A stretch of DNA of 64,000 nucleotides. Source: Rhodobacter ferrooxidans (GTDB lineage Bacteria; Pseudomonadota; Alphaproteobacteria; Rhodobacterales; Rhodobacteraceae). The notes beneath the pieces are model-generated. The model made no database searches. It was not told where the DNA came from and was given only the letters and a program-made list of their open reading frames with translations. Where the stretch lies: assembly GCF_000176015.1 (NCBI RefSeq), contig NZ_ACYY01000017.1, forward strand, positions 1-64,000, in the 5' to 3' direction. A program made the translations under genes and the position numbers. This document shows, one piece after another, positions 1 through 64,000 of this stretch. How positions within the stretch are numbered: the first letter of the stretch is position 1; the number at the start of each line of letters is the position of its first letter.

Positions 1-2
1 TG

Positions 3-2669
3 CGCTCGGGCAAGGTCAGCTACATCGAGGGCAACCGCGACCATCCGGTGAACAAGGGGGTTCTCTGCGCCAAGGGCGCCAGCGGCATCATGCAGGTCAC
101 CGCGCCCTCGCGGCTGCGCAGCCCGCTGAAACGGGTGGGGCCGCGCGGCTCGGGGGCGTTCGAGGCGATCAGTTGGGACGAGGCGCTGGCGCTGGCGGTC
201 AGTTGGCTGAAGCCGCTGCGCGAAACCGCGCCGGAAAAGCTGGCCTTCTTCACCGGCCGCGACCAAAGCCAAAGCCTGACCGGATGGTGGGCGCAGGCCT
301 ATGGAACGCCGAACTATGCCGCGCATGGCGGGTTCTGCTCGGTGAACATGGCGGCGGCAGGCATCTACACCATGGGCGGCGCCTTCTGGGAGTTCGGCCA
401 GCCGGACTGGGCGCACACCAAGCTGTTCGTGCTGTTCGGCGTGGCCGAAGACCATGACAGCAACCCGATCAAGATCGGCATCGGCAAGCTGAAGGGCCGC
501 GGGGGCCGGGTGGTGGCGGTGAACCCGATCCGCACCGGCTATAACGCCGTGGCTGACGACTGGCTGGGCATCACGCCGGGCACCGATGGCCTGCTGATCC
601 TGAGCCTGATCCATTGCCTGCTGGCGGCGGGCAAGATTGATCTGGACTATCTGGCACAGTTCACCAATGCGCCGCTGCTGGTGGTGGAAACCGGCCCCGA
701 CAAGGGCATGATCGCGCGCAATGCCGAAAGCCAGCCCTTCGTGATCGACCGCCGCACCGGCAAGCCTGCCCCCTGGGATGGCAAGGGCGTGCAGCCCGAT
801 CTGGGCGCCAGCTTCCAGGGCAACCGCACGGTGTTCCAGCACATGGCCGAACGCTATCTGGCCCCGGAATTTGCGCCGGAGGCGGTGGCAGAGCGTTGCG
901 GCATCGCTGCCGACCGCATCCGCGGCCTGGCCGCCGACCTTGCGCGCGTGGCATTTGACGAGGCGATCGACATCGCCCAGCCCTGGACCGATTTCCGCGG
1001 CAACCATCATGCGTCAATGCCCGGCCGCCCGGTGTCGTTCCACGCCATGCGCGGCATCTCGGCCCATTCCAACGGTTTCCAGACCGCCCGCGCCTTGCAC
1101 CTTTTGCAGATCGTGCTGGGCACGGTCGAGGTGCCCGGCGGTTACCGCTTCAAACCGCCTTACCCCAAGCCGGTCGAGGCGCATCCCACCCCGCATTTCG
1201 GCGTCACCCCCGGCAAGCCGCTGAACGGCCCGCATCTGGGCTATGTGCGCGGGCCGGATCAGTTGGGCCTGCACCCCGATGGCAGCGCCGTGCGCATCGA
1301 CAAGGCCTTCACCTGGGAAAACCCGCTGTCGGCGCATGGCTTGATGCACATGCTGATCCCCAACGCCCATGCCGGCGACCCCTACAGGATCGACACGCTG
1401 TTTCTGTATATGGCCAACATGGCCTGGAACTCGTCGATGAACACCGCCGAGGTGATGGCGATGCTGACCGACCGCGGGCCGGACGGCGAATACATCATCC
1501 CGCACATCATCTATTCCGACGCCTATGCCTCGGAAACCGTGGCCTATGCCGACCTGATCCTGCCCGATACCACCTATCTGGAACGGCACGATTGCATCAG
1601 CCTGCTGGACCGCCCGATCTCCGAACCCGATGCCGCGGGCGACAGCATCCGCTGGCCGGTGATCGAGCCGGATCGTGACGTGCGCGGTTTCCAGTCGGTG
1701 CTGCTGGACCTGGGCGCCCGGCTGGGCCTGCCCGGCATGGTGGCCGAGGATGGCAGCCCGAAGTTCCGCGACTATGCCGATTACATCACCCACCACATCC
1801 GCCGCCCCGGCGTCGGGCCGCTGATCGGCTGGCGTGGCGAGGACGGCGACAAGGAAGGGCGCGGCGAGGCCAATCCCGCGCAACTGGACCGCTATATCGA
1901 GAACGGCGGCTTCTATCAGGCGCATATCCCGGACGAGGCGCTGTTCTACAAGCCGTGGAACGCCGCCTATCAGGACTGGGCGGTGAAGACCTCGCTTTAC
2001 GAGACGCCACAGCCCTATCTGTTCTCGATCTGGTCGGAACCGATGCGGCGGTTCCAGGCGGCGGCGGAAGGCCTTGGCCCGATCCAGCCACCCGAGGCGC
2101 TGCGGGCGCGGCTGAAGCTGGCGATGGACCCGCTGCCGGTCTGGTATCCGCCGCATGGCGAGGATCAGGCGGCAGAATACCCGCTGCACGCGCTGACCCA
2201 GCGGCCGATGGACATGTATCATAGCTGGGGCAGCCAGAACGCCTGGCTGCGCCAGATCCGCGGCAAGAACGCGCTGTATCTGCCGACGAAGGTGTGGAAC
2301 GCGCAGGGTTTTGCCGAGGGCGATTACGCCCGCGTCACCTCGCCCACCGGCAGCATCGTGGTGCCGGTGGCGCATATGGCGGCGCTGAACGAACACACGG
2401 TCTGGACCTGGAACGCCATCGGCAAACGCAAGGCCGCCTGGGCGCTGGACGAGGACGCGCCCGAGGCCACCGCGGGGTTCCTGTTGAACCACCTGATCCC
2501 GGAATGTCTGCCGGGACCGGGGCGGCTGTCGAACTCCGATCCGGTCACCGGGCAAGCCGCCTGGTTCGACCTGCGGGTGAAGATCGAAAAGGTCGGTCCG
2601 CGTGACCATTCGGAACCCGCCTTCCCGCCGCTCCCGCGGGTGGTGCCGCAGGGGAGGGGCCGGGCATGA
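3..2669 (+). CDS. soeA: SoeA-like molybdopterin oxidoreductase, catalytic subunit (5' partial)
   Basis: Catalytic subunit of a DMSO-reductase-family molybdoenzyme, most likely the cytoplasmic sulfite:quinone dehydrogenase SoeABC (sulfite to sulfate). The reading frame is open at the window edge, so the start and the first three cysteines of the N-terminal [4Fe-4S] motif lie outside; the fourth is visible in VNKGVLCAKG (nt 66-68). The segment YGTPNYAAHGGFCSVN carries the Cys (nt 336-338) expected as the molybdenum ligand, and the C-terminal part has the molybdopterin-dinucleotide-binding domain. About 888 residues are visible, against roughly 950-1000 for the family. Genes for a four-cluster ferredoxin subunit and a DmsC/NrfD-type anchor follow, as in soeABC. 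Polysulfide or thiosulfate reductase is the alternative, but the overall sequence and the missing signal for export fit SoeA better. The family is firm; the sulfite substrate is inferred. Confidence 0.85.
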   Translation, partial: RSGKVSYIEGNRDHPVNKGVLCAKGASGIMQVTAPSRLRSPLKRVGPRGSGAFEAISWDEALALAVSWLKPLRETAPEKLAFFTGRDQSQSLTGWWAQAYGTPNYAAHGGFCSVNMAAAGIYTMGGAFWEFGQPDWAHTKLFVLFGVAEDHDSNPIKIGIGKLKGRGGRVVAVNPIRTGYNAVADDWLGITPGTDGLLILSLIHCLLAAGKIDLDYLAQFTNAPLLVVETGPDKGMIARNAESQPFVIDRRTGKPAPWDGKGVQPDLGASFQGNRTVFQHMAERYLAPEFAPEAVAERCGIAADRIRGLAADLARVAFDEAIDIAQPWTDFRGNHHASMPGRPVSFHAMRGISAHSNGFQTARALHLLQIVLGTVEVPGGYRFKPPYPKPVEAHPTPHFGVTPGKPLNGPHLGYVRGPDQLGLHPDGSAVRIDKAFTWENPLSAHGLMHMLIPNAHAGDPYRIDTLFLYMANMAWNSSMNTAEVMAMLTDRGPDGEYIIPHIIYSDAYASETVAYADLILPDTTYLERHDCISLLDRPISEPDAAGDSIRWPVIEPDRDVRGFQSVLLDLGARLGLPGMVAEDGSPKFRDYADYITHHIRRPGVGPLIGWRGEDGDKEGRGEANPAQLDRYIENGGFYQAHIPDEALFYKPWNAAYQDWAVKTSLYETPQPYLFSIWSEPMRRFQAAAEGLGPIQPPEALRARLKLAMDPLPVWYPPHGEDQAAEYPLHALTQRPMDMYHSWGSQNAWLRQIRGKNALYLPTKVWNAQGFAEGDYARVTSPTGSIVVPVAHMAALNEHTVWTWNAIGKRKAAWALDEDAPEATAGFLLNHLIPECLPGPGRLSNSDPVTGQAAWFDLRVKIEKVGPRDHSEPAFPPLPRVVPQGRGRA

Positions 2670-2675
2670 GAAACC

Positions 2676-2719
2676 AAATTCCTTCGAAGGAATTTGCAAA
2701 TCCTTTCCAAAGGATTTGC
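2676..2719. repeat. two adjacent perfect palindromes between soeA and soeB
   Basis: A 20-nt palindrome without a loop (AAATTCCTTC then GAAGGAATTT, 2676-2695) is followed directly by a second one, GCAAATCCTTT-CC-AAAGGATTTGC (2696-2719). The two units are close to reverse complements of each other, so the whole 44 nt could also fold as one longer hairpin. They fill most of the 73-nt gap between soeA and soeB and end about 11 nt before the soeB ribosome site. They may be a mobile palindromic repeat, an mRNA processing or stability hairpin, or an attenuator. Confidence 0.85.
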
Positions 2720-2742
2720 CGCCCCGCGCCGGAGGGTCGCGC

Positions 2743-3480
2743 ATGACCATGCTTCCCGCCAGCACCGAACGCCAGCTTGGGCTGGCGATTGATCTGGATA
2801 CCTGCGTCGGCTGCCAGGCTTGCGTTACCGCCTGCAAGGGCTGGAACGATCAGGGGCAGGGCGGGCCGCTGTCGGATCAGGACCCCTATGGCGCCGACCC
2901 TTCCGGCACCTTCCTGAACCGCGTGCACAGCTATCAGGTGCAACCCGCCGAGGGCACGGCGAAGATCATCAACTTCCCCCGCTCGTGCCTGCATTGCCAG
3001 GACGCCCCCTGCGTTCCGGTTTGCCCCACCGGTGCCAGCTACAAGCGGGCCGAGGATGGCATCGTGCTGGTCAATGCCGCCGCCTGCATCGGTTGTGGAT
3101 TATGCGCCTGGGCCTGCCCTTACGGCGCGCGCGAGCTGGATGCCGCCGCCGGGGTGATGAAGAAATGCACACTCTGCGTTGACCGCATCTACAACGAAAA
3201 CCTGCCCGAGATCGACCGCGAACCCGCCTGCGTGCGCACCTGCCCCACCGGCGCGCGGCATTTCGGTGACTTTTCCGACCCCGACAGCAAGGTCAGCCGC
3301 CTGTCGGCCGACCGCGGCGGCTATGCGCTGATGCCGGAAATGGCCACCCGGCCCACCAACCGCTATCTGCCGCCGCGCGCGAAAGATGCAGCGTCCACCG
3401 CCAGCCCGCTGGCGCCGCTGCTGGATATTCAGGCCAGCGGCTTTGCCGGTTGGCTCGACAAGGTTCTGGGGAAAATCTGA
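2743..3480 (+). CDS. soeB: SoeB-like iron-sulfur subunit (four [4Fe-4S] clusters)
   Basis: Electron-transfer subunit of 245 residues that passes electrons from the SoeA molybdenum centre to the membrane anchor. Sixteen cysteines form four ferredoxin-type groups: C21/24/27/31, C82/85/90/94, C115/118/121/125 and C142/145/163/167, the DmsB/PsrB/SoeB pattern. The ATG at 2743 is chosen because GGAGGG stands 7-12 nt upstream and the protein then begins just before the first cluster motif; the frame is open further upstream, but that part runs through the palindromic spacer. The gene lies 73 nt after soeA and 1 nt before soeC, so the three form an operon. There is no Tat or Sec signal, consistent with a cytoplasm-facing enzyme. 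Confidence 0.9.
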   Translation: MTMLPASTERQLGLAIDLDTCVGCQACVTACKGWNDQGQGGPLSDQDPYGADPSGTFLNRVHSYQVQPAEGTAKIINFPRSCLHCQDAPCVPVCPTGASYKRAEDGIVLVNAAACIGCGLCAWACPYGARELDAAAGVMKKCTLCVDRIYNENLPEIDREPACVRTCPTGARHFGDFSDPDSKVSRLSADRGGYALMPEMATRPTNRYLPPRAKDAASTASPLAPLLDIQASGFAGWLDKVLGKI

Positions 3481-3481
3481 C

Positions 3482-4357
3482 ATGCATCCGGCACCTTCCG
3501 TCATTCTGTTCACCGTGCTGTCGGGCCTTGGCTTCGGCTTTCTGGCGTTTCTGGGCGCGGGGCTTGTGCTGCCGCAGCCGGGGCTGAACGCGCTGCTGCT
3601 TTGGGGGCTGGGCTATGGCCTGGCGGTGGGCGGCCTGATGGCCTCGACCTTCCATCTTGGCAATCCGCGGCGGGCCTGGCGGGCGTTCAGCCAATGGCAG
3701 TCCAGTTGGCTGTCGCGTGAAGCCTGGGCGTCGCTGGCGGCGCTGCTGGCGCTGGCCCCGGTAGCGCTGTCGGACCTGCTGGGTCTGGGCTGGCCGCGCG
3801 GGTTCGGGCTGGTTGGCACGGGTCTGGCGCTGATCACGGTGGCCACCACCTCGATGATCTATACGCAACTGAAAACCATCCCGCGCTGGAACCATTGGAC
3901 CACGCCCCTGATGTTTGTGACCTTCGCGCTGGCGGGTGGGGCAATTCTGGCGGGGCAGACCGGAATTGCCTTGCCGTTGCTTGTGGTCTTGGCGCTGGCG
4001 CTGCTGGCGCATTGGCAGTTTGGCGACCGCCGCTTTGCCGAAGTGGGTGCCAGTCTTGCCACAGCCACCGGCCTGGGCCATATCGGCGCGCTGTCGGTGT
4101 TCGAGCCCGCCCATACCGCCGACAACTATCTGCTGCGCGAGATGATTTATGTGGTGGGTCGCAAACATGTACAAAAGCTGCGGGTAATTGCGCTGATCTG
4201 CACCGTGATGCTGCCCGCCGTTTTACTGAGCCTTGGCCAAGGCTTGCCGTTCGTCGCCCTGGCACTGCTGTGCCACCTTGCCGGCGCTTTCGCCGCACGC
4301 TGGCTGTTCTTTGCCCAGGCCGAACATGTCGTCGGGTTGTATTACGGCAAGCGCTGA
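3482..4357 (+). CDS. soeC: SoeC-like membrane anchor (DmsC/NrfD type)
   Basis: Integral membrane subunit of 291 residues with about eight hydrophobic helices, beginning with VILFTVLSGLGFGFLAFLGAGL at residues 6-27. The family is the DmsC-type anchor, which holds the catalytic and iron-sulfur subunits on the membrane and hands electrons to the quinone pool. Residues around STFHLGNPRRAWRAF and the histidines near GDRRFAEVG are typical of SoeC/DmsC proteins. It starts 1 nt after the soeB stop codon, so translation is probably coupled. No obvious terminator follows. Confidence 0.85.
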   Translation: MHPAPSVILFTVLSGLGFGFLAFLGAGLVLPQPGLNALLLWGLGYGLAVGGLMASTFHLGNPRRAWRAFSQWQSSWLSREAWASLAALLALAPVALSDLLGLGWPRGFGLVGTGLALITVATTSMIYTQLKTIPRWNHWTTPLMFVTFALAGGAILAGQTGIALPLLVVLALALLAHWQFGDRRFAEVGASLATATGLGHIGALSVFEPAHTADNYLLREMIYVVGRKHVQKLRVIALICTVMLPAVLLSLGQGLPFVALALLCHLAGAFAARWLFFAQAEHVVGLYYGKR

Positions 4358-4629
4358 GGCGCATTTGGCGACGGGCTGAGATTCTTGACCGGATGGATCG
4401 GAATGATCGCGCCTTAAAAGCCGCATGCTGTCGGGGCGCGCTGGTATTTCGGCCGACGCATCCGGAATCTTCGACATTTTTAGGCACACGCTAATAATAA
4501 AGCTTTACAGGCTAATTTATTGATATTTGATGGTGCGAGGGCAACGGCAGGGCCATGAAAATGCGCCTGCGCAAAGACGGGGAACAGGAGCCTCGTCTGC
4601 TTTGAGTTTTCACGATCAGGGAGGATCAG
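4358..4629. other. intergenic region upstream of the FadL-like gene
   Basis: This 272-nt gap has a short AT-rich patch (about 4475-4530, with ATTTTTAGG, CTAATAATAAAGC and TAATTTATTGATATTTG) that probably contains the promoter of the following porin gene. I could not place -35 and -10 boxes with confidence, and there is no clear terminator for soeABC. Confidence 0.4.
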
Positions 4630-5901
4630 ATGCGCAGGAAATGGTCGGCTCGCAGATTGGCGGGCGTTGCTGCTGTGATGGCGGCGGGGCTGGGTGCGCC
4701 TGCCCATGCCACCGAAGGTTATGTGGCGCTGGGCTTTGGCCCGATTCAGCGCGGGCAGGGTGGCGCGGGCGTGGCGACGACTGGCTTTGATGCCATGTCC
4801 GGCACCATCAACCCGGCAGCAACCGCGACGGTCGGCAGAAGCCTCAGCTTGGGCATGGAGGTGTTTTCACCCAGTCGCGGCTATACTGCCGACGGCACAT
4901 TCTTCGTGGCGCCGGGCAGCCATCGCAGCAATGCCAACTATTTCCCGATTCCGAACTTTGCCTACAATACCCCGCTGGCGAGTGGTGGCGTGCTGACGTT
5001 TTCGGCCTATGGCAACGGCGGCATGAACACGACCTATGGCAACTTTGCAAACGCCAATTGCGGCGGTGGGTCGGGGGTCTATTGCGGCGGCGCGGCCGGG
5101 GTCGATCTGACGCAATTGTTCCTGTCGGTGGCCTATGCGCGCAAGGACGGCGCGCTGTCCTGGGGGATTGCCCCGGTGGTGGCGGTGCAGGCGTTCAAGG
5201 CCAAGGGACTTGCCGCCTTTGGGGCGATTTCCTCGGATCCGACATCGCTGTCCAACAATGGTCTTGACTGGTCTTATGGCATCGGTTTGCGCGCCGGCTT
5301 GATTTATGAGTTGTCGTCGGCGGTCAGCTTCGGGCTGAGCGCGCAAAGCAAGTTCAACATGTCGAAGTTCTCGAAATACGCCGGCCTGTTCGAGAATGGC
5401 GGCGATTTCGACATTCCGGCGCAGGTGACGGCAGGGGTGGCGGTGAAGGCCAGCCCGGACGTGACGCTGATGCTGGATTATCAGCGGATATTCTACAGCG
5501 GCGTCAAATCGGTCTCGAACGGCTTTGTGACGACTGCGCCGCTGGGTGCGCCGGGGGCGACCGGCTTTGGCTGGGACGATGTGGATGTGATCAAGCTGGG
5601 CGTGGCCTGGCAGCAGAACGATCAGATGACCTGGCGTGCCGGTTATGCCCATTCGAGCAACCCGCTTGGGTCCGAGGATGTGACGCTGGGCTTGCTGGCA
5701 CCGGGGGTGGTGACCAACCACTTCACCCTGGGCGGCAGCTATGCGGCGTCCGAGCGTGACAGCTTTGATTTCGCGGTGGAATACGCGCCGAATGTCAAGG
5801 TGAGCGGGGGCGAAGTGACCCCGGGCGGGCCGACACCTGGGCGGATCACGGTCGATATGGATCAGGTCGGCGTCAGCTTTGGCTGGCGGCGGACGTTCTG
5901 A
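4630..5901 (+). CDS. FadL/OmpP1-family outer-membrane transport protein
   Basis: Outer-membrane beta-barrel of 423 residues in the FadL/TodX/OmpP1 family, which takes up long-chain fatty acids or other hydrophobic compounds. A Sec signal peptide is clear: a basic N-terminus (MRRKWSARR), a hydrophobic stretch and cleavage after AHA at about residue 27, giving a mature start TEGYVALG. The next part (GFGPIQRGQGGAGVATT, then SGTINPAATA) is the plug-domain signature of the family. Alternating aromatic strands continue to a C-terminal Phe (GWRRTF), as expected for BAM-dependent insertion. The start has a strong ribosome site (AGGGAGGATCAG). It stands alone, with a terminator at its end. The substrate cannot be read from the sequence. 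Confidence 0.85.
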   Translation: MRRKWSARRLAGVAAVMAAGLGAPAHATEGYVALGFGPIQRGQGGAGVATTGFDAMSGTINPAATATVGRSLSLGMEVFSPSRGYTADGTFFVAPGSHRSNANYFPIPNFAYNTPLASGGVLTFSAYGNGGMNTTYGNFANANCGGGSGVYCGGAAGVDLTQLFLSVAYARKDGALSWGIAPVVAVQAFKAKGLAAFGAISSDPTSLSNNGLDWSYGIGLRAGLIYELSSAVSFGLSAQSKFNMSKFSKYAGLFENGGDFDIPAQVTAGVAVKASPDVTLMLDYQRIFYSGVKSVSNGFVTTAPLGAPGATGFGWDDVDVIKLGVAWQQNDQMTWRAGYAHSSNPLGSEDVTLGLLAPGVVTNHFTLGGSYAASERDSFDFAVEYAPNVKVSGGEVTPGGPTPGRITVDMDQVGVSFGWRRTF

Positions 5902-5910
5902 CGCGGGCAG

Positions 5911-5945
5911 CGGCTGGTCCGACCGGGGCGCGGCCAGCCGTTTTT
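5911..5945 (+). terminator. Rho-independent terminator after the FadL-like gene
   Basis: CGGCTGG(t)CCG and CGGCCAGCCG form a 10-bp GC-rich stem with one bulged T around a 9-nt loop, followed at once by TTTTT (5941-5945). It lies 9 nt after the stop codon. Confidence 0.8.
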
Positions 5946-6019
5946 GCGCGCCAAACGCGGCGGGTCGGGGTATCCTCTGGCAGGGTGGCATCCCCGATAT
6001 CCGCCGCGTCTGTCTGCGG

Positions 6020-6190
6020 GGGGCGTTGAAAAAGGGCACGATCTGTCGCCCGTCACCGCGGCCGCATCAACAAACCAACGGCATGGTCGATCGCTTCAAT
6101 GGCTGCATCGAGGAGGTGCCGCAATCCCTGATCGGCTTCGATCAGCCGCAGAAACGGAAGCTGCAAGGCGTCAACGGGCTATTCAATTGA
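6020..6190 (+). pseudogene. transposase/integrase fragment (IS481-like remnant)
   Basis: The frame ending at 6190 encodes RPHQQTNGMVDRFNGCIEEV (nt about 6059-6118), which matches the conserved PQTNGMVERFNGRI segment around the last acidic residue of the DDE domain in IS481-type and related transposases. The sequence degenerates on both sides, with no catalytic D residues or N-terminal helix-turn-helix domain, and it ends in a stop before the usual C-terminus. I saw no terminal inverted repeats. It is best read as the scar of an old insertion next to the FadL-like gene terminator. Confidence 0.55.
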
Positions 6191-6194
6191 ACAC

Positions 6195-6434
6195 CTAGCC
6201 TTTGTTGGCTTCCAGCCGATAGCTGCCCTCGGGCAGGTTCAGCGCCGCTGCCAGATCGCGCACCTGGGTCATTGACAGGGTCAGGCGCAGCGGCTCGTTC
6301 CTGCGGGGGTCGAACTGTTCCAGGGTGACGCAATCTTCGAAGGCGCAGATGATCACGTCTTCCTGAAGGCTGGGCGCGCCTTCATCAATCAGCGTAATCA
6401 CGGTGGCGTCGAAATCGTGCTCGATGGTGAACAT
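6195..6434 (-). CDS. small conserved-looking hypothetical protein (79 aa)
   Basis: A small acidic protein starting MFTIEHDFDATVITLIDEG and containing VIICAFEDCVTLEQFD and a C-terminal LPEGSYRLEAN. I do not recognise a named family. No signal peptide, membrane helix or metal site is visible. The frame could extend upstream to 6872, but that part is low-quality sequence lying opposite the DUF6455 gene, so the ATG at 6434 is preferred. It is divergent from the DUF6455 gene (136 nt apart), and the space between could hold promoters for both. Confidence 0.6.
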   Translation of the reverse strand: MFTIEHDFDATVITLIDEGAPSLQEDVIICAFEDCVTLEQFDPRRNEPLRLTLSMTQVRDLAAALNLPEGSYRLEANKG

Positions 6435-6569
6435 GGCTTCAGGATATGCGGTGGCAGCGCCTGCGGCAATGGGCTTTGCGCGGTGGCGATTTGGCGTTTG
6501 ATCTGCGTCAAGGCGCCGCAGAAGGGGCTTGGGCAGATTATGCCTGCACCGTCGATGGAGGGTTTGCCG

Positions 6570-6827
6570 ATGTATGGACTGGTGGAAGCGCCGCGGGCCT
6601 GGTGGTTGACGCACGGCATGGCAAGGGCCGTGGGGGTCAGCCTGCCGCACGCGGTGACAGAGGGTTGGCTGACCCGCACCGAGTTGGCGCGGCTGGTCGG
6701 GCGCTGCCAAAGCTGCGACAAATCCGAGGTCTGCACCGGCTGGCTGGCCCGGTCCGCCTCGGCCGAGGCCTTGCCGGGGTTCTGCACCAACAAGGCCGAG
6801 ATCGAGGCGCTGGCACCGTTGGCCTGA
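6570..6827 (+). CDS. DUF6455 family protein (85 aa)
   Basis: An 85-residue cytoplasmic protein of the kind common in Rhodobacteraceae. It has an N-terminal WWLTHGMARAVGVSL segment, then WLTRTELARLVGRCQSC with a cysteine cluster (RCQSCDKSEVCTGWL) and a late FCTNKAEIEAL. The spaced cysteines suggest a small metal or iron-sulfur site, but that is inference. The ATG at 6570 is preferred over an in-frame ATG at 6555 because GGAGGG stands at 6557-6562. Function is unknown. It is followed 98 nt later by dgkA on the same strand. Confidence 0.7.
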   Translation: MYGLVEAPRAWWLTHGMARAVGVSLPHAVTEGWLTRTELARLVGRCQSCDKSEVCTGWLARSASAEALPGFCTNKAEIEALAPLA

Positions 6828-6925
6828 GCGGCGCCGCATTGCCCGCAAACCGGCTGCGGCCAAAGCGTGCACTCTGGATCGACCTGGCGAGGGCGGTTAG
6901 TCTGGCGGCAGAACCGGAGGGCACG

Positions 6926-7288
6926 ATGCGTGGATTTCTTTGGGCGGAACTGCGACGTTTCGGGAACACGGCCAGGTGGTCCTGGCAGGGCTGGCGTGCC
7001 GCCTGGGCCAGCGAGAAATCCTTGCGGCAGTGGACTTTGGTGAATCTGCTGTCGGTCGGGCTGATGTTCTTTGTCGAGATGACGCCGGGCGAGCGGGCGC
7101 TGATCCTGGCGCTGGGCCTGCTGATCCTGGTGGCCGAGTTGTTCAACACCGCGATCGAGACGGCGGTGGACTATATCTCGACCGCGCAAGACCCGCGGGC
7201 GGGCAAGGTCAAGGATTGCGGTTCCGCCGCGGTGGCGGTGACGGCGATCGCCGGCGGGCTGGCCTGGGCGGTTATTCTGCTGGCGTAA
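6926..7288 (+). CDS. dgkA: diacylglycerol kinase
   Basis: A 120-residue prokaryotic DgkA, an integral membrane enzyme that phosphorylates diacylglycerol to phosphatidic acid with ATP and so recycles diacylglycerol released during envelope glycan synthesis. It shows three hydrophobic helices and the family core AELFNTAIETAVDYI at residues 70-84 (ExxNTAIExxxD), followed by KVKDCGSAAVAV at 94-105. The ATG at 6926 has CGGAGGG a few bases upstream; the longer open frame to 6446 is rejected because it overlaps the DUF6455 gene. It converges on the pirin gene. Confidence 0.92.
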   Translation: MRGFLWAELRRFGNTARWSWQGWRAAWASEKSLRQWTLVNLLSVGLMFFVEMTPGERALILALGLLILVAELFNTAIETAVDYISTAQDPRAGKVKDCGSAAVAVTAIAGGLAWAVILLA

Positions 7289-7293
7289 GGGTT

Positions 7294-7321
7294 GGGCGGC
7301 CCGGTGCAGCCGCCCGCCGTT
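7294..7321. terminator. hairpin between dgkA and the pirin gene
   Basis: GGGCGGC and GCCGCCC (7294-7300 and 7309-7315) form a perfect 7-bp stem around an 8-nt loop between two converging genes. The T-run that follows is poor (GCCGTTTC), so its strength as a terminator is uncertain. Confidence 0.5.
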
Positions 7322-8233
7322 TCAATGCGCCGGTTTGATGAAGGTGCCGTTGCGCAGATCGGCCATCGCCTGCTGCAACTCGGCCTGGGTGTTCATCACG
7401 ATCGGGCCGTGCCAGGCCACCGGCTCGCGGATCGGCGCGCCCGAGACCAAGAGGAAGCGCACGCCCTCCGGCCCTGCCGTGACCACCACCTCGTCGCCGG
7501 CGCCGAACTGGATCAGCGTGCGATTGCCCGACAGGTCGCGGATGTTGACCTCTTGCCCCGCCACTTCCTTTTCCAGCAACACGCCGCGCGGCTTGCTGGC
7601 GTCACGGAAATCGCCCGCACCTTCAAAGACATAGGCAAAGGTCGAGCGGCGGGTATCGACGCCGAAGCTCTTGCGCCGCCCGGCGGGCACGAAGATGTCC
7701 AGATACTGCGGGTCGGCGGCGATGCCATCGACCGGGCCGGTGTAGCCGCGATATCTGCCGGTGATCACCTTGACTTGCGTGCCGTCATCATCGGTCAGCA
7801 CCGGAATCTCGGCGCTTTTCACATCCTGATAGCGCGGCTGGGTCATTTTCAGCGCGGCAGGCAAGTTGGCCCAAAGCTGAAAGCCGTGCATCTGCCCGGC
7901 GGCGTTGCCCTGCGGCATTTCCTGATGCAGGATACCCGAACCGGCGGTCATCCATTGCACATCCCCCGCGCCAAGGCGGCCCTGATTGCCCAGGCTGTCG
8001 CCATGTTCGACGGTGCCTGCCAGAACATAGGTAATCGTCTCGATGCCGCGATGCGGGTGCCAGGGAAAGCCGCGCATGTAGTCGGCGGGGCTGTCGTTGC
8101 GGAAATCGTCGAACATCAGGAACGGGTCCATCTGTTCGGGGTTGTGAAAGCCAAAGGCGCGGTGCAGGTGCACGCCGGCACCCTCCATCGTGGGGTGGGC
8201 AAGCGATTGCTGGACGACGGGGCGGATCGACAT
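7322..8233 (-). CDS. pirin family protein
   Basis: A 303-residue bicupin of the pirin family. The four metal ligands of the N-terminal cupin are present: H59 and H61 in WHPHRG, H103 and E105 in GILHQEMP. Some pirins act as quercetin dioxygenases and others as regulatory partners; the sequence does not say which applies. The characteristic RPVVQQSLAHPTMEGAGVHL opening and the DPFLMFDDF motif are intact, so the gene looks functional. It starts with ATG at 8233 and has its own promoter space of about 200 nt facing the TadE operon end. No operon partner is evident. Confidence 0.9.
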   Translation of the reverse strand: MSIRPVVQQSLAHPTMEGAGVHLHRAFGFHNPEQMDPFLMFDDFRNDSPADYMRGFPWHPHRGIETITYVLAGTVEHGDSLGNQGRLGAGDVQWMTAGSGILHQEMPQGNAAGQMHGFQLWANLPAALKMTQPRYQDVKSAEIPVLTDDDGTQVKVITGRYRGYTGPVDGIAADPQYLDIFVPAGRRKSFGVDTRRSTFAYVFEGAGDFRDASKPRGVLLEKEVAGQEVNIRDLSGNRTLIQFGAGDEVVVTAGPEGVRFLLVSGAPIREPVAWHGPIVMNTQAELQQAMADLRNGTFIKPAH

Positions 8234-8385
8234 CGGTTGGTCCTTTCAAGCAAAGGCCAGATGGCCTGTTGCAATCAAGGTAGGGGCAGCGCTGGCCCGG
8301 GGCAACGGCAGGGCGGCGCAGAGTGACTGTGCGGCACGGCACAGCCTGCGCCGGCGGGTTGCGGCAATATCCGCGCGAAACGACA

Positions 8386-8411
8386 TCAAGCGCCCAAGTC
8401 GGGGCGCTTGA
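8386..8411 (-). terminator. hairpin downstream of the TadG/TadE/TadE operon
   Basis: TCAAGCGCCC and GGGCGCTTGA make a perfect 10-bp stem with a 6-nt loop, 23 nt beyond the stop codon of the last TadE-like gene. There is only a weak T-tract on the minus strand, so it is a probable rather than a classic terminator. Confidence 0.6.
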
Positions 8412-8434
8412 CGGGAACCCGGCCGATCCGGTGG

Positions 8435-8986
8435 TCAGCAGGTGATATAGCAGATCCGTGTTGCCAGACGCGGCCGGGTCACGATGAACTCTTCCACGTC
8501 GGTGTTGCCCAGCCCGACGTCGAAGTTGGGCGTGACGGCGACCTTGGTTTCCACCAGAACCACGGTATCGCCATCCGCCATGTCCGGAATATGCGATGCC
8601 AGCGGTTGCAGCGTGGCGGTGGTCAGTTCGGGGAAAGCAGCCCCTGGTGATTTCGACCACAGCACCTCGAACCGTTTGTTCGTCTGGCTGTAGGTGATCG
8701 AGGTCACCCGCAGCTGGGTGTTCTGGTCGCTGTCGAGCATGAAGTCCATCACGTCGCGCAGACCGGTCAGATAGGTCATGTCCACCGGTTCCATCCGCCG
8801 CGAGATGGTATCAGAGATCGTATAGCTGGATTTCTGGATCGTGTTGATCGAGCGGTAGATATCCCAATAGGAATACAGCGCAAATGCCGCCCAGCACAAA
8901 GCCGGCAGAATGATCACCGCTTCGACGATCACCGTGCCATCCTCGCGTCCGGTGAACCGGCGCAGATAGGACCGCAGCGTTTTCAT
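8435..8986 (-). CDS. TadE-like pilus assembly / pseudopilin protein
   Basis: A 183-residue protein with a short basic cytoplasmic N-terminus (MKTLRSYLRRF), then REDGTVIVEAVIILPALCWAAFALYSYW, the TadE domain: a Glu-containing hydrophobic helix resembling a prepilin. The rest would be outside the cytoplasmic membrane. ATG 8986 is preferred to ATG 9004 because TGAGG stands 9 nt upstream and the N-terminus then matches its upstream neighbour (MKRLARYLGRAFRREDGT). It is the last gene of a three-gene operon. Its exact role in Flp/Tad pili is not known, and no Tad ATPase is nearby. Confidence 0.8.
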   Translation of the reverse strand: MKTLRSYLRRFTGREDGTVIVEAVIILPALCWAAFALYSYWDIYRSINTIQKSSYTISDTISRRMEPVDMTYLTGLRDVMDFMLDSDQNTQLRVTSITYSQTNKRFEVLWSKSPGAAFPELTTATLQPLASHIPDMADGDTVVLVETKVAVTPNFDVGLGNTDVEEFIVTRPRLATRICYITC

Positions 8987-9000
8987 GGCGGGGAACCTCA

Positions 9001-9543
9001 TCATGATGGCTCGTTCACAAAGGCGGATTCCGCAATCAGCGCATAGCCGCCGCCAGAATCCTTGGGCAATTCAAGGCCGATGCCGGTCGTGGGGAACAGC
9101 GCATCCACCGTGGCACAGACCCGCACCAGCATGATTTCCTCGTCCATGCCGGGCGTGCCGGGGTTGAATTCGGTGATCGGCTGAATGACCGCGTCACGGT
9201 CGGCACAAACCGCCTGATCATCCGGAATATTCCAGGCAACGGTGCTGACCGGGCGCAGGGTGATCTTCAGCACATTGGCGCAATCGGGAATGACCACGGT
9301 GCGCGAACAGATCTCGGTTCGCAGCATGTCGTGGTTGGGGTTGACGTAATGGCCCAGCCGCAATTCGCGGATGGTCATGTCAACCGCCCGTTCCAGCATG
9401 GTGTGCCGCACCATCAGCAATCCGGATTCGAACGAGGCCATGAACAGCGCCAGCACCAGCGGCACCACCAGAACGAATTCCAGCGATGCCGTGCCGTCCT
9501 CGCGCCGGAAAGCCCGGCCCAGATATCGCGCCAGACGTTTCAT
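9001..9543 (-). CDS. TadE-like pilus assembly protein
   Basis: A 180-residue paralogue of the next gene downstream. After MKRLARYLGRAFRREDGT comes the TadE helix ASLEFVLVVPLVLALFMASF (residues 19-38), with the conserved Glu at 22, then an extracytoplasmic domain with several cysteines (C79, C88, C112, C143) that may form disulfides. Its start codon overlaps the stop codon of the TadG-like gene (ATGA), so the two are translationally coupled. Such pairs usually serve Flp/Tad-type pili or related surface structures. Confidence 0.82.
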   Translation of the reverse strand: MKRLARYLGRAFRREDGTASLEFVLVVPLVLALFMASFESGLLMVRHTMLERAVDMTIRELRLGHYVNPNHDMLRTEICSRTVVIPDCANVLKITLRPVSTVAWNIPDDQAVCADRDAVIQPITEFNPGTPGMDEEIMLVRVCATVDALFPTTGIGLELPKDSGGGYALIAESAFVNEPS

Positions 9544-11129
9544 TGCGTCAGCCTCAGATGGCTGAGTTGCGTGGCAATGGCGCGGAAGGCGGTGGTGATC
9601 TGCACGCCGGTGGCGTTGAAATAGTTGCTGGGCTGCGAGGCACAGTCGCGCAATTGGTTGCGACCATTTTCGGGCGCCTCGAAGCCGATGCTGAAGATCA
9701 CGATGCCCGAGTCCTTGGCGGCATCGCAGATCTGCTGCAGGCGCACGTCTTTCTGGCCATAGGAAATCTCGTCGGTGAAGGTTTCGAACCAGCTGTTCTC
9801 GCTGCCTCCCAAGGCCTTTGTGTAGATGTCCTTGGCGACATACCTGACGCTCCACTTGGCCCAGACTTCCGGCCAGGTCATCTGGACGCTGCCGGTGGTG
9901 CCGCCGTCGATCGTGGTGTGCCATTTCGAATCGCTGAACCAGTAGTAGTCGCTGGTGGTGCTGGCGCGATCAGAATACAGCGTCAGTTTGCTGTTCGAGG
10001 TTTTCTTGTAGATCGCCGAAGGGCCGGACCGGTAAGGCGCGGTCAGCTTGTATTCTTCGGTGTTTTCGCCGTCGCTCATTACCACCAGAACCTTGAGCAC
10101 GTTGGCCTCGTCGGGATCAAGCGGCCGGTCGGTGAAATCCTCGTCCACCTGGCCAAGACCGACCAGGCCGTTGATCAGCGGCTGCGCGCTGGGATCAAGC
10201 AGCAGGGTGCCCCATTTCACGCCGACGTCGATCGAGGTGTAGCCCATCGAGGCCAGCAGATCGACGCGGCCTTTCAGATAGGCAGCATCGCCGCTCATCG
10301 GTGTCACCGCCACGTTGGCGGTCGGCGGGCAGTTGTAGTTCGACGAGTTCCCGGTGCCCCAGGGGTCGAAGTGGCCGTTGTGGACGAACGACGTCGCCTG
10401 CGACAACCCGGTCGAGCCGAAAACGCTGTTGGGCAGTTCGACGCAGTAAGAAGTGGAGTGCAACGCGTTGACGTTGAACTGCGACATCATCCCGGCACCC
10501 AGGTTGACCTGCGCGTTGTAGGGCACGACCGAGATGCTGACGCGGCCCGGATCAGAGCCATTGATCACGGTATCAATGAATTCCTTGGCCGCGGGCCGCA
10601 GCCGGGTCAGCCGCGAGTTGCTGGCCATCGAGCCGGAAATATCCAGAACCATCGACACTTCGACGTTGGAAATGCGCTGCTCGGCGGTGCTGGCGGCCTT
10701 GGCGTCAAAGCTGTCGATGCCGACCATCTGCATGAAGAACGGATTGGTGTCGGCGGCGGCCAGGGCGTTGACCTCGCGGTAGTTCATGCCTTCGTCCACC
10801 GTGACCCCCGACAGGTATTGGGTCATGTTGGCCTTGGCGAAATAGTCGCGCACCACCGACTCGGGGTCGAGGCTTTGCTGCAGGCTGGCCGCGGCCAGGG
10901 TCGAGCGGTCCAGCGTCTGTTGCAGCGTCGTGCGTTTCTGTTCGTGGCGCATCAGGTCCAGCGCCATGCCGCCCATCATCAGCATCAACGTCAGCAGGGT
11001 CAGCCCGAAGGGATAAAGCGCGCCTTCCTCGACCCGGCGGAATTTCTGCAAGGCGGCGGCAAGGCCGGTATCCAGCACGGGGATCGCGGCAGGTTCAGTG
11101 CGGCGGCTGTCAATCGGTTGCGGTTTCAT
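9540..11129 (-). CDS. TadG-like protein with von Willebrand factor A domain
   Basis: A 529-residue membrane-anchored protein. Residues 35-60 hold the Tad-type transmembrane segment (EEGALYPFGLTLLTLMLMMGG). A VWA domain begins at about 157 with VEVSMVLDISGSMASNS, whose D163-x-S165-x-S167 is an intact MIDAS metal site. The remaining large periplasmic or external domain has Cys pairs and low-complexity Ser/Thr stretches. It heads the operon TadG-TadE-TadE. ATG 11129 is chosen because GAGGA lies just upstream; the frame extends to 11264 without good starts. TadG-type proteins are linked to Flp pilus assembly and adhesion; the other tad genes must be elsewhere. Confidence 0.85.
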   Translation of the reverse strand: MKPQPIDSRRTEPAAIPVLDTGLAAALQKFRRVEEGALYPFGLTLLTLMLMMGGMALDLMRHEQKRTTLQQTLDRSTLAAASLQQSLDPESVVRDYFAKANMTQYLSGVTVDEGMNYREVNALAAADTNPFFMQMVGIDSFDAKAASTAEQRISNVEVSMVLDISGSMASNSRLTRLRPAAKEFIDTVINGSDPGRVSISVVPYNAQVNLGAGMMSQFNVNALHSTSYCVELPNSVFGSTGLSQATSFVHNGHFDPWGTGNSSNYNCPPTANVAVTPMSGDAAYLKGRVDLLASMGYTSIDVGVKWGTLLLDPSAQPLINGLVGLGQVDEDFTDRPLDPDEANVLKVLVVMSDGENTEEYKLTAPYRSGPSAIYKKTSNSKLTLYSDRASTTSDYYWFSDSKWHTTIDGGTTGSVQMTWPEVWAKWSVRYVAKDIYTKALGGSENSWFETFTDEISYGQKDVRLQQICDAAKDSGIVIFSIGFEAPENGRNQLRDCASQPSNYFNATGVQITTAFRAIATQLSHLRLTQ

Positions 11130-11511
11130 CGCGCGTTTCCTCAAAGGCCCCGGGGGCGGGCCTGTACCCGATAATCCCGACGGCCACGGATTTCGGGCCT
11201 TCGGGTAAACATGGTTCTGTCTCAGGCATTTAGACCAAGCTATGGGGCGAAAATGTGGCGCCACGGCGGGAGAATCACGAAGAATCCGACATGCCCGGAA
11301 ACACCGCTGTGGGCTCGGGCGGCATTATACGTGGCCAGGAAACAGATCTTGGTTAAATCGGGCAGCGCCGCGGCTGTGCTGCCATGTTGGCGGGTTTTCC
11401 AGGCGCTGTTAACGAATCAATGCCGGACTGCGGAGCCGAGAGGAATCCCTGATGCTTTCCGTGTCAGTGCGTTCTAGGCTGCGGCCAATTGTCCTATCGG
11501 GAGGAACCGGG
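11130..11511. other. divergent intergenic region between the tadG-like gene and gdhA
   Basis: A 382-nt gap that must contain promoters for both flanking genes. I see a few A/T-rich hexamers (TTATAC at about 11324, GTTAACGAATC at about 11408) but no convincing -35/-10 pair, hairpin or known operator. An in-frame ATG at 11452 upstream of gdhA lacks a ribosome site and is not used. Confidence 0.4.
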
Positions 11512-12942
11512 ATGCAAGCGACGGGCGAGCCGAGTTTTCGGGAATCGGTCGATCTGATGTTCAACCGCGCGGTGGCGCTGATGGACCTGTCACCCGGTCT
11601 GGAACAGAAGATAAGGGTGTGCAATTCCACCTATACCGTGCGCTTTGGCGTGCGGCTGCGCGGCAAGATCGAGACCTTCACCGGCTACCGTTCCGTTCAC
11701 TCCGAGCACATGGAGCCGGTCAAGGGCGGCATCCGCTATGCGCTGTCGGTGAACCAGGACGAGGTCGAGGCGCTGGCGGCGCTGATGACCTACAAATGCG
11801 CGCTGGTGGAGACGCCGTTTGGTGGATCAAAAGGCGGTTTGTGCATCGACCCCCGTGCCTGGGACGAGCATGAGCTGGAGCAGATCACCCGGCGTTTCGC
11901 CTATGAATTGATCAAGCGCGACCTGATCCACCCGGCGCAGAACGTCCCCGCCCCCGACATGGGCACCGGCGAGCGCGAGATGGCCTGGATCGCCGATCAA
12001 TATGCAAGGATGAACACCACCGACATCAACGCCCGCGCCTGCGTCACCGGCAAGCCCTTGTCGGGCGGTGGCATCCAGGGCCGGGTCGAGGCCACCGGGC
12101 GCGGCGTGCAATACGCGCTGCGCGAGTTCTTCCGCCATCCCGAAGACGCCGCCAAGGCTGGGCTGTCGGGCGATCTGGACGGCAAGCGGGTGATCGTGCA
12201 GGGCTTGGGGAATGTTGGATATCATGCAGCCAAGTTCCTTTCCGAAGAAGATGGGGCCAAGGTAATTGCCATTATCGAACATGATGGCGCTTTGCTGGAC
12301 CCTGCGGGGCTGCGGGTCGAGGACGTGCGGCAATGGATCGTCAAGCACGGCAGCATCAAGGGTTACCCGGCGGCCAGCTATGTTGCCGATGGTGCCGCGG
12401 TGCTGGAGGAAGCCTGCGACATCCTGATCCCGGCGGCGCTGGAAGGGGTGATCCACAAGGGCAATGCGGCGCGGATCAAGGCGCCGCTGATCGTCGAGGC
12501 GGCGAATGGCCCGCTGACCTTTGGCGCCGACGAGATCCTGCGCGGCAAGGGCTGCGTGATCATCCCCGACATGTATGCCAATGCCGGGGGGGTGACGGTT
12601 TCGTATTTCGAATGGGTCAAGAACCTCAGCCACATCCGCTTTGGCCGGATGCAGCGCCGCGCCGAAGAGGGCCGCTCGCGTATTCTGGTGCAGGAACTGG
12701 AGCGGTTGTCGGCGGATCAGGGTCTTGGCTGGCAGTTGACCGCCGATTTCAAGGACAAGTTCCTGCAAGGCTCGGACGAGCTGGCGCTGGTGCGGTCGGG
12801 GTTGGATGACACCATGCGCACCGCCTATCAGGCAATGCGCGAGGTCTGGCATGGCCGCTCGGATGTCGAGGACCTGCGGGTGGCGGCCTATCTGGTCTCG
12901 ATCGACCGGGTGGCCAGAACCTACCGCTCGAAAGGGCTTTGA
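11512..12942 (+). CDS. gdhA: Glu/Leu/Phe/Val dehydrogenase, probable glutamate dehydrogenase
   Basis: A 476-residue dehydrogenase that interconverts glutamate and 2-oxoglutarate plus ammonium, in the cytoplasm. The substrate domain has KGGIRYALSVNQDEVEALAALMTYK with the conserved lysines at 71 and 95, and TPFGGSKGG at 101-109. The nucleotide-binding domain has the Rossmann motif VIVQGLGNVGYHAA at about 226-239. NGPLTFGADEIL and PDMYANAGGVTVSYFEW are family hallmarks. ATG 11512 follows a strong GGGAGGAACCGGG ribosome site. Whether it uses NAD or NADP, and whether it mainly makes or degrades glutamate, is not settled by sequence. It stands alone and converges on the SQR-like gene with a 24-nt gap. 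Confidence 0.92.
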   Translation: MQATGEPSFRESVDLMFNRAVALMDLSPGLEQKIRVCNSTYTVRFGVRLRGKIETFTGYRSVHSEHMEPVKGGIRYALSVNQDEVEALAALMTYKCALVETPFGGSKGGLCIDPRAWDEHELEQITRRFAYELIKRDLIHPAQNVPAPDMGTGEREMAWIADQYARMNTTDINARACVTGKPLSGGGIQGRVEATGRGVQYALREFFRHPEDAAKAGLSGDLDGKRVIVQGLGNVGYHAAKFLSEEDGAKVIAIIEHDGALLDPAGLRVEDVRQWIVKHGSIKGYPAASYVADGAAVLEEACDILIPAALEGVIHKGNAARIKAPLIVEAANGPLTFGADEILRGKGCVIIPDMYANAGGVTVSYFEWVKNLSHIRFGRMQRRAEEGRSRILVQELERLSADQGLGWQLTADFKDKFLQGSDELALVRSGLDDTMRTAYQAMREVWHGRSDVEDLRVAAYLVSIDRVARTYRSKGL

Positions 12943-12966
12943 TCGGCGCGGGCGGTCATCTGCGCC

Positions 12967-14094
12967 TTAGCGGTAGGCGCGCAGATAGTGCCGCTCGAAG
13001 GCGCGTTTCAGCCAGTGCAACGGCTTCAGCCGCGGCAGCACTAGGTTCAGCTTGCCGCGGCGGAACACCAGCATGCCGCTGTCGAGCGTGTCCATGATGC
13101 AGACAAGCTCGGGGGTGAAGGCCTTGCCGGGCACCCGGCCTTGCAGTTCGGCCGCGATGTTGGCGGCGGCGGCGGCGGCCTGAAGGTCGGCCTGATGCGC
13201 CTGTTTCGGCATCCAGTCCGGGCCGGGAAAGCTGCCGGCGTCGCCTGCGACCCAGACCCCGGGGTGGCCTTCGACCCGGCACAGCGCATCGGCCTGCACC
13301 ATGCCACCGGGCGACAGCGGCAGGTCGCTTTGCGCCAGCCAGGCAGGCCCGGTCATGCCTGGTTGGAACAGGATCAGGTCGGCCGCGATCTCGCCGCCTT
13401 CGGTCACCACGCGGTCGGGGTCGATCCTAACCATCTTGTGGCCCAGATGCGTCTCGATCCCGCGCCGGGCAAATTCGGCCAGAATACCGTCCACCGCCTT
13501 TTCGCCCAGTCGCGCGCCGGGGCGCTCTGCCGGGCTGAAGAACACCAGCCGCACCGCATCGCGCCGCCCTTGCCTGCGCAGCAGCGTATCCAGGATGAAG
13601 GCGTATTCGAACATCGGCCCGCCGCGGATGGCCCCCGGTTCGGCGGGGTTGGTGGCCATGCCGATGGCGATGGTGCCCGAGGTCAGCGCGGCAAAGCGGG
13701 CGGCGATGGCTTCGGCCGGGGCCAGGCCTTCGCAGGGGATGATGGCATTGTCGATCCCCGGCAGTTTGCGCAGGAACCGCCCGCCGGTGGCGATCAGGAT
13801 GTGGTCGGCGGTGATCGGCCCGGCATCGGTCTGCACCGTGCGGCGGGCGGCATCCATGCCGGTGACCGAGGCCGTGAGATGCGTCACGCCATGGCGCGCA
13901 AAGAACCGCGCCAACGGAAGCCGCAGGCCCGCGCCGCTGCGCAAGCCCGCCGGGATCCAGATCGAGGATGGCAGGTAGTGCAGATCGTCGCGCGGCGCGA
14001 TCACGGTGATATCAGCCTGCACCTTGCGGCGGCGCAATTCGCGCACCGCTGTCAGGGCCGCGAAGCCCGCGCCGAGGATGGCAATATGTGTCAT
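12967..14094 (-). CDS. sulfide:quinone reductase-like FAD oxidoreductase
   Basis: A 375-residue flavoprotein of the SQR / flavocytochrome c sulfide dehydrogenase group. The FAD dinucleotide-binding motif is at the start (IAILGAGFAALTAVREL), the second FAD motif is GVWVAGDAGSFPGPDWMPKQAHQ near 279-301, and the C-terminus (LKPLHWLKRAFERHYLRAYR) is a basic amphipathic helix like the membrane-binding end of SQR. Cysteines are C121, C272 and C332. C121 and C332 fall where SQR has its first and last catalytic-site cysteines, but the middle one appears replaced in GAIRGGPMFEYAF. ATG 14094 follows GGGAAGCG. A perfect ATTC-N8-GAAT operator lies just upstream, which supports a sulfide or reactive-sulfur role; an unrelated quinone reductase remains possible. 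Confidence 0.75.
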   Translation of the reverse strand: MTHIAILGAGFAALTAVRELRRRKVQADITVIAPRDDLHYLPSSIWIPAGLRSGAGLRLPLARFFARHGVTHLTASVTGMDAARRTVQTDAGPITADHILIATGGRFLRKLPGIDNAIIPCEGLAPAEAIAARFAALTSGTIAIGMATNPAEPGAIRGGPMFEYAFILDTLLRRQGRRDAVRLVFFSPAERPGARLGEKAVDGILAEFARRGIETHLGHKMVRIDPDRVVTEGGEIAADLILFQPGMTGPAWLAQSDLPLSPGGMVQADALCRVEGHPGVWVAGDAGSFPGPDWMPKQAHQADLQAAAAAANIAAELQGRVPGKAFTPELVCIMDTLDSGMLVFRRGKLNLVLPRLKPLHWLKRAFERHYLRAYR

Positions 14095-14112
14095 GGCGGT
14101 TTCGCTTCCCTT

Positions 14113-14134
14113 TATATTCAAGAAAATGAATATA
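14113..14134. promoter_or_regulatory. inverted-repeat operator (SqrR/BigR type) before the SQR-like gene
   Basis: TATATTCA and TGAATATA form a perfect 8-bp inverted repeat around AGAAAA. Its core ATTC-N8-GAAT (14116-14131) is the consensus described for the sulfide-responsive ArsR-family repressor SqrR of Rhodobacter capsulatus. It lies 19 nt upstream of the SQR-like start codon and about 180 nt from divergent soxB, so it most likely controls the former. Confidence 0.75.
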
Positions 14135-14312
14135 ACAGCATTGCAGCGCTTGGGCAAGCGCCGTGGCTGCGGCGGCGCGACACGGGCCACCGAAAGTGCC
14201 TGGGCAGCCGAAAGCGACAGCATCTGTCGTCCGCAGGCTGGCTTGCGCCGGGATGGGCTTGCAAACCTGTGGCAAAACGGTTCACTGAGGCCGGTGTGAC
14301 AGGAGCGGCAGC

Positions 14313-15563
14313 ATGCGCTATTCGGGCCTGAAGGTGATCACGCAGGGGCTGTTCGGCAACGCGGGCTGGAAACCCGCCTGGCGCGATCCGGCGCCGAAAG
14401 CCCAGTATGACGCGATCATCATCGGTGGCGGCGGTCACGGGCTTGCCACCGCCTATTATCTGGCGAAAAACCACGGGCTGAGCAATATCGCGGTGCTGGA
14501 GAAGGGCTATCTGGGCTCTGGCAACATCGGCCGCAACACCACCATCGTGCGCGCCAACTACTTCCTGCAAGGCAACAGCGAGTTCTACAGCCACTCGCTG
14601 AAGCTGTGGGAGGGCCTTGAATCCGATCTGAATTACAACGTGATGCACAGCCAGCGCGGGCTGATCAACCTGTTTCACTCCGACGGCCAGCGCGACGCCT
14701 TTGCCCGGCGTGGCAACATGATGATCAGCCAGGGCGACGATGCCGAACTGCTGGACCGCGAGGGCGTGCGCGCCCATCTGCCCTATCTGGATTTCGAGCA
14801 GACCCGGTTTCCGATCTACGGTGGCCTGTTGCACCGGCGCGGCGGCACGGCGCGGCATGATGCGGTGGCCTGGGGTTACGCGCGCGGGGCGGACCGTCGC
14901 GGCGTCGATCTGATCCAGAACTGTGAAGTCACTGGAATTGATATCGAAAACGGCCGGGTGACCGGGGTGCAGACCACCCGTGGCGCGATCAAGGCCAAGA
15001 AGGTCGGCATCGTGGTGGCGGGGCGATCCGGTCAGGTGGCGGCGATGGCGGGGCTGCGGTTGCCGATCGAAAGCCACATCCTGCAGGCCTTTGTCACCGA
15101 GGGGCTGAAGCCGGTGATCGACCATGTGATCAGCTTCGGCATGGGGCATTTCTACATCAGCCAGTCCGACAAGGGGGGCCTGGTGTTCGGCGGCGATCTG
15201 GATTTCTACGCCAGTTACGCCAGCCGCGGCAACCTGCCGATGGTGGAGCATGTGATGGAGGCGGGGATGACGCTGATGCCGATGATCGGGCGGGCCAAGG
15301 TGCTGCGCTCTTGGGGCGGCATCATGGACATGACGCCGGATGGCTCGCCCATCATCGACCGCACGCCGGTGGAGGGGCTGTATCTGGACGCGGGCTGGAA
15401 CTACGGCGGCTTCAAGGCAGTGCCGGCGAGCGGCTGGTGCATGGCGCATCTGATGGCCACCGACCAGAGCCATGAGGTTGCGCGGCGCTTCCGGCTTGAC
15501 CGTTATCTGACCGGGCATCTTCTGGATGAAGAAGGCACCGGCAGCCAGCACAACCTGCATTAG
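14313..15563 (+). CDS. soxB: sarcosine oxidase subunit beta
   Basis: Beta subunit, 416 residues, of heterotetrameric sarcosine oxidase, which demethylates sarcosine to glycine, making methylene-tetrahydrofolate and hydrogen peroxide. The FAD-binding motif is AIIIGGGGHGLATAYYLAKNHG at residues 34-55. RNTTIVRANYFLQGNSEFY and the C-terminal GWNYGGFKAVPASGW are highly typical of SoxB. The ATG follows AGGAGCGGCAGC. It opens the operon soxB-soxD-soxA-soxG, in the standard order. The operon probably serves breakdown of glycine betaine, creatine or choline-derived methylamines. Confidence 0.95.
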   Translation: MRYSGLKVITQGLFGNAGWKPAWRDPAPKAQYDAIIIGGGGHGLATAYYLAKNHGLSNIAVLEKGYLGSGNIGRNTTIVRANYFLQGNSEFYSHSLKLWEGLESDLNYNVMHSQRGLINLFHSDGQRDAFARRGNMMISQGDDAELLDREGVRAHLPYLDFEQTRFPIYGGLLHRRGGTARHDAVAWGYARGADRRGVDLIQNCEVTGIDIENGRVTGVQTTRGAIKAKKVGIVVAGRSGQVAAMAGLRLPIESHILQAFVTEGLKPVIDHVISFGMGHFYISQSDKGGLVFGGDLDFYASYASRGNLPMVEHVMEAGMTLMPMIGRAKVLRSWGGIMDMTPDGSPIIDRTPVEGLYLDAGWNYGGFKAVPASGWCMAHLMATDQSHEVARRFRLDRYLTGHLLDEEGTGSQHNLH

Positions 15564-15572
15564 GGGAAGACC

Positions 15573-15836
15573 ATGCGCATCACCTGCCCCCTGTGTGGCC
15601 CCCGCGACCGGCGCGAGTTTTATTATTACGGTGCAGAGGCTTATCTGCACCGCCCCGCAGGCGACGATGCGGTGGCATGGGACGCTTACCTGCATCTGCG
15701 CAACAACCCGGCGGGGGAAACCCGTGACCTCTGGTATCACGAGGCGGGGTGCGCGCAGTGGTTGGTGGTGACCCGAAACACCGTCAGCCATTCGGTCTCA
15801 ACGGTGGAATTGGTGGCCGAAAGAGGTGCGCCATGA
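15573..15836 (+). CDS. soxD: sarcosine oxidase subunit delta
   Basis: Small subunit of 87 residues with the zinc-binding pattern of SoxD: CPLCGPRD near the N-terminus (C5, C8) and HEAGCAQW near residue 60. The zinc is bound by cysteines and a histidine. REFYYYGAEAYLHRP and LHLRNNPAGETRDLWYHEAGC are typical. It begins 9 nt after soxB with AGGGGAAG as ribosome site, and its stop codon overlaps the soxA start (ATGA). Confidence 0.95.
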   Translation: MRITCPLCGPRDRREFYYYGAEAYLHRPAGDDAVAWDAYLHLRNNPAGETRDLWYHEAGCAQWLVVTRNTVSHSVSTVELVAERGAP

Positions 15837-18760
15837 GGATCGACGGCAAGGGCCTGATCGACCGCGGCTCGCCTGTGCGTTTCCGCTTTGACGGGGTGGA
15901 GTATGACGGCTTTCGGGGGGATACTCTCGCCTCGGCGCTGCTGGCCAATGGGGTGAAGCTGGTCGGGCGCAGTTTCAAGTATCACCGGCCGCGCGGGGTG
16001 CTGACCGCCGGGTCCGAGGAGCCGAACGCGCTGGTCGAGGTGATCGAGCGTGGCCAGCAAACGCCGAACGTCCGCGCCACGGTGCAGGAGGTTTACGACG
16101 GCCTGCAGGCGCGCAGCCAGAACCGCTGGCCCAGCCTGAAATATGACCTGCTGGCGGTGAACGACCTTGCGGCGCCGTTCCTGTCGGCGGGGTTCTATTA
16201 CAAGACCTTCATGTGGCCGCGCAGCTTCTGGGAAAAGCTGTATGAGCCGATGATCCGCCGCGCCGCGGGCCTTGGGCGGCTGTCGGGGCGGCATGACCAG
16301 GCAGTTTACGAGAAGGCCTTCGCGTTCTGCGACCTGCTGGTGATCGGTGCCGGGCCGACCGGGCTGCAAGCGGCCTTGACCGCGGCGCGGGCCGGGGCGG
16401 ATGTGATCCTGGCCGACGAGGATGCCCGGATGGGCGGGCGGCTTTTGTCCGAGCTCGAGGCGATCGACGGCTCTCCGGCGCTGGAATGGGTTGCCGCTGT
16501 GCTGGCCGAACTGGCGGCCCTGCCCAACGTGCGGTTGATGCCGCGCACCACCGTGACAGGCGCTTATGATGGCGGCACTTACGGCGCGCTGGAGCGGGTA
16601 GGGCTGCATCTGCCCGAGGCCGCCGACCGCCCGCGCGAATGTTTCTGGCGCATCGTGGCCGGGCAGGCGGTGCTCGCCGCCGGAGCCTTGGAACGGCCGA
16701 TTGCGTTTGAAGACAACGACCGGCCCGGCATCCTGCTGGCCTCGGCGGTGCGGAGTTACGTCAACCGCTATGGCGTGGCGCCGGGCAGTCGCGTCGCGGT
16801 GTTCGGCAACAATGACGACGCCCGCCGCACCGCCCGCGATCTGATGGCGGCAGGCATAAGGGTGGCGGCGCTGATCGACAGCCGCGCCGGGGTTTCCACC
16901 GACGAGGATTTCCCGGTCTATGCCGGGGCGGTGGTGTCAGGCACCCGCGGGCGGCTGGCGCTGGACGAGATCACCGTGCAGCACGCCAACGGCACGGTGC
17001 AGATTGCCGCCGATTGTCTGGCGATCAGCGGCGGCTGGAACCCGACGCTGCATCTGACCTGCCACATGAATGGCCGACCCATCTGGAACGACGATCTGGC
17101 GAGTTTCGTGCCCAGCAGGGGTGCTGTGCCGGGGCTGACTGCGGCGGGGGCGGCCAATGGCGCCTTCGGCACCGCCGCCTGTCTGGCCGAGGGGCAGGCG
17201 GCGGCACTGGCCGCCTTGCAGGCACTGGGGAGGGTGGCGAAACCCGCGCCGCTGCCGGTGGCCGAGGATTTCGGCTATGGCCTGCAACCCTTGTGGGCGG
17301 TTCCCGGCTCGGGCAAGGCGCATGGCCGGGCCTGGCTCGATTTTGCCAATGACGTGACGGTGAAGGATGTGAAGCTGGCGGCGGTCGAGAATTACGCCTC
17401 GGTCGAGCATATGAAACGTTACACCACCCAAGGCATGGCGCCGGATCAGGGCAAGAACTCCAACATCGGCGCGCTGGCGGTGCTGGCCGATGCCACCGGG
17501 CGGGGGATACCGGAAACCGGCACCACCACGTACCGGCCGCCCTTCGTGCCGGTGCCGATTGCGGCGATGGGCGCCGGGGGCCGTGGCAAGGGCTTTGCGC
17601 CGCAGCGGCTGATGACCTCGCATTCGGCGTCGGTCGCACTGGGCGCGCCGATGATCGAGGCCGGGCTGTGGTATCGCCCCAGTTATTTCCCGCGCCCCGG
17701 CGAGGCCACCTGGCGCGAGGCCTGCGACCGCGAGGTGCGGATGGTGCGGCAGGTGGTGGGGGTCTGCGATGTCTCGACCCTGGGCAAGATCGACATTCAG
17801 GGGGCGGATGCGGCGCGGTTTCTGGACCTGGTCTATACCAACACCTTTTCCAGCCTGCCGGTGGGGCGGGTGCGCTATGGGCTGATGCTGCGCGAGGATG
17901 GTCATGTGCTGGACGATGGCACCACGGCGCGGCTTGGCGACAGCCATTTCCTGATGACCACCACCACGGCGGCTGCCGGTCTGGTGATGCGGCATCTCGA
18001 TTTCATCCAGCAGGCGTTCTGCGCCGATTGGGATTTGCGCACGATTTCCGTGACCGAATCCTGGGCGCAGTTCGCGATCGCCGGGCCAAAGGCGCGCGAT
18101 CTGCTGGCGGCAGTGATGGACGGGCCGGTGGTTTTGCCGTTCATGGGCTGCATGGACGTGCAGGAGCAGGGTGTGGCCGCGCGGCTGTTCCGCATCTCGT
18201 TCTCCGGCGAGGAGGGCTATGAGATTGCCGTTCCCGCCCGCTATGGCGAGGCGCTGTTCCGCGATCTGCTGGCGCGTGCCGAGGTGATGGGTGGCGGGCC
18301 TTACGGCATGGAGGCGCTGAACGTCTTGCGGATCGAGAAGGGTTTCATCACCCATGCCGAGATCCATGGCCGCACCACCGCCTTCGATATCGGCATGGAA
18401 AAGATGGTCGCGGCCAAGGACTGCATCGGCAAAGCCGCCGCCCGCCGCCCCGGCCTTGTCGGCCCTGCACGCGAGCAATTGGTGGGGTTGAAGCCGCTGG
18501 CCGATGCGCCGCTGACCGCAGGTGCGCATCTTTACGCGCCGGGGGCGGCGGCCAGCCGCGACAACGATCAGGGCTATGTGACCTCGGTTTGCTATTCGCC
18601 CACTTTGGAAAGCTGGCTGGCGCTGGCCTTCCTGAAGGACGGCCGGGCAAGGCTGGGCGAGAGCATCCGGCTGGTCGACCCGCTGCGGCAGATCGATGTG
18701 ATCTGCACGGTCTGCGACCCGGTGTTCCACGACAAGGAAGGAAAGAAGCTGCGTGCCTAG
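15833..18760 (+). CDS. soxA: sarcosine oxidase subunit alpha
   Basis: The 975-residue alpha subunit, full length for the family. Residues about 1-100 form the ferredoxin-like 2Fe-2S-type fold (YDGFRGDTLASALLANGVKLVGRSFKYHRPRG, without cluster cysteines in this family). A pyridine-nucleotide-binding domain follows, with LLVIGAGPTGLQAALTAARAG at about 163-183. The C-terminal 400 residues are a GcvT/aminomethyltransferase domain that binds tetrahydrofolate (for example FSGEEGYEIAVP and NVLRIEKGFITHAEI). It starts by ATGA overlap with soxD and overlaps soxG by 8 nt. Nothing suggests damage. Confidence 0.95.
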   Translation: MRIDGKGLIDRGSPVRFRFDGVEYDGFRGDTLASALLANGVKLVGRSFKYHRPRGVLTAGSEEPNALVEVIERGQQTPNVRATVQEVYDGLQARSQNRWPSLKYDLLAVNDLAAPFLSAGFYYKTFMWPRSFWEKLYEPMIRRAAGLGRLSGRHDQAVYEKAFAFCDLLVIGAGPTGLQAALTAARAGADVILADEDARMGGRLLSELEAIDGSPALEWVAAVLAELAALPNVRLMPRTTVTGAYDGGTYGALERVGLHLPEAADRPRECFWRIVAGQAVLAAGALERPIAFEDNDRPGILLASAVRSYVNRYGVAPGSRVAVFGNNDDARRTARDLMAAGIRVAALIDSRAGVSTDEDFPVYAGAVVSGTRGRLALDEITVQHANGTVQIAADCLAISGGWNPTLHLTCHMNGRPIWNDDLASFVPSRGAVPGLTAAGAANGAFGTAACLAEGQAAALAALQALGRVAKPAPLPVAEDFGYGLQPLWAVPGSGKAHGRAWLDFANDVTVKDVKLAAVENYASVEHMKRYTTQGMAPDQGKNSNIGALAVLADATGRGIPETGTTTYRPPFVPVPIAAMGAGGRGKGFAPQRLMTSHSASVALGAPMIEAGLWYRPSYFPRPGEATWREACDREVRMVRQVVGVCDVSTLGKIDIQGADAARFLDLVYTNTFSSLPVGRVRYGLMLREDGHVLDDGTTARLGDSHFLMTTTTAAAGLVMRHLDFIQQAFCADWDLRTISVTESWAQFAIAGPKARDLLAAVMDGPVVLPFMGCMDVQEQGVAARLFRISFSGEEGYEIAVPARYGEALFRDLLARAEVMGGGPYGMEALNVLRIEKGFITHAEIHGRTTAFDIGMEKMVAAKDCIGKAAARRPGLVGPAREQLVGLKPLADAPLTAGAHLYAPGAAASRDNDQGYVTSVCYSPTLESWLALAFLKDGRARLGESIRLVDPLRQIDVICTVCDPVFHDKEGKKLRA

Positions 18761-19289
18761 CCTCATCGCCAAAGCCCCGCTGACCGCCACGCCGTTGCAG
18801 ATCGGCGGGGCAAAGCTGTCCGCCATCGACCCCGGCCCGATCACATCGGTGGCACCGTTCCGCGGCAAGGAGGCGGCGGTGGCGGTGGCGTTGGAAAGGC
18901 TGGGCCTCAGCTTCCCGGCGCCCGGGCAGTATGTGGAAAGCAACGGCCTGCGACTGGTCTGGACCGGCCGCGATCAGGCGTTCCTGATCGGGGCGGCGCC
19001 CGAGGGGCTGGAGGGACTGGCCGCGCTGACCGACCAATCCGACGGCTGGGCGGCGCTGCTGCTGGAAGGCCCGGCTGCCGAGGCGGTGCTGGCGCGGCTC
19101 TACCCGCTCGACCTGCGGGCAAGTGTTTTCCCGCCCGGCCACGCCTCCCGCTCCGCCCTCAACCACATGCTGTCGATCCTGCTGCGCACCGGTGCCGACA
19201 GTTTCCAGATCATGGTGTTCCGCTCGATGGCGCAAACCGCCTGGCATGAACTTCACGCCGCCATGACCGGCCTCGCCGCCCGCCCCTGA
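18753..19289 (+). CDS. soxG: sarcosine oxidase subunit gamma
   Basis: A 178-residue gamma subunit completing the SoxBDAG complex; structurally it is a GcvT-like fragment packed against the alpha subunit. Recognisable parts are RLYPLDLRASVFPPGHASRS, NHMLSILLRTG and the C-terminal RSMAQTAWHEL. It uses a GTG start at 18753, overlapping the last codons of soxA, with AAGGAAAGAAG as ribosome site. No clear terminator follows before dnaG. Confidence 0.92.
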   Translation: MPSLIAKAPLTATPLQIGGAKLSAIDPGPITSVAPFRGKEAAVAVALERLGLSFPAPGQYVESNGLRLVWTGRDQAFLIGAAPEGLEGLAALTDQSDGWAALLLEGPAAEAVLARLYPLDLRASVFPPGHASRSALNHMLSILLRTGADSFQIMVFRSMAQTAWHELHAAMTGLAARP

Positions 19290-19382
19290 CCCTGCGGTTT
19301 CTTCTTGGCCTAAATACCCATCTGTCGCCCGCCCCAAGTGCAGGCGCTTGCCACGCTGGCGCCAAGGCCCGATAAAGGCGGC

Positions 19383-21335
19383 ATGAGCCTGCCCACCGGA
19401 TTCCTTGATGAATTGCGCACACGGATCTCGCTCTCCCAGGTGGTGGGGCGCAAGGTCACATGGGACATGCGCAAATCCAACCAGGGCAAGGGCGACATGT
19501 GGGCGCCGTGCCCCTTCCATCAGGAAAAATCCGCCAGCTTCCATGTCGATGATCGCAAAGGCTTTTATTACTGCTTCGGCTGCCACGCCAAGGGCGACGC
19601 GGTGACCTTCGTCAAGGAAACCGAGAACCTTGGGTTCATGGAGGCGGTGGAGCTGCTGGCACGCGAGGCCGGCATGCCGATGCCCGCCCGCGACCCGCAG
19701 GCGGCGCAAAAGGCCGACCGGCGCAGCCAGCTTGTGCAGGTGATGGAGGAGGCGGTGAAATACTACCGCCTGCAACTGCAAACCGGGGCAGGGGCCGCGG
19801 CGCGCGACTACATCACCCGCAGGCGGCTTTCGCCCGAGGCGCAGGCGCGGTTCGAGATCGGCTATGCGCCGAATGTGCGCAACGGCCTGTTGCAGGCGCT
19901 GACGCAAAAGGGCATCGCTGCCGATCTGCTTGTGGAGGCCGGTCTTTGCGCCCGTCCAGATGGCGGCGGCACGCCTTACGACCGCTTCCGCGACCGCATC
20001 ATCTTTCCCATCCGCGATGGCCGGGGCCGCGCCATATCCTTGGGGGGGCGCGCCATGGACCCCAACGCGCAGGCCAAATACCTCAACGGCCCGGAAACCG
20101 AATTGTTCAGCAAGGGCCACAACCTTTACAACCATGCGCCTGCGCGCGAGGCGGCGGGCAAGGGCAAGCCGCTGGTGGTGGCCGAAGGCTACATGGATGT
20201 GATTGCGCTGGTCGAGGCCGGGTTTACCGCTGCCGTGGCCCCGCTGGGCACCGCGGTCACCGAAGACCAGTTGCGGCTGATGTGGCGCATCCACCCCGAG
20301 CCGATCATTGCGCTGGATGGCGATGCCGCAGGCATCCGCGCCGGGCTGCGGGTGGTCGACCTGGCCTTGCCGCTGCTGGAGGCGGGGCAGGGCCTGCGCT
20401 TTGCCCTGCTGCCGGGTGGCCAGGACCCCGACGATCTGATCAAGGCGCAGGGCGCAGCGGCGATGCAGCGGGTGCTGGATGATGCCCGGCCGATGGTGCA
20501 ACTGCTGTGGCAGCGCGAAACCGAAGGTCGGGTGTTCGACAGCCCCGAACGCAAGGCGGCGCTGGACAAGACCCTGCGCGCGGCGCTGAAACGCATCGTC
20601 GACCCCTCGATCCGCGGCCATTATGGCGAGGATATCAAGCGGTTGCGCTGGGAGCTGTTCGGCCAGAACGGCACCCAGACAGCCCGCAAACCCGACTTCA
20701 CCCCGCGCAAACCCGGCGAGAAGTTCACCCGCTTTGCTGCACCCGAACCGCCCTTGGCCAGCACCCGCGCCTCGGCCCTTGGGGCAGGCGCAGGCGGTGC
20801 CGAGCAACTGCTGGAATCGCTGCTGCTGGCCACGCTGGTGGTGCATCCCGGCCTGATCGCCCGCTTTGAATCGGCGCTGGAACGGCTGGAACTGGCCCAT
20901 CCCGGCCATGACGCGCTGCGCGGGGCGCTGCTGCGGCACGGCCACCGCCCGGACCTCACGAATTTTCGCGAGATTATCGCCACCGAACAGCGCGCGGTGC
21001 TTGAAAGCCTGTTTGGCCAAAGCCATGTGCAAACCGCACCCCCCGTGCGCAACGCCGAGGATACCGACCTTGCCAACATGTGTGTGGCCGAGGCCCTGGC
21101 GAAACTGCATGCGCGGCGGGGGGCAAGACGTGAAATCGAGGACGCTGTCGAAGACCTTTCCGGCCTGGCCGATGAAGGGGTGACATGGCGTCTGAGCCAG
21201 GCAACCGAGGCGCGCAACCGTGCAGACCGCAGCAATCTTGAAACCGCCGCCGACATGGGCGAGGACCGCACCGCCCTGTCGCGGCACCTGCAAGACCTGA
21301 TCGACGGACAGGTCTGGGTGAAGAAGAAAAATTAA
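19383..21335 (+). CDS. dnaG: DNA primase
   Basis: A 650-residue primase that makes RNA primers at the replication fork. The N-terminal zinc-binding domain has C43/H46 and C64/C67 ([10 protein letters not shown] and [12 protein letters not shown]). The catalytic core follows with [16 protein letters not shown] and [14 protein letters not shown], and the TOPRIM domain has [12 protein letters not shown] (Glu) and ALDGDAAG (DxD). The C-terminal part, which binds DnaB helicase, is more divergent. ATG 19383 gives the usual [12 protein letters not shown] start. The gene directly precedes rpoD, the standard macromolecular-synthesis arrangement. Confidence 0.96.
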
Positions 21336-21391
21336 CCCGTCCCGGGCCAGAAACGATTTCCCGATTTTGCCCCGTAGCCCCGCGAAAACCG

Positions 21392-21474
21392 CCCCCCCCC
21401 CTTTCACCCGCCGTGATTCGCGCTATTGATTCGATCCGACACCCGCTGATTCGAACCACCGCCCCTCTGATTCG
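21392..21474. promoter_or_regulatory. C10 run and four TGATTCG repeats upstream of rpoD
   Basis: The dnaG-rpoD spacer (161 nt) contains ten consecutive C residues (21392-21401) and then four direct copies of TGATTCG at 21414-21420, 21427-21433, 21447-21453 and 21468-21474. The last three start about 20-21 nt apart, close to two helical turns. They end 22 nt before the rpoD start. This could be a multi-site protein-binding array or part of the rpoD promoter/leader; no known motif was recognised. Confidence 0.6.
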
Positions 21475-21496
21475 GCCCGCCCCCCAAGGAGCACCC

Positions 21497-23503
<2,007 letters not shown>

Positions 23504-24293
23504 TGCCACTTTTTTCTTCGGGCCTCTGCCTTTTAAGCATAACCAGACGAACACAAATCCAGCATCAACTTTTTCCTGATGGGAGATGCTGGCTTTTGCC
23601 AACAGGCGAACTGAAATCTTGTCTTCATCTGAAAGAGATAAATGATTTGGCAACTTATTGCCTGCACATTTAAAGGACTGGCGGATTTCTGATATCGAAA
23701 CTGTTCCTTCGCTGTCTATTTCGGTTTGAAGCAGTTTTGCAAAAGTTTCGATACCTTCTTCAGTTTTCTTAAATTTCCGCTTATCGATTCCAAACAGTTT
23801 ATCAAACTTTTCAGCCTGCCCCGCAACGACAAGTAGATTCGCCTTTAGGTTTCCAGATGCAACCACTGACAAACGCAGGGCATCTTCCAATATTAGAGAG
23901 CGAGTGTAACTTGATGCCGGATTACTTGATCCGAGCCATTTAATTTCGATTGCGCCATAGAAAGATCCCTTCTTGCCTTTCGATTTCAAAACAATATCGA
24001 GACGTGCTAAGGAATTTTCATGGCCTGCAAACGGGTGGCTTGCTTGAATGTCAAAATTTCTTTGAGAATTAATAATCTGAAGTATTGTTAACTGTGCGGA
24101 GTCTTCCCCAAAGAAGTCACCGAATCCTTGAGCAAGTTGAAGTTGATACCAGCCGGCGAGTCCGGTCGCTATGTCGCACGCAAGTTTCTTACGTTCATTC
24201 GCCAACGGTCACCTCAATCTTCTTGCATCTAGCAAACTAATTCTGTCGCTTCAGTGTGGACAACGCAACTCGAAACGAACGAGCCGCACCAAG

Positions 24294-24352
24294 CCGTAGG
24301 CCGGGGTTCACCCCGGCACACCTGCGCTACGGCGGGGTGAAACCCGCCCTAC
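24294..24352. repeat. inverted pair of REP-like units
   Basis: The unit GTAGGCCGGGGTTCACCCCG at 24297-24316 forms a hairpin, and a reverse-oriented variant (GGCGGGGTGAAACCCGCC, then CTAC) follows at 24331-24352. Read on the minus strand the second copy is GTAGGGCGGGTTTCACCCCG, a classic REP sequence. Two such units in opposite orientation make a BIME-like structure. Confidence 0.75.
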
Positions 24353-24487
24353 TCACTGTCAGAGGGTCGCGACCGAACTGGGGTGGGCGCCATCGCGCCC
24401 GCCTGGGGGCGGGTCGGGCGCGGCCCGGGGACTTGAGGCCCCGGGCGGGAATGATCCTTGACGCAATGTCTGTGGCAGCCGAAGAAA

Positions 24488-24511
24488 CCGTAGGCCGGGG
24501 TTCACCCCGGC
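24488..24511. repeat. second direct copy of the REP-like unit
   Basis: A 24-nt exact copy of the first unit (24294-24317): CCGTAGGCCGGGGTTCACCC followed by CGGC. It lies about 50 nt before the GFA-family start codon. Confidence 0.8.
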
Positions 24512-24560
24512 GTCCCCGTAACATGGCAGAGTGAACCCGCCCACCCGAAGGAGACGTAGC

Positions 24561-24953
24561 ATGGACCACTTCACCGGCGGCTGTCTCTGCGGCAAGTTGC
24601 GGATCGTGGCATCCGGCCAGCCCTACCGGGTCGGCATCTGCCATTGCCTTGACTGCCGCAAGCATCACGGCGCGCTGTTTCATGCCTCGGCGATCTTCCC
24701 GGCCGATGCGGTGACGGTCACGGGCGAGTCCCGCGACTATCAGGGGCGGTATTTCTGCCCCGATTGCGGCTCGACGGTGTTCGGGCGCAGTGGCGACGAG
24801 GTCGAGGTGAACCTTGGTTCGCTGGATGCCCCCGACCAGTTGCGCCCGACCTACGAGCTTTGGACCCTGCGCCGCGAGGGCTGGTTGCCGGCGTTTCCGG
24901 GCACGAAATGCTTCGACCGCAATCGCGATGCCACCAGCCGCTTTGAGCCGTAA
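24561..24953 (+). CDS. GFA (CENP-V/GFA domain) family protein
   Basis: A 130-residue zinc protein of the glutathione-dependent formaldehyde-activating (GFA) family. The cysteine pattern is complete: C8-L-C10 (GGCLCGKLR), C27-H-C29 and C32 (ICHCLDCRKHHGA), and C66/C69 (FCPDCGSTVF). Most members have no proven reaction; a few accelerate S-hydroxymethylglutathione formation. ATG 24561 follows GAAGGAGACG. It is a single gene between the REP-like region and the AspT-like transporter. Confidence 0.88.
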   Translation: MDHFTGGCLCGKLRIVASGQPYRVGICHCLDCRKHHGALFHASAIFPADAVTVTGESRDYQGRYFCPDCGSTVFGRSGDEVEVNLGSLDAPDQLRPTYELWTLRREGWLPAFPGTKCFDRNRDATSRFEP

Positions 24954-25121
24954 CAAAGGGTTGCTTCCGCCCGTCTGCACCCTGGCCGCCGCCGCGCCGA
25001 AAGCCCGAGCATGGCCCGAAGGCCGCAGGCGCGGAAAATGCACCGCTGCGGCGGCACGAAGGTTTGCATTTGCCGCCGGGCAGTCTAACAGGGGCGCAGG
25101 GAGGGCTGAACGAGGCGGCCC

Positions 25122-26786
25122 ATGAGCGAGATCGGTTTTTCCATACTCCTGCTGTCCGTGGTGGCCATTCTTGGCCTGCTGATCGGGGCTGTCCGGGTCC
25201 GGGGCGTCGGCCTCGGCATTGGCGGCGTGCTGTTCGGCGGCATCATCGTCGGGCATTTCGTGCATCAGGGCGGCTGGGAGATCGACGCCGACGCCCTGCA
25301 TTTCATCAAGGAATTCGGCCTGATCCTGTTTGTCTATACCATCGGCAATCAGGTCGGCCCGGGCTTTTTCGCGTCCTTGCGACGAGCCGGGCTGCGGCTG
25401 AACGCGCTGGCCGCGGCCATCGTGCTGCTGGGGGCGCTGACCACACTGGCGCTGCACTACGGCTTTGGCGTGGCCCCCGAGGTGCTGCTGGGGGTCTATT
25501 CGGGCGCTGTCACCAACACGCCGTCGCTGGCCGCCGGGCAGCAGATCCTGTCGGAACTGGGCCAGACGCCGGAGACCGTCAGCCAGTTGGGGCTGGGCTA
25601 TGCCATGGCCTATCCCTTTGGCATCCTTGGGATTCTGCTGACCATGTGGCTGATCCGCATCGGTTTCGGCATCCTGATCCCGGCGGAAGCCGCGGCCAGC
25701 GAGGCGGAAAGTGGCGTCGGGCGGGCCAAGCTGTTGTCGGCCAACGTGGCGGTGCGCAACACCAACATGGACGGCATCACCTGCGCCGAACTGGCCATCC
25801 TGATCGGAGACGGGGTGATCTGTTCGCGGCTGAAATCGGCAGGTGTGCTGAAGGTGCCGCAGCCCAATGTGACGCTTGCTGCGGGTGACGTGCTGCATCT
25901 GGTCAGCTCTGACCCGGCGGCGCTGCACCGGGCCACGCTGATTGTCGGCGAAGAGGTCGAGGAGTCGCTTTCGACCAAGGGCACCAACTTCCGGTCGGAG
26001 CGCGTGGTGGTGACCTCGGAGGCGGTGCTGGGCAAGCGCATCAACGACCTGATCCAGAAATCGCACGGGCATGTGGTGGTGTCGCGGCTGCACCGGGCCG
26101 GGGTGGAGCTGGTGGCGCAGCCGGATTCGGTGCTGCAATTCGGTGACATCCTGAACATCGTCGGCCCGATCGAAGAGATCGACCGGCTGGCACCGCTGCT
26201 GGGCAATGCCTCGGCCAAGCTGAACCATGTGCAGATGTTGCCGATCTTCATCGGCATCGGTCTGGGCGTGCTGCTGGGATCGCTGCCGATCCCGTTTCCC
26301 AACCTGCCCGCGCCGCTGCGGCTGGGGCTGGCGGGTGGGCCGCTGATTGCCGCCATCCTGCTGGCACGCTTGGGCAATTTCGGTCGGCTTTACTGGTTCA
26401 TGCCGCCCAGTGCCAACCTCGCGCTGCGCGAGATCGGTATTGTGCTGTTTCTGGCGGTGGTGGGCTTGGATTCCGGCAAGGGTTTTGTTGCGACGCTGAC
26501 CGAAGGCGGCGGGCTGGCCTGGATCGGTTACGGGATCGTGATCACGCTGGTGCCGCTGTTGGGGGTGGGCTATTTCGCCCGCCGGGTGCTGCGGATGAAC
26601 TACCTTAGCCTGTGCGGGTTGCTGGCGGGCTCGATGACCGATCCGCCGGCGCTGGCCTTTGCCAATGCCGTGCATCCCGGCTCGGGCACCCCGGCGCTGG
26701 CCTATGCCACGGTCTATCCGCTGGTGATGTTCCTGCGCATCCTGTCGCCGCAGATCATGGCGATCATCCTGCTGTTCAGTGGCTAG
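25122..26786 (+). CDS. AspT/YidE/YbjL-type transporter with RCK_C domains
   Basis: A 554-residue inner-membrane protein built from two hydrophobic halves (about residues 1-185 and 375-554), each an AspT/YidE/YbjL duplication domain, joined by two regulatory TrkA-C (RCK_C) domains at about 200-275 and 285-360. Diagnostic stretches are [20 protein letters not shown] and [17 protein letters not shown] in the first half and [17 protein letters not shown] and [14 protein letters not shown] in the second. The best known member, AspT, exchanges aspartate for alanine; the substrate here is unknown. The start has GGGAGGGCTG about 15 nt upstream and no closer alternative. No operon partner is seen. Confidence 0.88.
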
Positions 26787-26990
26787 GCCCGGCACGCCGC
26801 CGCAACACCCCCGTGCGGTCGTTGCTGGCATCAGCCGCGCCGTGGCTGCTGCAAACCGCGCCTTGCCAATCCTGCCCGGATCGCCTTAACAGAAGAACGG
26901 GCTTCGGGCAGCAGGTGTTGCCAAAGCCATCTGGCAGCATGAGTCCCGGGTGCCAAAGGGTGCCCCACCGTTCGAAAGGTGAAGCCCGCG

Positions 26991-27311
26991 ATGGATATTC
27001 TGGCCTTTTTCGGCGTGCAGGACCGGGCTGAACTGCTGTGGGTGTTGCTGGGGCTTTGCGCCCAGATCGTGTTCGGCCTGCGGTTCATCGTGCAATGGTG
27101 GGTTTCGGAAAAGGCCGGCCGGTCCACCGTGCCGTTGGCGTTCTGGTATCTGTCGCTGGTGGGCGGTGTGCTGATGCTGGCCTATGCGATCTATCGCTGG
27201 GATCCGGTCTTCATGCTGGGGCAGGCGCTGGGGCTGGCGGTCTATGTGCGCAACCTGGTCCTGATCCACCGCCAGCCGAAGGAAGATGCTATGGCGCCGT
27301 CGGAGCCTTGA
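26991..27311 (+). CDS. LAB_N (lipid-A-disaccharide synthase N-terminal domain) membrane protein
   Basis: A 106-residue inner-membrane protein with three helices and the LAB_N signature AQIVFGLRFIVQWWVSEKAGRS followed by VPLAFWYLSLVGG. Such proteins usually sit beside GT2 and GT39 glycosyltransferases that modify lipid A or other lipid-linked sugars, and both are present just downstream on the other strand. It is not the catalytic LpxB enzyme. ATG 26991 is preferred to GTG 26979 because AAGGTGAAG gives a ribosome site at proper distance. The last 23 nt overlap the converging GT39 gene. Confidence 0.85.
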   Translation: MDILAFFGVQDRAELLWVLLGLCAQIVFGLRFIVQWWVSEKAGRSTVPLAFWYLSLVGGVLMLAYAIYRWDPVFMLGQALGLAVYVRNLVLIHRQPKEDAMAPSEP

Positions 27312-28911
27312 GGCGATAGATCAGAAAGACGCTGGTATCCGCGACCTTTGTGGCGGTGGCGTCAAGATGGGCAATCAGCGCCGGATGATGCTCGGTGAAC
27401 AGCCGACCCTGGCTGTCCTTGGCATTCTTCGCCACTCCGAACCACACCGCCCCTTGGGCATGCAGGTCTTCCAGCACCGCGATGGCCTCTGGCCCGTCAT
27501 TGCCGAAGGTGGACCAATCGGCATTGCCGCCACCCGGGGGAAAGACCCAACCGCGACCGCGGCTGTAATAGACGGCAATCGGGTCGCCGACTTCGGGGGC
27601 CACTGTGATGATCAGATCTGCGGGTGACATCAGGCGTTGCAATTCCTGCCCCAGCAGTCTGGCCTCTTCGGCCTGCGGATCCTTCATCCGCGCCACCAGC
27701 GGCAGCGTGGCAAATCCGGTCATCGCCACCAGCATCAGCACCATCCGCAGCGCCCCCCGGATCGACCGCAGGCTGTCGCCGCCCTGGCCGATCAGCCGTA
27801 CCACCGCGCGCCCGCAGAACATCGCCACCGGAACGTGCATCATGTGCAAATTCCATGGGTTCGACGAAATCTCCTTTGCCGCCAGAAGGTAGATCAGCAC
27901 ACCGGCAACCAGCCAGATCAGCGGCACCAGCGTCAGCGCCGGCTCTTTGCCGAACTCGTCATGGGTCGGAATTTTCCAAAGACCGATGACCAGCAAGGCA
28001 AGGAACGGGTAGCCATAGAACCACCAGACCGAAAGGTTCCACAACGATGGAAAAAAGAAAGCATTGGCCATAAATTCGGCCAGCCCCAGGTCCCAGACAT
28101 AGCCGCTTCCCGCAACATGGAACGGCGGGTAATGGGTGCCCAGATAGATCGCCCAGGCATACCAGGCGACAATGGCCGTCAGGCTGGCCGCAACCGCGAT
28201 CACGGTATGCAAGGCAAGCCGCAGGTGCCCCGCCTTCGCCAAGGCAACGGCAAGCATGGCGATCACCAGTCCGGCCCCCAGGCCCGGCAGCTTTGACAAC
28301 ACCCCAAGCGTGAAGCTGACCGTCGCAATCACCAGAACCGCACGCGCGCCGAACAACCAGTAGCGCAGATACATCCACACCCCCAGCGTGACCAGCGCCA
28401 GCATGGCCGGGTCTGGCAGGTAAGAGGTGTCGATCATCACCGCCGCCGGCAGCAGGGCATAGCACAACGCGGCGGCATGGGCGTGGCGTTCGTCCCAGAT
28501 CAGCGCCGTCATCCGGTGCAGCGAAAACACCGTGACCATGCCGAACAGCATCGCCAGACCGCGACCGAACCAGTCATGCCAGCCGAACAGCGCCTGCAGG
28601 ATGGCGACGGCATAGCTGAACAACTGGAACTCGCGGCCCTGATAGCTGGGGCCGGGGCCGGTCCAGCTGACTTCGGGGAACAGGATGTTCCAGCCGCCGG
28701 TGCGGAAGTTGTCCGACATCATGGCGGTGCTGGCCTCGCGCCAACTGAACACGTCCACCAGCGGCTGCGTCACATGCCAAAGCCGCAAGACCGCCGCCAG
28801 CGCCATCACGGCAGTCAGGATGACAAGATCGGCAAGCGGCACAGACGTCAGCCCAAAGGCCGCACGCAGATTGGAACCAGGAGTCGCGCGTTCGGGAAAA
28901 AGCTCTGTCAC
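27289..28911 (-). CDS. GT39-family (ArnT/PMT-like) glycosyltransferase
   Basis: A 540-residue integral membrane glycosyltransferase with about ten hydrophobic helices. The first periplasmic loop has DVFSWREASTAMMSDNF, with the acidic and arginine residues expected of GT39/GT83 enzymes that take a sugar from a polyprenyl phosphate donor. A soluble C-terminal domain is present (about 410-540). The start is GTG at 28911, overlapping the stop codon of the upstream GT2 gene (GTGA), so the two are coupled. With the GT2 enzyme making the lipid-linked sugar, this gene would transfer it to lipid A, a polysaccharide or protein; the acceptor is unknown. Confidence 0.85.
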   Translation of the reverse strand: MTELFPERATPGSNLRAAFGLTSVPLADLVILTAVMALAAVLRLWHVTQPLVDVFSWREASTAMMSDNFRTGGWNILFPEVSWTGPGPSYQGREFQLFSYAVAILQALFGWHDWFGRGLAMLFGMVTVFSLHRMTALIWDERHAHAAALCYALLPAAVMIDTSYLPDPAMLALVTLGVWMYLRYWLFGARAVLVIATVSFTLGVLSKLPGLGAGLVIAMLAVALAKAGHLRLALHTVIAVAASLTAIVAWYAWAIYLGTHYPPFHVAGSGYVWDLGLAEFMANAFFFPSLWNLSVWWFYGYPFLALLVIGLWKIPTHDEFGKEPALTLVPLIWLVAGVLIYLLAAKEISSNPWNLHMMHVPVAMFCGRAVVRLIGQGGDSLRSIRGALRMVLMLVAMTGFATLPLVARMKDPQAEEARLLGQELQRLMSPADLIITVAPEVGDPIAVYYSRGRGWVFPPGGGNADWSTFGNDGPEAIAVLEDLHAQGAVWFGVAKNAKDSQGRLFTEHHPALIAHLDATATKVADTSVFLIYRLKAPTAP

Positions 28912-29996
28912 GCCTGAACCCCTGCCGAAACGGCATCCTCGAAATTGACTGTCCGTCGCACAGCGTAATGGGTCTTTTTCTCGGTGGTAAAGTAGATCCT
29001 GGCCAGGATTTCACCAATCAGCCCCAGGCTGAGCAATTGCAGACCGGCCAGCCAGGACACGACCGACAGCATCAGGAACGGGTTTCCCGTCATGTCAACG
29101 CCGCCAATCACCTTCATCAGCACCAGCACCACCAAAGTCAGCACCGCCACACCGAAACTCGCCAGCCCCAGCCCGCCGAACAGCCGCATCGGATGTGCCG
29201 AATACTCCAGCAGGTATTTGACCGTCAACAAATCCAGCAGCACCACCAGCGTGCGGCCGATGCCGTATTTGGTGACGCCCGCAATCCGCTGGCGGTGATG
29301 GGTCTCGATTTCGAAACACCGCGCCCCGCGCTGATGCAGCAGGATCGGAATGAACCGGTGCATATCGCCGTAAAGCTCGACCTCCGACAGAATGTTGCGC
29401 CGGATGGCTTTCAGCGTGCAGCCCAGATCATGAATGGGAAACCGGGTGGTCCGAGAGATGATCCAGTTGGCAATCCGCGACGGCAATTTGCGGCTGATCA
29501 TCGCGTCCTGCCGATGCACCCGCCAGCCGTGAACCAGATCGTAACCTTGTTCCAGTTTGGCGATCATCGGTCCGATATCGGCCGGATCATTCTGCAGGTC
29601 GCCATCAATGGTGATCACCACATCCATGGATGCCGCGTCAATTCCTGCCTTCATCGCCGCCGTCTGGCCGTAGTTGCGGCGAAAGAAGATCAGTTTCACC
29701 CGTTGATCGGTGGCAGCGATCGCCTCAAGCGCCGCGGCGCTGCCGTCTTTGGAACCATCATCAACCAGAATGATCTCGAAGGGCTTTCCAATGGGCGTCA
29801 ACGCCGCCGTCAACTCGGCGTAAAGGCGGTCGATATTGCCGATCTCGTTGTAGATCGGAACCACGACCGACAGACCACCAACCTGATCGGGATTTTCATC
29901 GCCGGCTGCGCCGACATGAACCGGGTGCACAGCTTGCAGTGGCGCGTAATCCCTTGATTTCTCTTTCAAGTAGAGACTCCCCGCCTTTTTCGACAT
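28908..29996 (-). CDS. GT2 glycosyltransferase (ArnC/DPM-like, polyprenyl-phosphate sugar synthase)
   Basis: A 362-residue enzyme with an N-terminal GT-A fold and two C-terminal transmembrane helices. It has LSVVVPIYNEIGNID at 42-56, LVDDGSKDGS at 77-86 and the metal-binding DGD at 131-133 in ITIDGDLQNDP, the pattern of enzymes that load a sugar from a nucleotide donor onto undecaprenyl phosphate. The last third (MRLFGGLGLASFGVAVLTL and SWLAGLQLLSLGLIGEILAR) is membrane-embedded. ATG 29996 has only a weak ribosome site; MFAFRIDLRG at 30050 is an in-frame alternative. Coupled to the GT39 gene. Confidence 0.87.
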   Translation of the reverse strand: MSKKAGSLYLKEKSRDYAPLQAVHPVHVGAAGDENPDQVGGLSVVVPIYNEIGNIDRLYAELTAALTPIGKPFEIILVDDGSKDGSAAALEAIAATDQRVKLIFFRRNYGQTAAMKAGIDAASMDVVITIDGDLQNDPADIGPMIAKLEQGYDLVHGWRVHRQDAMISRKLPSRIANWIISRTTRFPIHDLGCTLKAIRRNILSEVELYGDMHRFIPILLHQRGARCFEIETHHRQRIAGVTKYGIGRTLVVLLDLLTVKYLLEYSAHPMRLFGGLGLASFGVAVLTLVVLVLMKVIGGVDMTGNPFLMLSVVSWLAGLQLLSLGLIGEILARIYFTTEKKTHYAVRRTVNFEDAVSAGVQA

Positions 29997-30367
29997 GCCT
30001 GCGCAATCATAGCCGGATTGGCCTCTCAAATCGATTCGAAATGCAAACATCAGCCGCCGCGAGCGTCGATTTCCGCCGCAGCATCGGGGTGCCGCCTGCG
30101 CACCCGCCCACCAGCGGTGCCGGGCCGCGGCTGGAGGCGAAAGCCGCCGCCCCGAACCTGCCGCTGCACGGCAAGGCCATCGGTTGTGGCCGGGGCATGG
30201 TCCGGGGGGAAATCGGCGCGAAAAGCATTGGCTGCGGGTAAAGAAAAGCCAAACCCGCTCTGCCACAAGTTGCGAAAACCATTTAAGTTTCGCGCAAAAC
30301 CTGTTCAAACAGGCCAGCCACCGACCGCAACCATCACGCCTGCGAACCTGCCACCTCAAGGATGCTC
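29997..30367. other. divergent intergenic region between the GT2 gene and the flippase gene
   Basis: 371 nt with no credible gene. The left part (30050-30240) is GC-rich and the right part (30240-30320) is more AT-rich (CCATTTAAGTTTCGCGC), where a promoter for the plus-strand polysaccharide genes is likely. A 14-nt palindrome CCTGTTCAAACAGG lies at 30300-30313, about 55 nt before the flippase start, and could be a repressor site. Confidence 0.45.
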
Positions 30368-31711
30368 ATGTCTTGGATTGATCGCAGACTCGATTGCATG
30401 GATAGCCAAATGCGCGACGTGCTGACCGGGGCTGCCTTGGCCTTTGTGCTGCGTGGGCTCGGGGCTGGGCTGGCCTTTGCCCTGAATGTGGTGATCGCCC
30501 GGATGCTGGGCGCCGAAGGCTCGGGGCTGTATTTCCTTGCGCTTTCGCTGACGATGATCCTTTCCGTGATTGCACGCCTGGGGCTGGACAACACGCTGCT
30601 GCGCTTTGTGGCCGCCGCGGCGTCGCGGCAGGATTGGGGGCGCGTCAAGGGCGTGCAGCGGCTTGGCATGCGAGTGGCCATGGCGGCCGGTCTGGGTCTG
30701 TCGCTTCTGTGCTATGCGCTGGCGCGACCGGTATCCGAAGGGCTGCTTGACCTGCCGGGACTGGCGACGCCGCTGCGCTGGATGAGTTTTTCGGTGCTGA
30801 CCTATTCGGCCATGTCCTTGCTGGCGGAAAGCCTCAAGGGGTTGAAGCATGTCCGCGATTCGATGCTGGTGTCGGGTGTGCTGTATCCGCTGTTCGCGCT
30901 GGTGCTGGTCTGGCCATCCATCCGGCTTTTCGGCACCGAAGGCGCCAGCCTTGCCTACGCGCTGGCCACCGGGCTTTCCGCCCTGACGGGATGGCTGATG
31001 TGGAAAGCGGCCTTGGCACCACAGGTCGAAGCCGCCAAGCCGTTCCCGATAAGCGAAATGTGGGCAAGTTGTCGGCCGCTGTGGGTGGTCACCGTCGTCA
31101 ATGGCGCGGTGGTGCCCTGGTTGCCGTTGCTGCTGCTGGGATATTGGGGAAGCGCCGAAGATGTCGGGATTCTGGGGGCCGCCACCCGATTGGTCACGGT
31201 GCTGACCTTTTTCCTGGTTGCGGTGAACACCGTGCTTTCCCCGAAGATCAGTGCTTTGGCCCAGGATGGCGAGTTCCAAACCCTTGGCCGCATCGTGCGA
31301 CAGTCGGCGTTTATGGTGATGCTGGCCGCAAGCCCGGTTTTCGCGGTTTTTCTGCTGTTTGGCGCGGCAACCATGTCGGTTTTCGGGCCGGATTTCGCGC
31401 AAGGAGGCGGGGTTCTGATGATCCTGACGGCCGGTCAATTGGTCGCGTCATTCCTTGGTCCGGGCGGGTTTGTTCTGGCGCTGAGCGGATGGGAATCAAA
31501 GGTGCGCACTGCGGCGTTGATTTCGGCAGTTTCCATGATCTTCCTGAGTCTGGTTCTGATTCCGCAATTTGGAATGACCGGTGCGGCGCTGGCATCATCG
31601 GCCGGGCTTGTGATTGACCGGATCGGTGGCGCCTATTTGACACGCAAGCACCTTGGATTTCATTCTCTGGCGATCCCCGAGATATTGGTAAAAAGGTTGC
31701 ATGCAGAATGA
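30368..31711 (+). CDS. Wzx-type polysaccharide flippase (MATE/MOP superfamily)
   Basis: A 447-residue membrane protein with 12-14 hydrophobic helices, in the oligosaccharidyl-lipid flippase group. Typical stretches are GAGLAFALNVVIARMLGAEGSGLYFLALSL near the N-terminus, PRLGLDN-like (IARLGLDNTLLRFVAAA) and a late PQFGMTGAALASSAGL. It would turn lipid-linked repeat units across the inner membrane for Wzy polymerisation. ATG 30368 is preferred to ATG 30362 because AAGG is then 6 nt upstream rather than directly adjacent. It opens a long plus-strand polysaccharide series. Confidence 0.87.
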   Translation: MSWIDRRLDCMDSQMRDVLTGAALAFVLRGLGAGLAFALNVVIARMLGAEGSGLYFLALSLTMILSVIARLGLDNTLLRFVAAAASRQDWGRVKGVQRLGMRVAMAAGLGLSLLCYALARPVSEGLLDLPGLATPLRWMSFSVLTYSAMSLLAESLKGLKHVRDSMLVSGVLYPLFALVLVWPSIRLFGTEGASLAYALATGLSALTGWLMWKAALAPQVEAAKPFPISEMWASCRPLWVVTVVNGAVVPWLPLLLLGYWGSAEDVGILGAATRLVTVLTFFLVAVNTVLSPKISALAQDGEFQTLGRIVRQSAFMVMLAASPVFAVFLLFGAATMSVFGPDFAQGGGVLMILTAGQLVASFLGPGGFVLALSGWESKVRTAALISAVSMIFLSLVLIPQFGMTGAALASSAGLVIDRIGGAYLTRKHLGFHSLAIPEILVKRLHAE

Positions 31712-31774
31712 TCATGGAAATCCTGTCGTACATTTTGATTGTCGAACCGGAACGCTGGTGAGGTCGGAAACAAT

Positions 31775-32842
31775 ATGAAAATTCTGATGATCCTGTACGG
31801 GAAGTCCATTGGCGGCGCCGAGCTGCAATTTCTGGAATTAGCGCGCGAATTGGCCAAGCGGCATCAAGTGAAGCTTATAAGTCTTGGTGGAAGCGGCGCT
31901 CTGCAAGATCCGCTTCCCGGGGTGGAGGTCAAGGTTTACCACTACAAGCGCAAGGTGTCTGCGCTTTGGGGGTTGTTTCGGGCCTGGGCGGGAAATCTGA
32001 ATCATGACGCCAAGGCGATTGTAACAACCTCTGTTTTTGGCAACGCACTTGGACTGTCGTTGAATTTCAGTAGAAACGCGCGCCTGGTTTCCATGCAAAC
32101 CGTATCGAAGGCGATAAGATTCCCGGAGCTGGATCGGTTTGTGCTGCGGCGCTTTGACGTGCTGGTCGCAGGAAGCCGGGATATTCGCGATTTTTTGCTT
32201 GGCCACGGCCAAGACCCTGCCCGAATTGAGGTTGTCAATAACTGGGTCGATTTTTCGAGCCGGAAAATCACGCTGAGCTCTGCCGAGGCAAGGCAAAAAT
32301 TTAATTTCGGGGCGGATGACGTGATCCTTGGATGCATCGGCCGGATGCACCCCCAGAAGGCGCAAGAATACTTGATCCGAGCATTCCGGATACTGAAACC
32401 TCTGAATCCCGAATTACGACTCGTGCTGGTCGGAGAGGGGCAAACTCTCGAACGGATGCAGGCAGAGGCCGCCGATCTTGGAGACGCGGTTGTTTTCGCG
32501 GGAACCATTGTTGGTGATGACTACAACAACATTCTGAATATGTTTGATATCTATGTCCAACCCTCGCGGTTCGAAGGTCTGCCGCGGACCTTGCTGGATG
32601 CGATGCATATGCGAAAGCCGATTGTCGCGACTGCGGTAAATGGCAATCTCGATGCTATTCGGGATGGCGACAATGGCTTTCTGGTTCCGGCTGAAGATCC
32701 ACAGGCATTGGCTGCCGCCATTCAGAAGCTGCTGAACGATCCCGCTTTGGCGTCAGGACTGGCTGACCAGGCGTATGAAGATACGATTGCGAATTTTGAA
32801 ATGGTCAAGCAGTTGCGACGCATTGAACAGCTTTTGAGCTAG
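31775..32842 (+). CDS. GT4-family glycosyltransferase
   Basis: A 355-residue GT-B fold retaining glycosyltransferase. The N-terminal domain starts MKILMILYGKSIGGAELQFL with the GGAE glycine loop; the C-terminal domain has LGCIGRMHPQKAQEYLIRAF, LVLVGEGQTLERM and PSRFEGLPRTLLDAMHMRKP, the nucleotide-sugar-binding part. It probably adds one sugar to the lipid-linked repeat unit. Composition is AT-richer than the rml genes nearby, and the gene lies 63 nt after the flippase and 8 nt before the Wzy-like gene. Sugar specificity is unknown. Confidence 0.87.
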   Translation: MKILMILYGKSIGGAELQFLELARELAKRHQVKLISLGGSGALQDPLPGVEVKVYHYKRKVSALWGLFRAWAGNLNHDAKAIVTTSVFGNALGLSLNFSRNARLVSMQTVSKAIRFPELDRFVLRRFDVLVAGSRDIRDFLLGHGQDPARIEVVNNWVDFSSRKITLSSAEARQKFNFGADDVILGCIGRMHPQKAQEYLIRAFRILKPLNPELRLVLVGEGQTLERMQAEAADLGDAVVFAGTIVGDDYNNILNMFDIYVQPSRFEGLPRTLLDAMHMRKPIVATAVNGNLDAIRDGDNGFLVPAEDPQALAAAIQKLLNDPALASGLADQAYEDTIANFEMVKQLRRIEQLLS

Positions 32843-32850
32843 AGGGGCAG

Positions 32851-34221
32851 ATGGTTGTTTTTTGCGCACTGAGTGCGGTACTGTTCCAGTTGTTTGCCTT
32901 GGCGCGGCTTCGCAAGAGTTTCTATTTTTATATTTTCATTCTGCCGTTTCTTCCGGCTTATATCGCCATTCCATTTTCCGATGGAGGAGCTGGAATTTCA
33001 TTGTCGCGCATGTTCACGTATTCTGTTTTCCTTTCAATTTGTGTGACCGTTGTTTCGAGCCCCAAATTCTGGGCTGAAACTTTCGGCCGGATGCTTCGTT
33101 GGCGCTTCTTTCTTCCGCTTTTGGCTGTCGTCTTCACAGCTAAACTTGTCTCCAGTATTCTGAGCGAGCAGCCTGTTGCCTTGCTATATTGGCTGGATGA
33201 GGTTGTGGCTGCGTTCATAGTCATTTTACTGGCAGCCAAATACTTGAACTCTGTTGTCGCACTTGAAAAGATGTTCAAGTTGCTTTTGGTCGCGTTCTTG
33301 ATCCAACAGGTTCTGGCGGTTGCGGATTTTTCAATGGGACGCCCGCTCTTGCTTGGTTTGATAGATGTCAGGGTCAGCACTGTCGGAACTGACATTCTTC
33401 AGGGTTTTGAACGGGATGGAGTCTATCGGTCAATTGGGATGTTTGATAATCCGCTTTCTCTTGCAGAATACTCCATTCTTGGATTTGTCTTTATGATCGG
33501 TTTTTCAGCGGTTTCCAAGTCTGGGCGCAGCATGATCCTGCCGTTGAGCGTCGCAACTTTGGTCCTTTCCTACATTGTCACGCAGGCGCGTTTTGTGCCG
33601 ATTTCCATTGGCTTTTCATTACTCATGAGTCTCATCGTTTTTCACGGGTTTCGCTTCAATATTGCAACGCGCCCTTTTTTCTACGGCTTGCTGGCGCTTG
33701 TGGTCAGTATCTTGAGCACGCTTGTCTATTTCGCAATAAATGACGTTCACAGGCTTCTTGAGATCACGTCGATTTTTAACTTCAATGGTGAATCCGGCAC
33801 GGCGAGCATCATATCGCGGGCCAGTCAGTATCAGCTTATTCCTGCCGAGATTCTTGGCAATTCGACAGGTGGCTTGCTGGGTGAGGGAATGAAAAGTGAT
33901 ATCGTGGAACGTCTTGACGTGCGATTGGACAACTACTTTCTCAGGACATTGATCGAAGGTGGCTTGATCGCCATGGTTGGCTTTGGCTTGTTGCTGGCCT
34001 TGGTGATCCGGCAAGCGGCGTCTCGCGAAACCTACAAATACATCTCCGATCCAAGGATCAAGCAGATCCGGTTCTTCTTCGTCTTGTTCTTCATCACATT
34101 TACCTGCAACAAGTTCTTTCTCTCGATGCCGTTCAACAACTACTTTTTCTATCTGTTTTCGGGCGCGCTCATCTCCCTTGCGTCCCCCAATCCGCAGCCC
34201 AACGTGATGAAGGGAATATAG
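32851..34221 (+). CDS. Wzy-type polysaccharide polymerase / O-antigen ligase-like membrane protein
   Basis: A 456-residue membrane protein with about 11-12 helices and one large periplasmic loop in the second half (about residues 300-375, with SIISRASQYQLIPAEILGN), the topology of Wzy polymerases and WaaL-type ligases. Sequence identity between such proteins is low, so the call rests on topology and on position between GT4 genes after the flippase. It is the most AT-rich gene of the cluster, as wzy genes often are. A good GAGGGG ribosome site precedes the ATG. Confidence 0.75.
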   Translation: MVVFCALSAVLFQLFALARLRKSFYFYIFILPFLPAYIAIPFSDGGAGISLSRMFTYSVFLSICVTVVSSPKFWAETFGRMLRWRFFLPLLAVVFTAKLVSSILSEQPVALLYWLDEVVAAFIVILLAAKYLNSVVALEKMFKLLLVAFLIQQVLAVADFSMGRPLLLGLIDVRVSTVGTDILQGFERDGVYRSIGMFDNPLSLAEYSILGFVFMIGFSAVSKSGRSMILPLSVATLVLSYIVTQARFVPISIGFSLLMSLIVFHGFRFNIATRPFFYGLLALVVSILSTLVYFAINDVHRLLEITSIFNFNGESGTASIISRASQYQLIPAEILGNSTGGLLGEGMKSDIVERLDVRLDNYFLRTLIEGGLIAMVGFGLLLALVIRQAASRETYKYISDPRIKQIRFFFVLFFITFTCNKFFLSMPFNNYFFYLFSGALISLASPNPQPNVMKGI

Positions 34222-34225
34222 CCCA

Positions 34226-35437
34226 TTGCGCATACTTCTTGCTCATAACAACTATACAGTCCAAGGCGGAGCAGAGGTGTTCTTCCATGAAGTAGCCCGG
34301 ATGCTGCGGGCCAATGGCCACGAGGTGGCGATGATGTCCTGCGCCGAACCAGGGCTGGATGCGGCGGGCGTTGAGTTTTTCCCCGAAGCAGTCGATTACC
34401 GGAATGGCGGCATCATCAAGCGGGTGTTGAATTTTCCAGGCATGATTTACAACCGCGGAGCCAAGGCAGCAATGGCCCGGCGGATTTCCGAGTTCTGCCC
34501 CGATATCGTTCACGCCTTTGCAATCTATGTCCGACTGACCCCCGCAATTCTGGAAGCGGCGAAAGAGGCAGGTGTGCCCGTTGTTTTAAGTTGCAATGAC
34601 TACAAGCATATCTGCCCGAATTACAAGCTTTTCCATCACGGCAAGATTTGCGACGATTGCAAGGGTGGTCATTTTTATCAGGCCTTGCGCAACCGCTGTT
34701 GCCACGATTCCGTTGCTTTCAGTGCCGCCAGCATGGTCGAAGCCTATGTGCAGGACGGCCTTGATATCTGGCGCCGAAATGTCCACACGTTTCTGTTTGC
34801 CAGCAAGTTCATGGCGGAGAAGACCGAAGAATTCTGGGGCAAGGGGCGGGTTCGGATTGATTTTCTGCGCAATCCGTTTGATGTGGCCAGGCACGAGATT
34901 ACCCCGAATGTGGGCGACTATGTCCTGTATTTTGGCCGATTGATCGAGGAAAAGGGCGTCGATGTGCTGCTGGAGGCGGCGGCGCTGGCCCCCGATGTGC
35001 CAATTGTAATTGTGGGCGATGGGCCCGATCAGGCCCGGTTGAACGCGCGGGCTTTGGGGCTGGCCAATGTGCGGATGGTCGGTCCGGCCTGGGGTGACGA
35101 TCTGGCGCAATACCTGCACGGCGCGCGGGCCGTGGTGGTGCCGTCGCTGTGGCACGAGAATTTTCCCTATGTCATCTTGCAGGCCTTTGCGGCGTCGAAA
35201 CCGGTGATCGGGTCATCTCGGGGCGGGATTCCGGAAATGATCGGGGATGCGCGCGGCTGGACCTATCAGGCATCGGATGCCACCGCCCTTGCCACGGTAT
35301 TGCGGCAGGTTGTTCAATTGCCCAACCAGAAAATTGCAGAAATTGGCGCCGACGCATTGACCTTTTTGCGCGAAGAGCTCAGCGATGACTCTACCTACGA
35401 GCGATTGATCGCGATATATCGGAAAGCACTGGCATGA
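34226..35437 (+). CDS. GT4-family glycosyltransferase with cysteine motif
   Basis: A 403-residue GT-B enzyme. After RILLAHNNYTVQGGAEVFF comes a cysteine-rich patch, CNDYKHICPNYKLF, then ICDDCKGGHFYQALRNRCCH (about residues 125-165), found in a subgroup of GT4 enzymes and possibly binding a metal. The C-terminal domain has YFGRLIEEKGVDVLLEA, VIVGDGPDQARL and PSLWHENFPYVILQAFAASK. It starts with TTG at 34226, 4 nt after the Wzy-like stop, with GAAGGG upstream; there is no ATG nearby. The stop overlaps the next start (ATGA). Confidence 0.87.
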   Translation: MRILLAHNNYTVQGGAEVFFHEVARMLRANGHEVAMMSCAEPGLDAAGVEFFPEAVDYRNGGIIKRVLNFPGMIYNRGAKAAMARRISEFCPDIVHAFAIYVRLTPAILEAAKEAGVPVVLSCNDYKHICPNYKLFHHGKICDDCKGGHFYQALRNRCCHDSVAFSAASMVEAYVQDGLDIWRRNVHTFLFASKFMAEKTEEFWGKGRVRIDFLRNPFDVARHEITPNVGDYVLYFGRLIEEKGVDVLLEAAALAPDVPIVIVGDGPDQARLNARALGLANVRMVGPAWGDDLAQYLHGARAVVVPSLWHENFPYVILQAFAASKPVIGSSRGGIPEMIGDARGWTYQASDATALATVLRQVVQLPNQKIAEIGADALTFLREELSDDSTYERLIAIYRKALA

Positions 35438-36354
35438 TAACCTTGGTGATCGGTGGAAGCGGATTCATCGGATCGCATCTTGTGGACGAATTGTTGGCGG
35501 CCGGCCACCGCGTCCGGGTTTTCGACCGCAGTCCCGAGCGGTTTCGCGCCGCATCGGCCGGGGTCGATCTGGTGCAGGGCGATCTGGGCGACACCGCGCT
35601 GCTGGCCGAGGCGCTTTCGGATGTCGGTCAGGTTTTTCATCTGGTCAGCACCACGGTGCCCGCGACATCCAATCTTGATCCGGCGGCCGATATCCGGGGC
35701 AACCTGATCAATACCGTGAGATTGCTGGAGCTTATGCGGGCCGCCAAGGTGCGGCGGATGGTCTATCTGTCCTCGGGCGGCACGGTTTACGGGATTCCGC
35801 AAACCGATCCGGTGGCGGAAACCCACCGCCTGCAACCCATCAGTTCCTATGGGATCGTCAAGGTCGCGGTTGAAAACTATCTGATGATGGAGGCTTACCT
35901 GCACGGCCTGGAGCCGGTGATCCTGCGTGCCTCCAATCCTTACGGGCCGCGGCAAGGGCACGGCGGGGTGCAGGGTGTCATCGGCACCTTCCTGTGGAAA
36001 ATTGCGCAGGGCGACCCGATCCAGATCTGGGGCGACGGGTCGGTGGTGCGCGATTTCATCCATGTGCGCGATCTGGCCCAGCTTTGCGTTCTGGCGGCGG
36101 AAACCGGCATTGTCGGCACCTTCAACGCCGGCAGCGGCGCGGGCCATTCGATCGCCGAGGTGGTGGACACCATTGCCGCCGTCACCGGGCGCAAGATCGT
36201 GCCGTTGCGCAAGGAAGGCCGCGGTTTCGATGTGCCGCGCGTTGTGCTGGACATCAGCGCCATCCGCGCCACCACCGGCTGGGCGCCGACCATTCCGCTG
36301 CAGGACGGCATTGCCGAGACCTGGGCCTGGGTTTGCCGCCAGGGTGTCATCTGA
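35434..36354 (+). CDS. NAD-dependent epimerase/dehydratase (UDP-sugar 4-epimerase-like)
   Basis: A 306-residue extended short-chain dehydrogenase. The NAD-binding motif GGSGFIGSHLVDELLAAGH is at residues 6-24; catalytic residues are in VYLSSGGTVYG and SSYGIVKVAVENY (YxxxK). RASNPYGPRQ and GDGSVVRDFIHVRDLAQL are typical of UDP-glucose/UDP-galacturonate 4-epimerases. It would supply a nucleotide sugar for the polysaccharide; exact substrate is not readable. It starts inside the stop codon of the GT4 gene (ATGA). Confidence 0.85.
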   Translation: MITLVIGGSGFIGSHLVDELLAAGHRVRVFDRSPERFRAASAGVDLVQGDLGDTALLAEALSDVGQVFHLVSTTVPATSNLDPAADIRGNLINTVRLLELMRAAKVRRMVYLSSGGTVYGIPQTDPVAETHRLQPISSYGIVKVAVENYLMMEAYLHGLEPVILRASNPYGPRQGHGGVQGVIGTFLWKIAQGDPIQIWGDGSVVRDFIHVRDLAQLCVLAAETGIVGTFNAGSGAGHSIAEVVDTIAAVTGRKIVPLRKEGRGFDVPRVVLDISAIRATTGWAPTIPLQDGIAETWAWVCRQGVI

Positions 36355-36396
36355 CATGTGCCGCGGGTTTGTCGGCACGGGTGGAAAGGCAGACTG

Positions 36397-37404
36397 ATGG
36401 TCGCGCAGATTGACCAGACCTATATCCGCACGCGGCCATCGAAACTCTGGCCGCGCCTGCTGGCCTATGCGCTGTTCGAAGGACGTCCGCTGACCACGCG
36501 GGCAAGGTGGATCAACCCGTTTATCCGGGCAGAGTTCGCGCTTTTCCGGCGGTTGCCGACCATGCAGGCCTGTCCGGCGCCGGTGTTCATCATCGGCACC
36601 GGGCGCAGCGGCACCACCATTCTGGGCATCGTTCTGTCGATGCACCGCGATGTGGGCTTTCTGAACGAGCCAAAGCTTTTGTGGCATACGGTCATCGGGT
36701 CCGAGGATCTGATCGGCAGCTATGGGCGCGGGGCCGCACGCTATCGTCTGGCCGCCGCCGATGCGACGGCTGAAGCAAGGTTGGCCGTCGAACGGATTTA
36801 CGGGGCTTATCTGCGCCTTGGCCGGTCACGTCGCCTAGTCGATAAATATCCCGAAATGATGTTCCGCGTGCCCTTCCTGCGGGCGCTGTTTCCCGATGCG
36901 CGGTTTCTGTTCCTGTCGCGCGATGGCTGGGATACCTGCAGTTCGGTCGGCCAATGGTCCAGCCAGCACGGCACCCGGGTCAAGGGCGAGACCCATGACT
37001 GGTGGGGGGCAGACCAGCGCAAATGGCAGCTTCTGGTGGCGCAGATCATTCCCGGCCATCCCGATCTGGCCCCGCATGCCGCGGCGCTGCGCGATCTTTC
37101 CGACCATCAGGCGATGGCGGCGGTGGAATGGATCGTGACCATGCGCGAGGGGTTGCAGCAGATGCACGCGCATGCCGATGCGGTGATGCATGTGCCCTAC
37201 GAGGGGCTGTGCCAGCGGCCTGTCGAAACCGTGCGGCGGATTGAAGCGTTTCTTGGCCTGCCCGCCGATCCGGTGTTTGAAAGCTATGCGGCGGCAACTC
37301 TTGCTCCCGCAAGGCCGCGCGCCAGATTTGCCTTGCCCGCCTTCCTGATCGAGCCTTTTGACGCGACGCAGGCGGCCTTGCGGCAAGCGCAGGGCGCGCC
37401 ATGA
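36397..37404 (+). CDS. PAPS-dependent sulfotransferase family protein
   Basis: A 335-residue protein with both PAPS-binding motifs: the 5'-phosphosulfate loop FIIGTGRSGTTILG at about 64-77 and the 3'-phosphate motif RFLFLSRDGWDTCSS at 169-183 (R175, S183). It should transfer sulfate from PAPS to a hydroxyl of a sugar or lipid. It sits inside the glycosyltransferase series and its stop overlaps the next gene (ATGA), so the likely acceptor is the polysaccharide or its repeat unit. ATG 36397 with AAAGGCAG is preferred to GTG 36358. No PAPS synthesis genes are in the window. Confidence 0.85.
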   Translation: MVAQIDQTYIRTRPSKLWPRLLAYALFEGRPLTTRARWINPFIRAEFALFRRLPTMQACPAPVFIIGTGRSGTTILGIVLSMHRDVGFLNEPKLLWHTVIGSEDLIGSYGRGAARYRLAAADATAEARLAVERIYGAYLRLGRSRRLVDKYPEMMFRVPFLRALFPDARFLFLSRDGWDTCSSVGQWSSQHGTRVKGETHDWWGADQRKWQLLVAQIIPGHPDLAPHAAALRDLSDHQAMAAVEWIVTMREGLQQMHAHADAVMHVPYEGLCQRPVETVRRIEAFLGLPADPVFESYAAATLAPARPRARFALPAFLIEPFDATQAALRQAQGAP

Positions 37405-38489
37405 CCCGCATCGCCATTCTGGGCACCGTGGGCGTTCCGGCCAGCTATGGCGGGTTCGAGACCCTGGCGGAAAATCTGGTGCGCTACGGCGGCCAGCATG
37501 CCCCAAGCGACGATCTGCTGGTTTATTGCAGTGCAAGGGCCTACCCGGACCGGCCGCCGCGGTTCCTGAGCGCGCGATTGCGCTACATTCCGTTGCAGGC
37601 CAATGGCGCGCAAAGCATCCCCTACGATGTCTGGTCGCTGTTCGATGCGGTCGCACGGCGGGCGGATGTCATCGTGCTGCTGGGGGTATCGGGGGCGCTG
37701 GCGTTGCCGTTTGTGCGGCTGGTGTCGCGGGCAAGGATCGTGACCAATATCGACGGCATCGAATGGCAGCGCGCCAAGTGGCAAGGCCTTGCCCGGCTGG
37801 TGTTGCGCCTGTCCGAGCGGGCAGCGGTGCGGTGGTCGCATGCGGTGATTGCCGACAATCAGGGCATCGCGGATCATGTCCGCCAGACGTATCAGGCCGA
37901 CTGCCAGGTCATCGCCTATGGCGGCGATCATGCGCTGGCCACGGTGGCGGACGGGTTTTCCGACGGCGACCCCGGTGGCCGCTACGCGTTGGCGCTGTGC
38001 CGGATCGAGCCTGAAAACAACGTCGCAATGATCCTTGAGGCCTTCGCCGCAATGCCCGATCAGCCGCTGGTCTTTGTCGGCAACTGGAACAACAGCGCTT
38101 ATGGCCGGGCCTTGCGCGACCACTTTGCCCGATGCGCCAACATCCGGCTTTGCGACCCGGTCTATCGCCCCGGAAAACTGCGGGCCTTGCGCGACCGGGC
38201 CTGGCTTTACGTGCACGGCCACTCGGCGGGCGGCACCAACCCCTCGCTGGTCGAGATGATGCATTTCGCCATTCCGGTGCTGGCGCATGGCTGCAATTTC
38301 AACCGCTTCACCACCGAAGATGCCGCGCAGTATTTCCTGACCGCCAACGAACTGGCCACCGCGGTTCGGGCGCTGGACGCGGAAACGGCGGCGGTCATCG
38401 GCCAGCGCATGTCAAGGATTGCCCGGGCGCGATACACATGGGAGAAAGTCGGCGAGGCGTATTTCAGATTGATCCATGGTTTGCTTTGA
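37401..38489 (+). CDS. DUF1972 glycosyltransferase (rhamnosyltransferase-type, GT4)
   Basis: A 362-residue glycosyltransferase with the DUF1972 N-terminal domain: IAILGTVGVPASYGGFETLAE at residues 4-24, then VTNIDGIEWQRAKW and the C-terminal GT4 part (YALALCRIEPENNVAMIL, VYVHGHSAGGTNPSLVEMM-type segment). Characterised members such as WchF add beta-rhamnose to a lipid-linked sugar, which fits the rmlCBDA genes directly downstream. It is coupled to the sulfotransferase by an ATGA overlap. An 86-nt gap with nothing recognisable separates it from rfbC. Confidence 0.87.
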   Translation: MTRIAILGTVGVPASYGGFETLAENLVRYGGQHAPSDDLLVYCSARAYPDRPPRFLSARLRYIPLQANGAQSIPYDVWSLFDAVARRADVIVLLGVSGALALPFVRLVSRARIVTNIDGIEWQRAKWQGLARLVLRLSERAAVRWSHAVIADNQGIADHVRQTYQADCQVIAYGGDHALATVADGFSDGDPGGRYALALCRIEPENNVAMILEAFAAMPDQPLVFVGNWNNSAYGRALRDHFARCANIRLCDPVYRPGKLRALRDRAWLYVHGHSAGGTNPSLVEMMHFAIPVLAHGCNFNRFTTEDAAQYFLTANELATAVRALDAETAAVIGQRMSRIARARYTWEKVGEAYFRLIHGLL

Positions 38490-38575
38490 TCCAGACGGCA
38501 AACCTGGGCTGGACGGTCGCCCGCCACGAACCTATCAGGCCGCAAGGCGACAGCCCGCAGACAACGAGTATCCCG

Positions 38576-39133
38576 ATGCAGATCGAACCCACTGCCCTTG
38601 CCGATGTGATGATCCTGACGCCTGCCCGCTTTGGCGACGCGCGCGGCTGGTTCAGCGAGACCTGGAACGCGGCGCGGATGGCGGCGGCGGGGCTGCGGGC
38701 GGATTTCGTGCAGGACAACCACTCGATGTCGGCCGCGGTCGGCACGCTGCGCGGCCTGCATTTTCAGGCGCCGCCGCATGCGCAGGACAAGCTGGTGCGC
38801 TGCACCCGTGGGGCGATTTTCGATGTGGCGGTGGATATCCGCCGCGGCTCGAAGGGCTATGGCAAATGGGTCGGGGTAGAGCTGACGCCGGAAAACCGCC
38901 GGCAGTTGCTGGTGCCGAAGGGGTTTCTGCATGGTTTCGTGACCCGGCTGCCCGACACCGAGGTGCAATACAAATGCTCGGATTTCTACGCCCCCGATTG
39001 CGATGGGGCCGTGCGCTGGGACAGCGCGGCGCTGGCCATCGACTGGGGCCTGGATTGCCCGCCGATCCTGTCGCACAAGGATGCGCAGGCGGTGGATTTC
39101 GCCGATTTCTCCAGCCCCTTTGCAGAGGTATGA
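38576..39133 (+). CDS. rfbC: dTDP-4-dehydrorhamnose 3,5-epimerase
   Basis: RmlC, 185 residues, third step of dTDP-L-rhamnose synthesis. The catalytic His62 is in [12 protein letters not shown], with Lys72 (QDKLVRC) and the acidic partner D-V at about 83; CSDFYAP with the active-site Tyr follows. The ribosome site is weak (ACGAG). It is the first of four rml genes in the order CBDA, 4 nt before rfbB. Confidence 0.95.
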
Positions 39134-39137
39134 GGCC

Positions 39138-40178
39138 ATGAAGATCCTCGTCACCGGCGGCGCCGGGTTTATCGGATCGGCCGTGGTGCGGCTGGCGGTG
39201 GCGCGTGGCCATGCGGTGATCAATCTGGATGCGCTGACCTATGCCGCCTGTCTGGACAACGTGGCCAGCGTGGCGGGGTCGAACCTCTACAGCTTCGAGC
39301 AGGCCGATATCCGCGACCGCGCGGCGCTGGACGCGGTGTTCGCCCGGCACCGCCCGGATGCGGTGATGCATCTGGCCGCCGAAAGCCATGTTGACCGCAG
39401 CATCGACGGGCCGGGGGATTTCATCTCGACCAACATCACCGGCACCTACACGCTGCTGGAGGCGGCGCGGGCGTTCTGGACCGCTGCCGGGCGGCCCGCC
39501 GGGTTTCGCTTTCACCACATCTCGACCGACGAGGTGTTCGGCACGCTGGGGCCGACCGGCCAGTTCACCGAAGACACGCCCTATGCGCCCAACAGCCCCT
39601 ATGCGGCCAGCAAGGCCGCTTCCGACCATCTGGTGCGCGCCTGGTCCGAGACCTACGGCCTGCCGGTGGTTCTGACCAATTGTTCCAACAATTACGGCCC
39701 CTTCCACTTTCCCGAGAAGCTGATTCCGGTGGTGATCCTGAACGCGCTGGCGGGCAAGCCGATCCCGGTTTACGGGCGCGGCGAGAACGTGCGCGACTGG
39801 CTGTTTGTCGAAGATCACGCCGATGCACTGCTGTGCGTGCTGGAACGCGGCGCGCTGGGGCGCAGCTACAACATCGGCGGCGAGAACGAGGCCCGCAACA
39901 TTGATCTGGTGCGGATGATCTGCTCCCTGCTGGACGAGATGCACCCCGCAGGCGCGCCGCACGACCGGCTGATCCGCTTTGTGACCGACCGTCCGGGGCA
40001 TGATGCGCGCTATGCCATCGACCCAAGCCGCATCCGCAACGAACTGGGCTGGCGGCCCTCGGTGACGCTGGAACAGGGGCTGCGGCGCACCGTGCGTTGG
40101 TATCTGGACAACCCGGGCTGGTGGCAGGCCTTGCAGGCGCGGTCAGGCGTCGGTCAGCGGCTGGGGGTCGGCGCATGA
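39138..40178 (+). CDS. rfbB: dTDP-glucose 4,6-dehydratase
   Basis: RmlB, 346 residues, second step of dTDP-L-rhamnose synthesis. NAD motif [15 protein letters not shown] at 7-21; [24 protein letters not shown] and [15 protein letters not shown] carry the catalytic Asp/Glu, Thr and YxxxK residues of the family. The end [14 protein letters not shown] is typical. The gene overlaps rfbD by ATGA. Confidence 0.96.
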
Positions 40179-41029
40179 GGCTGCTGGTGTTCGGCCAGAC
40201 CGGTCAGGTGGCGCGGGAATTGCAGCGGCTGGCACCGCAGGCGCGGTATCTGGGCCGCGACGCGGCTGATCTTGCGCACCCCGAAACCCTGGGCGCCATC
40301 CTGCGCGCGGCAGCGCCCGAGGCCGTGATCAACGCCGCCGCCTATACCGCGGTGGACCGGGCCGAGACCGAGCGTAGCGAGGCCCTGTTGATCAACGGGC
40401 AATCTCCCGCAGCCATGGCCGAGGCCTGCGCCGCCCTTGGCGTGCCCTTCGTGCATATCTCCACCGACTATGTGTTCGACGGCTCTGGCGTGCAGCCCTT
40501 CCGGCCCACCGACCCCACCGGGCCGGTAAACCACTATGGCCATAGCAAGCTGGTGGGCGAGGCCGGGGTGCGGGCAAGTGGTGCCGTGCATGCGGTATTG
40601 CGCACCTCGTGGGTGTTTTCCGCCCATGGCACGAATTTCGTGAAGACCATGCTGCGGCTGGCGCAAACCCGCGACCGGCTGACCGTGGTGGCCGACCAGC
40701 ACGGCGGCCCGACCCCCGCCGCCGCCATCGCCCGGGCCTGCCTGACCCTTGCGCAGACATTGCGGGATGATCCGGCCAAGACCGGGGTCTACCATTTCGC
40801 GGGCGCCCCCGACACCACCTGGGCCGGTTTCGCCCGCGAGGTGTTTGCGCAGGCAAGGCTTGCGGTCGCGGTCGAGGATATCTCGACCTCGGCCTTTCCC
40901 ACCCCCGCCGCACGGCCGCTGAACTCGCGGCTGGATTGCACATCGACCGAAACCACCTTTGGCCTGCCGCGCCCCGACTGGCGCGAAGGCCTGCGCGACG
41001 TATTGAAAGAGTTGGAGGTTCTGGCATGA
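40175..41029 (+). CDS. rfbD: dTDP-4-dehydrorhamnose reductase
   Basis: RmlD, 284 residues, last step of dTDP-L-rhamnose synthesis. Nucleotide-binding motif [16 protein letters not shown] at the start, [24 protein letters not shown] and YGHSKLVGE (YxxxK) are all present. It starts within the rfbB stop (ATGA) and its own stop overlaps rfbA the same way. Confidence 0.96.
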
Positions 41030-41901
41030 CCGCACGCAAGGGCATCATTCTGGCAGGGGGGTCGGGCACCCGGCTTTACCCGATCACGCTGGGTGTTTCG
41101 AAGCAGCTTTTGCCGGTCTATGACAAGCCGATGGTGTATTATTCCCTTAGCGTGCTGATGCTGGCGGGCATCCGCGACATCGCGGTGATCACCACGCCCG
41201 AGGATCAGACGCAGTTCCAGCGGCTGCTGGGCGACGGTGGCCAATGGGGGCTGCGGCTGACCTATATCGTGCAACCCTCGCCCGATGGTCTGGCGCAAGC
41301 CTATATTCTGGCAGAGGATTTCCTGGACGGATCGCCCTCGGCCATGGTGCTGGGCGACAACATCTTTTTCGGCCATGGCCTGCCGGAACTGCTGGCCGAA
41401 GCCGATGCCAAGCCCGCTGGCGGCACGGTGTTCGGCTACCGGGTATCCGACCCCGAACGCTATGGCGTGGTGGATTTCGACGCCACGGGCCGGGTGCGCG
41501 CCATCATCGAAAAGCCCGCAGTGCCGCCGTCGCATTACGCGGTGACCGGGCTTTATTTTCTGGATGGCGAGGCCCCGGCGCGGGCGCGCAAGGTCGAACC
41601 CTCGGCGCGCGGGGAACTGGAGATCGTCAGCCTGCTGGAAAGCTATCTTGACGAGGGTCGGCTGGAGGTCAAGCAACTGGGCCGCGGCTTTGCCTGGCTG
41701 GACACCGGCACCCATGGCAGCCTGCTGGACGCCGGCAATTTCGTGCGCACGCTGGTGCAGCGGCAGGGGCTGGAAATCGGCAGCCCCGACGAGATCGCCT
41801 TCCGCAACGGCTGGATCACCGCCGCCGAACTGGCCGAACGCGCCCGGATTTTCGCCAAGAACGCCTATGGCCAGTATCTGGACGGCATTGCGAACGACTA
41901 G
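41026..41901 (+). CDS. rfbA: glucose-1-phosphate thymidylyltransferase
   Basis: RmlA, 291 residues, first step of dTDP-L-rhamnose synthesis. The nucleotidyltransferase loop [15 protein letters not shown] is at 7-21 with [11 protein letters not shown] following; [11 protein letters not shown] carries the metal-binding Asp, and [10 protein letters not shown] is typical. It closes the rmlCBDA set and converges on the wzc-like gene with a 36-nt gap that contains only a short GCCTTCGAAGGC palindrome. Confidence 0.96.
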
Positions 41902-41937
41902 GCAGCCTTCGAAGGCAACCCGTGCGCGCCAAGGTCG

Positions 41938-44202
41938 TCAGGCATCCGACCCGTAGTAAGAACCGTATTTGCCGCTGTAATAGCCGCGCTTGCCCTTGAC
42001 CACCTTTTCATGGCTGAGAACCCCGATCAGTTCCACATCCGGCGCCATGGTTTCGCGGATCTGCTGGGCGGCCTCGCGCACTTCGCTCTGGGTGGTGGTG
42101 CCGTGGCGCACCACCTGCACCACCACATCGGCAAACCGGGCCAGATAGCGGGTATCGACAATCGGCAGAAGTGGCGGCGAATCCAGAATGATGATGTCGA
42201 ACCCGTTGCGGGCGGCCGTCAACACCTGCTTGAACGGCCGACTGTTGAACAACTGATCGGTCGGCTCTGTGCTGCGCCCCCCGGCGGTGACAACCAGCAG
42301 CGGGCTGAACGGGTCATAGACCGGAACGATCGGCGCGGCGGGATTGGTCTCGGTGGCGCGCAACAGATCCACCAGGCCGACGTCGGTGGCCACGCCCAGA
42401 TAGGTCTGGATCGCCGGTTTGCGCAGGTCGGCATCAATCAGCAGCGTTTCGCAACCGGCCACGGCATAGGTGCGCGCCAGCGACAGCGCCGTGGTCGATT
42501 TGCCTTCCGCCGGCAGCGCCGAGCACACCAGGATGATCTTGCCGCCCGGTTCGGCATTTGGGCCACGCGTCGCGTCCAGATCGCACAAGGCAAGGTCGAG
42601 GGTCGAGCGCAGCTTGCGGAAGGTTTCGGAATAGGGCGACAATGGCGCCCCAACGATCAGATCGGAAAACACTGCCTTTTCAGCCGATTGCGGCAGGCTT
42701 GGTACCGACACCGGCACCTTGGCTTGCAACACGTTGCGCAACTGGCCCGCCGAGGTGATGCCACCGATGAAATACTCGTTCAGAAAGGCCAGCGCGGTTC
42801 CCAGGCAGATGCCACCAGCCAAAGCCAGCACCAGCAGCAGCTTTTTCTTGGGCCAGGTGGCATCAAAGGGGGGCAGGGCTTCCGAAACCACCCGTGCATC
42901 GGCGATCTGGATATTGGCCAGCGCGCCGAAATCCTGCACCCGCGCCAGGAATTGCTGGTACTGGTTGCGCGCCACGCTGGCGCTTTGCTGCAGATCGAAC
43001 AACTCGGCCAGCACGGTCGATGACAGATCCGAGGTCATCAGGGTTTCGCGCAACGCATCGCGGGCGGTTGTCGCCTGGTCGCCATACTTGCCAACCTCGC
43101 TGCGCAGACCGGCCAGCGCGACATTGGATTGGCTGGCCAGATCGGAATCAATCTTCGACAAGGCCGCGCGCAAATCCACCTCGGTGGCCGAACCTGCCGC
43201 CGCCTCTTGCAACTGCAAGGCCAGATCGGCGCGCTGTTTGGCCAGCTCCGCCAGGGCGGCATCGCCCAGACTGCTGGACACGGCGTTCCAGTCGCCCTGG
43301 CTGATCGCGCCCTGCAAAGTTTCCAGCGTGCCAAGAGCCGACCTTTGCGCCGCCTGTGCCGTTTCAAGGTTGTGGCGCATCGCCGCCACATCGGCGTTGC
43401 CGCTTTCGGCCTCCAGCCGCGCCAGATTGCTTTCGATGAAGCCGTTCAGCCGCTCTTCCGAGGCCGCAAGTTCGGTCTGTGCCGTGGCAAGCTGACGGCT
43501 GAGAACGTCGCGCGCCGCAACCGAGCTGTTGATCTTGGCCGCCACCTGGCGCTGGATATAGACCTGCGCCGTCGCGTTGGCCAGGCTGGCGGCGCGCTTG
43601 GGGTCTTCGGAGGTGACCGACACCGCCACCAGATTGGTCAGCGCCCGGCGGCGCGCATCCAGCGCGGTCTGGAAGGCACGCAGGGTGGCACTGGCCAGCG
43701 CCTCGCCCTCGTCCTGGGTGCTGGGGGCAAGCCCGACGATCTGCCGCAGCCGGGCCGACGACAGGTCCAGCCCCAGTGCCAGACCGATCTTTTCGCGCAA
43801 CCCCAGTTGCGGGCCGAATTCCGGGTCGCTGACCAGCCCCACCCGTTCGATCACCGCCAGCGCCGTGGCTGACGAGTTCAGGATTTCAACCTCGCTGTCC
43901 ACCTTGGTGTTGATCGCGGCACTTTGCATGCCGTCGGAATTGCTGGTGTCCAGCAGGTTGGAATTGCCGGTGTCGATCTGGATCAGCACCGTGGCCTGAT
44001 ACTTGGGCGTTGCCGTCAGCAGATAGGCCAATGTGGCCAACACCACCACCAGAACGGTGATGCCGATCAACCGCCTTTGACGCCGCAGAATTGCAATGTT
44101 CTCGCGCAGGTCAATTTCATCCGGCTGCAACGGCAACTCCTCGACGCCTTGAAAAACCGGGCGAAACCCAATGCGTTGCACCCTCTGGGGTCTTAGCAGC
44201 AT
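41938..44202 (-). CDS. polysaccharide co-polymerase with tyrosine autokinase (Wzc/ExoP-like)
   Basis: A 754-residue inner-membrane protein controlling polysaccharide polymerisation and export. A Wzz-type part has a first transmembrane helix at about 46-63 and a long periplasmic coiled-coil region, with a second helix (KKLLLVLALAGGICLGTALAFLNEYF region). The cytoplasmic BY-kinase domain has Walker A (SALPAEGKSTT, about 561-571), Walker A' (LLIDADLRKP, about 587) and Walker B (IIILDSPP, about 670), and ends with a tyrosine cluster (GYYSGKYGSYYG; Y741, 742, 746, 749, 750), the autophosphorylation tail. The exact start is unsure: ATG 44202, or TTG 44217. It ends the minus-strand operon that includes the phosphatase and a ligase-like protein. 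Confidence 0.9.
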   Translation of the reverse strand: MLLRPQRVQRIGFRPVFQGVEELPLQPDEIDLRENIAILRRQRRLIGITVLVVVLATLAYLLTATPKYQATVLIQIDTGNSNLLDTSNSDGMQSAAINTKVDSEVEILNSSATALAVIERVGLVSDPEFGPQLGLREKIGLALGLDLSSARLRQIVGLAPSTQDEGEALASATLRAFQTALDARRRALTNLVAVSVTSEDPKRAASLANATAQVYIQRQVAAKINSSVAARDVLSRQLATAQTELAASEERLNGFIESNLARLEAESGNADVAAMRHNLETAQAAQRSALGTLETLQGAISQGDWNAVSSSLGDAALAELAKQRADLALQLQEAAAGSATEVDLRAALSKIDSDLASQSNVALAGLRSEVGKYGDQATTARDALRETLMTSDLSSTVLAELFDLQQSASVARNQYQQFLARVQDFGALANIQIADARVVSEALPPFDATWPKKKLLLVLALAGGICLGTALAFLNEYFIGGITSAGQLRNVLQAKVPVSVPSLPQSAEKAVFSDLIVGAPLSPYSETFRKLRSTLDLALCDLDATRGPNAEPGGKIILVCSALPAEGKSTTALSLARTYAVAGCETLLIDADLRKPAIQTYLGVATDVGLVDLLRATETNPAAPIVPVYDPFSPLLVVTAGGRSTEPTDQLFNSRPFKQVLTAARNGFDIIILDSPPLLPIVDTRYLARFADVVVQVVRHGTTTQSEVREAAQQIRETMAPDVELIGVLSHEKVVKGKRGYYSGKYGSYYGSDA

Positions 44203-44256
44203 ATCGGGACAGCGCAAAGAATCTTATCGCCAAAGCTGAACGCAACGCCCCTGCGT

Positions 44257-45072
44257 TCAATCCCAAAGTGTGGACTGGATCACCACCGGGTCGGTGCCTT
44301 CCAGCAACCGCACGGCGCTGAGCACGCCGGTCAGGTAAGCCCCGGTATCGACAGCGATCCTGTCGGTGCCGACCTGCGGTGCCGCAACGATGACATGGCC
44401 ATGCACCACCGTTCGGCCATCGGCGTTGCCTGCTGCGTGGTCGTCCATGCGCCCCCAAAGCAGGGTTTCCAGCGGCTGCCGCTCTGGCCCGGCGGTGCGG
44501 TCAAGCGCCGCATGCACCAGAGCATAGCGGCCAAAGGTCAGCCCGGGTTGCAGGTTCGCCAGGAAATCAAGATGGGCTTGCGGGATATGCGCCGCCAGCG
44601 CCTGCACAAGCCGCCGCTCTGACAGGCTTGCCATCTCGGCCGGCCCCAGAGACAGCCCGTAGGACAGCAGCGTTTCAAAGCCGCCGAACTCCAGCCAGCG
44701 TTGATACCTTTTCGGTTTGTCCAGAAAGGCCAGCATCATGTCTTCGTGGTTGCCCTTCAGGCAGATCCGGGTCAGGCCCGCGGGCGGCGGCATGGTCAGA
44801 TGGTCCAGCAGCGCGGCAGCATTGTCGCCTCGATCAATGACATCGCCCAGAAGCACGATCACCGCCGGGCCGCCAAAGCCCTGGGCATCCTGCAACAGCC
44901 GCTGTTCAAGGCGGCGGTAAAGCCCGGCGCATCCATGCACGTCACCCACCGCATAAACCGGCCGACCCCCGGCATCCAGCGCCGCCAGCGCCACGGTATC
45001 GCCACGGGCATGTGCCTGCCCGCCACGGCCAAGCACCGCGTTCAGCCAGGACCGCAGGGCTGCGGCTGTCAT
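44257..45072 (-). CDS. PPP-type metallophosphoesterase (Ser/Thr phosphatase family)
   Basis: A 271-residue cytoplasmic phosphatase with the full metal-binding set: GDVHG at 43-47, GDVIDRG at 76-82, GNHE at 107-110, and later HAALDR and VVHGHVI histidines. Bacterial relatives (PrpA/ApaH-like) dephosphorylate proteins or cleave diadenosine tetraphosphate. Its place between a Wzy/ligase-like gene (ATGA overlap) and the tyrosine autokinase gene (54 nt) suggests, but does not prove, that it acts on phosphorylated components of polysaccharide synthesis. Confidence 0.85.
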   Translation of the reverse strand: MTAAALRSWLNAVLGRGGQAHARGDTVALAALDAGGRPVYAVGDVHGCAGLYRRLEQRLLQDAQGFGGPAVIVLLGDVIDRGDNAAALLDHLTMPPPAGLTRICLKGNHEDMMLAFLDKPKRYQRWLEFGGFETLLSYGLSLGPAEMASLSERRLVQALAAHIPQAHLDFLANLQPGLTFGRYALVHAALDRTAGPERQPLETLLWGRMDDHAAGNADGRTVVHGHVIVAAPQVGTDRIAVDTGAYLTGVLSAVRLLEGTDPVVIQSTLWD

Positions 45073-46568
45073 CGGGTATCCTCTGCTGCGCCGGTCTCGC
45101 CCCGGTGACGCGCCATGCCAAGCGCCAGAATCGCCAGAAACAGGAACAGGTTGGCCGAAATCTCCAGACTGAAATCACCCAGCGAATGAAGCCCCGCGGT
45201 GATCAGCACGCCAAGTGCTGCCACCGGCTGCGCGATCAGGCTGGTGCGGCGGCGAAAGTTGCTCAGGCAGGCCCGCCCGGCGACCAGCAGCGCCAGCAAG
45301 GGCAGGCTGCCGACCAGCACCCCCATCTCGGCCCACAGCGTCAGGTAGGTGTTGTGGCCCAGATTGATCTCGGACAGGTTGACCAGCGGCGGGGCGCGGA
45401 ACATCTCGAAGGCCGGGGCAAAGGCGTCCCAGCCAAAGCCGGTCAGCGGCCTTGTGGCGATCATCCCCAGCATCTGGCGGTAGATATCCAGCCGGGTGCC
45501 ACTGGCGCCTTCCAGATACACCATCCGCTGCAACACGCCGGTGCCTGCCAGGCCAAAGGCCGCCACGGCCGCTGCCCCGCACAGCACGGCCGTCTGCACG
45601 ATCAGCCGCCTGCGGCGCAAGGTGCGGCGTGCCTGCATGACGCCGAAGGTGAAGATCGCCCCGGTCAGGCTGGCCAGCAGGCCCAGCCGCGATTGCGTGG
45701 CCACCAGCGCCAGCAGGATGATCCCGACCAGCAGCCAAAGTGCCGCGCTTTCCAGGCTTTCGGCGTTCAGCAGCGGCTGTCTTCGGCTGTGGCGCAGACG
45801 CGGGCGGCCGCGCCGCTCCATCAGCAGGGCAGTGCCCAGGCACAGGCCGAACCCCAGGAATATGGCAAAGGAATTGCGGTTCACAAAACCGCCGGTGGCC
45901 GCGCCGGGGCTGAACAGCTTCTTGCCCCAAAGGCTGGTGTCGCCCATGAAGTTCAGCAGCACCAGCCCCAGCACCGCATGCGCAGCGACCCCCAGAAACA
46001 GCGCAAAGCTGATGCGGCGGATGCGATCGGGTTGACTGGCAACCTCCAGCATCAGCACGAAGAACAGCCCCGAAATCACCGCCCGCACAGCGCCGATCAG
46101 GCTGGAGCCGGGGGCCAGCGACAGCGTTTGCAGCGGGCTTGCCAGCAGCGTGGCCGCCCCATCGGGCAGGGCGCGCCATGCCTGGGGCAACAGGCCCGCG
46201 ATCGGCAGGGCCTGCAACACGGCAAAAACCGGCACGGGCAGCAACAGCGCCAGGATCAAGCGGTGATTTCTGGCCCGCAAGGGTCGGTCGGCGGCAATGC
46301 GGTGGCCTGCCCAGAAATACCAGGCCGCCACCGGGCCGATCACCAGCCCCCAGATCATCCACCACACCGGGCGGTTGGAGGCCAGCGGCAATGGGGCCAG
46401 CAACACGATGGCCACCAGAACAACGGCCAGCCGGTCGTTCAGCCGGGAAAACGGCCTGACAACCCCAGAGGACTGCCGAACCCGCAGCCGGCCTTCGCCC
46501 TGTTGCGCCAGCGCCGCGCCGGTTTCCGCCTTGTGGCCCGCCGCGAGGTCCGGGTTCGCTGTCGCCAT
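45069..46568 (-). CDS. O-antigen ligase / Wzy-like membrane protein
   Basis: A 499-residue membrane protein with about 12 helices and a large periplasmic loop containing GFGWDAFAPAFEMFRAPPL and INLGHNTYLTLWAEMG; the HN.YL motif in that loop is the signature of the Wzy_C/O-antigen ligase family. It is a second such protein in the region, besides the one at 32.9 kb, so one may polymerise and the other ligate, or two glycans are made. It lies 1 nt after the upstream gene and overlaps the phosphatase by ATGA. Confidence 0.85.
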   Translation of the reverse strand: MATANPDLAAGHKAETGAALAQQGEGRLRVRQSSGVVRPFSRLNDRLAVVLVAIVLLAPLPLASNRPVWWMIWGLVIGPVAAWYFWAGHRIAADRPLRARNHRLILALLLPVPVFAVLQALPIAGLLPQAWRALPDGAATLLASPLQTLSLAPGSSLIGAVRAVISGLFFVLMLEVASQPDRIRRISFALFLGVAAHAVLGLVLLNFMGDTSLWGKKLFSPGAATGGFVNRNSFAIFLGFGLCLGTALLMERRGRPRLRHSRRQPLLNAESLESAALWLLVGIILLALVATQSRLGLLASLTGAIFTFGVMQARRTLRRRRLIVQTAVLCGAAAVAAFGLAGTGVLQRMVYLEGASGTRLDIYRQMLGMIATRPLTGFGWDAFAPAFEMFRAPPLVNLSEINLGHNTYLTLWAEMGVLVGSLPLLALLVAGRACLSNFRRRTSLIAQPVAALGVLITAGLHSLGDFSLEISANLFLFLAILALGMARHRGETGAAEDTR

Positions 46569-46569
46569 G

Positions 46570-47352
46570 TCAGGGCTCTCCTGTCATGGCCGAAGGTGCC
46601 GGTTTCGCCAATCGCCGCAAATGGTCCAGAAACGCCGCTTGCGCCGAACCGGGCAGGTCGCGCAGCGCCGCCTCGATCAGCGGCGGGCGGCGGACTGATG
46701 CCGCGTAGAGTCTGGCGACCGGCAGGCTGCCCCAGTCGGTTGCCAGCACAAAGCGCAGATCGCGCGCCAGTGCGGCCTGCGCGGTTGGATCAAGGTCTGG
46801 CGGGCCAAGGTCAGGTGCGCCAAGGTCTGAACGGCCAAGGTCTGAACGGCCAGAAAGCCCAAGCTCGATCCGCCGCAGTGCCTGCCAGCCTTCGGTCGGG
46901 GCGAAGGCCTGTCCCTGCACCAGTGCCGCATCCCGCGCCACGGCGTCCCCGCGCGCGGATGCTGCCTGCGCCGCCACAAGGTGGGCCATGCCGAAGGTCG
47001 GTGACATCTGTAAGCTGTCCTGCGCCAGCGCGTCACAGGCGCGATGCACCCCGCTGCGCGCCGGGCCCGCCTGCAACGCCAGCAACAGCGACACCTGCAT
47101 TTCGACGCAGGTCGCCAGCAGCGCCTTCTGCCCGCTCCAGGTCAGCGGCAGCGGCACCGGCAACCGTTCGGCCGCCGTCTGGGCCAGAGCGGTCACGTTG
47201 GGGGCGGCGCCGGCTATGGCAAAGATCGCGCCACCATACTCGCGCCTCACCCCAAAGGCCGATGCGGCCGTGACAACAAGCGACAGGATCAGAAGCATTG
47301 CACGCAAGAGAACTGCCCTTCGAATGGAAGGTGCCGGACCGTCCGTTTTCAT
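46570..47352 (-). CDS. hypothetical membrane-anchored protein with pentapeptide repeats (260 aa)
   Basis: I do not recognise this family. It has an N-terminal transmembrane or signal segment (residues 12-33, RAVLLRAMLLILSLVVTAAS) and a mostly helical, Ala-rich periplasmic domain. In the middle is a run of five-residue units of the form G-R/P/A-S/P-D-L, produced by a 15-nt tandem repeat. Being first in the operon with the ligase-like protein, phosphatase and Wzc-like kinase, it probably takes part in polysaccharide assembly, perhaps as an accessory to the ligase. The ATG at 47352 is the only good start. Confidence 0.7.
   Translation of the reverse strand: MKTDGPAPSIRRAVLLRAMLLILSLVVTAASAFGVRREYGGAIFAIAGAAPNVTALAQTAAERLPVPLPLTWSGQKALLATCVEMQVSLLLALQAGPARSGVHRACDALAQDSLQMSPTFGMAHLVAAQAASARGDAVARDAALVQGQAFAPTEGWQALRRIELGLSGRSDLGRSDLGAPDLGPPDLDPTAQAALARDLRFVLATDWGSLPVARLYAASVRRPPLIEAALRDLPGSAQAAFLDHLRRLAKPAPSAMTGEP
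46791..46850. repeat. 15-nt tandem repeat inside a coding region (4 copies)
   Basis: Four adjacent 15-nt units beginning CAAGGTC; the last two (46821-46835 and 46836-46850) are identical, CAAGGTCTGAACGGC. On the coding strand they specify pentapeptides such as GRSDL. Copy number is likely to vary between strains. Confidence 0.85.
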
Positions 47353-47403
47353 GCGGCACCGGATTTCAGCACTGCCCGTCTTTGCGCCCTATTTCAAGTC
47401 AAT

Positions 47404-47423
47404 CATTGATTGGCATTGATTGG
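47404..47423. promoter_or_regulatory. 10-bp tandem direct repeat in a divergent promoter region
   Basis: CATTGATTGG occurs twice back to back (47404-47413 and 47414-47423), one helical turn apart, between the polysaccharide operon (start 47352) and the secreted-protein gene (start 47560). It may be an operator for one or both. Further right, TATAGT at 47523-47528 could be the -10 box of the plus-strand gene; its -35 is poor. Confidence 0.4.
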
Positions 47424-47559
47424 CGCGCTGCCTTGTGCAGAAATGGCGCAGGCTTCCGGCCTTTGGCGGGGTTTTCATCAATCGCCCCAAGGTTGCGGCT
47501 TTCTTTGTCTGTCAACCAAGTGTATAGTTTGCAGGCTTGTTTGAAGCGAGAGGTCGGTC

Positions 47560-47979
47560 ATGAAAAAATTCCTTCTGGGCACCGCATTGTGCCTTTCAAC
47601 TGTTGCTGGTCCCGCAGCTTATGCCCAGACGGCGCTATTCGATGCGGGTGCCATTGCTGCGGCCTGTTCGGGGCAGGGTGCCAGTTGCCTTTCGGTGATC
47701 GCGCAAATCGTCGCGGCGTTGCAGGCGGCCGGCCTGCCTGCCGATCAGTTGAACTCGCAGTTGGCCGCCGTGGCCAATGCGGCGCTCGATGCCGCGCGGG
47801 CGGCCCCGACACCCGAGATATTGGCCGCCGTGGCCGCAGGGCTTGAGACGGTCGCCGCAGCCTCCAGCGATCCGGCGCAGGCAGCCGCGCTGCAGGCGCT
47901 GGCCAGCAATGTGGCCGCAGGCGACATTCCCAACCCGACGGCTGTCGCCCAGCAGCTGGAACCGGTCAGCGGCGCCTGA
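47560..47979 (+). CDS. small secreted Ala-rich protein (139 aa)
   Basis: I do not recognise a family. A typical Sec signal peptide (MKKFLLGTALCLSTVAGPAA, cleavage after AYA near residue 22) is followed by a helical, Ala-rich mature chain of about 117 residues with two cysteines (GAIAAACSGQGASCLSVI) that may form a disulfide. No membrane helix or lipobox. It stands alone between the polysaccharide operon and the ClpP-like gene and ends in a clear terminator. A structural or matrix role is possible but speculative. Confidence 0.7.
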   Translation: MKKFLLGTALCLSTVAGPAAYAQTALFDAGAIAAACSGQGASCLSVIAQIVAALQAAGLPADQLNSQLAAVANAALDAARAAPTPEILAAVAAGLETVAAASSDPAQAAALQALASNVAAGDIPNPTAVAQQLEPVSGA

Positions 47980-48003
47980 CCTCGGGGCGCTGCGCAATGG
48001 CAG

Positions 48004-48037
48004 AAGCCGGGCCTTTCCAAGGTCCGGCTTTGCTGTT
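48004..48037 (+). terminator. Rho-independent terminator after the secreted-protein gene
   Basis: AAGCCGGGCCTT and AAGGTCCGGCTT form a 12-bp stem (one G-U pair) around TCC, followed by TTGCTGTTT. It lies 24 nt after the stop codon. Confidence 0.75.
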
Positions 48038-48069
48038 TCTGGTGGCCTGTCAGATCACGACCACCGCGG

Positions 48070-48630
48070 TCAGCTACATTCGCGCGCACCAAGCCGGATC
48101 GCCTCGGACCCCGAGATCTGGTAGATGCCGACCGTCACGTTGCGGGCTTCGGCCATGAACCACCGGCGCAGCATCGGCGGGTAGTGGCTGGCCATCACGT
48201 TGGACCAGTGTTCGAATTCGGCAGGCGGCAAAGCAAGCCCGTAAATGTCCGACTGCGGCCCGTGGAACCCCAAAGTGGCCGAGCGTTGCACGCAGGTTTG
48301 CGGCAGCCCCAGATAAAGGGTGCAGGACGACGAACATTGTCCCCGGATTTCAACCGGTTGACCAGAGCGTTGCAGCGCCGCCAGCTCTGCCATCCGCGCC
48401 TCCAGCACGCCACCCAGGTCATGGGTAATCACCAGCCGGGGCTTTTGTGCCGCCTGCACCGGCTGCGGGGCCAGGGCGATGCCGCCAACCCCCGCTGCGA
48501 TCACAGCACCCATCAATTGCGCCGCAATCCGCCGCCCAAGGCGGACCGGCAAGCCTGCGGGCTGCCTTGTTTTCAGAACAACAGAAGACGCAAGCGCCCC
48601 AAGCGCCTGTTTCAGAACCAGCAATGTCAT
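48070..48630 (-). CDS. exported ClpP/crotonase-fold-like hypothetical protein (COG3904-like)
   Basis: A 186-residue protein with an N-terminal membrane or signal segment (residues 32-61, ending VQAAQ) and a C-terminal domain resembling COG3904-type periplasmic ClpP-like proteins: VEIRGQCSSSCTLYLGLPQTC (residues 93-113) followed by SATLGFHGP with H123. The Ser after Cys99 and this His would correspond to the Ser/His pair of ClpP-like proteases, but I cannot confirm the third residue. ATG 48630 is chosen because AAGGGTGGG precedes it; the frame opens to 48684. It converges on the secreted Ala-rich gene. Confidence 0.65.
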   Translation of the reverse strand: MTLLVLKQALGALASSVVLKTRQPAGLPVRLGRRIAAQLMGAVIAAGVGGIALAPQPVQAAQKPRLVITHDLGGVLEARMAELAALQRSGQPVEIRGQCSSSCTLYLGLPQTCVQRSATLGFHGPQSDIYGLALPPAEFEHWSNVMASHYPPMLRRWFMAEARNVTVGIYQISGSEAIRLGARECS

Positions 48631-48849
48631 TGGACCCACCCTTGGCATGAACGACGGCGCGTTCTGCGCGGCTCGATGCGACACCCCTTGTCGTCGATGG
48701 CTCAGGGTAGGTCGGGCAGGGCTAATGGCAGGTTAGTGCACCGTGGCGGAATTGCGGCGCTTGACTAAAATGAATCCGGGCTGCTCCGGCCCCCGGCCAG
48801 ATCGCCGCCGATTGCGGACATCAGACACCTGCTGGCGTGGGTGCGCCGC

Positions 48850-49959
48850 CTAGACGTTCTGCGGCTTCAGGCCGCGCAGAAAGCGGTCGGTCAGCGTCGG
48901 CTCCAGCAACGCCACGCGGCGATAGAAGGTCAGATAGGCCAGCACGGCCATGGCAATGCCGGCCAGGATCAACAGCGGGTCGCGATAAGACAGCAGCGCA
49001 AAGAACCCCGACAAAAGCGGCATGGAAAAAACCAGCACCGCCGCCATGGCATTGCGCAACCCCGGCAACCCCAGCCTGCGCGCAGCCACGCGCGCCTGCG
49101 AGCGAAACACCAGAGAGTGCAGGTGCAGTCGGTCCGGTCGGCCCGGATGGCTGCCCACGCGCACCATGCGGCGCCAGACCGATACCAGGGTTTCCGTGAC
49201 CGGATAGATCAGCACGATCAGCCCGATGAGCGGCGAAACCTCGGGATTGCGCTGCGGCAGCGCCACGGCAAAGACCGCCAGCAGAAAGCCCAGCGAATAG
49301 GCCCCGGCATCGCCGAGGAACAGCCTTCCAAACGGAAAATTCACCAGGAAGAAACCGGCCACTGCGGCAATGCACAGCACGATGCAGGCCACCAACGCCA
49401 TGTCGCCTTGCGCGAAAGCAATATACCCCAACACGCCCAGACAGATCATCACTGTCCCGGAGGATAGGCCATTAACGCCATCTATGATGTTGATCGCATT
49501 GGCAATTCCGCCGATTGCCACCGCCGTGAACACCGTGGCGACAAGGCCGAATTGCAGTACCGAATCTATCCAGGGCAGATCGACGCCCGAGATGCTGTAA
49601 CCCGTCCACAACACGAACAGCAGCCCGGAAAGCACCGTGGCAATCAGCCGTTCGCGGGCCGAGACGCGTTTTGTGACGTCTTCGATCAGGCCGGCAGCAA
49701 AGGCCGGGATCACCGTCAGGCAGATCGGCCACCACAGCGCTTGCGCCTCGGGTGCCAGCAAAAGCCCGCCAGTTCCAGCCGCCAGCGCGATGCCGACGCC
49801 ACCTACCCTTGGGGTCGGACGGGAATGTAGCTTTTGCACCCCACCCTGCCCGTCGGTGGTCAGATGGCCGTGGTGGCGTTGCGTCAGGACAATTGCGATA
49901 CAGGCGAGAAGCGAGACCAGGAACGGCACAAGGCCGGTCAAAAACAACTGCGAGGCCAT
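48850..49959 (-). CDS. MraY/WecA-family undecaprenyl-phosphate sugar-1-phosphate transferase
   Basis: A 369-residue membrane enzyme with about ten helices that starts repeat-unit assembly by moving a HexNAc-1-phosphate (or similar) onto undecaprenyl phosphate. It has the family motifs HSRPTPRVGGVGIALA at 45-60, GLIEDVTKRVSARERL at about 90, ANAINIIDGVNGLSSG at about 153-168 and FGRLFLGDAGAYSLGF at about 210-225, plus the HLHSLVFR histidine box. It is probably the initiating transferase of the polysaccharide in this region, though it is transcribed separately. WecA is the closest named member; the exact sugar is unknown. Confidence 0.88.
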   Translation of the reverse strand: MASQLFLTGLVPFLVSLLACIAIVLTQRHHGHLTTDGQGGVQKLHSRPTPRVGGVGIALAAGTGGLLLAPEAQALWWPICLTVIPAFAAGLIEDVTKRVSARERLIATVLSGLLFVLWTGYSISGVDLPWIDSVLQFGLVATVFTAVAIGGIANAINIIDGVNGLSSGTVMICLGVLGYIAFAQGDMALVACIVLCIAAVAGFFLVNFPFGRLFLGDAGAYSLGFLLAVFAVALPQRNPEVSPLIGLIVLIYPVTETLVSVWRRMVRVGSHPGRPDRLHLHSLVFRSQARVAARRLGLPGLRNAMAAVLVFSMPLLSGFFALLSYRDPLLILAGIAMAVLAYLTFYRRVALLEPTLTDRFLRGLKPQNV

Positions 49960-50477
49960 ATTCTACCCGCTTCTTCAGAATGTCGATGGCACTGAAAAGC
50001 GCCCTCGATAAGGTCTAATCAACCCTAATAGTTTGTCAACGCCACAAACTCATCCTTAGGGATATATTGTCTGCATGGCGCGTTTTCGATATAAATCTAC
50101 CTCTGGATGTGGTCATTTGTTAACGCGTGGCGCGCGGAAATTAATATAAGTTAACGAAACGTTAAAAATCCGGCAAGCCCAGAAGCTTTGACTTTGGGCC
50201 ACAAGGGCCATTGCCACCGGTGCGCGGGACCAAATCAACCGCGTCCGCTTTCCCTTCAAGCCCGAAGGCGGTGTCGCGCTCTCTGCGGAGTTTTCAGAAC
50301 TGCACCCCTGCAACGGGCCAGACAGGCAACCCGCTTGCCTGCCTCCCCGGGGGGAACAGGCAGGGCCTGTGGCGCGGCCTGCGACAATTCTTCTGTTTGC
50401 AGCAGGGAACAGGGAAAGATTTCGGAAACCAGTGGCTGCTAGCCTGACCCGCGACAACTGTGGAGTGACCCGGGATC
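49960..50477. other. 518-nt divergent intergenic region
   Basis: No gene is supported here. The left part (about 50020-50170) is AT-rich and holds a perfect CtrA-type site (annotated separately) and several promoter-like hexamers. The right part (50200-50470) is GC-rich, with a hairpin AGGCAACCCGCTTGCCT at about 50325-50341. It must carry promoters for the WecA-like gene and for the PAS gene, the latter possibly with a long leader. Confidence 0.5.
50151..50165. promoter_or_regulatory. CtrA-type binding site TTAA-N7-TTAA
   Basis: TTAACGAAACGTTAA is an exact match to the full CtrA consensus TTAA-N7-TTAA. A further TTAA half-site lies 6 nt to the left (50141-50144), and GTTAACGCG is at about 50119. 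The site is about 310 nt upstream of the PAS gene and about 190 nt upstream of the WecA-like gene. CtrA controls motility, chemotaxis and gene-transfer functions in Rhodobacterales. Confidence 0.6.
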
Positions 50478-51731
50478 GTGACGACCATCAAGACGACGAA
50501 TTCTGCCGCCCGCGTCAGTATCACGGAACCGGGCGAAAGCCCCTTTGCGCTGCACGAGATTTTCTATTCCCGCACCGATGGTCGTGGGGTGATCCGGGCG
50601 GGGAACGCGTTGTTCCGCCGGGTTTCGGGGCATGACTGGCCGGGTCTGATCGGGGCGCCGCACAAGATCATCCGCCATCCCGACATGCCCCGCGCCGTGT
50701 TCTGGCTGCTGTGGCAGACCATCAAATCCGGGCAGCCGGTGGGGGCCTATGTCAAGAACCTGGCGCGCGATGGCCGCCATTACTGGGTATTCGCGGTGGT
50801 TCTGCCATTGCAGGACGGCTATCTTTCGGTGCGCATCAAGCCCTCGGGGCCGCTGTTCGCGCTGATCAAGGCCGAATATGCCGCGTTGCGCAGCCGCGAA
50901 CAGGCCGAGAGCCTCAGCCCCGAGGCCAGCGCCAATGGGCTGTTGGCCCGACTGACCGAACTGGGATTTTCCGGCTATGGCGATTTCATGGCGCGGGCGC
51001 TGGCGCAGGAACTGGCCGCCCGCGACGCGGCCAGCGGTGGTGCGTGCGGCGATCAGTTGCAGCTTCTGCATGGCGTCAGCCAAAGTCTGGTCGCCGCAGC
51101 AGGCGAGCAGACCGCCCTGACCGGCGTATTCGAAAGCCTGCAATCGGTGCAGACCAACATCCGCATCGTCGCCGGTCGGCTGGAGCCTGCCGGTGGCCCG
51201 ATCAGCGCCATTGCCGATAACTACAAGGTCGCATCGGGTGAAATTCTCACGCAATTGCGGGCCTTTGCGGGCGAAAAAGGCAACCTGTGCGACCGCATGG
51301 CCCAGGTCGTGACCGACAGCGTGTTCCTGACCGGTTGTGCGTTGGTGCAATCCGAACTGGTGCAGCAGTATCAACGCGAAACCGAACCGCAGGGGCCGAA
51401 TGATGTCGCGGCCGAAATGGCTGCGTTGCAGAGAATGGAGGTCGAATGTGCCGTCCATGCCCGCGCCGGCCTGACCGAGGCGGTGCGGGTGGCCGACGAT
51501 CTGGCGCGCAGCAGCGTCAGCCTGAAACGCGTCATCATGGGCCTGGATGCCATTCGCGTGATGGGCAAGGTGGAATGTGGGCGGTTGATGGCGGGCGGAA
51601 CCAGTCTGGCCACCACCATAGATCAGCTTGACCGCTTTCACGCCGATATCCGCGGGCGGCTGGACGCCATCGCCGCACTGTCCGGTCAAATCCGCATCGG
51701 TGCTGCGCGCTTTGCTGGCCGCGCGGCCTGA
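50478..51731 (+). CDS. Aer-like PAS-domain protein without MCP signalling domain
   Basis: A 417-residue cytoplasmic protein. Residues about 25-125 form a PAS domain of the Aer type: FYSRTDGRGVIRAGNALFRR, then HKIIRHPDMPRAVFWLLWQT and GAYVKNLARDGRHYWVFA, the FAD-binding pattern of the aerotaxis receptor. The remaining 290 residues are predicted helical but lack the conserved tip motif of methyl-accepting chemotaxis proteins and any kinase domain. It starts with GTG at 50478. A redox or oxygen sensor feeding chemotaxis or another output is likely; the output partner is unknown. It converges on carB across a strong terminator. Confidence 0.8.
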   Translation: MTTIKTTNSAARVSITEPGESPFALHEIFYSRTDGRGVIRAGNALFRRVSGHDWPGLIGAPHKIIRHPDMPRAVFWLLWQTIKSGQPVGAYVKNLARDGRHYWVFAVVLPLQDGYLSVRIKPSGPLFALIKAEYAALRSREQAESLSPEASANGLLARLTELGFSGYGDFMARALAQELAARDAASGGACGDQLQLLHGVSQSLVAAAGEQTALTGVFESLQSVQTNIRIVAGRLEPAGGPISAIADNYKVASGEILTQLRAFAGEKGNLCDRMAQVVTDSVFLTGCALVQSELVQQYQRETEPQGPNDVAAEMAALQRMEVECAVHARAGLTEAVRVADDLARSSVSLKRVIMGLDAIRVMGKVECGRLMAGGTSLATTIDQLDRFHADIRGRLDAIAALSGQIRIGAARFAGRAA

Positions 51732-51846
51732 TCGGCGGTAACCCGTGCCGAAAGCGTCAGGATAAGGCGGCGCATTTCACAGCCTGTGGCCCCGGCAAGT
51801 GCCCGGCCCGCCCGGCCCGCGAAAGCGTTCGCGGGCGTTCGGGACT

Positions 51847-51871
51847 GAAAACGCGCCACTGGCGCGTTTTC
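51847..51871. terminator. bidirectional Rho-independent terminator
   Basis: GAAAACGCGCC and GGCGCGTTTTC form a perfect 11-bp stem around ACT between the PAS gene and carB, which converge. The A-run and T-run let it work on both strands. It lies 25 nt from the carB stop codon. Confidence 0.85.
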
Positions 51872-51896
51872 GCGGCGCCAGGTGCGCCGCCGTCTC

Positions 51897-55226
<3,330 letters not shown>

Positions 55227-55255
55227 ATCGGCCCCCAATGCGCAAATTCCGCTGG

Positions 55256-55283
55256 GTTATAGACACCTGCCGGGGCGGCGCAA
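55256..55283 (-). promoter_or_regulatory. putative carB promoter
   Basis: On the minus strand TTGCGC and TATAAC are 16 nt apart, about 30 nt upstream of the carB start codon. The match is moderate and rests on spacing and position only. Confidence 0.4.
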
Positions 55284-55321
55284 GTCTTAAGCGGCTTATC
55301 CCCAGCCGAGGCTTGCGGCAG

Positions 55322-55359
55322 AAAAAAACCGCCGGTCGGCACAAGGGCGCGACCGGCGG
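55322..55359 (-). terminator. Rho-independent terminator of the cytochrome operon
   Basis: Minus-strand reading gives CCGCCGGTCG, an 11-nt loop, CGACCGGCGG and then seven T residues (A-run at 55322-55328): a perfect 10-bp stem, 34 nt after the diheme cytochrome stop codon. Confidence 0.9.
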
Positions 55360-55392
55360 CAAGGTGGTGCGCAAGGGACGCGCGTCGTGAAC

Positions 55393-55866
55393 TCAGTCGT
55401 CGTCAAACATGCCGCTCGCGGCACCGCGGTGGCAGGCCACGCAGTTCGAGAGGCTGCCGATCTTCGGGTTGGCTTCGGCCTTGGCCAGCAGGCGCTTGCC
55501 ATGTTCATGGGTGAACCAGCGCATTTCGGTGATGCGCAGCGGTGGGTTGGCGGCATCGACGCCGGGCATCTGCATGGCGTTGGCCACCAGATAGCCGCGG
55601 ATCGATTCGGCGGTGGCAGCCTCAACGGTCGCATCTTCGCCGAAGTGGTTTTTCAGATCGCCCATGATGGCGTTCCAGGATTCCGGCGGCAGCAGTTGCG
55701 GCGGAAACACCATGTGGCAGCCCGAACATTCGGCCTGGGTGGCGGCATGTTGCACCGCGCCCCAGCCGCCGCCTTCGCCACCCTCGCCTTCGTCATTGTC
55801 AGCGAATACCGCCGGGGCGAACAGCAAGGCACTGGTGGCGGCCAGCGCCAGGATCAGTCGTGACAT
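55393..55866 (-). CDS. diheme cytochrome c (DHC)
   Basis: A 157-residue periplasmic cytochrome c with a Sec signal (LILALAATSALLFAPAVFA, cleavage at about residue 22) and two heme-binding motifs, CSGCH at 47-51 and CVACH at 142-146. HFGEDATVEAATAESIRGYLVANA matches the same part of the DHC domain fused to the b-type cytochrome two genes upstream, so the two DHC domains are paralogous. In Rhodobacter sphaeroides DHC reduces SHP. ATG 55866 follows GGGAGG. It ends the operon b561-DHC / SHP / DHC. Confidence 0.87.
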   Translation of the reverse strand: MSRLILALAATSALLFAPAVFADNDEGEGGEGGGWGAVQHAATQAECSGCHMVFPPQLLPPESWNAIMGDLKNHFGEDATVEAATAESIRGYLVANAMQMPGVDAANPPLRITEMRWFTHEHGKRLLAKAEANPKIGSLSNCVACHRGAASGMFDDD

Positions 55867-55891
55867 CAAGAAATACCTCCCGTTTATTGGT

Positions 55892-56242
55892 TCAGATCGA
55901 CTTCAGATACTCCAGCACATCGGCCTTTTCGGTGGCGGTGCAGTCGCGGCCCAGCACCGAATTGCAGTTGCGGCCGAACCATTTTTCCACCTTGGCCGGG
56001 TCGGTAAAGCGGTCGGGCTGCACCGAAACCGCCATCGGGTCGATGGCCTTGCCGGCGCGGGTCTGCCCGGCCTTGGTGGGGTCGTTGGTGTGGCAGGTGG
56101 TGCAGGACGGCGTGTCGGGCTTGCCGCCAGAGTGGTTGGCCATCCAGAACGCCTTGCCCGCGGCGGCATCGGCGGCAGCCAGCGAGGGCGCCAGCAGGCC
56201 AAGCGCAACAACAACGGCGGTGGTCAGGGTGATGCGGGACAT
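55892..56242 (-). CDS. shp: SHP, oxygen-binding monoheme cytochrome c (DUF1924)
   Basis: A 116-residue exported cytochrome c of the sphaeroides heme protein type. A signal peptide ends near LAAA (residue 24). The heme motif is CTTCH at 47-51, and the typical SHP region GRNCNSVLGRDC (90-101) has the asparagine used as the unusual sixth heme ligand, flanked by the two cysteines that form a disulfide. SHP binds oxygen and other small molecules in the reduced state; its physiological role is unsettled. ATG 56242 follows AAGGAAG. It is 25 nt downstream of the b561-DHC gene. Confidence 0.88.
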   Translation of the reverse strand: MSRITLTTAVVVALGLLAPSLAAADAAAGKAFWMANHSGGKPDTPSCTTCHTNDPTKAGQTRAGKAIDPMAVSVQPDRFTDPAKVEKWFGRNCNSVLGRDCTATEKADVLEYLKSI

Positions 56243-56266
56243 CGGCAAGCTTCCTTTTGCAGTGGA

Positions 56267-57415
56267 TCAGGGTTGGGCGGCGGCCTCGTGCGGCACGTCG
56301 ATGGCCGCGGGGTAGAACCAGCCGCTGGCGGCGTCGGTGTGGCAGGCGGCGCAATTGGCGCGGCTTTTCACGGCGGCGGATTTGAACAGCGCCTCGGGCA
56401 GATCGTCATGGATGCGCTGCCAGCGGCTGGTGCTGGTGATCTCGGCCGGGCTGTCGGGGTTGACGGCGGCAAACATGTGCGCGGGCTTGGTATCGACGGT
56501 CTCGGCGGCATTTGCCACCAGCCAGGCGGTGATTTCGTCCACCGTTGCCGGATCGAGGCTGGCATCCTCGCCAAAGTGATCGTCCAGCGTGGTCATCAGG
56601 CCTTGCCAGCTTGCGGCGGGCAGCAGGCTGGGGTGATAGAGCATGTGGCAATCGACGCAGGCCGCGGCATAGGTCGTGCCTGCCATCTGCACCGGCGGAT
56701 TCGGGATCGGGCGCTGCATGGCACTGGCCCCCAGCCAGCCGATGCCGCCGACAAACAGCGTCACCAGCAGCAGCGTCAGCACCGGGCGCGGCGTGCCGGA
56801 CCCGTGCAATTCGGCATCGCCCTTTTCCTTGCGGCCAGTGACCATGGCGCGCACCAGATTCTCGCGTGTGCGCAGGCTTTCGAACACCGCCCCCGCCACA
56901 TGCAGCACCACCAGCGCCAACAGGCCGTAAGCGGCGATCTCGTGCAACTCGCGCATCGGCATTGCGGCATCAAAGCTGATCAGCGCCTTGGCCGGCCCCG
57001 CTTTGAACACCCCGCCCAGCAGCAGCCCGCCGCTGACCACAACCGCGGCCATCACCGCCAGCAGCGCCAGAATCATGTAGCCGCCCAAGGGGTTATGCCC
57101 CAGATGCCGCCCGGCATGGCCGGCGCGCAACTCGGCCACATGCTCGCGCAGCGCTGCAGGCCCGACGATGAAACTGGCAAACCGCGCGGTGGCGCTGCCG
57201 GTTACACCCCAGATCAACCGGATCAGCAGCAGCGCCCCCAGCGCCGTGCCTACCACCACATGCGGCGTGATCCAGCGGCTACCCAGCACCAGACCGGTCA
57301 GCGCGGCAAAGGCCACGGCGGCGACAAAGCTCCAGTGCAGCAGACGCACCAGCGGATCCCAGACCCGGATGGTGGCGGTGACATCATTGGAACGGGTTGC
57401 GGCTTTTGAGTTCAT
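56267..57415 (-). CDS. cytochrome b561-DHC fusion protein
   Basis: A 382-residue fusion. Residues 1-230 are a four-helix cytochrome b561-type membrane domain (VWDPLVRLLHWSFVAAVAFA with H27; further histidines at 158 and 172) that takes electrons from quinol. A last helix (PVLTLLLVTLFVGGIGWLGA) leads to a periplasmic diheme cytochrome c domain with CVDCH at 253-257 and CAACH at 355-359. The electron route would be quinol to b561, to fused DHC, to free DHC or SHP. ATG 57415 is chosen over an upstream frame extension. It heads the operon and is divergent from pabB. Confidence 0.9.
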   Translation of the reverse strand: MNSKAATRSNDVTATIRVWDPLVRLLHWSFVAAVAFAALTGLVLGSRWITPHVVVGTALGALLLIRLIWGVTGSATARFASFIVGPAALREHVAELRAGHAGRHLGHNPLGGYMILALLAVMAAVVVSGGLLLGGVFKAGPAKALISFDAAMPMRELHEIAAYGLLALVVLHVAGAVFESLRTRENLVRAMVTGRKEKGDAELHGSGTPRPVLTLLLVTLFVGGIGWLGASAMQRPIPNPPVQMAGTTYAAACVDCHMLYHPSLLPAASWQGLMTTLDDHFGEDASLDPATVDEITAWLVANAAETVDTKPAHMFAAVNPDSPAEITSTSRWQRIHDDLPEALFKSAAVKSRANCAACHTDAASGWFYPAAIDVPHEAAAQP

Positions 57416-57515
57416 GGCCCATTCAGGGGGCGCGAACCTTACGCCAAGCTGAACACCCAACCGGGCGCGGCGGGGTGCGGCAAATTGGCCCGGAACGGCA
57501 AGGGAGAGACGGCGC

Positions 57516-58652
57516 GTGATCCTGTGCGAGAATGGCCCCGACGGTAGCCCTGTGCTGTTCGCCAGCCCGCGCGACGTGGTGCTGGCCGATACGGCGGATC
57601 AGGTCGCCCCGGCCCTTGCGCGGCTGGATGAAGCGCGGGCGGCGGGGCACTGGATCGCCGGTTATGCGACATATGAGGCGGGCTATGCTCTGGAACCCAA
57701 GCTGACGGCGCTGCTGCCCGAGGGCCGCGACGGGCCGCTCTTGGCCTTCGGCATCTTCGACGCGCCGCAGGCGGCCACCGACGTGCTGGCCCAGGCGCAG
57801 GCGCAAGCCGGGGGGGTGCGGCTGGCGGCCTTGCAGCCGCTGATCAGCCGCAGCGACTATGCGGCGGCCTTCGCGCGCGTGGCGGGGTATATCGCGGCGG
57901 GCGATTGCTATCAGGTCAACCTGACCTTTCCGATCAGCACCCGGCTGTCGGGCAGCGCACTTGGGCTTTACGGCGCCTTGCGGGCGCGGCAGGCGGTGCG
58001 GCACGGCGCGTTCTGCGATCTTGGCGCCGGGCCGGTGGTGATCTCGCGCAGCCCGGAGTTGTTCTTTGCGGTCGATGCTGCGGGCCGGATTTCCGCCCGG
58101 CCGATGAAAGGCACCGCCCCGCGCAATGCCGATCCGGTGGTGGACGCCGAACTGGCCGAGGAGCTTTTCCGATCCGAAAAGACCCGGGCGGAAAACCTGA
58201 TGATCGTGGACCTGTTGCGCAACGACATCGCGCGGATTTCGCAGATAGGCTCGGTGCGGGTGCCGGAACTGTTCGCCATCGAAAGCTATGCAACGCTGCA
58301 CCAGATGGCCTCGCTGGTGGTGGGGCAACTGGCGGGTGCGCCGGGGCTGGCCGGGCTGATGGCGGCGCTGTTGCCGTGCGGGTCGATTACCGGGGCGCCG
58401 AAGATCAGGGCGATGCAGATCATCCGCGAGGTGGAACCGCATCCGCGCGGGGTCTATTGTGGGGCGATCGGCTGGATGGCGCCGGACGGGCAGGCGGCGT
58501 TCAACGTGGCAATCCGCACGCTGCGGCTGTTTTCGGATGGCCGGGTGGTGCTGAACGTCGGCGGCGGCGTGGTCTACGACAGCACCGCCGATGGGGAATG
58601 GGAGGAGGCGCTGTGGAAAGCCCGATTTGCCCAAGGCCTGAGCCGGGGCTGA
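57516..58652 (+). CDS. pabB: aminodeoxychorismate synthase component I
   Basis: PabB, 378 residues, converts chorismate with ammonia to 4-amino-4-deoxychorismate for folate. The chorismate-binding domain is complete: YIAAGDCYQVNLTF, RPMKGTAPR (the PIKGT-type motif with the active-site Lys), ENLMIVDLLRNDIARI and LLPCGSITGAPKI. It is shorter than E. coli PabB, lacking much of the N-terminal lobe, as is usual in this lineage. GTG start at 57516 with AAGGGAGAG upstream. The 3' end overlaps the pabC-like gene by 40 nt. Confidence 0.92.
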   Translation: MILCENGPDGSPVLFASPRDVVLADTADQVAPALARLDEARAAGHWIAGYATYEAGYALEPKLTALLPEGRDGPLLAFGIFDAPQAATDVLAQAQAQAGGVRLAALQPLISRSDYAAAFARVAGYIAAGDCYQVNLTFPISTRLSGSALGLYGALRARQAVRHGAFCDLGAGPVVISRSPELFFAVDAAGRISARPMKGTAPRNADPVVDAELAEELFRSEKTRAENLMIVDLLRNDIARISQIGSVRVPELFAIESYATLHQMASLVVGQLAGAPGLAGLMAALLPCGSITGAPKIRAMQIIREVEPHPRGVYCGAIGWMAPDGQAAFNVAIRTLRLFSDGRVVLNVGGGVVYDSTADGEWEEALWKARFAQGLSRG

Positions 58653-59248
58653 CGCTGATCGAGACGCTGGGCTGGGACGGCGCGGGCTTTCCCCGGTTGG
58701 ACCGGCATCTGGCACGGCTGGCGCGCTCGGCGGCGCTGCTGGGCTGGACCTGCGACCCGGATGCCGCCCGCCTGGCCCTGCAATCGGCGGCACCCGATCC
58801 CCCCGCCCGGATGCGCCTGACCCTCGATGCCACCGGACAGATCACGGTCACCGCCAGCGCGCTACCCGCTGCGCTGCCGCTGTGGAAGATCGGCCTTGCC
58901 CCGCAGCGCCTGACCGCCTCCGACCCCTGGCTGCGGCTGAAATCCAGCCACCGCCTGGCTTATGACGCCGCCCGTGCAGCATTGCCTGCCGGGCTGGACG
59001 AGGTGATCCTGCTGAACGAACGCGACGAGGTTTGCGACGGCAGCATCACCACCATCTTCTTCGACGCAGGCCAGGGCCTCTGCACCCCGCCGCAAAGCTG
59101 CGGCCTGCTGCCGGGCGTCCTGCGCGAAGAACTGCTGCAAACCGGCCAGGCCCGCGAGGCGGTGCTGATGGTGCAAGACCTGTCATCGGTCAAACTCTGG
59201 GTCGGCAACTCCCTGCGCGGGCTGAGCGCCGCCAAATGGCTCGGCTGA
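58613..59248 (+). CDS. pabC: class IV aminotransferase, probable aminodeoxychorismate lyase
   Basis: A 211-residue PLP enzyme of fold type IV that probably splits aminodeoxychorismate to 4-aminobenzoate and pyruvate. The PLP lysine is in WLRLKSSHRLAYD (K110); DEVILLNERDEVCDGSITTIFF and CGLLPGVLREELL are typical of the family. GTG 58613 is chosen because GGAGGAGG stands directly upstream within pabB, giving translational coupling. Being next to pabB supports the pabC assignment over a branched-chain aminotransferase. Confidence 0.85.
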   Translation: MESPICPRPEPGLTLIETLGWDGAGFPRLDRHLARLARSAALLGWTCDPDAARLALQSAAPDPPARMRLTLDATGQITVTASALPAALPLWKIGLAPQRLTASDPWLRLKSSHRLAYDAARAALPAGLDEVILLNERDEVCDGSITTIFFDAGQGLCTPPQSCGLLPGVLREELLQTGQAREAVLMVQDLSSVKLWVGNSLRGLSAAKWLG

Positions 59249-59254
59249 GGCTTT

Positions 59255-59332
59255 CATCTGTTCTCAAATATCCCCGCCGGAGGCACCCGCCGCCAGCGCA
59301 GGAGCTCCGCGGGGGATATTTGAGAACAGATG
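59255..59332. repeat. 28-nt near-perfect inverted repeat between pabC and aspS
   Basis: Arms at 59255-59282 and 59305-59332 match in 26 of 28 positions (CATCTGTTCTCAAATATCCC and on) around a 22-nt GC-rich loop. The left arm contains, on the minus strand, the 19-nt sequence GCCTCCGGCGGGGATATTT that occurs twice more at 62 kb. It may terminate pabBC transcription but has no T-run. Confidence 0.85.
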
Positions 59333-59423
59333 AAGCACCACGCACCGGGCGCGGCCTTGACTTCGCGTCTTGGCCGGGGTGTATCGGCGCCAACGGAATT
59401 GAAGCCTCGGGAAGGGGAGCGTG

Positions 59424-61202
59424 ATGCACGCCTATCGCAGCCATACTTGTGCCGGTCTGAACAGCAGTCATGTCGGCCAGGATGTCCGGCTTTCCGGCTG
59501 GGTGCATCGGGTGCGCGACCATGGCGGGGTGCTGTTCATCGACCTGCGCGACCATTACGGCATCACCCAGGTGATCGCCGATGCCGACAGTGCCGCCTTT
59601 GCCGGGCTGAACACGGTGCGGGCCGAATGGGTGATCCGCATCGACGGGGTGGTGAAGGGGCGGGATGCGTCGCTGGTGAACCCGAAGCTGCCGACCGGCG
59701 AGATCGAGGTTTATGCGAAAGCCTTCACCGTGCTGGGGGCGGCGGATGAATTGCCGATGCCGGTGTTCGGCGAGGTCGATTACCCCGAGGAAACCCGGCT
59801 GACCTACCGCTTCCTCGACCTGCGGCGCGACAAGCTGCATGGCAACATGATGCTGCGTTCCAACGTGGTGCGCTCGATGCGGCAGCGGATGTGGGATCAG
59901 GGCTTTACCGAGTTCCAGACCCCGATCATCACCGCCTCCAGCCCCGAAGGCGCGCGCGACTTTCTGGTGCCGAGCCGGCTGCATCCGGGCAAGTTCTACG
60001 CCCTGCCGCAGGCGCCGCAGCAGTTCAAGCAGTTGATCATGGTGGCGGGGTTCGACCGCTATTTCCAGATCGCCCCCTGCTTCCGCGACGAAGACCCGCG
60101 CGCCGACCGCTCGCCCACCGACTTCTACCAGCTTGATCTGGAGATGAGTTTCGTCGAGCAGGCCGATGTGTTCGCCGCCGTGCAGCCGGTGGTGCAGGGG
60201 ATTTTCGAGGAGTTCGCTCCCGACAAAACCGTCTATGCCGACTGGCCGCTGATCGCCTATCGCGACAGTTTGAAATGGTATGGCAGCGACAAACCCGACC
60301 TGCGCAACCCGATCCGCATGCAGGACGTGAGCGAGCATTTCCGCGGCTCGGGCTTTGCGATCTTCGCCAAGCTGCTGGAGAACGACGGCACCGAGGTGCG
60401 GGCGATTCCGGCACCGACCGGGGGCAGCCGCAAGTTCTGCGACCGGATGAACGCCTTTGCCCAGAAGGAAGGGCTGCCGGGGATGGGGTATATCCTGTGG
60501 CGCAATGCCGAGGATGGCTCGGGTATGGAAGCCGCAGGGCCGCTGGCCAAGAACATCGGGCCGGAGCGGACGGAGGCGATCCGGCAGCAGCTTGGCCTTG
60601 GCCTGGGCGATGCCGCGTTCTTCCTTGGTGGCAAGCCGGAGCAATTCGAAGCCGTCGCGGGGCGGGCGCGCAACGAGATCGGGCGGGAACTCGGGTTGAC
60701 CGAGGAAAACTGCTTCAAATTTGCCTGGATCGTCGATTTCCCGATGTATGAGAAAACCGACGAGGGCAAGATCGACTTCAGCCACAACCCGTTCTCGATG
60801 CCGCAGGGCGGGCTTGAGGCGCTGATGGGCGATCCGTTGGAAGTCTATGCTTATCAATATGATCTGGCCTGCAACGGCTATGAGTTGATCTCGGGCGGCA
60901 TCCGCAACCACAAGCCCGAGATCATGTTCAAGGCGTTTGAACTGGCGGGTTATCCGGCGTCGGAGGTGGAGAAACGCTTTGGCGGCATGGTCAAGGCCTT
61001 CCGCTATGGCGCGCCGCCGCACGGCGGTTGTGCCGCCGGGATCGACCGTATCGTGATGCTGCTGGCCGACGAGGCCAACATCCGCGAGGTGATCATGTTC
61101 CCGATGAACCAGCGCGCCGAAGACCTGCTGATGGGGGCGCCTTCCGAGCCGCTGAGTGCGCAGTTGCGCGAGTTGTCGTTGCGGGTGGTGGCGAAGGACT
61201 GA
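59424..61202 (+). CDS. aspS: aspartyl-tRNA synthetase
   Basis: A 592-residue class II synthetase of the bacterial type. An N-terminal OB-fold anticodon-binding domain ([20 protein letters not shown]) is followed by the catalytic core with motif 2 ([18 protein letters not shown]) and motif 3 ([14 protein letters not shown]), with a GAD insertion domain at about 290-415. ATG 59424 with GGGAAGGGGAGC is preferred to GTG 59421. The GNAT gene follows 4 nt later. Confidence 0.97.
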
Positions 61203-61206
61203 CGTA

Positions 61207-61920
61207 ATGGCCGGGGAAAAGCGGTTTGGCGCGGCGGTGCCGGGGTTCGTGGTGCCAAAGCGCCCCGACGGCGGGCCGTTGCAGGGGCGGCATGTGCGGC
61301 TGGAAAAGCTGGACGCCGATGCCCATGCCGCCGATCTGCACCGCGCGTTTCGGGCGGATGACGCGATCTGGGACTATCTGCCTTACGGGCCGTTCAGTTC
61401 CGCCTCGGCCTATCACCGCTGGGTGAAGGATACAGCAACCGGGCCGGACCCGGTATTTCATGCGCTGCGCGATCTGGCCACGGGCCATGTGGCGGGGGTG
61501 GCCAGCTACCTGCGCATCACGCCGGAGGCGGGCAGCATCGAGGTCGGGCATATCTGTCTGGCCCCCGAGATGCAGCGCAGCATTGCCGCGACCGAGGCGA
61601 TGTTTCTGATGATGCAATGGGCGTTCGAGGCGGGCTATCGGCGCTATGAGTGGAAATGCGACGCGTTGAATTTGCCCTCGCGGCGGGCGGCGCAGCGGCT
61701 TGGATTCTCGTATGAGGGGATTTTCCGCCAGGCCACCATCGTCAAGGGCCGCAACCGCGATACCGCCTGGTTTGCGGTGATTGATGCCGAATGGCCGGGG
61801 TTGCGCGAGGCCTATCAGGCCTGGCTTTCGCCCGCCAATTTCGATGCGGCGGGGCGGCAACGCGAACGGCTGGGCGATCTGACCGGGTTGGTGCGGGCGG
61901 GGTCGGACCCGGATCAGTAG
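61207..61920 (+). CDS. GNAT-family N-acetyltransferase (RimJ/RimL type)
   Basis: A 237-residue acetyltransferase. The RimJ/RimL-like body includes GRHVRLEKLDADAHAADLHRA and WDYLPYGPFSSASAYHRWV, the beta4-alpha3 part with IEVGHICLAPEMQRSIAATEAM (acetyl-CoA loop), and the late NLPSRRAAQRLGFSYEGIFRQATIVKGRNRDT, typical of enzymes acetylating protein N-termini or small amines. The start at 61207 is 4 nt after aspS, so the two are co-transcribed. The substrate is unknown. Confidence 0.88.
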   Translation: MAGEKRFGAAVPGFVVPKRPDGGPLQGRHVRLEKLDADAHAADLHRAFRADDAIWDYLPYGPFSSASAYHRWVKDTATGPDPVFHALRDLATGHVAGVASYLRITPEAGSIEVGHICLAPEMQRSIAATEAMFLMMQWAFEAGYRRYEWKCDALNLPSRRAAQRLGFSYEGIFRQATIVKGRNRDTAWFAVIDAEWPGLREAYQAWLSPANFDAAGRQRERLGDLTGLVRAGSDPDQ

Positions 61921-61998
61921 GGTTCGGGCTTGCGGCAGGGGTTGTGGCCCGGATGCAGGCTGCGGTTGGCTGGCAGCGGCGATGGCTGCGGGGCCGGT

Positions 61999-62017
61999 GC
62001 CTCCGGCGGGGATATTT
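61999..62017. repeat. 19-nt intergenic repeat, copy 2
   Basis: GCCTCCGGCGGGGATATTT, identical to the minus-strand sequence at 59266-59284 and to the copy at 62101-62119. The surrounding 230-nt region (61921-62150) contains no gene that I can support. Confidence 0.9.
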
Positions 62018-62100
62018 TCGCAGAGAAGAATGCGAAGGGCTGGCCTTGGTCGGGCTTTGTTCGGGCATTTCTGGCGGCGGTGTTTGTCGTAAAGGCTGGC

Positions 62101-62119
62101 GCCTCCGGCGGGGATATTT
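62101..62119. repeat. 19-nt intergenic repeat, copy 3
   Basis: An exact copy of GCCTCCGGCGGGGATATTT, 102 nt from copy 2 in the same orientation and about 30 nt before the stop codon of the receiver-domain gene. Confidence 0.9.
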
Positions 62120-62150
62120 CGGCAAAGGTGAAGCCACGGGGGCGGTGGGG

Positions 62151-62906
62151 TCAGCCGCTGGGAGCGATCAGGGCGGCGGGGCGTTGGGCGAGTTTGGCGC
62201 TCACAAGACCTGCAAGGGTTTGCAGGCCCTGCGGGTCACGCCAGCGACTGGCCGCCTGTTCAAGTGCTGTGTCATGTGCAGAGCGGGCAAGGCCGCTGAC
62301 AAAACCTGCCAGATACTGCGCGGTTTTCGGGTCGGGTCCGGGACTTTGCAGATTGGCGGCCAGCAGGTTGGCGGCGCGGGCCAGATCGTCATGCAGCGCC
62401 AGCGGGTCGGGGGCGGGGCAATCGTCGGCAAGGCCGGGCAGGTTGGCCAGTTCGGCGCGGTCGGGCAGATGCCGCAGCACCGCGCGCTGAAACGCCGCCA
62501 GGCTTTCCAGTGGTTTTTCCAGAAAGCCTGCGGCCCCGGCGGACAGGCAGGCAGCGCGTCCGCCCGGATCGCCGCTGGTGCCCAGAATCACCGGGATGCG
62601 CGGCATCCGCAGCGCCGCCTCGCGGATCAGCGCCTCGCCGCGGCCATCGGGCAGGCCAAGATCGACGATCAGCACTTCGGGGCGATAGACCTTCAGATGT
62701 GCCCGCGCCGCGCGCAGGGTCTCGGTTCGCCGCAAACGCGCGCCCGAGCGTTGGCAAAACAGGCGCAGCGCGTCGCAGGCAAAACGGCTGTCCTCGACCA
62801 CCAGAAAGGTCAGCCCGTGCAGCGGCAGAGTGCGGCGCGGGTCATCGGCCAGTGCCGAGGGCGGCAGGAACAGCGGTGGCAGGTCAGGACCGGGGGGCAG
62901 GGGCAT
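62151..62906 (-). CDS. receiver-domain (response regulator) protein
   Basis: A 251-residue protein with a short Pro-rich N-terminus, a CheY-like receiver domain and a C-terminal helical part of about 110 residues without a DNA-binding or enzymatic signature. The receiver has the acidic pair in TFLVVEDSRF, the phosphorylated Asp in VLIVDLGLPDG, the conserved Ser in ILGTSGDPGG and the Lys in GFLEKPLE. No histidine kinase is adjacent. ATG 62906 (with GGAG upstream) is chosen over ATG 62948. The C-terminal part may bind a protein partner or be a phosphotransfer-like helical domain. Confidence 0.78.
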   Translation of the reverse strand: MPLPPGPDLPPLFLPPSALADDPRRTLPLHGLTFLVVEDSRFACDALRLFCQRSGARLRRTETLRAARAHLKVYRPEVLIVDLGLPDGRGEALIREAALRMPRIPVILGTSGDPGGRAACLSAGAAGFLEKPLESLAAFQRAVLRHLPDRAELANLPGLADDCPAPDPLALHDDLARAANLLAANLQSPGPDPKTAQYLAGFVSGLARSAHDTALEQAASRWRDPQGLQTLAGLVSAKLAQRPAALIAPSG

Positions 62907-63074
62907 GGCAGGCTCCGTTGGCAGCAGGGCGTGTCGGAAGAGGAACATCAAATTGCCTAAGGTCAGGTAAACGCCGGGCTGCGCGCTGTGAAAATCCCGG
63001 CTGCGGCGGTGCAGACCTTGCCAAGCCCGGCGGATCGCCCGCATATGCGGCGAAACAGCATGAAGGAGCGCGCG

Positions 63075-63479
63075 ATGATCGGACGGTTGAACCATGTGGC
63101 GATTGCGGTGCCGGATCTGGCGGCGGCAATTGCGCAATATGCGGACACCTTGGGTGCCTCGGTCGGCGCGCCGCAGGACGAGCCTGCGCATGGCGTGACG
63201 GTGGTGTTCATCACCCTGCCCAACACCAAGATCGAATTGCTGTATCCGCTGGGGGAAAACTCGCCGATCGCAGGCTTTCTGGAAAAGAACCCGGCGGGGG
63301 GCATCCACCACATCTGCTATGAGGTGGAGGATATTCTGGCGGCGCGCGACCGGCTGAAGGCGGCAGGCGCGCGGGTGCTGGGCACTGGCGAACCGAAGAT
63401 CGGCGCGCATGGCAAGCCGGTGCTGTTCCTGCATCCCAAGGATTTTCAGGGCTGTCTGGTGGAACTGGAACAGGTTTAG
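63075..63479 (+). CDS. mce: methylmalonyl-CoA epimerase
   Basis: A 134-residue VOC-fold metalloenzyme that interconverts (R)- and (S)-methylmalonyl-CoA in propionate assimilation and the ethylmalonyl-CoA pathway. Metal-binding residues are in GRLNHVAIAVPDL (H), GGIHHICYEVED (H) and the C-terminal LVELEQ (E). TKIELLYPLGENSPIAGFLEKN is highly typical. ATG 63075 follows AAGGAG. It stands between the divergent receiver-domain gene and the converging EI24 gene. Confidence 0.94.
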   Translation: MIGRLNHVAIAVPDLAAAIAQYADTLGASVGAPQDEPAHGVTVVFITLPNTKIELLYPLGENSPIAGFLEKNPAGGIHHICYEVEDILAARDRLKAAGARVLGTGEPKIGAHGKPVLFLHPKDFQGCLVELEQV

Positions 63480-63482
63480 GCC

Positions 63483-64000
63483 TCAGCCGCCCCGGTTCAG
63501 TCGCTGGAACAGGTGGGTGAAGGTGGCCACCCCCAGCACCGGAACGATCAGGTTGACCAGCGGCACCGACAAGGGCGCGGCCATCAGGCTGCCCGCAATC
63601 CATATCTGCACCCAGTGGCGGCGGCGCAAGGATGCCGCCCCGCTGCGGCCAAGGCGGCGCATGGCCACAAGGGTGAAATACTCGCGGCCCAGCAGAAGGC
63701 CGTTCACCCCCCAGAACAGCAGCGGCGCCAAGGGGCCGGCAAAGGGATAAAGCAGCAGCGCCAGCAGGTTGATCCCCACCAGCACCCCGAAAAACCCGGC
63801 GCTGTCGATCAGCGCATCGGTGAAGCGCGGCCTTGGGATCGCGGGCAGGCCGGGGTAATGCCGCGCCTCGACCGCGCGCACCACATCCTCCAGAAAGAAG
63901 CCGGTGAACATCGCGGCCACCGGCATCATCATGAAGATCGACAGGCCCAGCACCAGCAGAGCCGAGCCCCAGGACAGCAGGGTATCAAAGCCGCTGACCG
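63483..64000 (-). CDS. EI24 domain (CysZ-like) membrane protein (5' partial)
   Basis: The reading frame is open to the window edge, so the N-terminus lies outside; about 172 residues are visible. Hydrophobic helices and LVLGLSIFMMMPVAAMFTGF with DVVRAVEARHYPGLP are typical of the EI24/CysZ family found in Rhodobacteraceae, and GREYFTLVAMRRLG is the second family mark. CysZ proper is a sulfate channel for cysteine synthesis; the family member here may or may not do that. It converges on mce with a 3-nt gap. Confidence 0.8.
   Translation of the reverse strand, partial: VSGFDTLLSWGSALLVLGLSIFMMMPVAAMFTGFFLEDVVRAVEARHYPGLPAIPRPRFTDALIDSAGFFGVLVGINLLALLLYPFAGPLAPLLFWGVNGLLLGREYFTLVAMRRLGRSGAASLRRRHWVQIWIAGSLMAAPLSVPLVNLIVPVLGVATFTHLFQRLNRGG

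Follow-up and report, generated by a model that had tools for sequence, protein, structure and literature searches.

A putative SqrR operator in front of a predicted type VI sulfide:quinone oxidoreductase gene in Rhodobacter ferrooxidans

The motif ATTC-N8-GAAT was deduced as the binding site of SqrR in Rhodobacter capsulatus, and a similar site is included in the footprint of YgaV (PMC9774250). SqrR is released from DNA upon formation of a tetrasulfide link (PMC9995734). RNA-seq of R. capsulatus showed that rcc02679, a gene said to encode an uncharacterized flavin disulfide reductase, is more than 10-fold up with sulfide and in the sqrR mutant, and its deletion left SqrR-dependent transcription unchanged (PMC9995734). 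The trxC gene of R. capsulatus is also SqrR-controlled, and the primer trxC R1 spans ATTC-N8-GAAT just before the ATG (PMC10044876), as seen when its reverse complement was read by hand. TrSqrF of Thiocapsa roseopersicina is a type VI sulfide:quinone oxidoreductase (SQR); enzymes of this type oxidise sulfide at high concentrations and have a single C-terminal helix as a stated trait (PMC9666304).

The window studied here is a stretch of 64,000 nt from Rhodobacter ferrooxidans. It carries a perfect inverted repeat, TATATTCA-AGAAAA-TGAATATA, at 14113-14134, exactly at the position given in the initial annotation. The repeat extends further than described there and is perfect over 9-bp arms separated by a 6-nt spacer, TTATATTCA-AGAAAA-TGAATATAA (Table 1). 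The ATTC-N8-GAAT core that had been proposed for this palindrome was confirmed and equals the R. capsulatus SqrR site (PMC9774250). As reported, the site is located before an SQR-like gene, here called sqrF, with a gap of 18 nt between the 14113-14134 repeat and the ATG. A sigma-70-like match, TTGCCC-17-TATATT, was the sole one in the surrounding 1.6 kb (1 found, 0.3 expected). By this consensus match the operator overlaps the target promoter and covers its -10 box. TTG followed by 17 nt and TACATT or TATATT could also be read by eye in the orthologue promoters L062-L066.

Table 1. Coordinates of the features discussed (window positions unless a locus is named).
Feature	Position	Strand	Description
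Operator	14112..14135	.	9-bp arms, 6-nt spacer; ATTC-N8-GAAT core at 14116-14131; core kept before orthologues
Promoter-like site	14129..14157	-	-35 TTGCCC (14157-14152), 17-nt spacer, -10 TATATT (14134-14129) inside the operator
Shine-Dalgarno-like GGGAAG	14105..14110	-	10 nt before the ATG; predicted from the sequence
Start codon of sqrF	14094	-	ATG
sqrF	12967..14094	-	Predicted type VI sulfide:quinone oxidoreductase, 375 aa; sequence and model comparisons
RND adaptor loci outside L143	L201, L204, L205, L206		

A palindrome of this kind could lack a repressor, having arisen by chance or acting as a hairpin in the mRNA. For perfect 8-6-8 repeats, 1.7 are expected per 64 kb (8 were found in the window), and the core was found twice in the window versus 0.89 expected and, by pattern search, at 26 sites in the 3.51-Mb genome. 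Several of the inspected genomic sites are in or near unrelated genes, and the core alone was therefore rejected as evidence. The second core of the window, at 2678-2693, was rejected as an SqrR site because it is part of another palindrome family. Members of this family, AAATCCTTCGAAGGATTT or near variants, occupy 2675-2719 between the molybdoenzyme and FeS genes, and palindromes of this type were found at 31 genomic places at two mismatches or fewer, compared with 0 for the reversed control.

Footprinting used 80 flavoprotein orthologues, all taken from named genomes. The exact core was present in nine of ten Rhodobacteraceae orthologue promoters (L062-L070 and L073, 71-88% identity; it was absent from L067), starting 30-61 bp upstream of the match start, while shuffled promoters gave a core rate of 0.0026 per 250 bp (0.26% expected). 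These ten loci include near relatives (two R. capsulatus and two Sinirhodobacter) and do not represent ten independent events. Conservation reaches the Rhodobacteraceae orthologues at 71% identity or more and not beyond: no site was found before the sqrF genes at 51-58% identity (L035-L037), nor before most orthologues outside the Rhodobacteraceae, and a related repeat, TTCA-N6-TGAA, precedes two Rhizobiales orthologues. The genes next to sqrF are sarcosine oxidase genes in the window and in L062, and an aminotransferase and a MATE gene in R. capsulatus. Since the flanking genes differ while the site stays, the site is linked to the flavoprotein gene itself. The site thus stands above chance because its core is kept before orthologues, because the palindrome overlaps the -10 box and because the same core precedes other sulfur and redox genes. 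The nearly constant position of the core in promoters whose flanks diverge, its place on the -10 box and the absence of any terminator-like site in the operator region make a chance repeat or hairpin extremely improbable.

The flavoprotein had been assigned only loosely to the SQRs. By sequence search its closest solved relative is the SQR of A. ferrooxidans (E 5e-29), and its AlphaFold model (pLDDT 95.7) matches the A. aeolicus and A. ferrooxidans SQRs with Z 43-44 and an rmsd of about 2 A over 366 residues. The three conserved cysteines of type I SQR (SqrA) were not all found: Arg157, which is invariant in 60 orthologues, takes the place of the catalytic Cys160 of A. ferrooxidans, and Arg195 aligns with the type I His198 when the alignment is read by eye. 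No NCBIfam model matched the flavoprotein at the level of SqrF, and the top match was far below its cutoff. A different assignment was found with TrSqrF. Locus L127 of T. roseopersicina DSM 217 encodes a 375-aa protein that has C121, V331, C332, I333, F366 and W369 at the published TrSqrF numbers. With 58% identity to this protein, the window protein retains C121, V331, C332, I333 and F366; W369 is replaced by His, as in 26 of the 60 orthologues, across which C121, C332 and I333 are invariant. In the AlphaFold model the C-terminal domain is short, with a single helix at 357-372. Because of this identity, these TrSqrF residues and the single C-terminal helix, it is concluded that the predicted activity of the flavoprotein is that of a type VI SQR (SqrF), by which the loose assignment becomes a firm one.

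Even with the regulation read correctly, the enzyme could still be a reductase of persulfides or disulfides that uses NAD(P)H, in line with how rcc02679 has been described. The top Pfam family of the flavoprotein is only the general Pyr_redox_2, and the missing type I cysteine would fit such an enzyme. This is quite improbable given the identity to a protein whose residues match those of the characterised TrSqrF, the conservation of the quinone-site residues I333 and F366, the single C-terminal helix and a second domain that aligns with SQR over its full length (GP..E(Y/F)). The type VI SQR assignment is therefore kept below.

The orthologue in R. capsulatus was compared with the described SqrR-controlled genes. 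A contig of R. capsulatus DSM 1710 carries, in this order, sqrF, MATE and the genes for cytochrome b561, cytochrome c', a methyltransferase and polyphosphate kinase 2 (PPK2). In two other papers rcc02683 is named as a methyltransferase and rcc02684 as PPK2, and counting back from these two genes leads to sqrF as rcc02679. On the assumption of the same order in SB1003 and DSM 1710, the R. capsulatus sqrF orthologue is thus very probably rcc02679. The transcript measurement with and without sulfide that the initial annotation proposed would then already have been made in R. capsulatus, where it came out in favour of sulfide control. A second PPK2 gene of R. capsulatus was rejected as rcc02684, as no methyltransferase ORF was recognised beside it, and none of the papers searched mentioned the genes rcc02676-02682 other than rcc02679. 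Among 22 Pyr_redox_2 loci examined in the R. capsulatus genome, a near-perfect upstream site was found before sqrF only; a core search of the PF07992 loci gave one other core, which by eye looks like part of a tRNA. A strongly SqrR-controlled and so far uncharacterized gene of R. capsulatus thereby receives a new and likely identity as a type VI SQR.

A search for an SqrR/BigR homologue, as proposed in the initial annotation, identified one close SqrR homologue in the genome, encoded at C52:688-1041(-) (127 bits, E 2.7e-36 against chain 6o8k). We take this chain to be R. capsulatus SqrR, the record itself saying only 'ArsR family'. C49 and C115 of the homologue align with the sensor cysteines C41 and C107 of R. 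capsulatus SqrR, and the DNA-reading stretch RQAAVSQQLARLRLEGLV is identical to that of 6o8k. The best match of the homologue among the other ArsR-type proteins of the genome has E 4.5e-5. Against the BigR equivalog model NF040642 of NCBIfam it scored 85.3 bits, below the curated cutoff of 155 bits. Of the proposed SqrR/BigR type, the SqrR part could therefore be retained, the regulator being nearer to SqrR than to BigR.

The suggested search for further ATTC-N8-GAAT sites also found them before sulfur genes. The core precedes sqrR, trxC (which in this genome encodes a Trx with a Zn-ribbon), genes for a cytoplasmic and an exported rhodanese, a YgaP-like membrane gene and an RND adaptor gene. 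The type I SQR gene has a weaker upstream variant with three mismatches to the longer repeat. Conserved autoregulation of sqrR was not supported, since the site before sqrR is not kept in relatives. Together, the SqrR homologue and the further sites support the earlier placement of the SQR-like gene in a sulfide or reactive-sulfur regulon, as a prediction from sequence.

ArsR-family operators have A+T-rich imperfect repeats in common. Together with the further HTH_5 proteins encoded in the genome, this raises the question whether the repeat could serve another ArsR/SmtB-type repressor, such as a metal or arsenic sensor. The genes that bear the core here are sulfur and redox genes and not metal genes, a single close SqrR-like protein with an unchanged DNA-reading stretch was found, the core is the one deduced for SqrR (PMC9774250), and the R. 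capsulatus orthologue, as identified via gene order, responds to the loss of sqrR. Another repressor of this family is thus very improbable, and it is concluded with high confidence that the palindrome is the operator of a persulfide-sensing SqrR-type ArsR repressor, encoded elsewhere in the genome, on contig C52, which would control sqrF.

Footprinting of the SqrR site could be used to extend the regulon, with the RND pump and the exported rhodanese as candidates. At the RND locus L143 (G000:C42:52000-60000), a perfect ATATTCA-N6-TGAATAT at 3910-3929 precedes an HlyD-type adaptor gene, which is followed by an RND pump gene. The core was found before the RND adaptor in five of seven Rhodobacteraceae genomes examined (this genome and four of six relatives), and also in R. 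capsulatus (L150). In G016, G024 and G161 no more than about 6 kb separates the RND adaptor from the sqrR homologue. The conserved RND pump is therefore a candidate member of the SqrR regulon. At about 3695-4160 of the exported rhodanese locus L144 (G000:C30:20500-28500), ATTC-N8-GAAT is located directly upstream of the gene, whose product has an apparent export signal.

By analogy with R. capsulatus, we infer that in Rhodobacter ferrooxidans SqrR binds the operator and sulfide induces sqrF. Reduced SqrR would sit on the operator and block RNA polymerase as long as sulfide is absent. Once per- and polysulfides arise from sulfide by oxidation, a polysulfide bridge would link the two sensor cysteines of SqrR, the bridged repressor would leave the DNA and sqrF would be transcribed. 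SqrF would then pass electrons from sulfide via FAD, with Cys121 and Cys332, to the quinone pool. It is probably the high-sulfide arm beside the type I SQR, which has its own weaker site. A wider scheme, in which one persulfide switch drives a two-step defence with type I SQR at low sulfide, type VI SQR at high sulfide and the RND operon exporting per- and polysulfides or products, is put forward tentatively and considered rather doubtful. The likely identity of rcc02679 opens a question to direct test, namely whether one persulfide sensor serves both SQR types, type I and type VI, each at its own sulfide level.

The window was also said to carry a sulfite dehydrogenase. At 48-4357 it holds genes for molybdopterin, FeS and DmsC-type subunits, a cluster that is compatible with SoeABC, and no NCBIfam model reached its cutoff there. 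In other genomes, sqrF orthologues adjoin genes for cytochrome bd, YeeE/YedE-type, BigR-like, rhodanese and MBL-fold proteins (names given partly by eye). Apparent cytochrome bd subunit genes were seen by eye next to sqrF in Xanthobacter and Burkholderiales (L081, L094, L095, L097, L104, L108, L112 and L115), where a chain from sulfide to oxygen is possible. A gene for a BigR-like regulator lies 1-2 kb from sqrF in L082, L087, L088 and L090 (three strains of Rhodopseudomonas and a Rhizobiales MAG), and in L082 a rhodanese gene directly follows sqrF.

Compared with known systems, sqrF is a predicted new member of the known SqrR regulon, and the individual pieces are already known from relatives; what would be modestly new is that a single persulfide switch, judging from the sites, governs SQRs of two types, together with the likely identity of rcc02679 and the RND pump as a candidate member. 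The R. capsulatus SqrR regulon has the same repressor family and the same core, and shares rhodanese and trxC with the set found here. Its orthologous flavoprotein is 74% identical, with a site that ends 11 nt before its start codon. It differs in its neighbouring genes and in that rcc02679 is called an uncharacterized disulfide reductase, whereas the protein is assigned here to type VI SQR. SqrF of T. roseopersicina (DSM 217) resembles the window protein in overall identity, in both cysteines, in V331, I333 and F366 and in the one C-terminal helix, but not at W369, and its gene has no SqrR operator within 250 bp upstream, whereas the window sqrF has one. BigR of Xylella and Agrobacterium and YgaV of E. 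coli are likewise persulfide-responsive ArsR repressors, but they act mainly on the blh operon or ygaVP, and the regulator found here falls outside the BigR equivalog.
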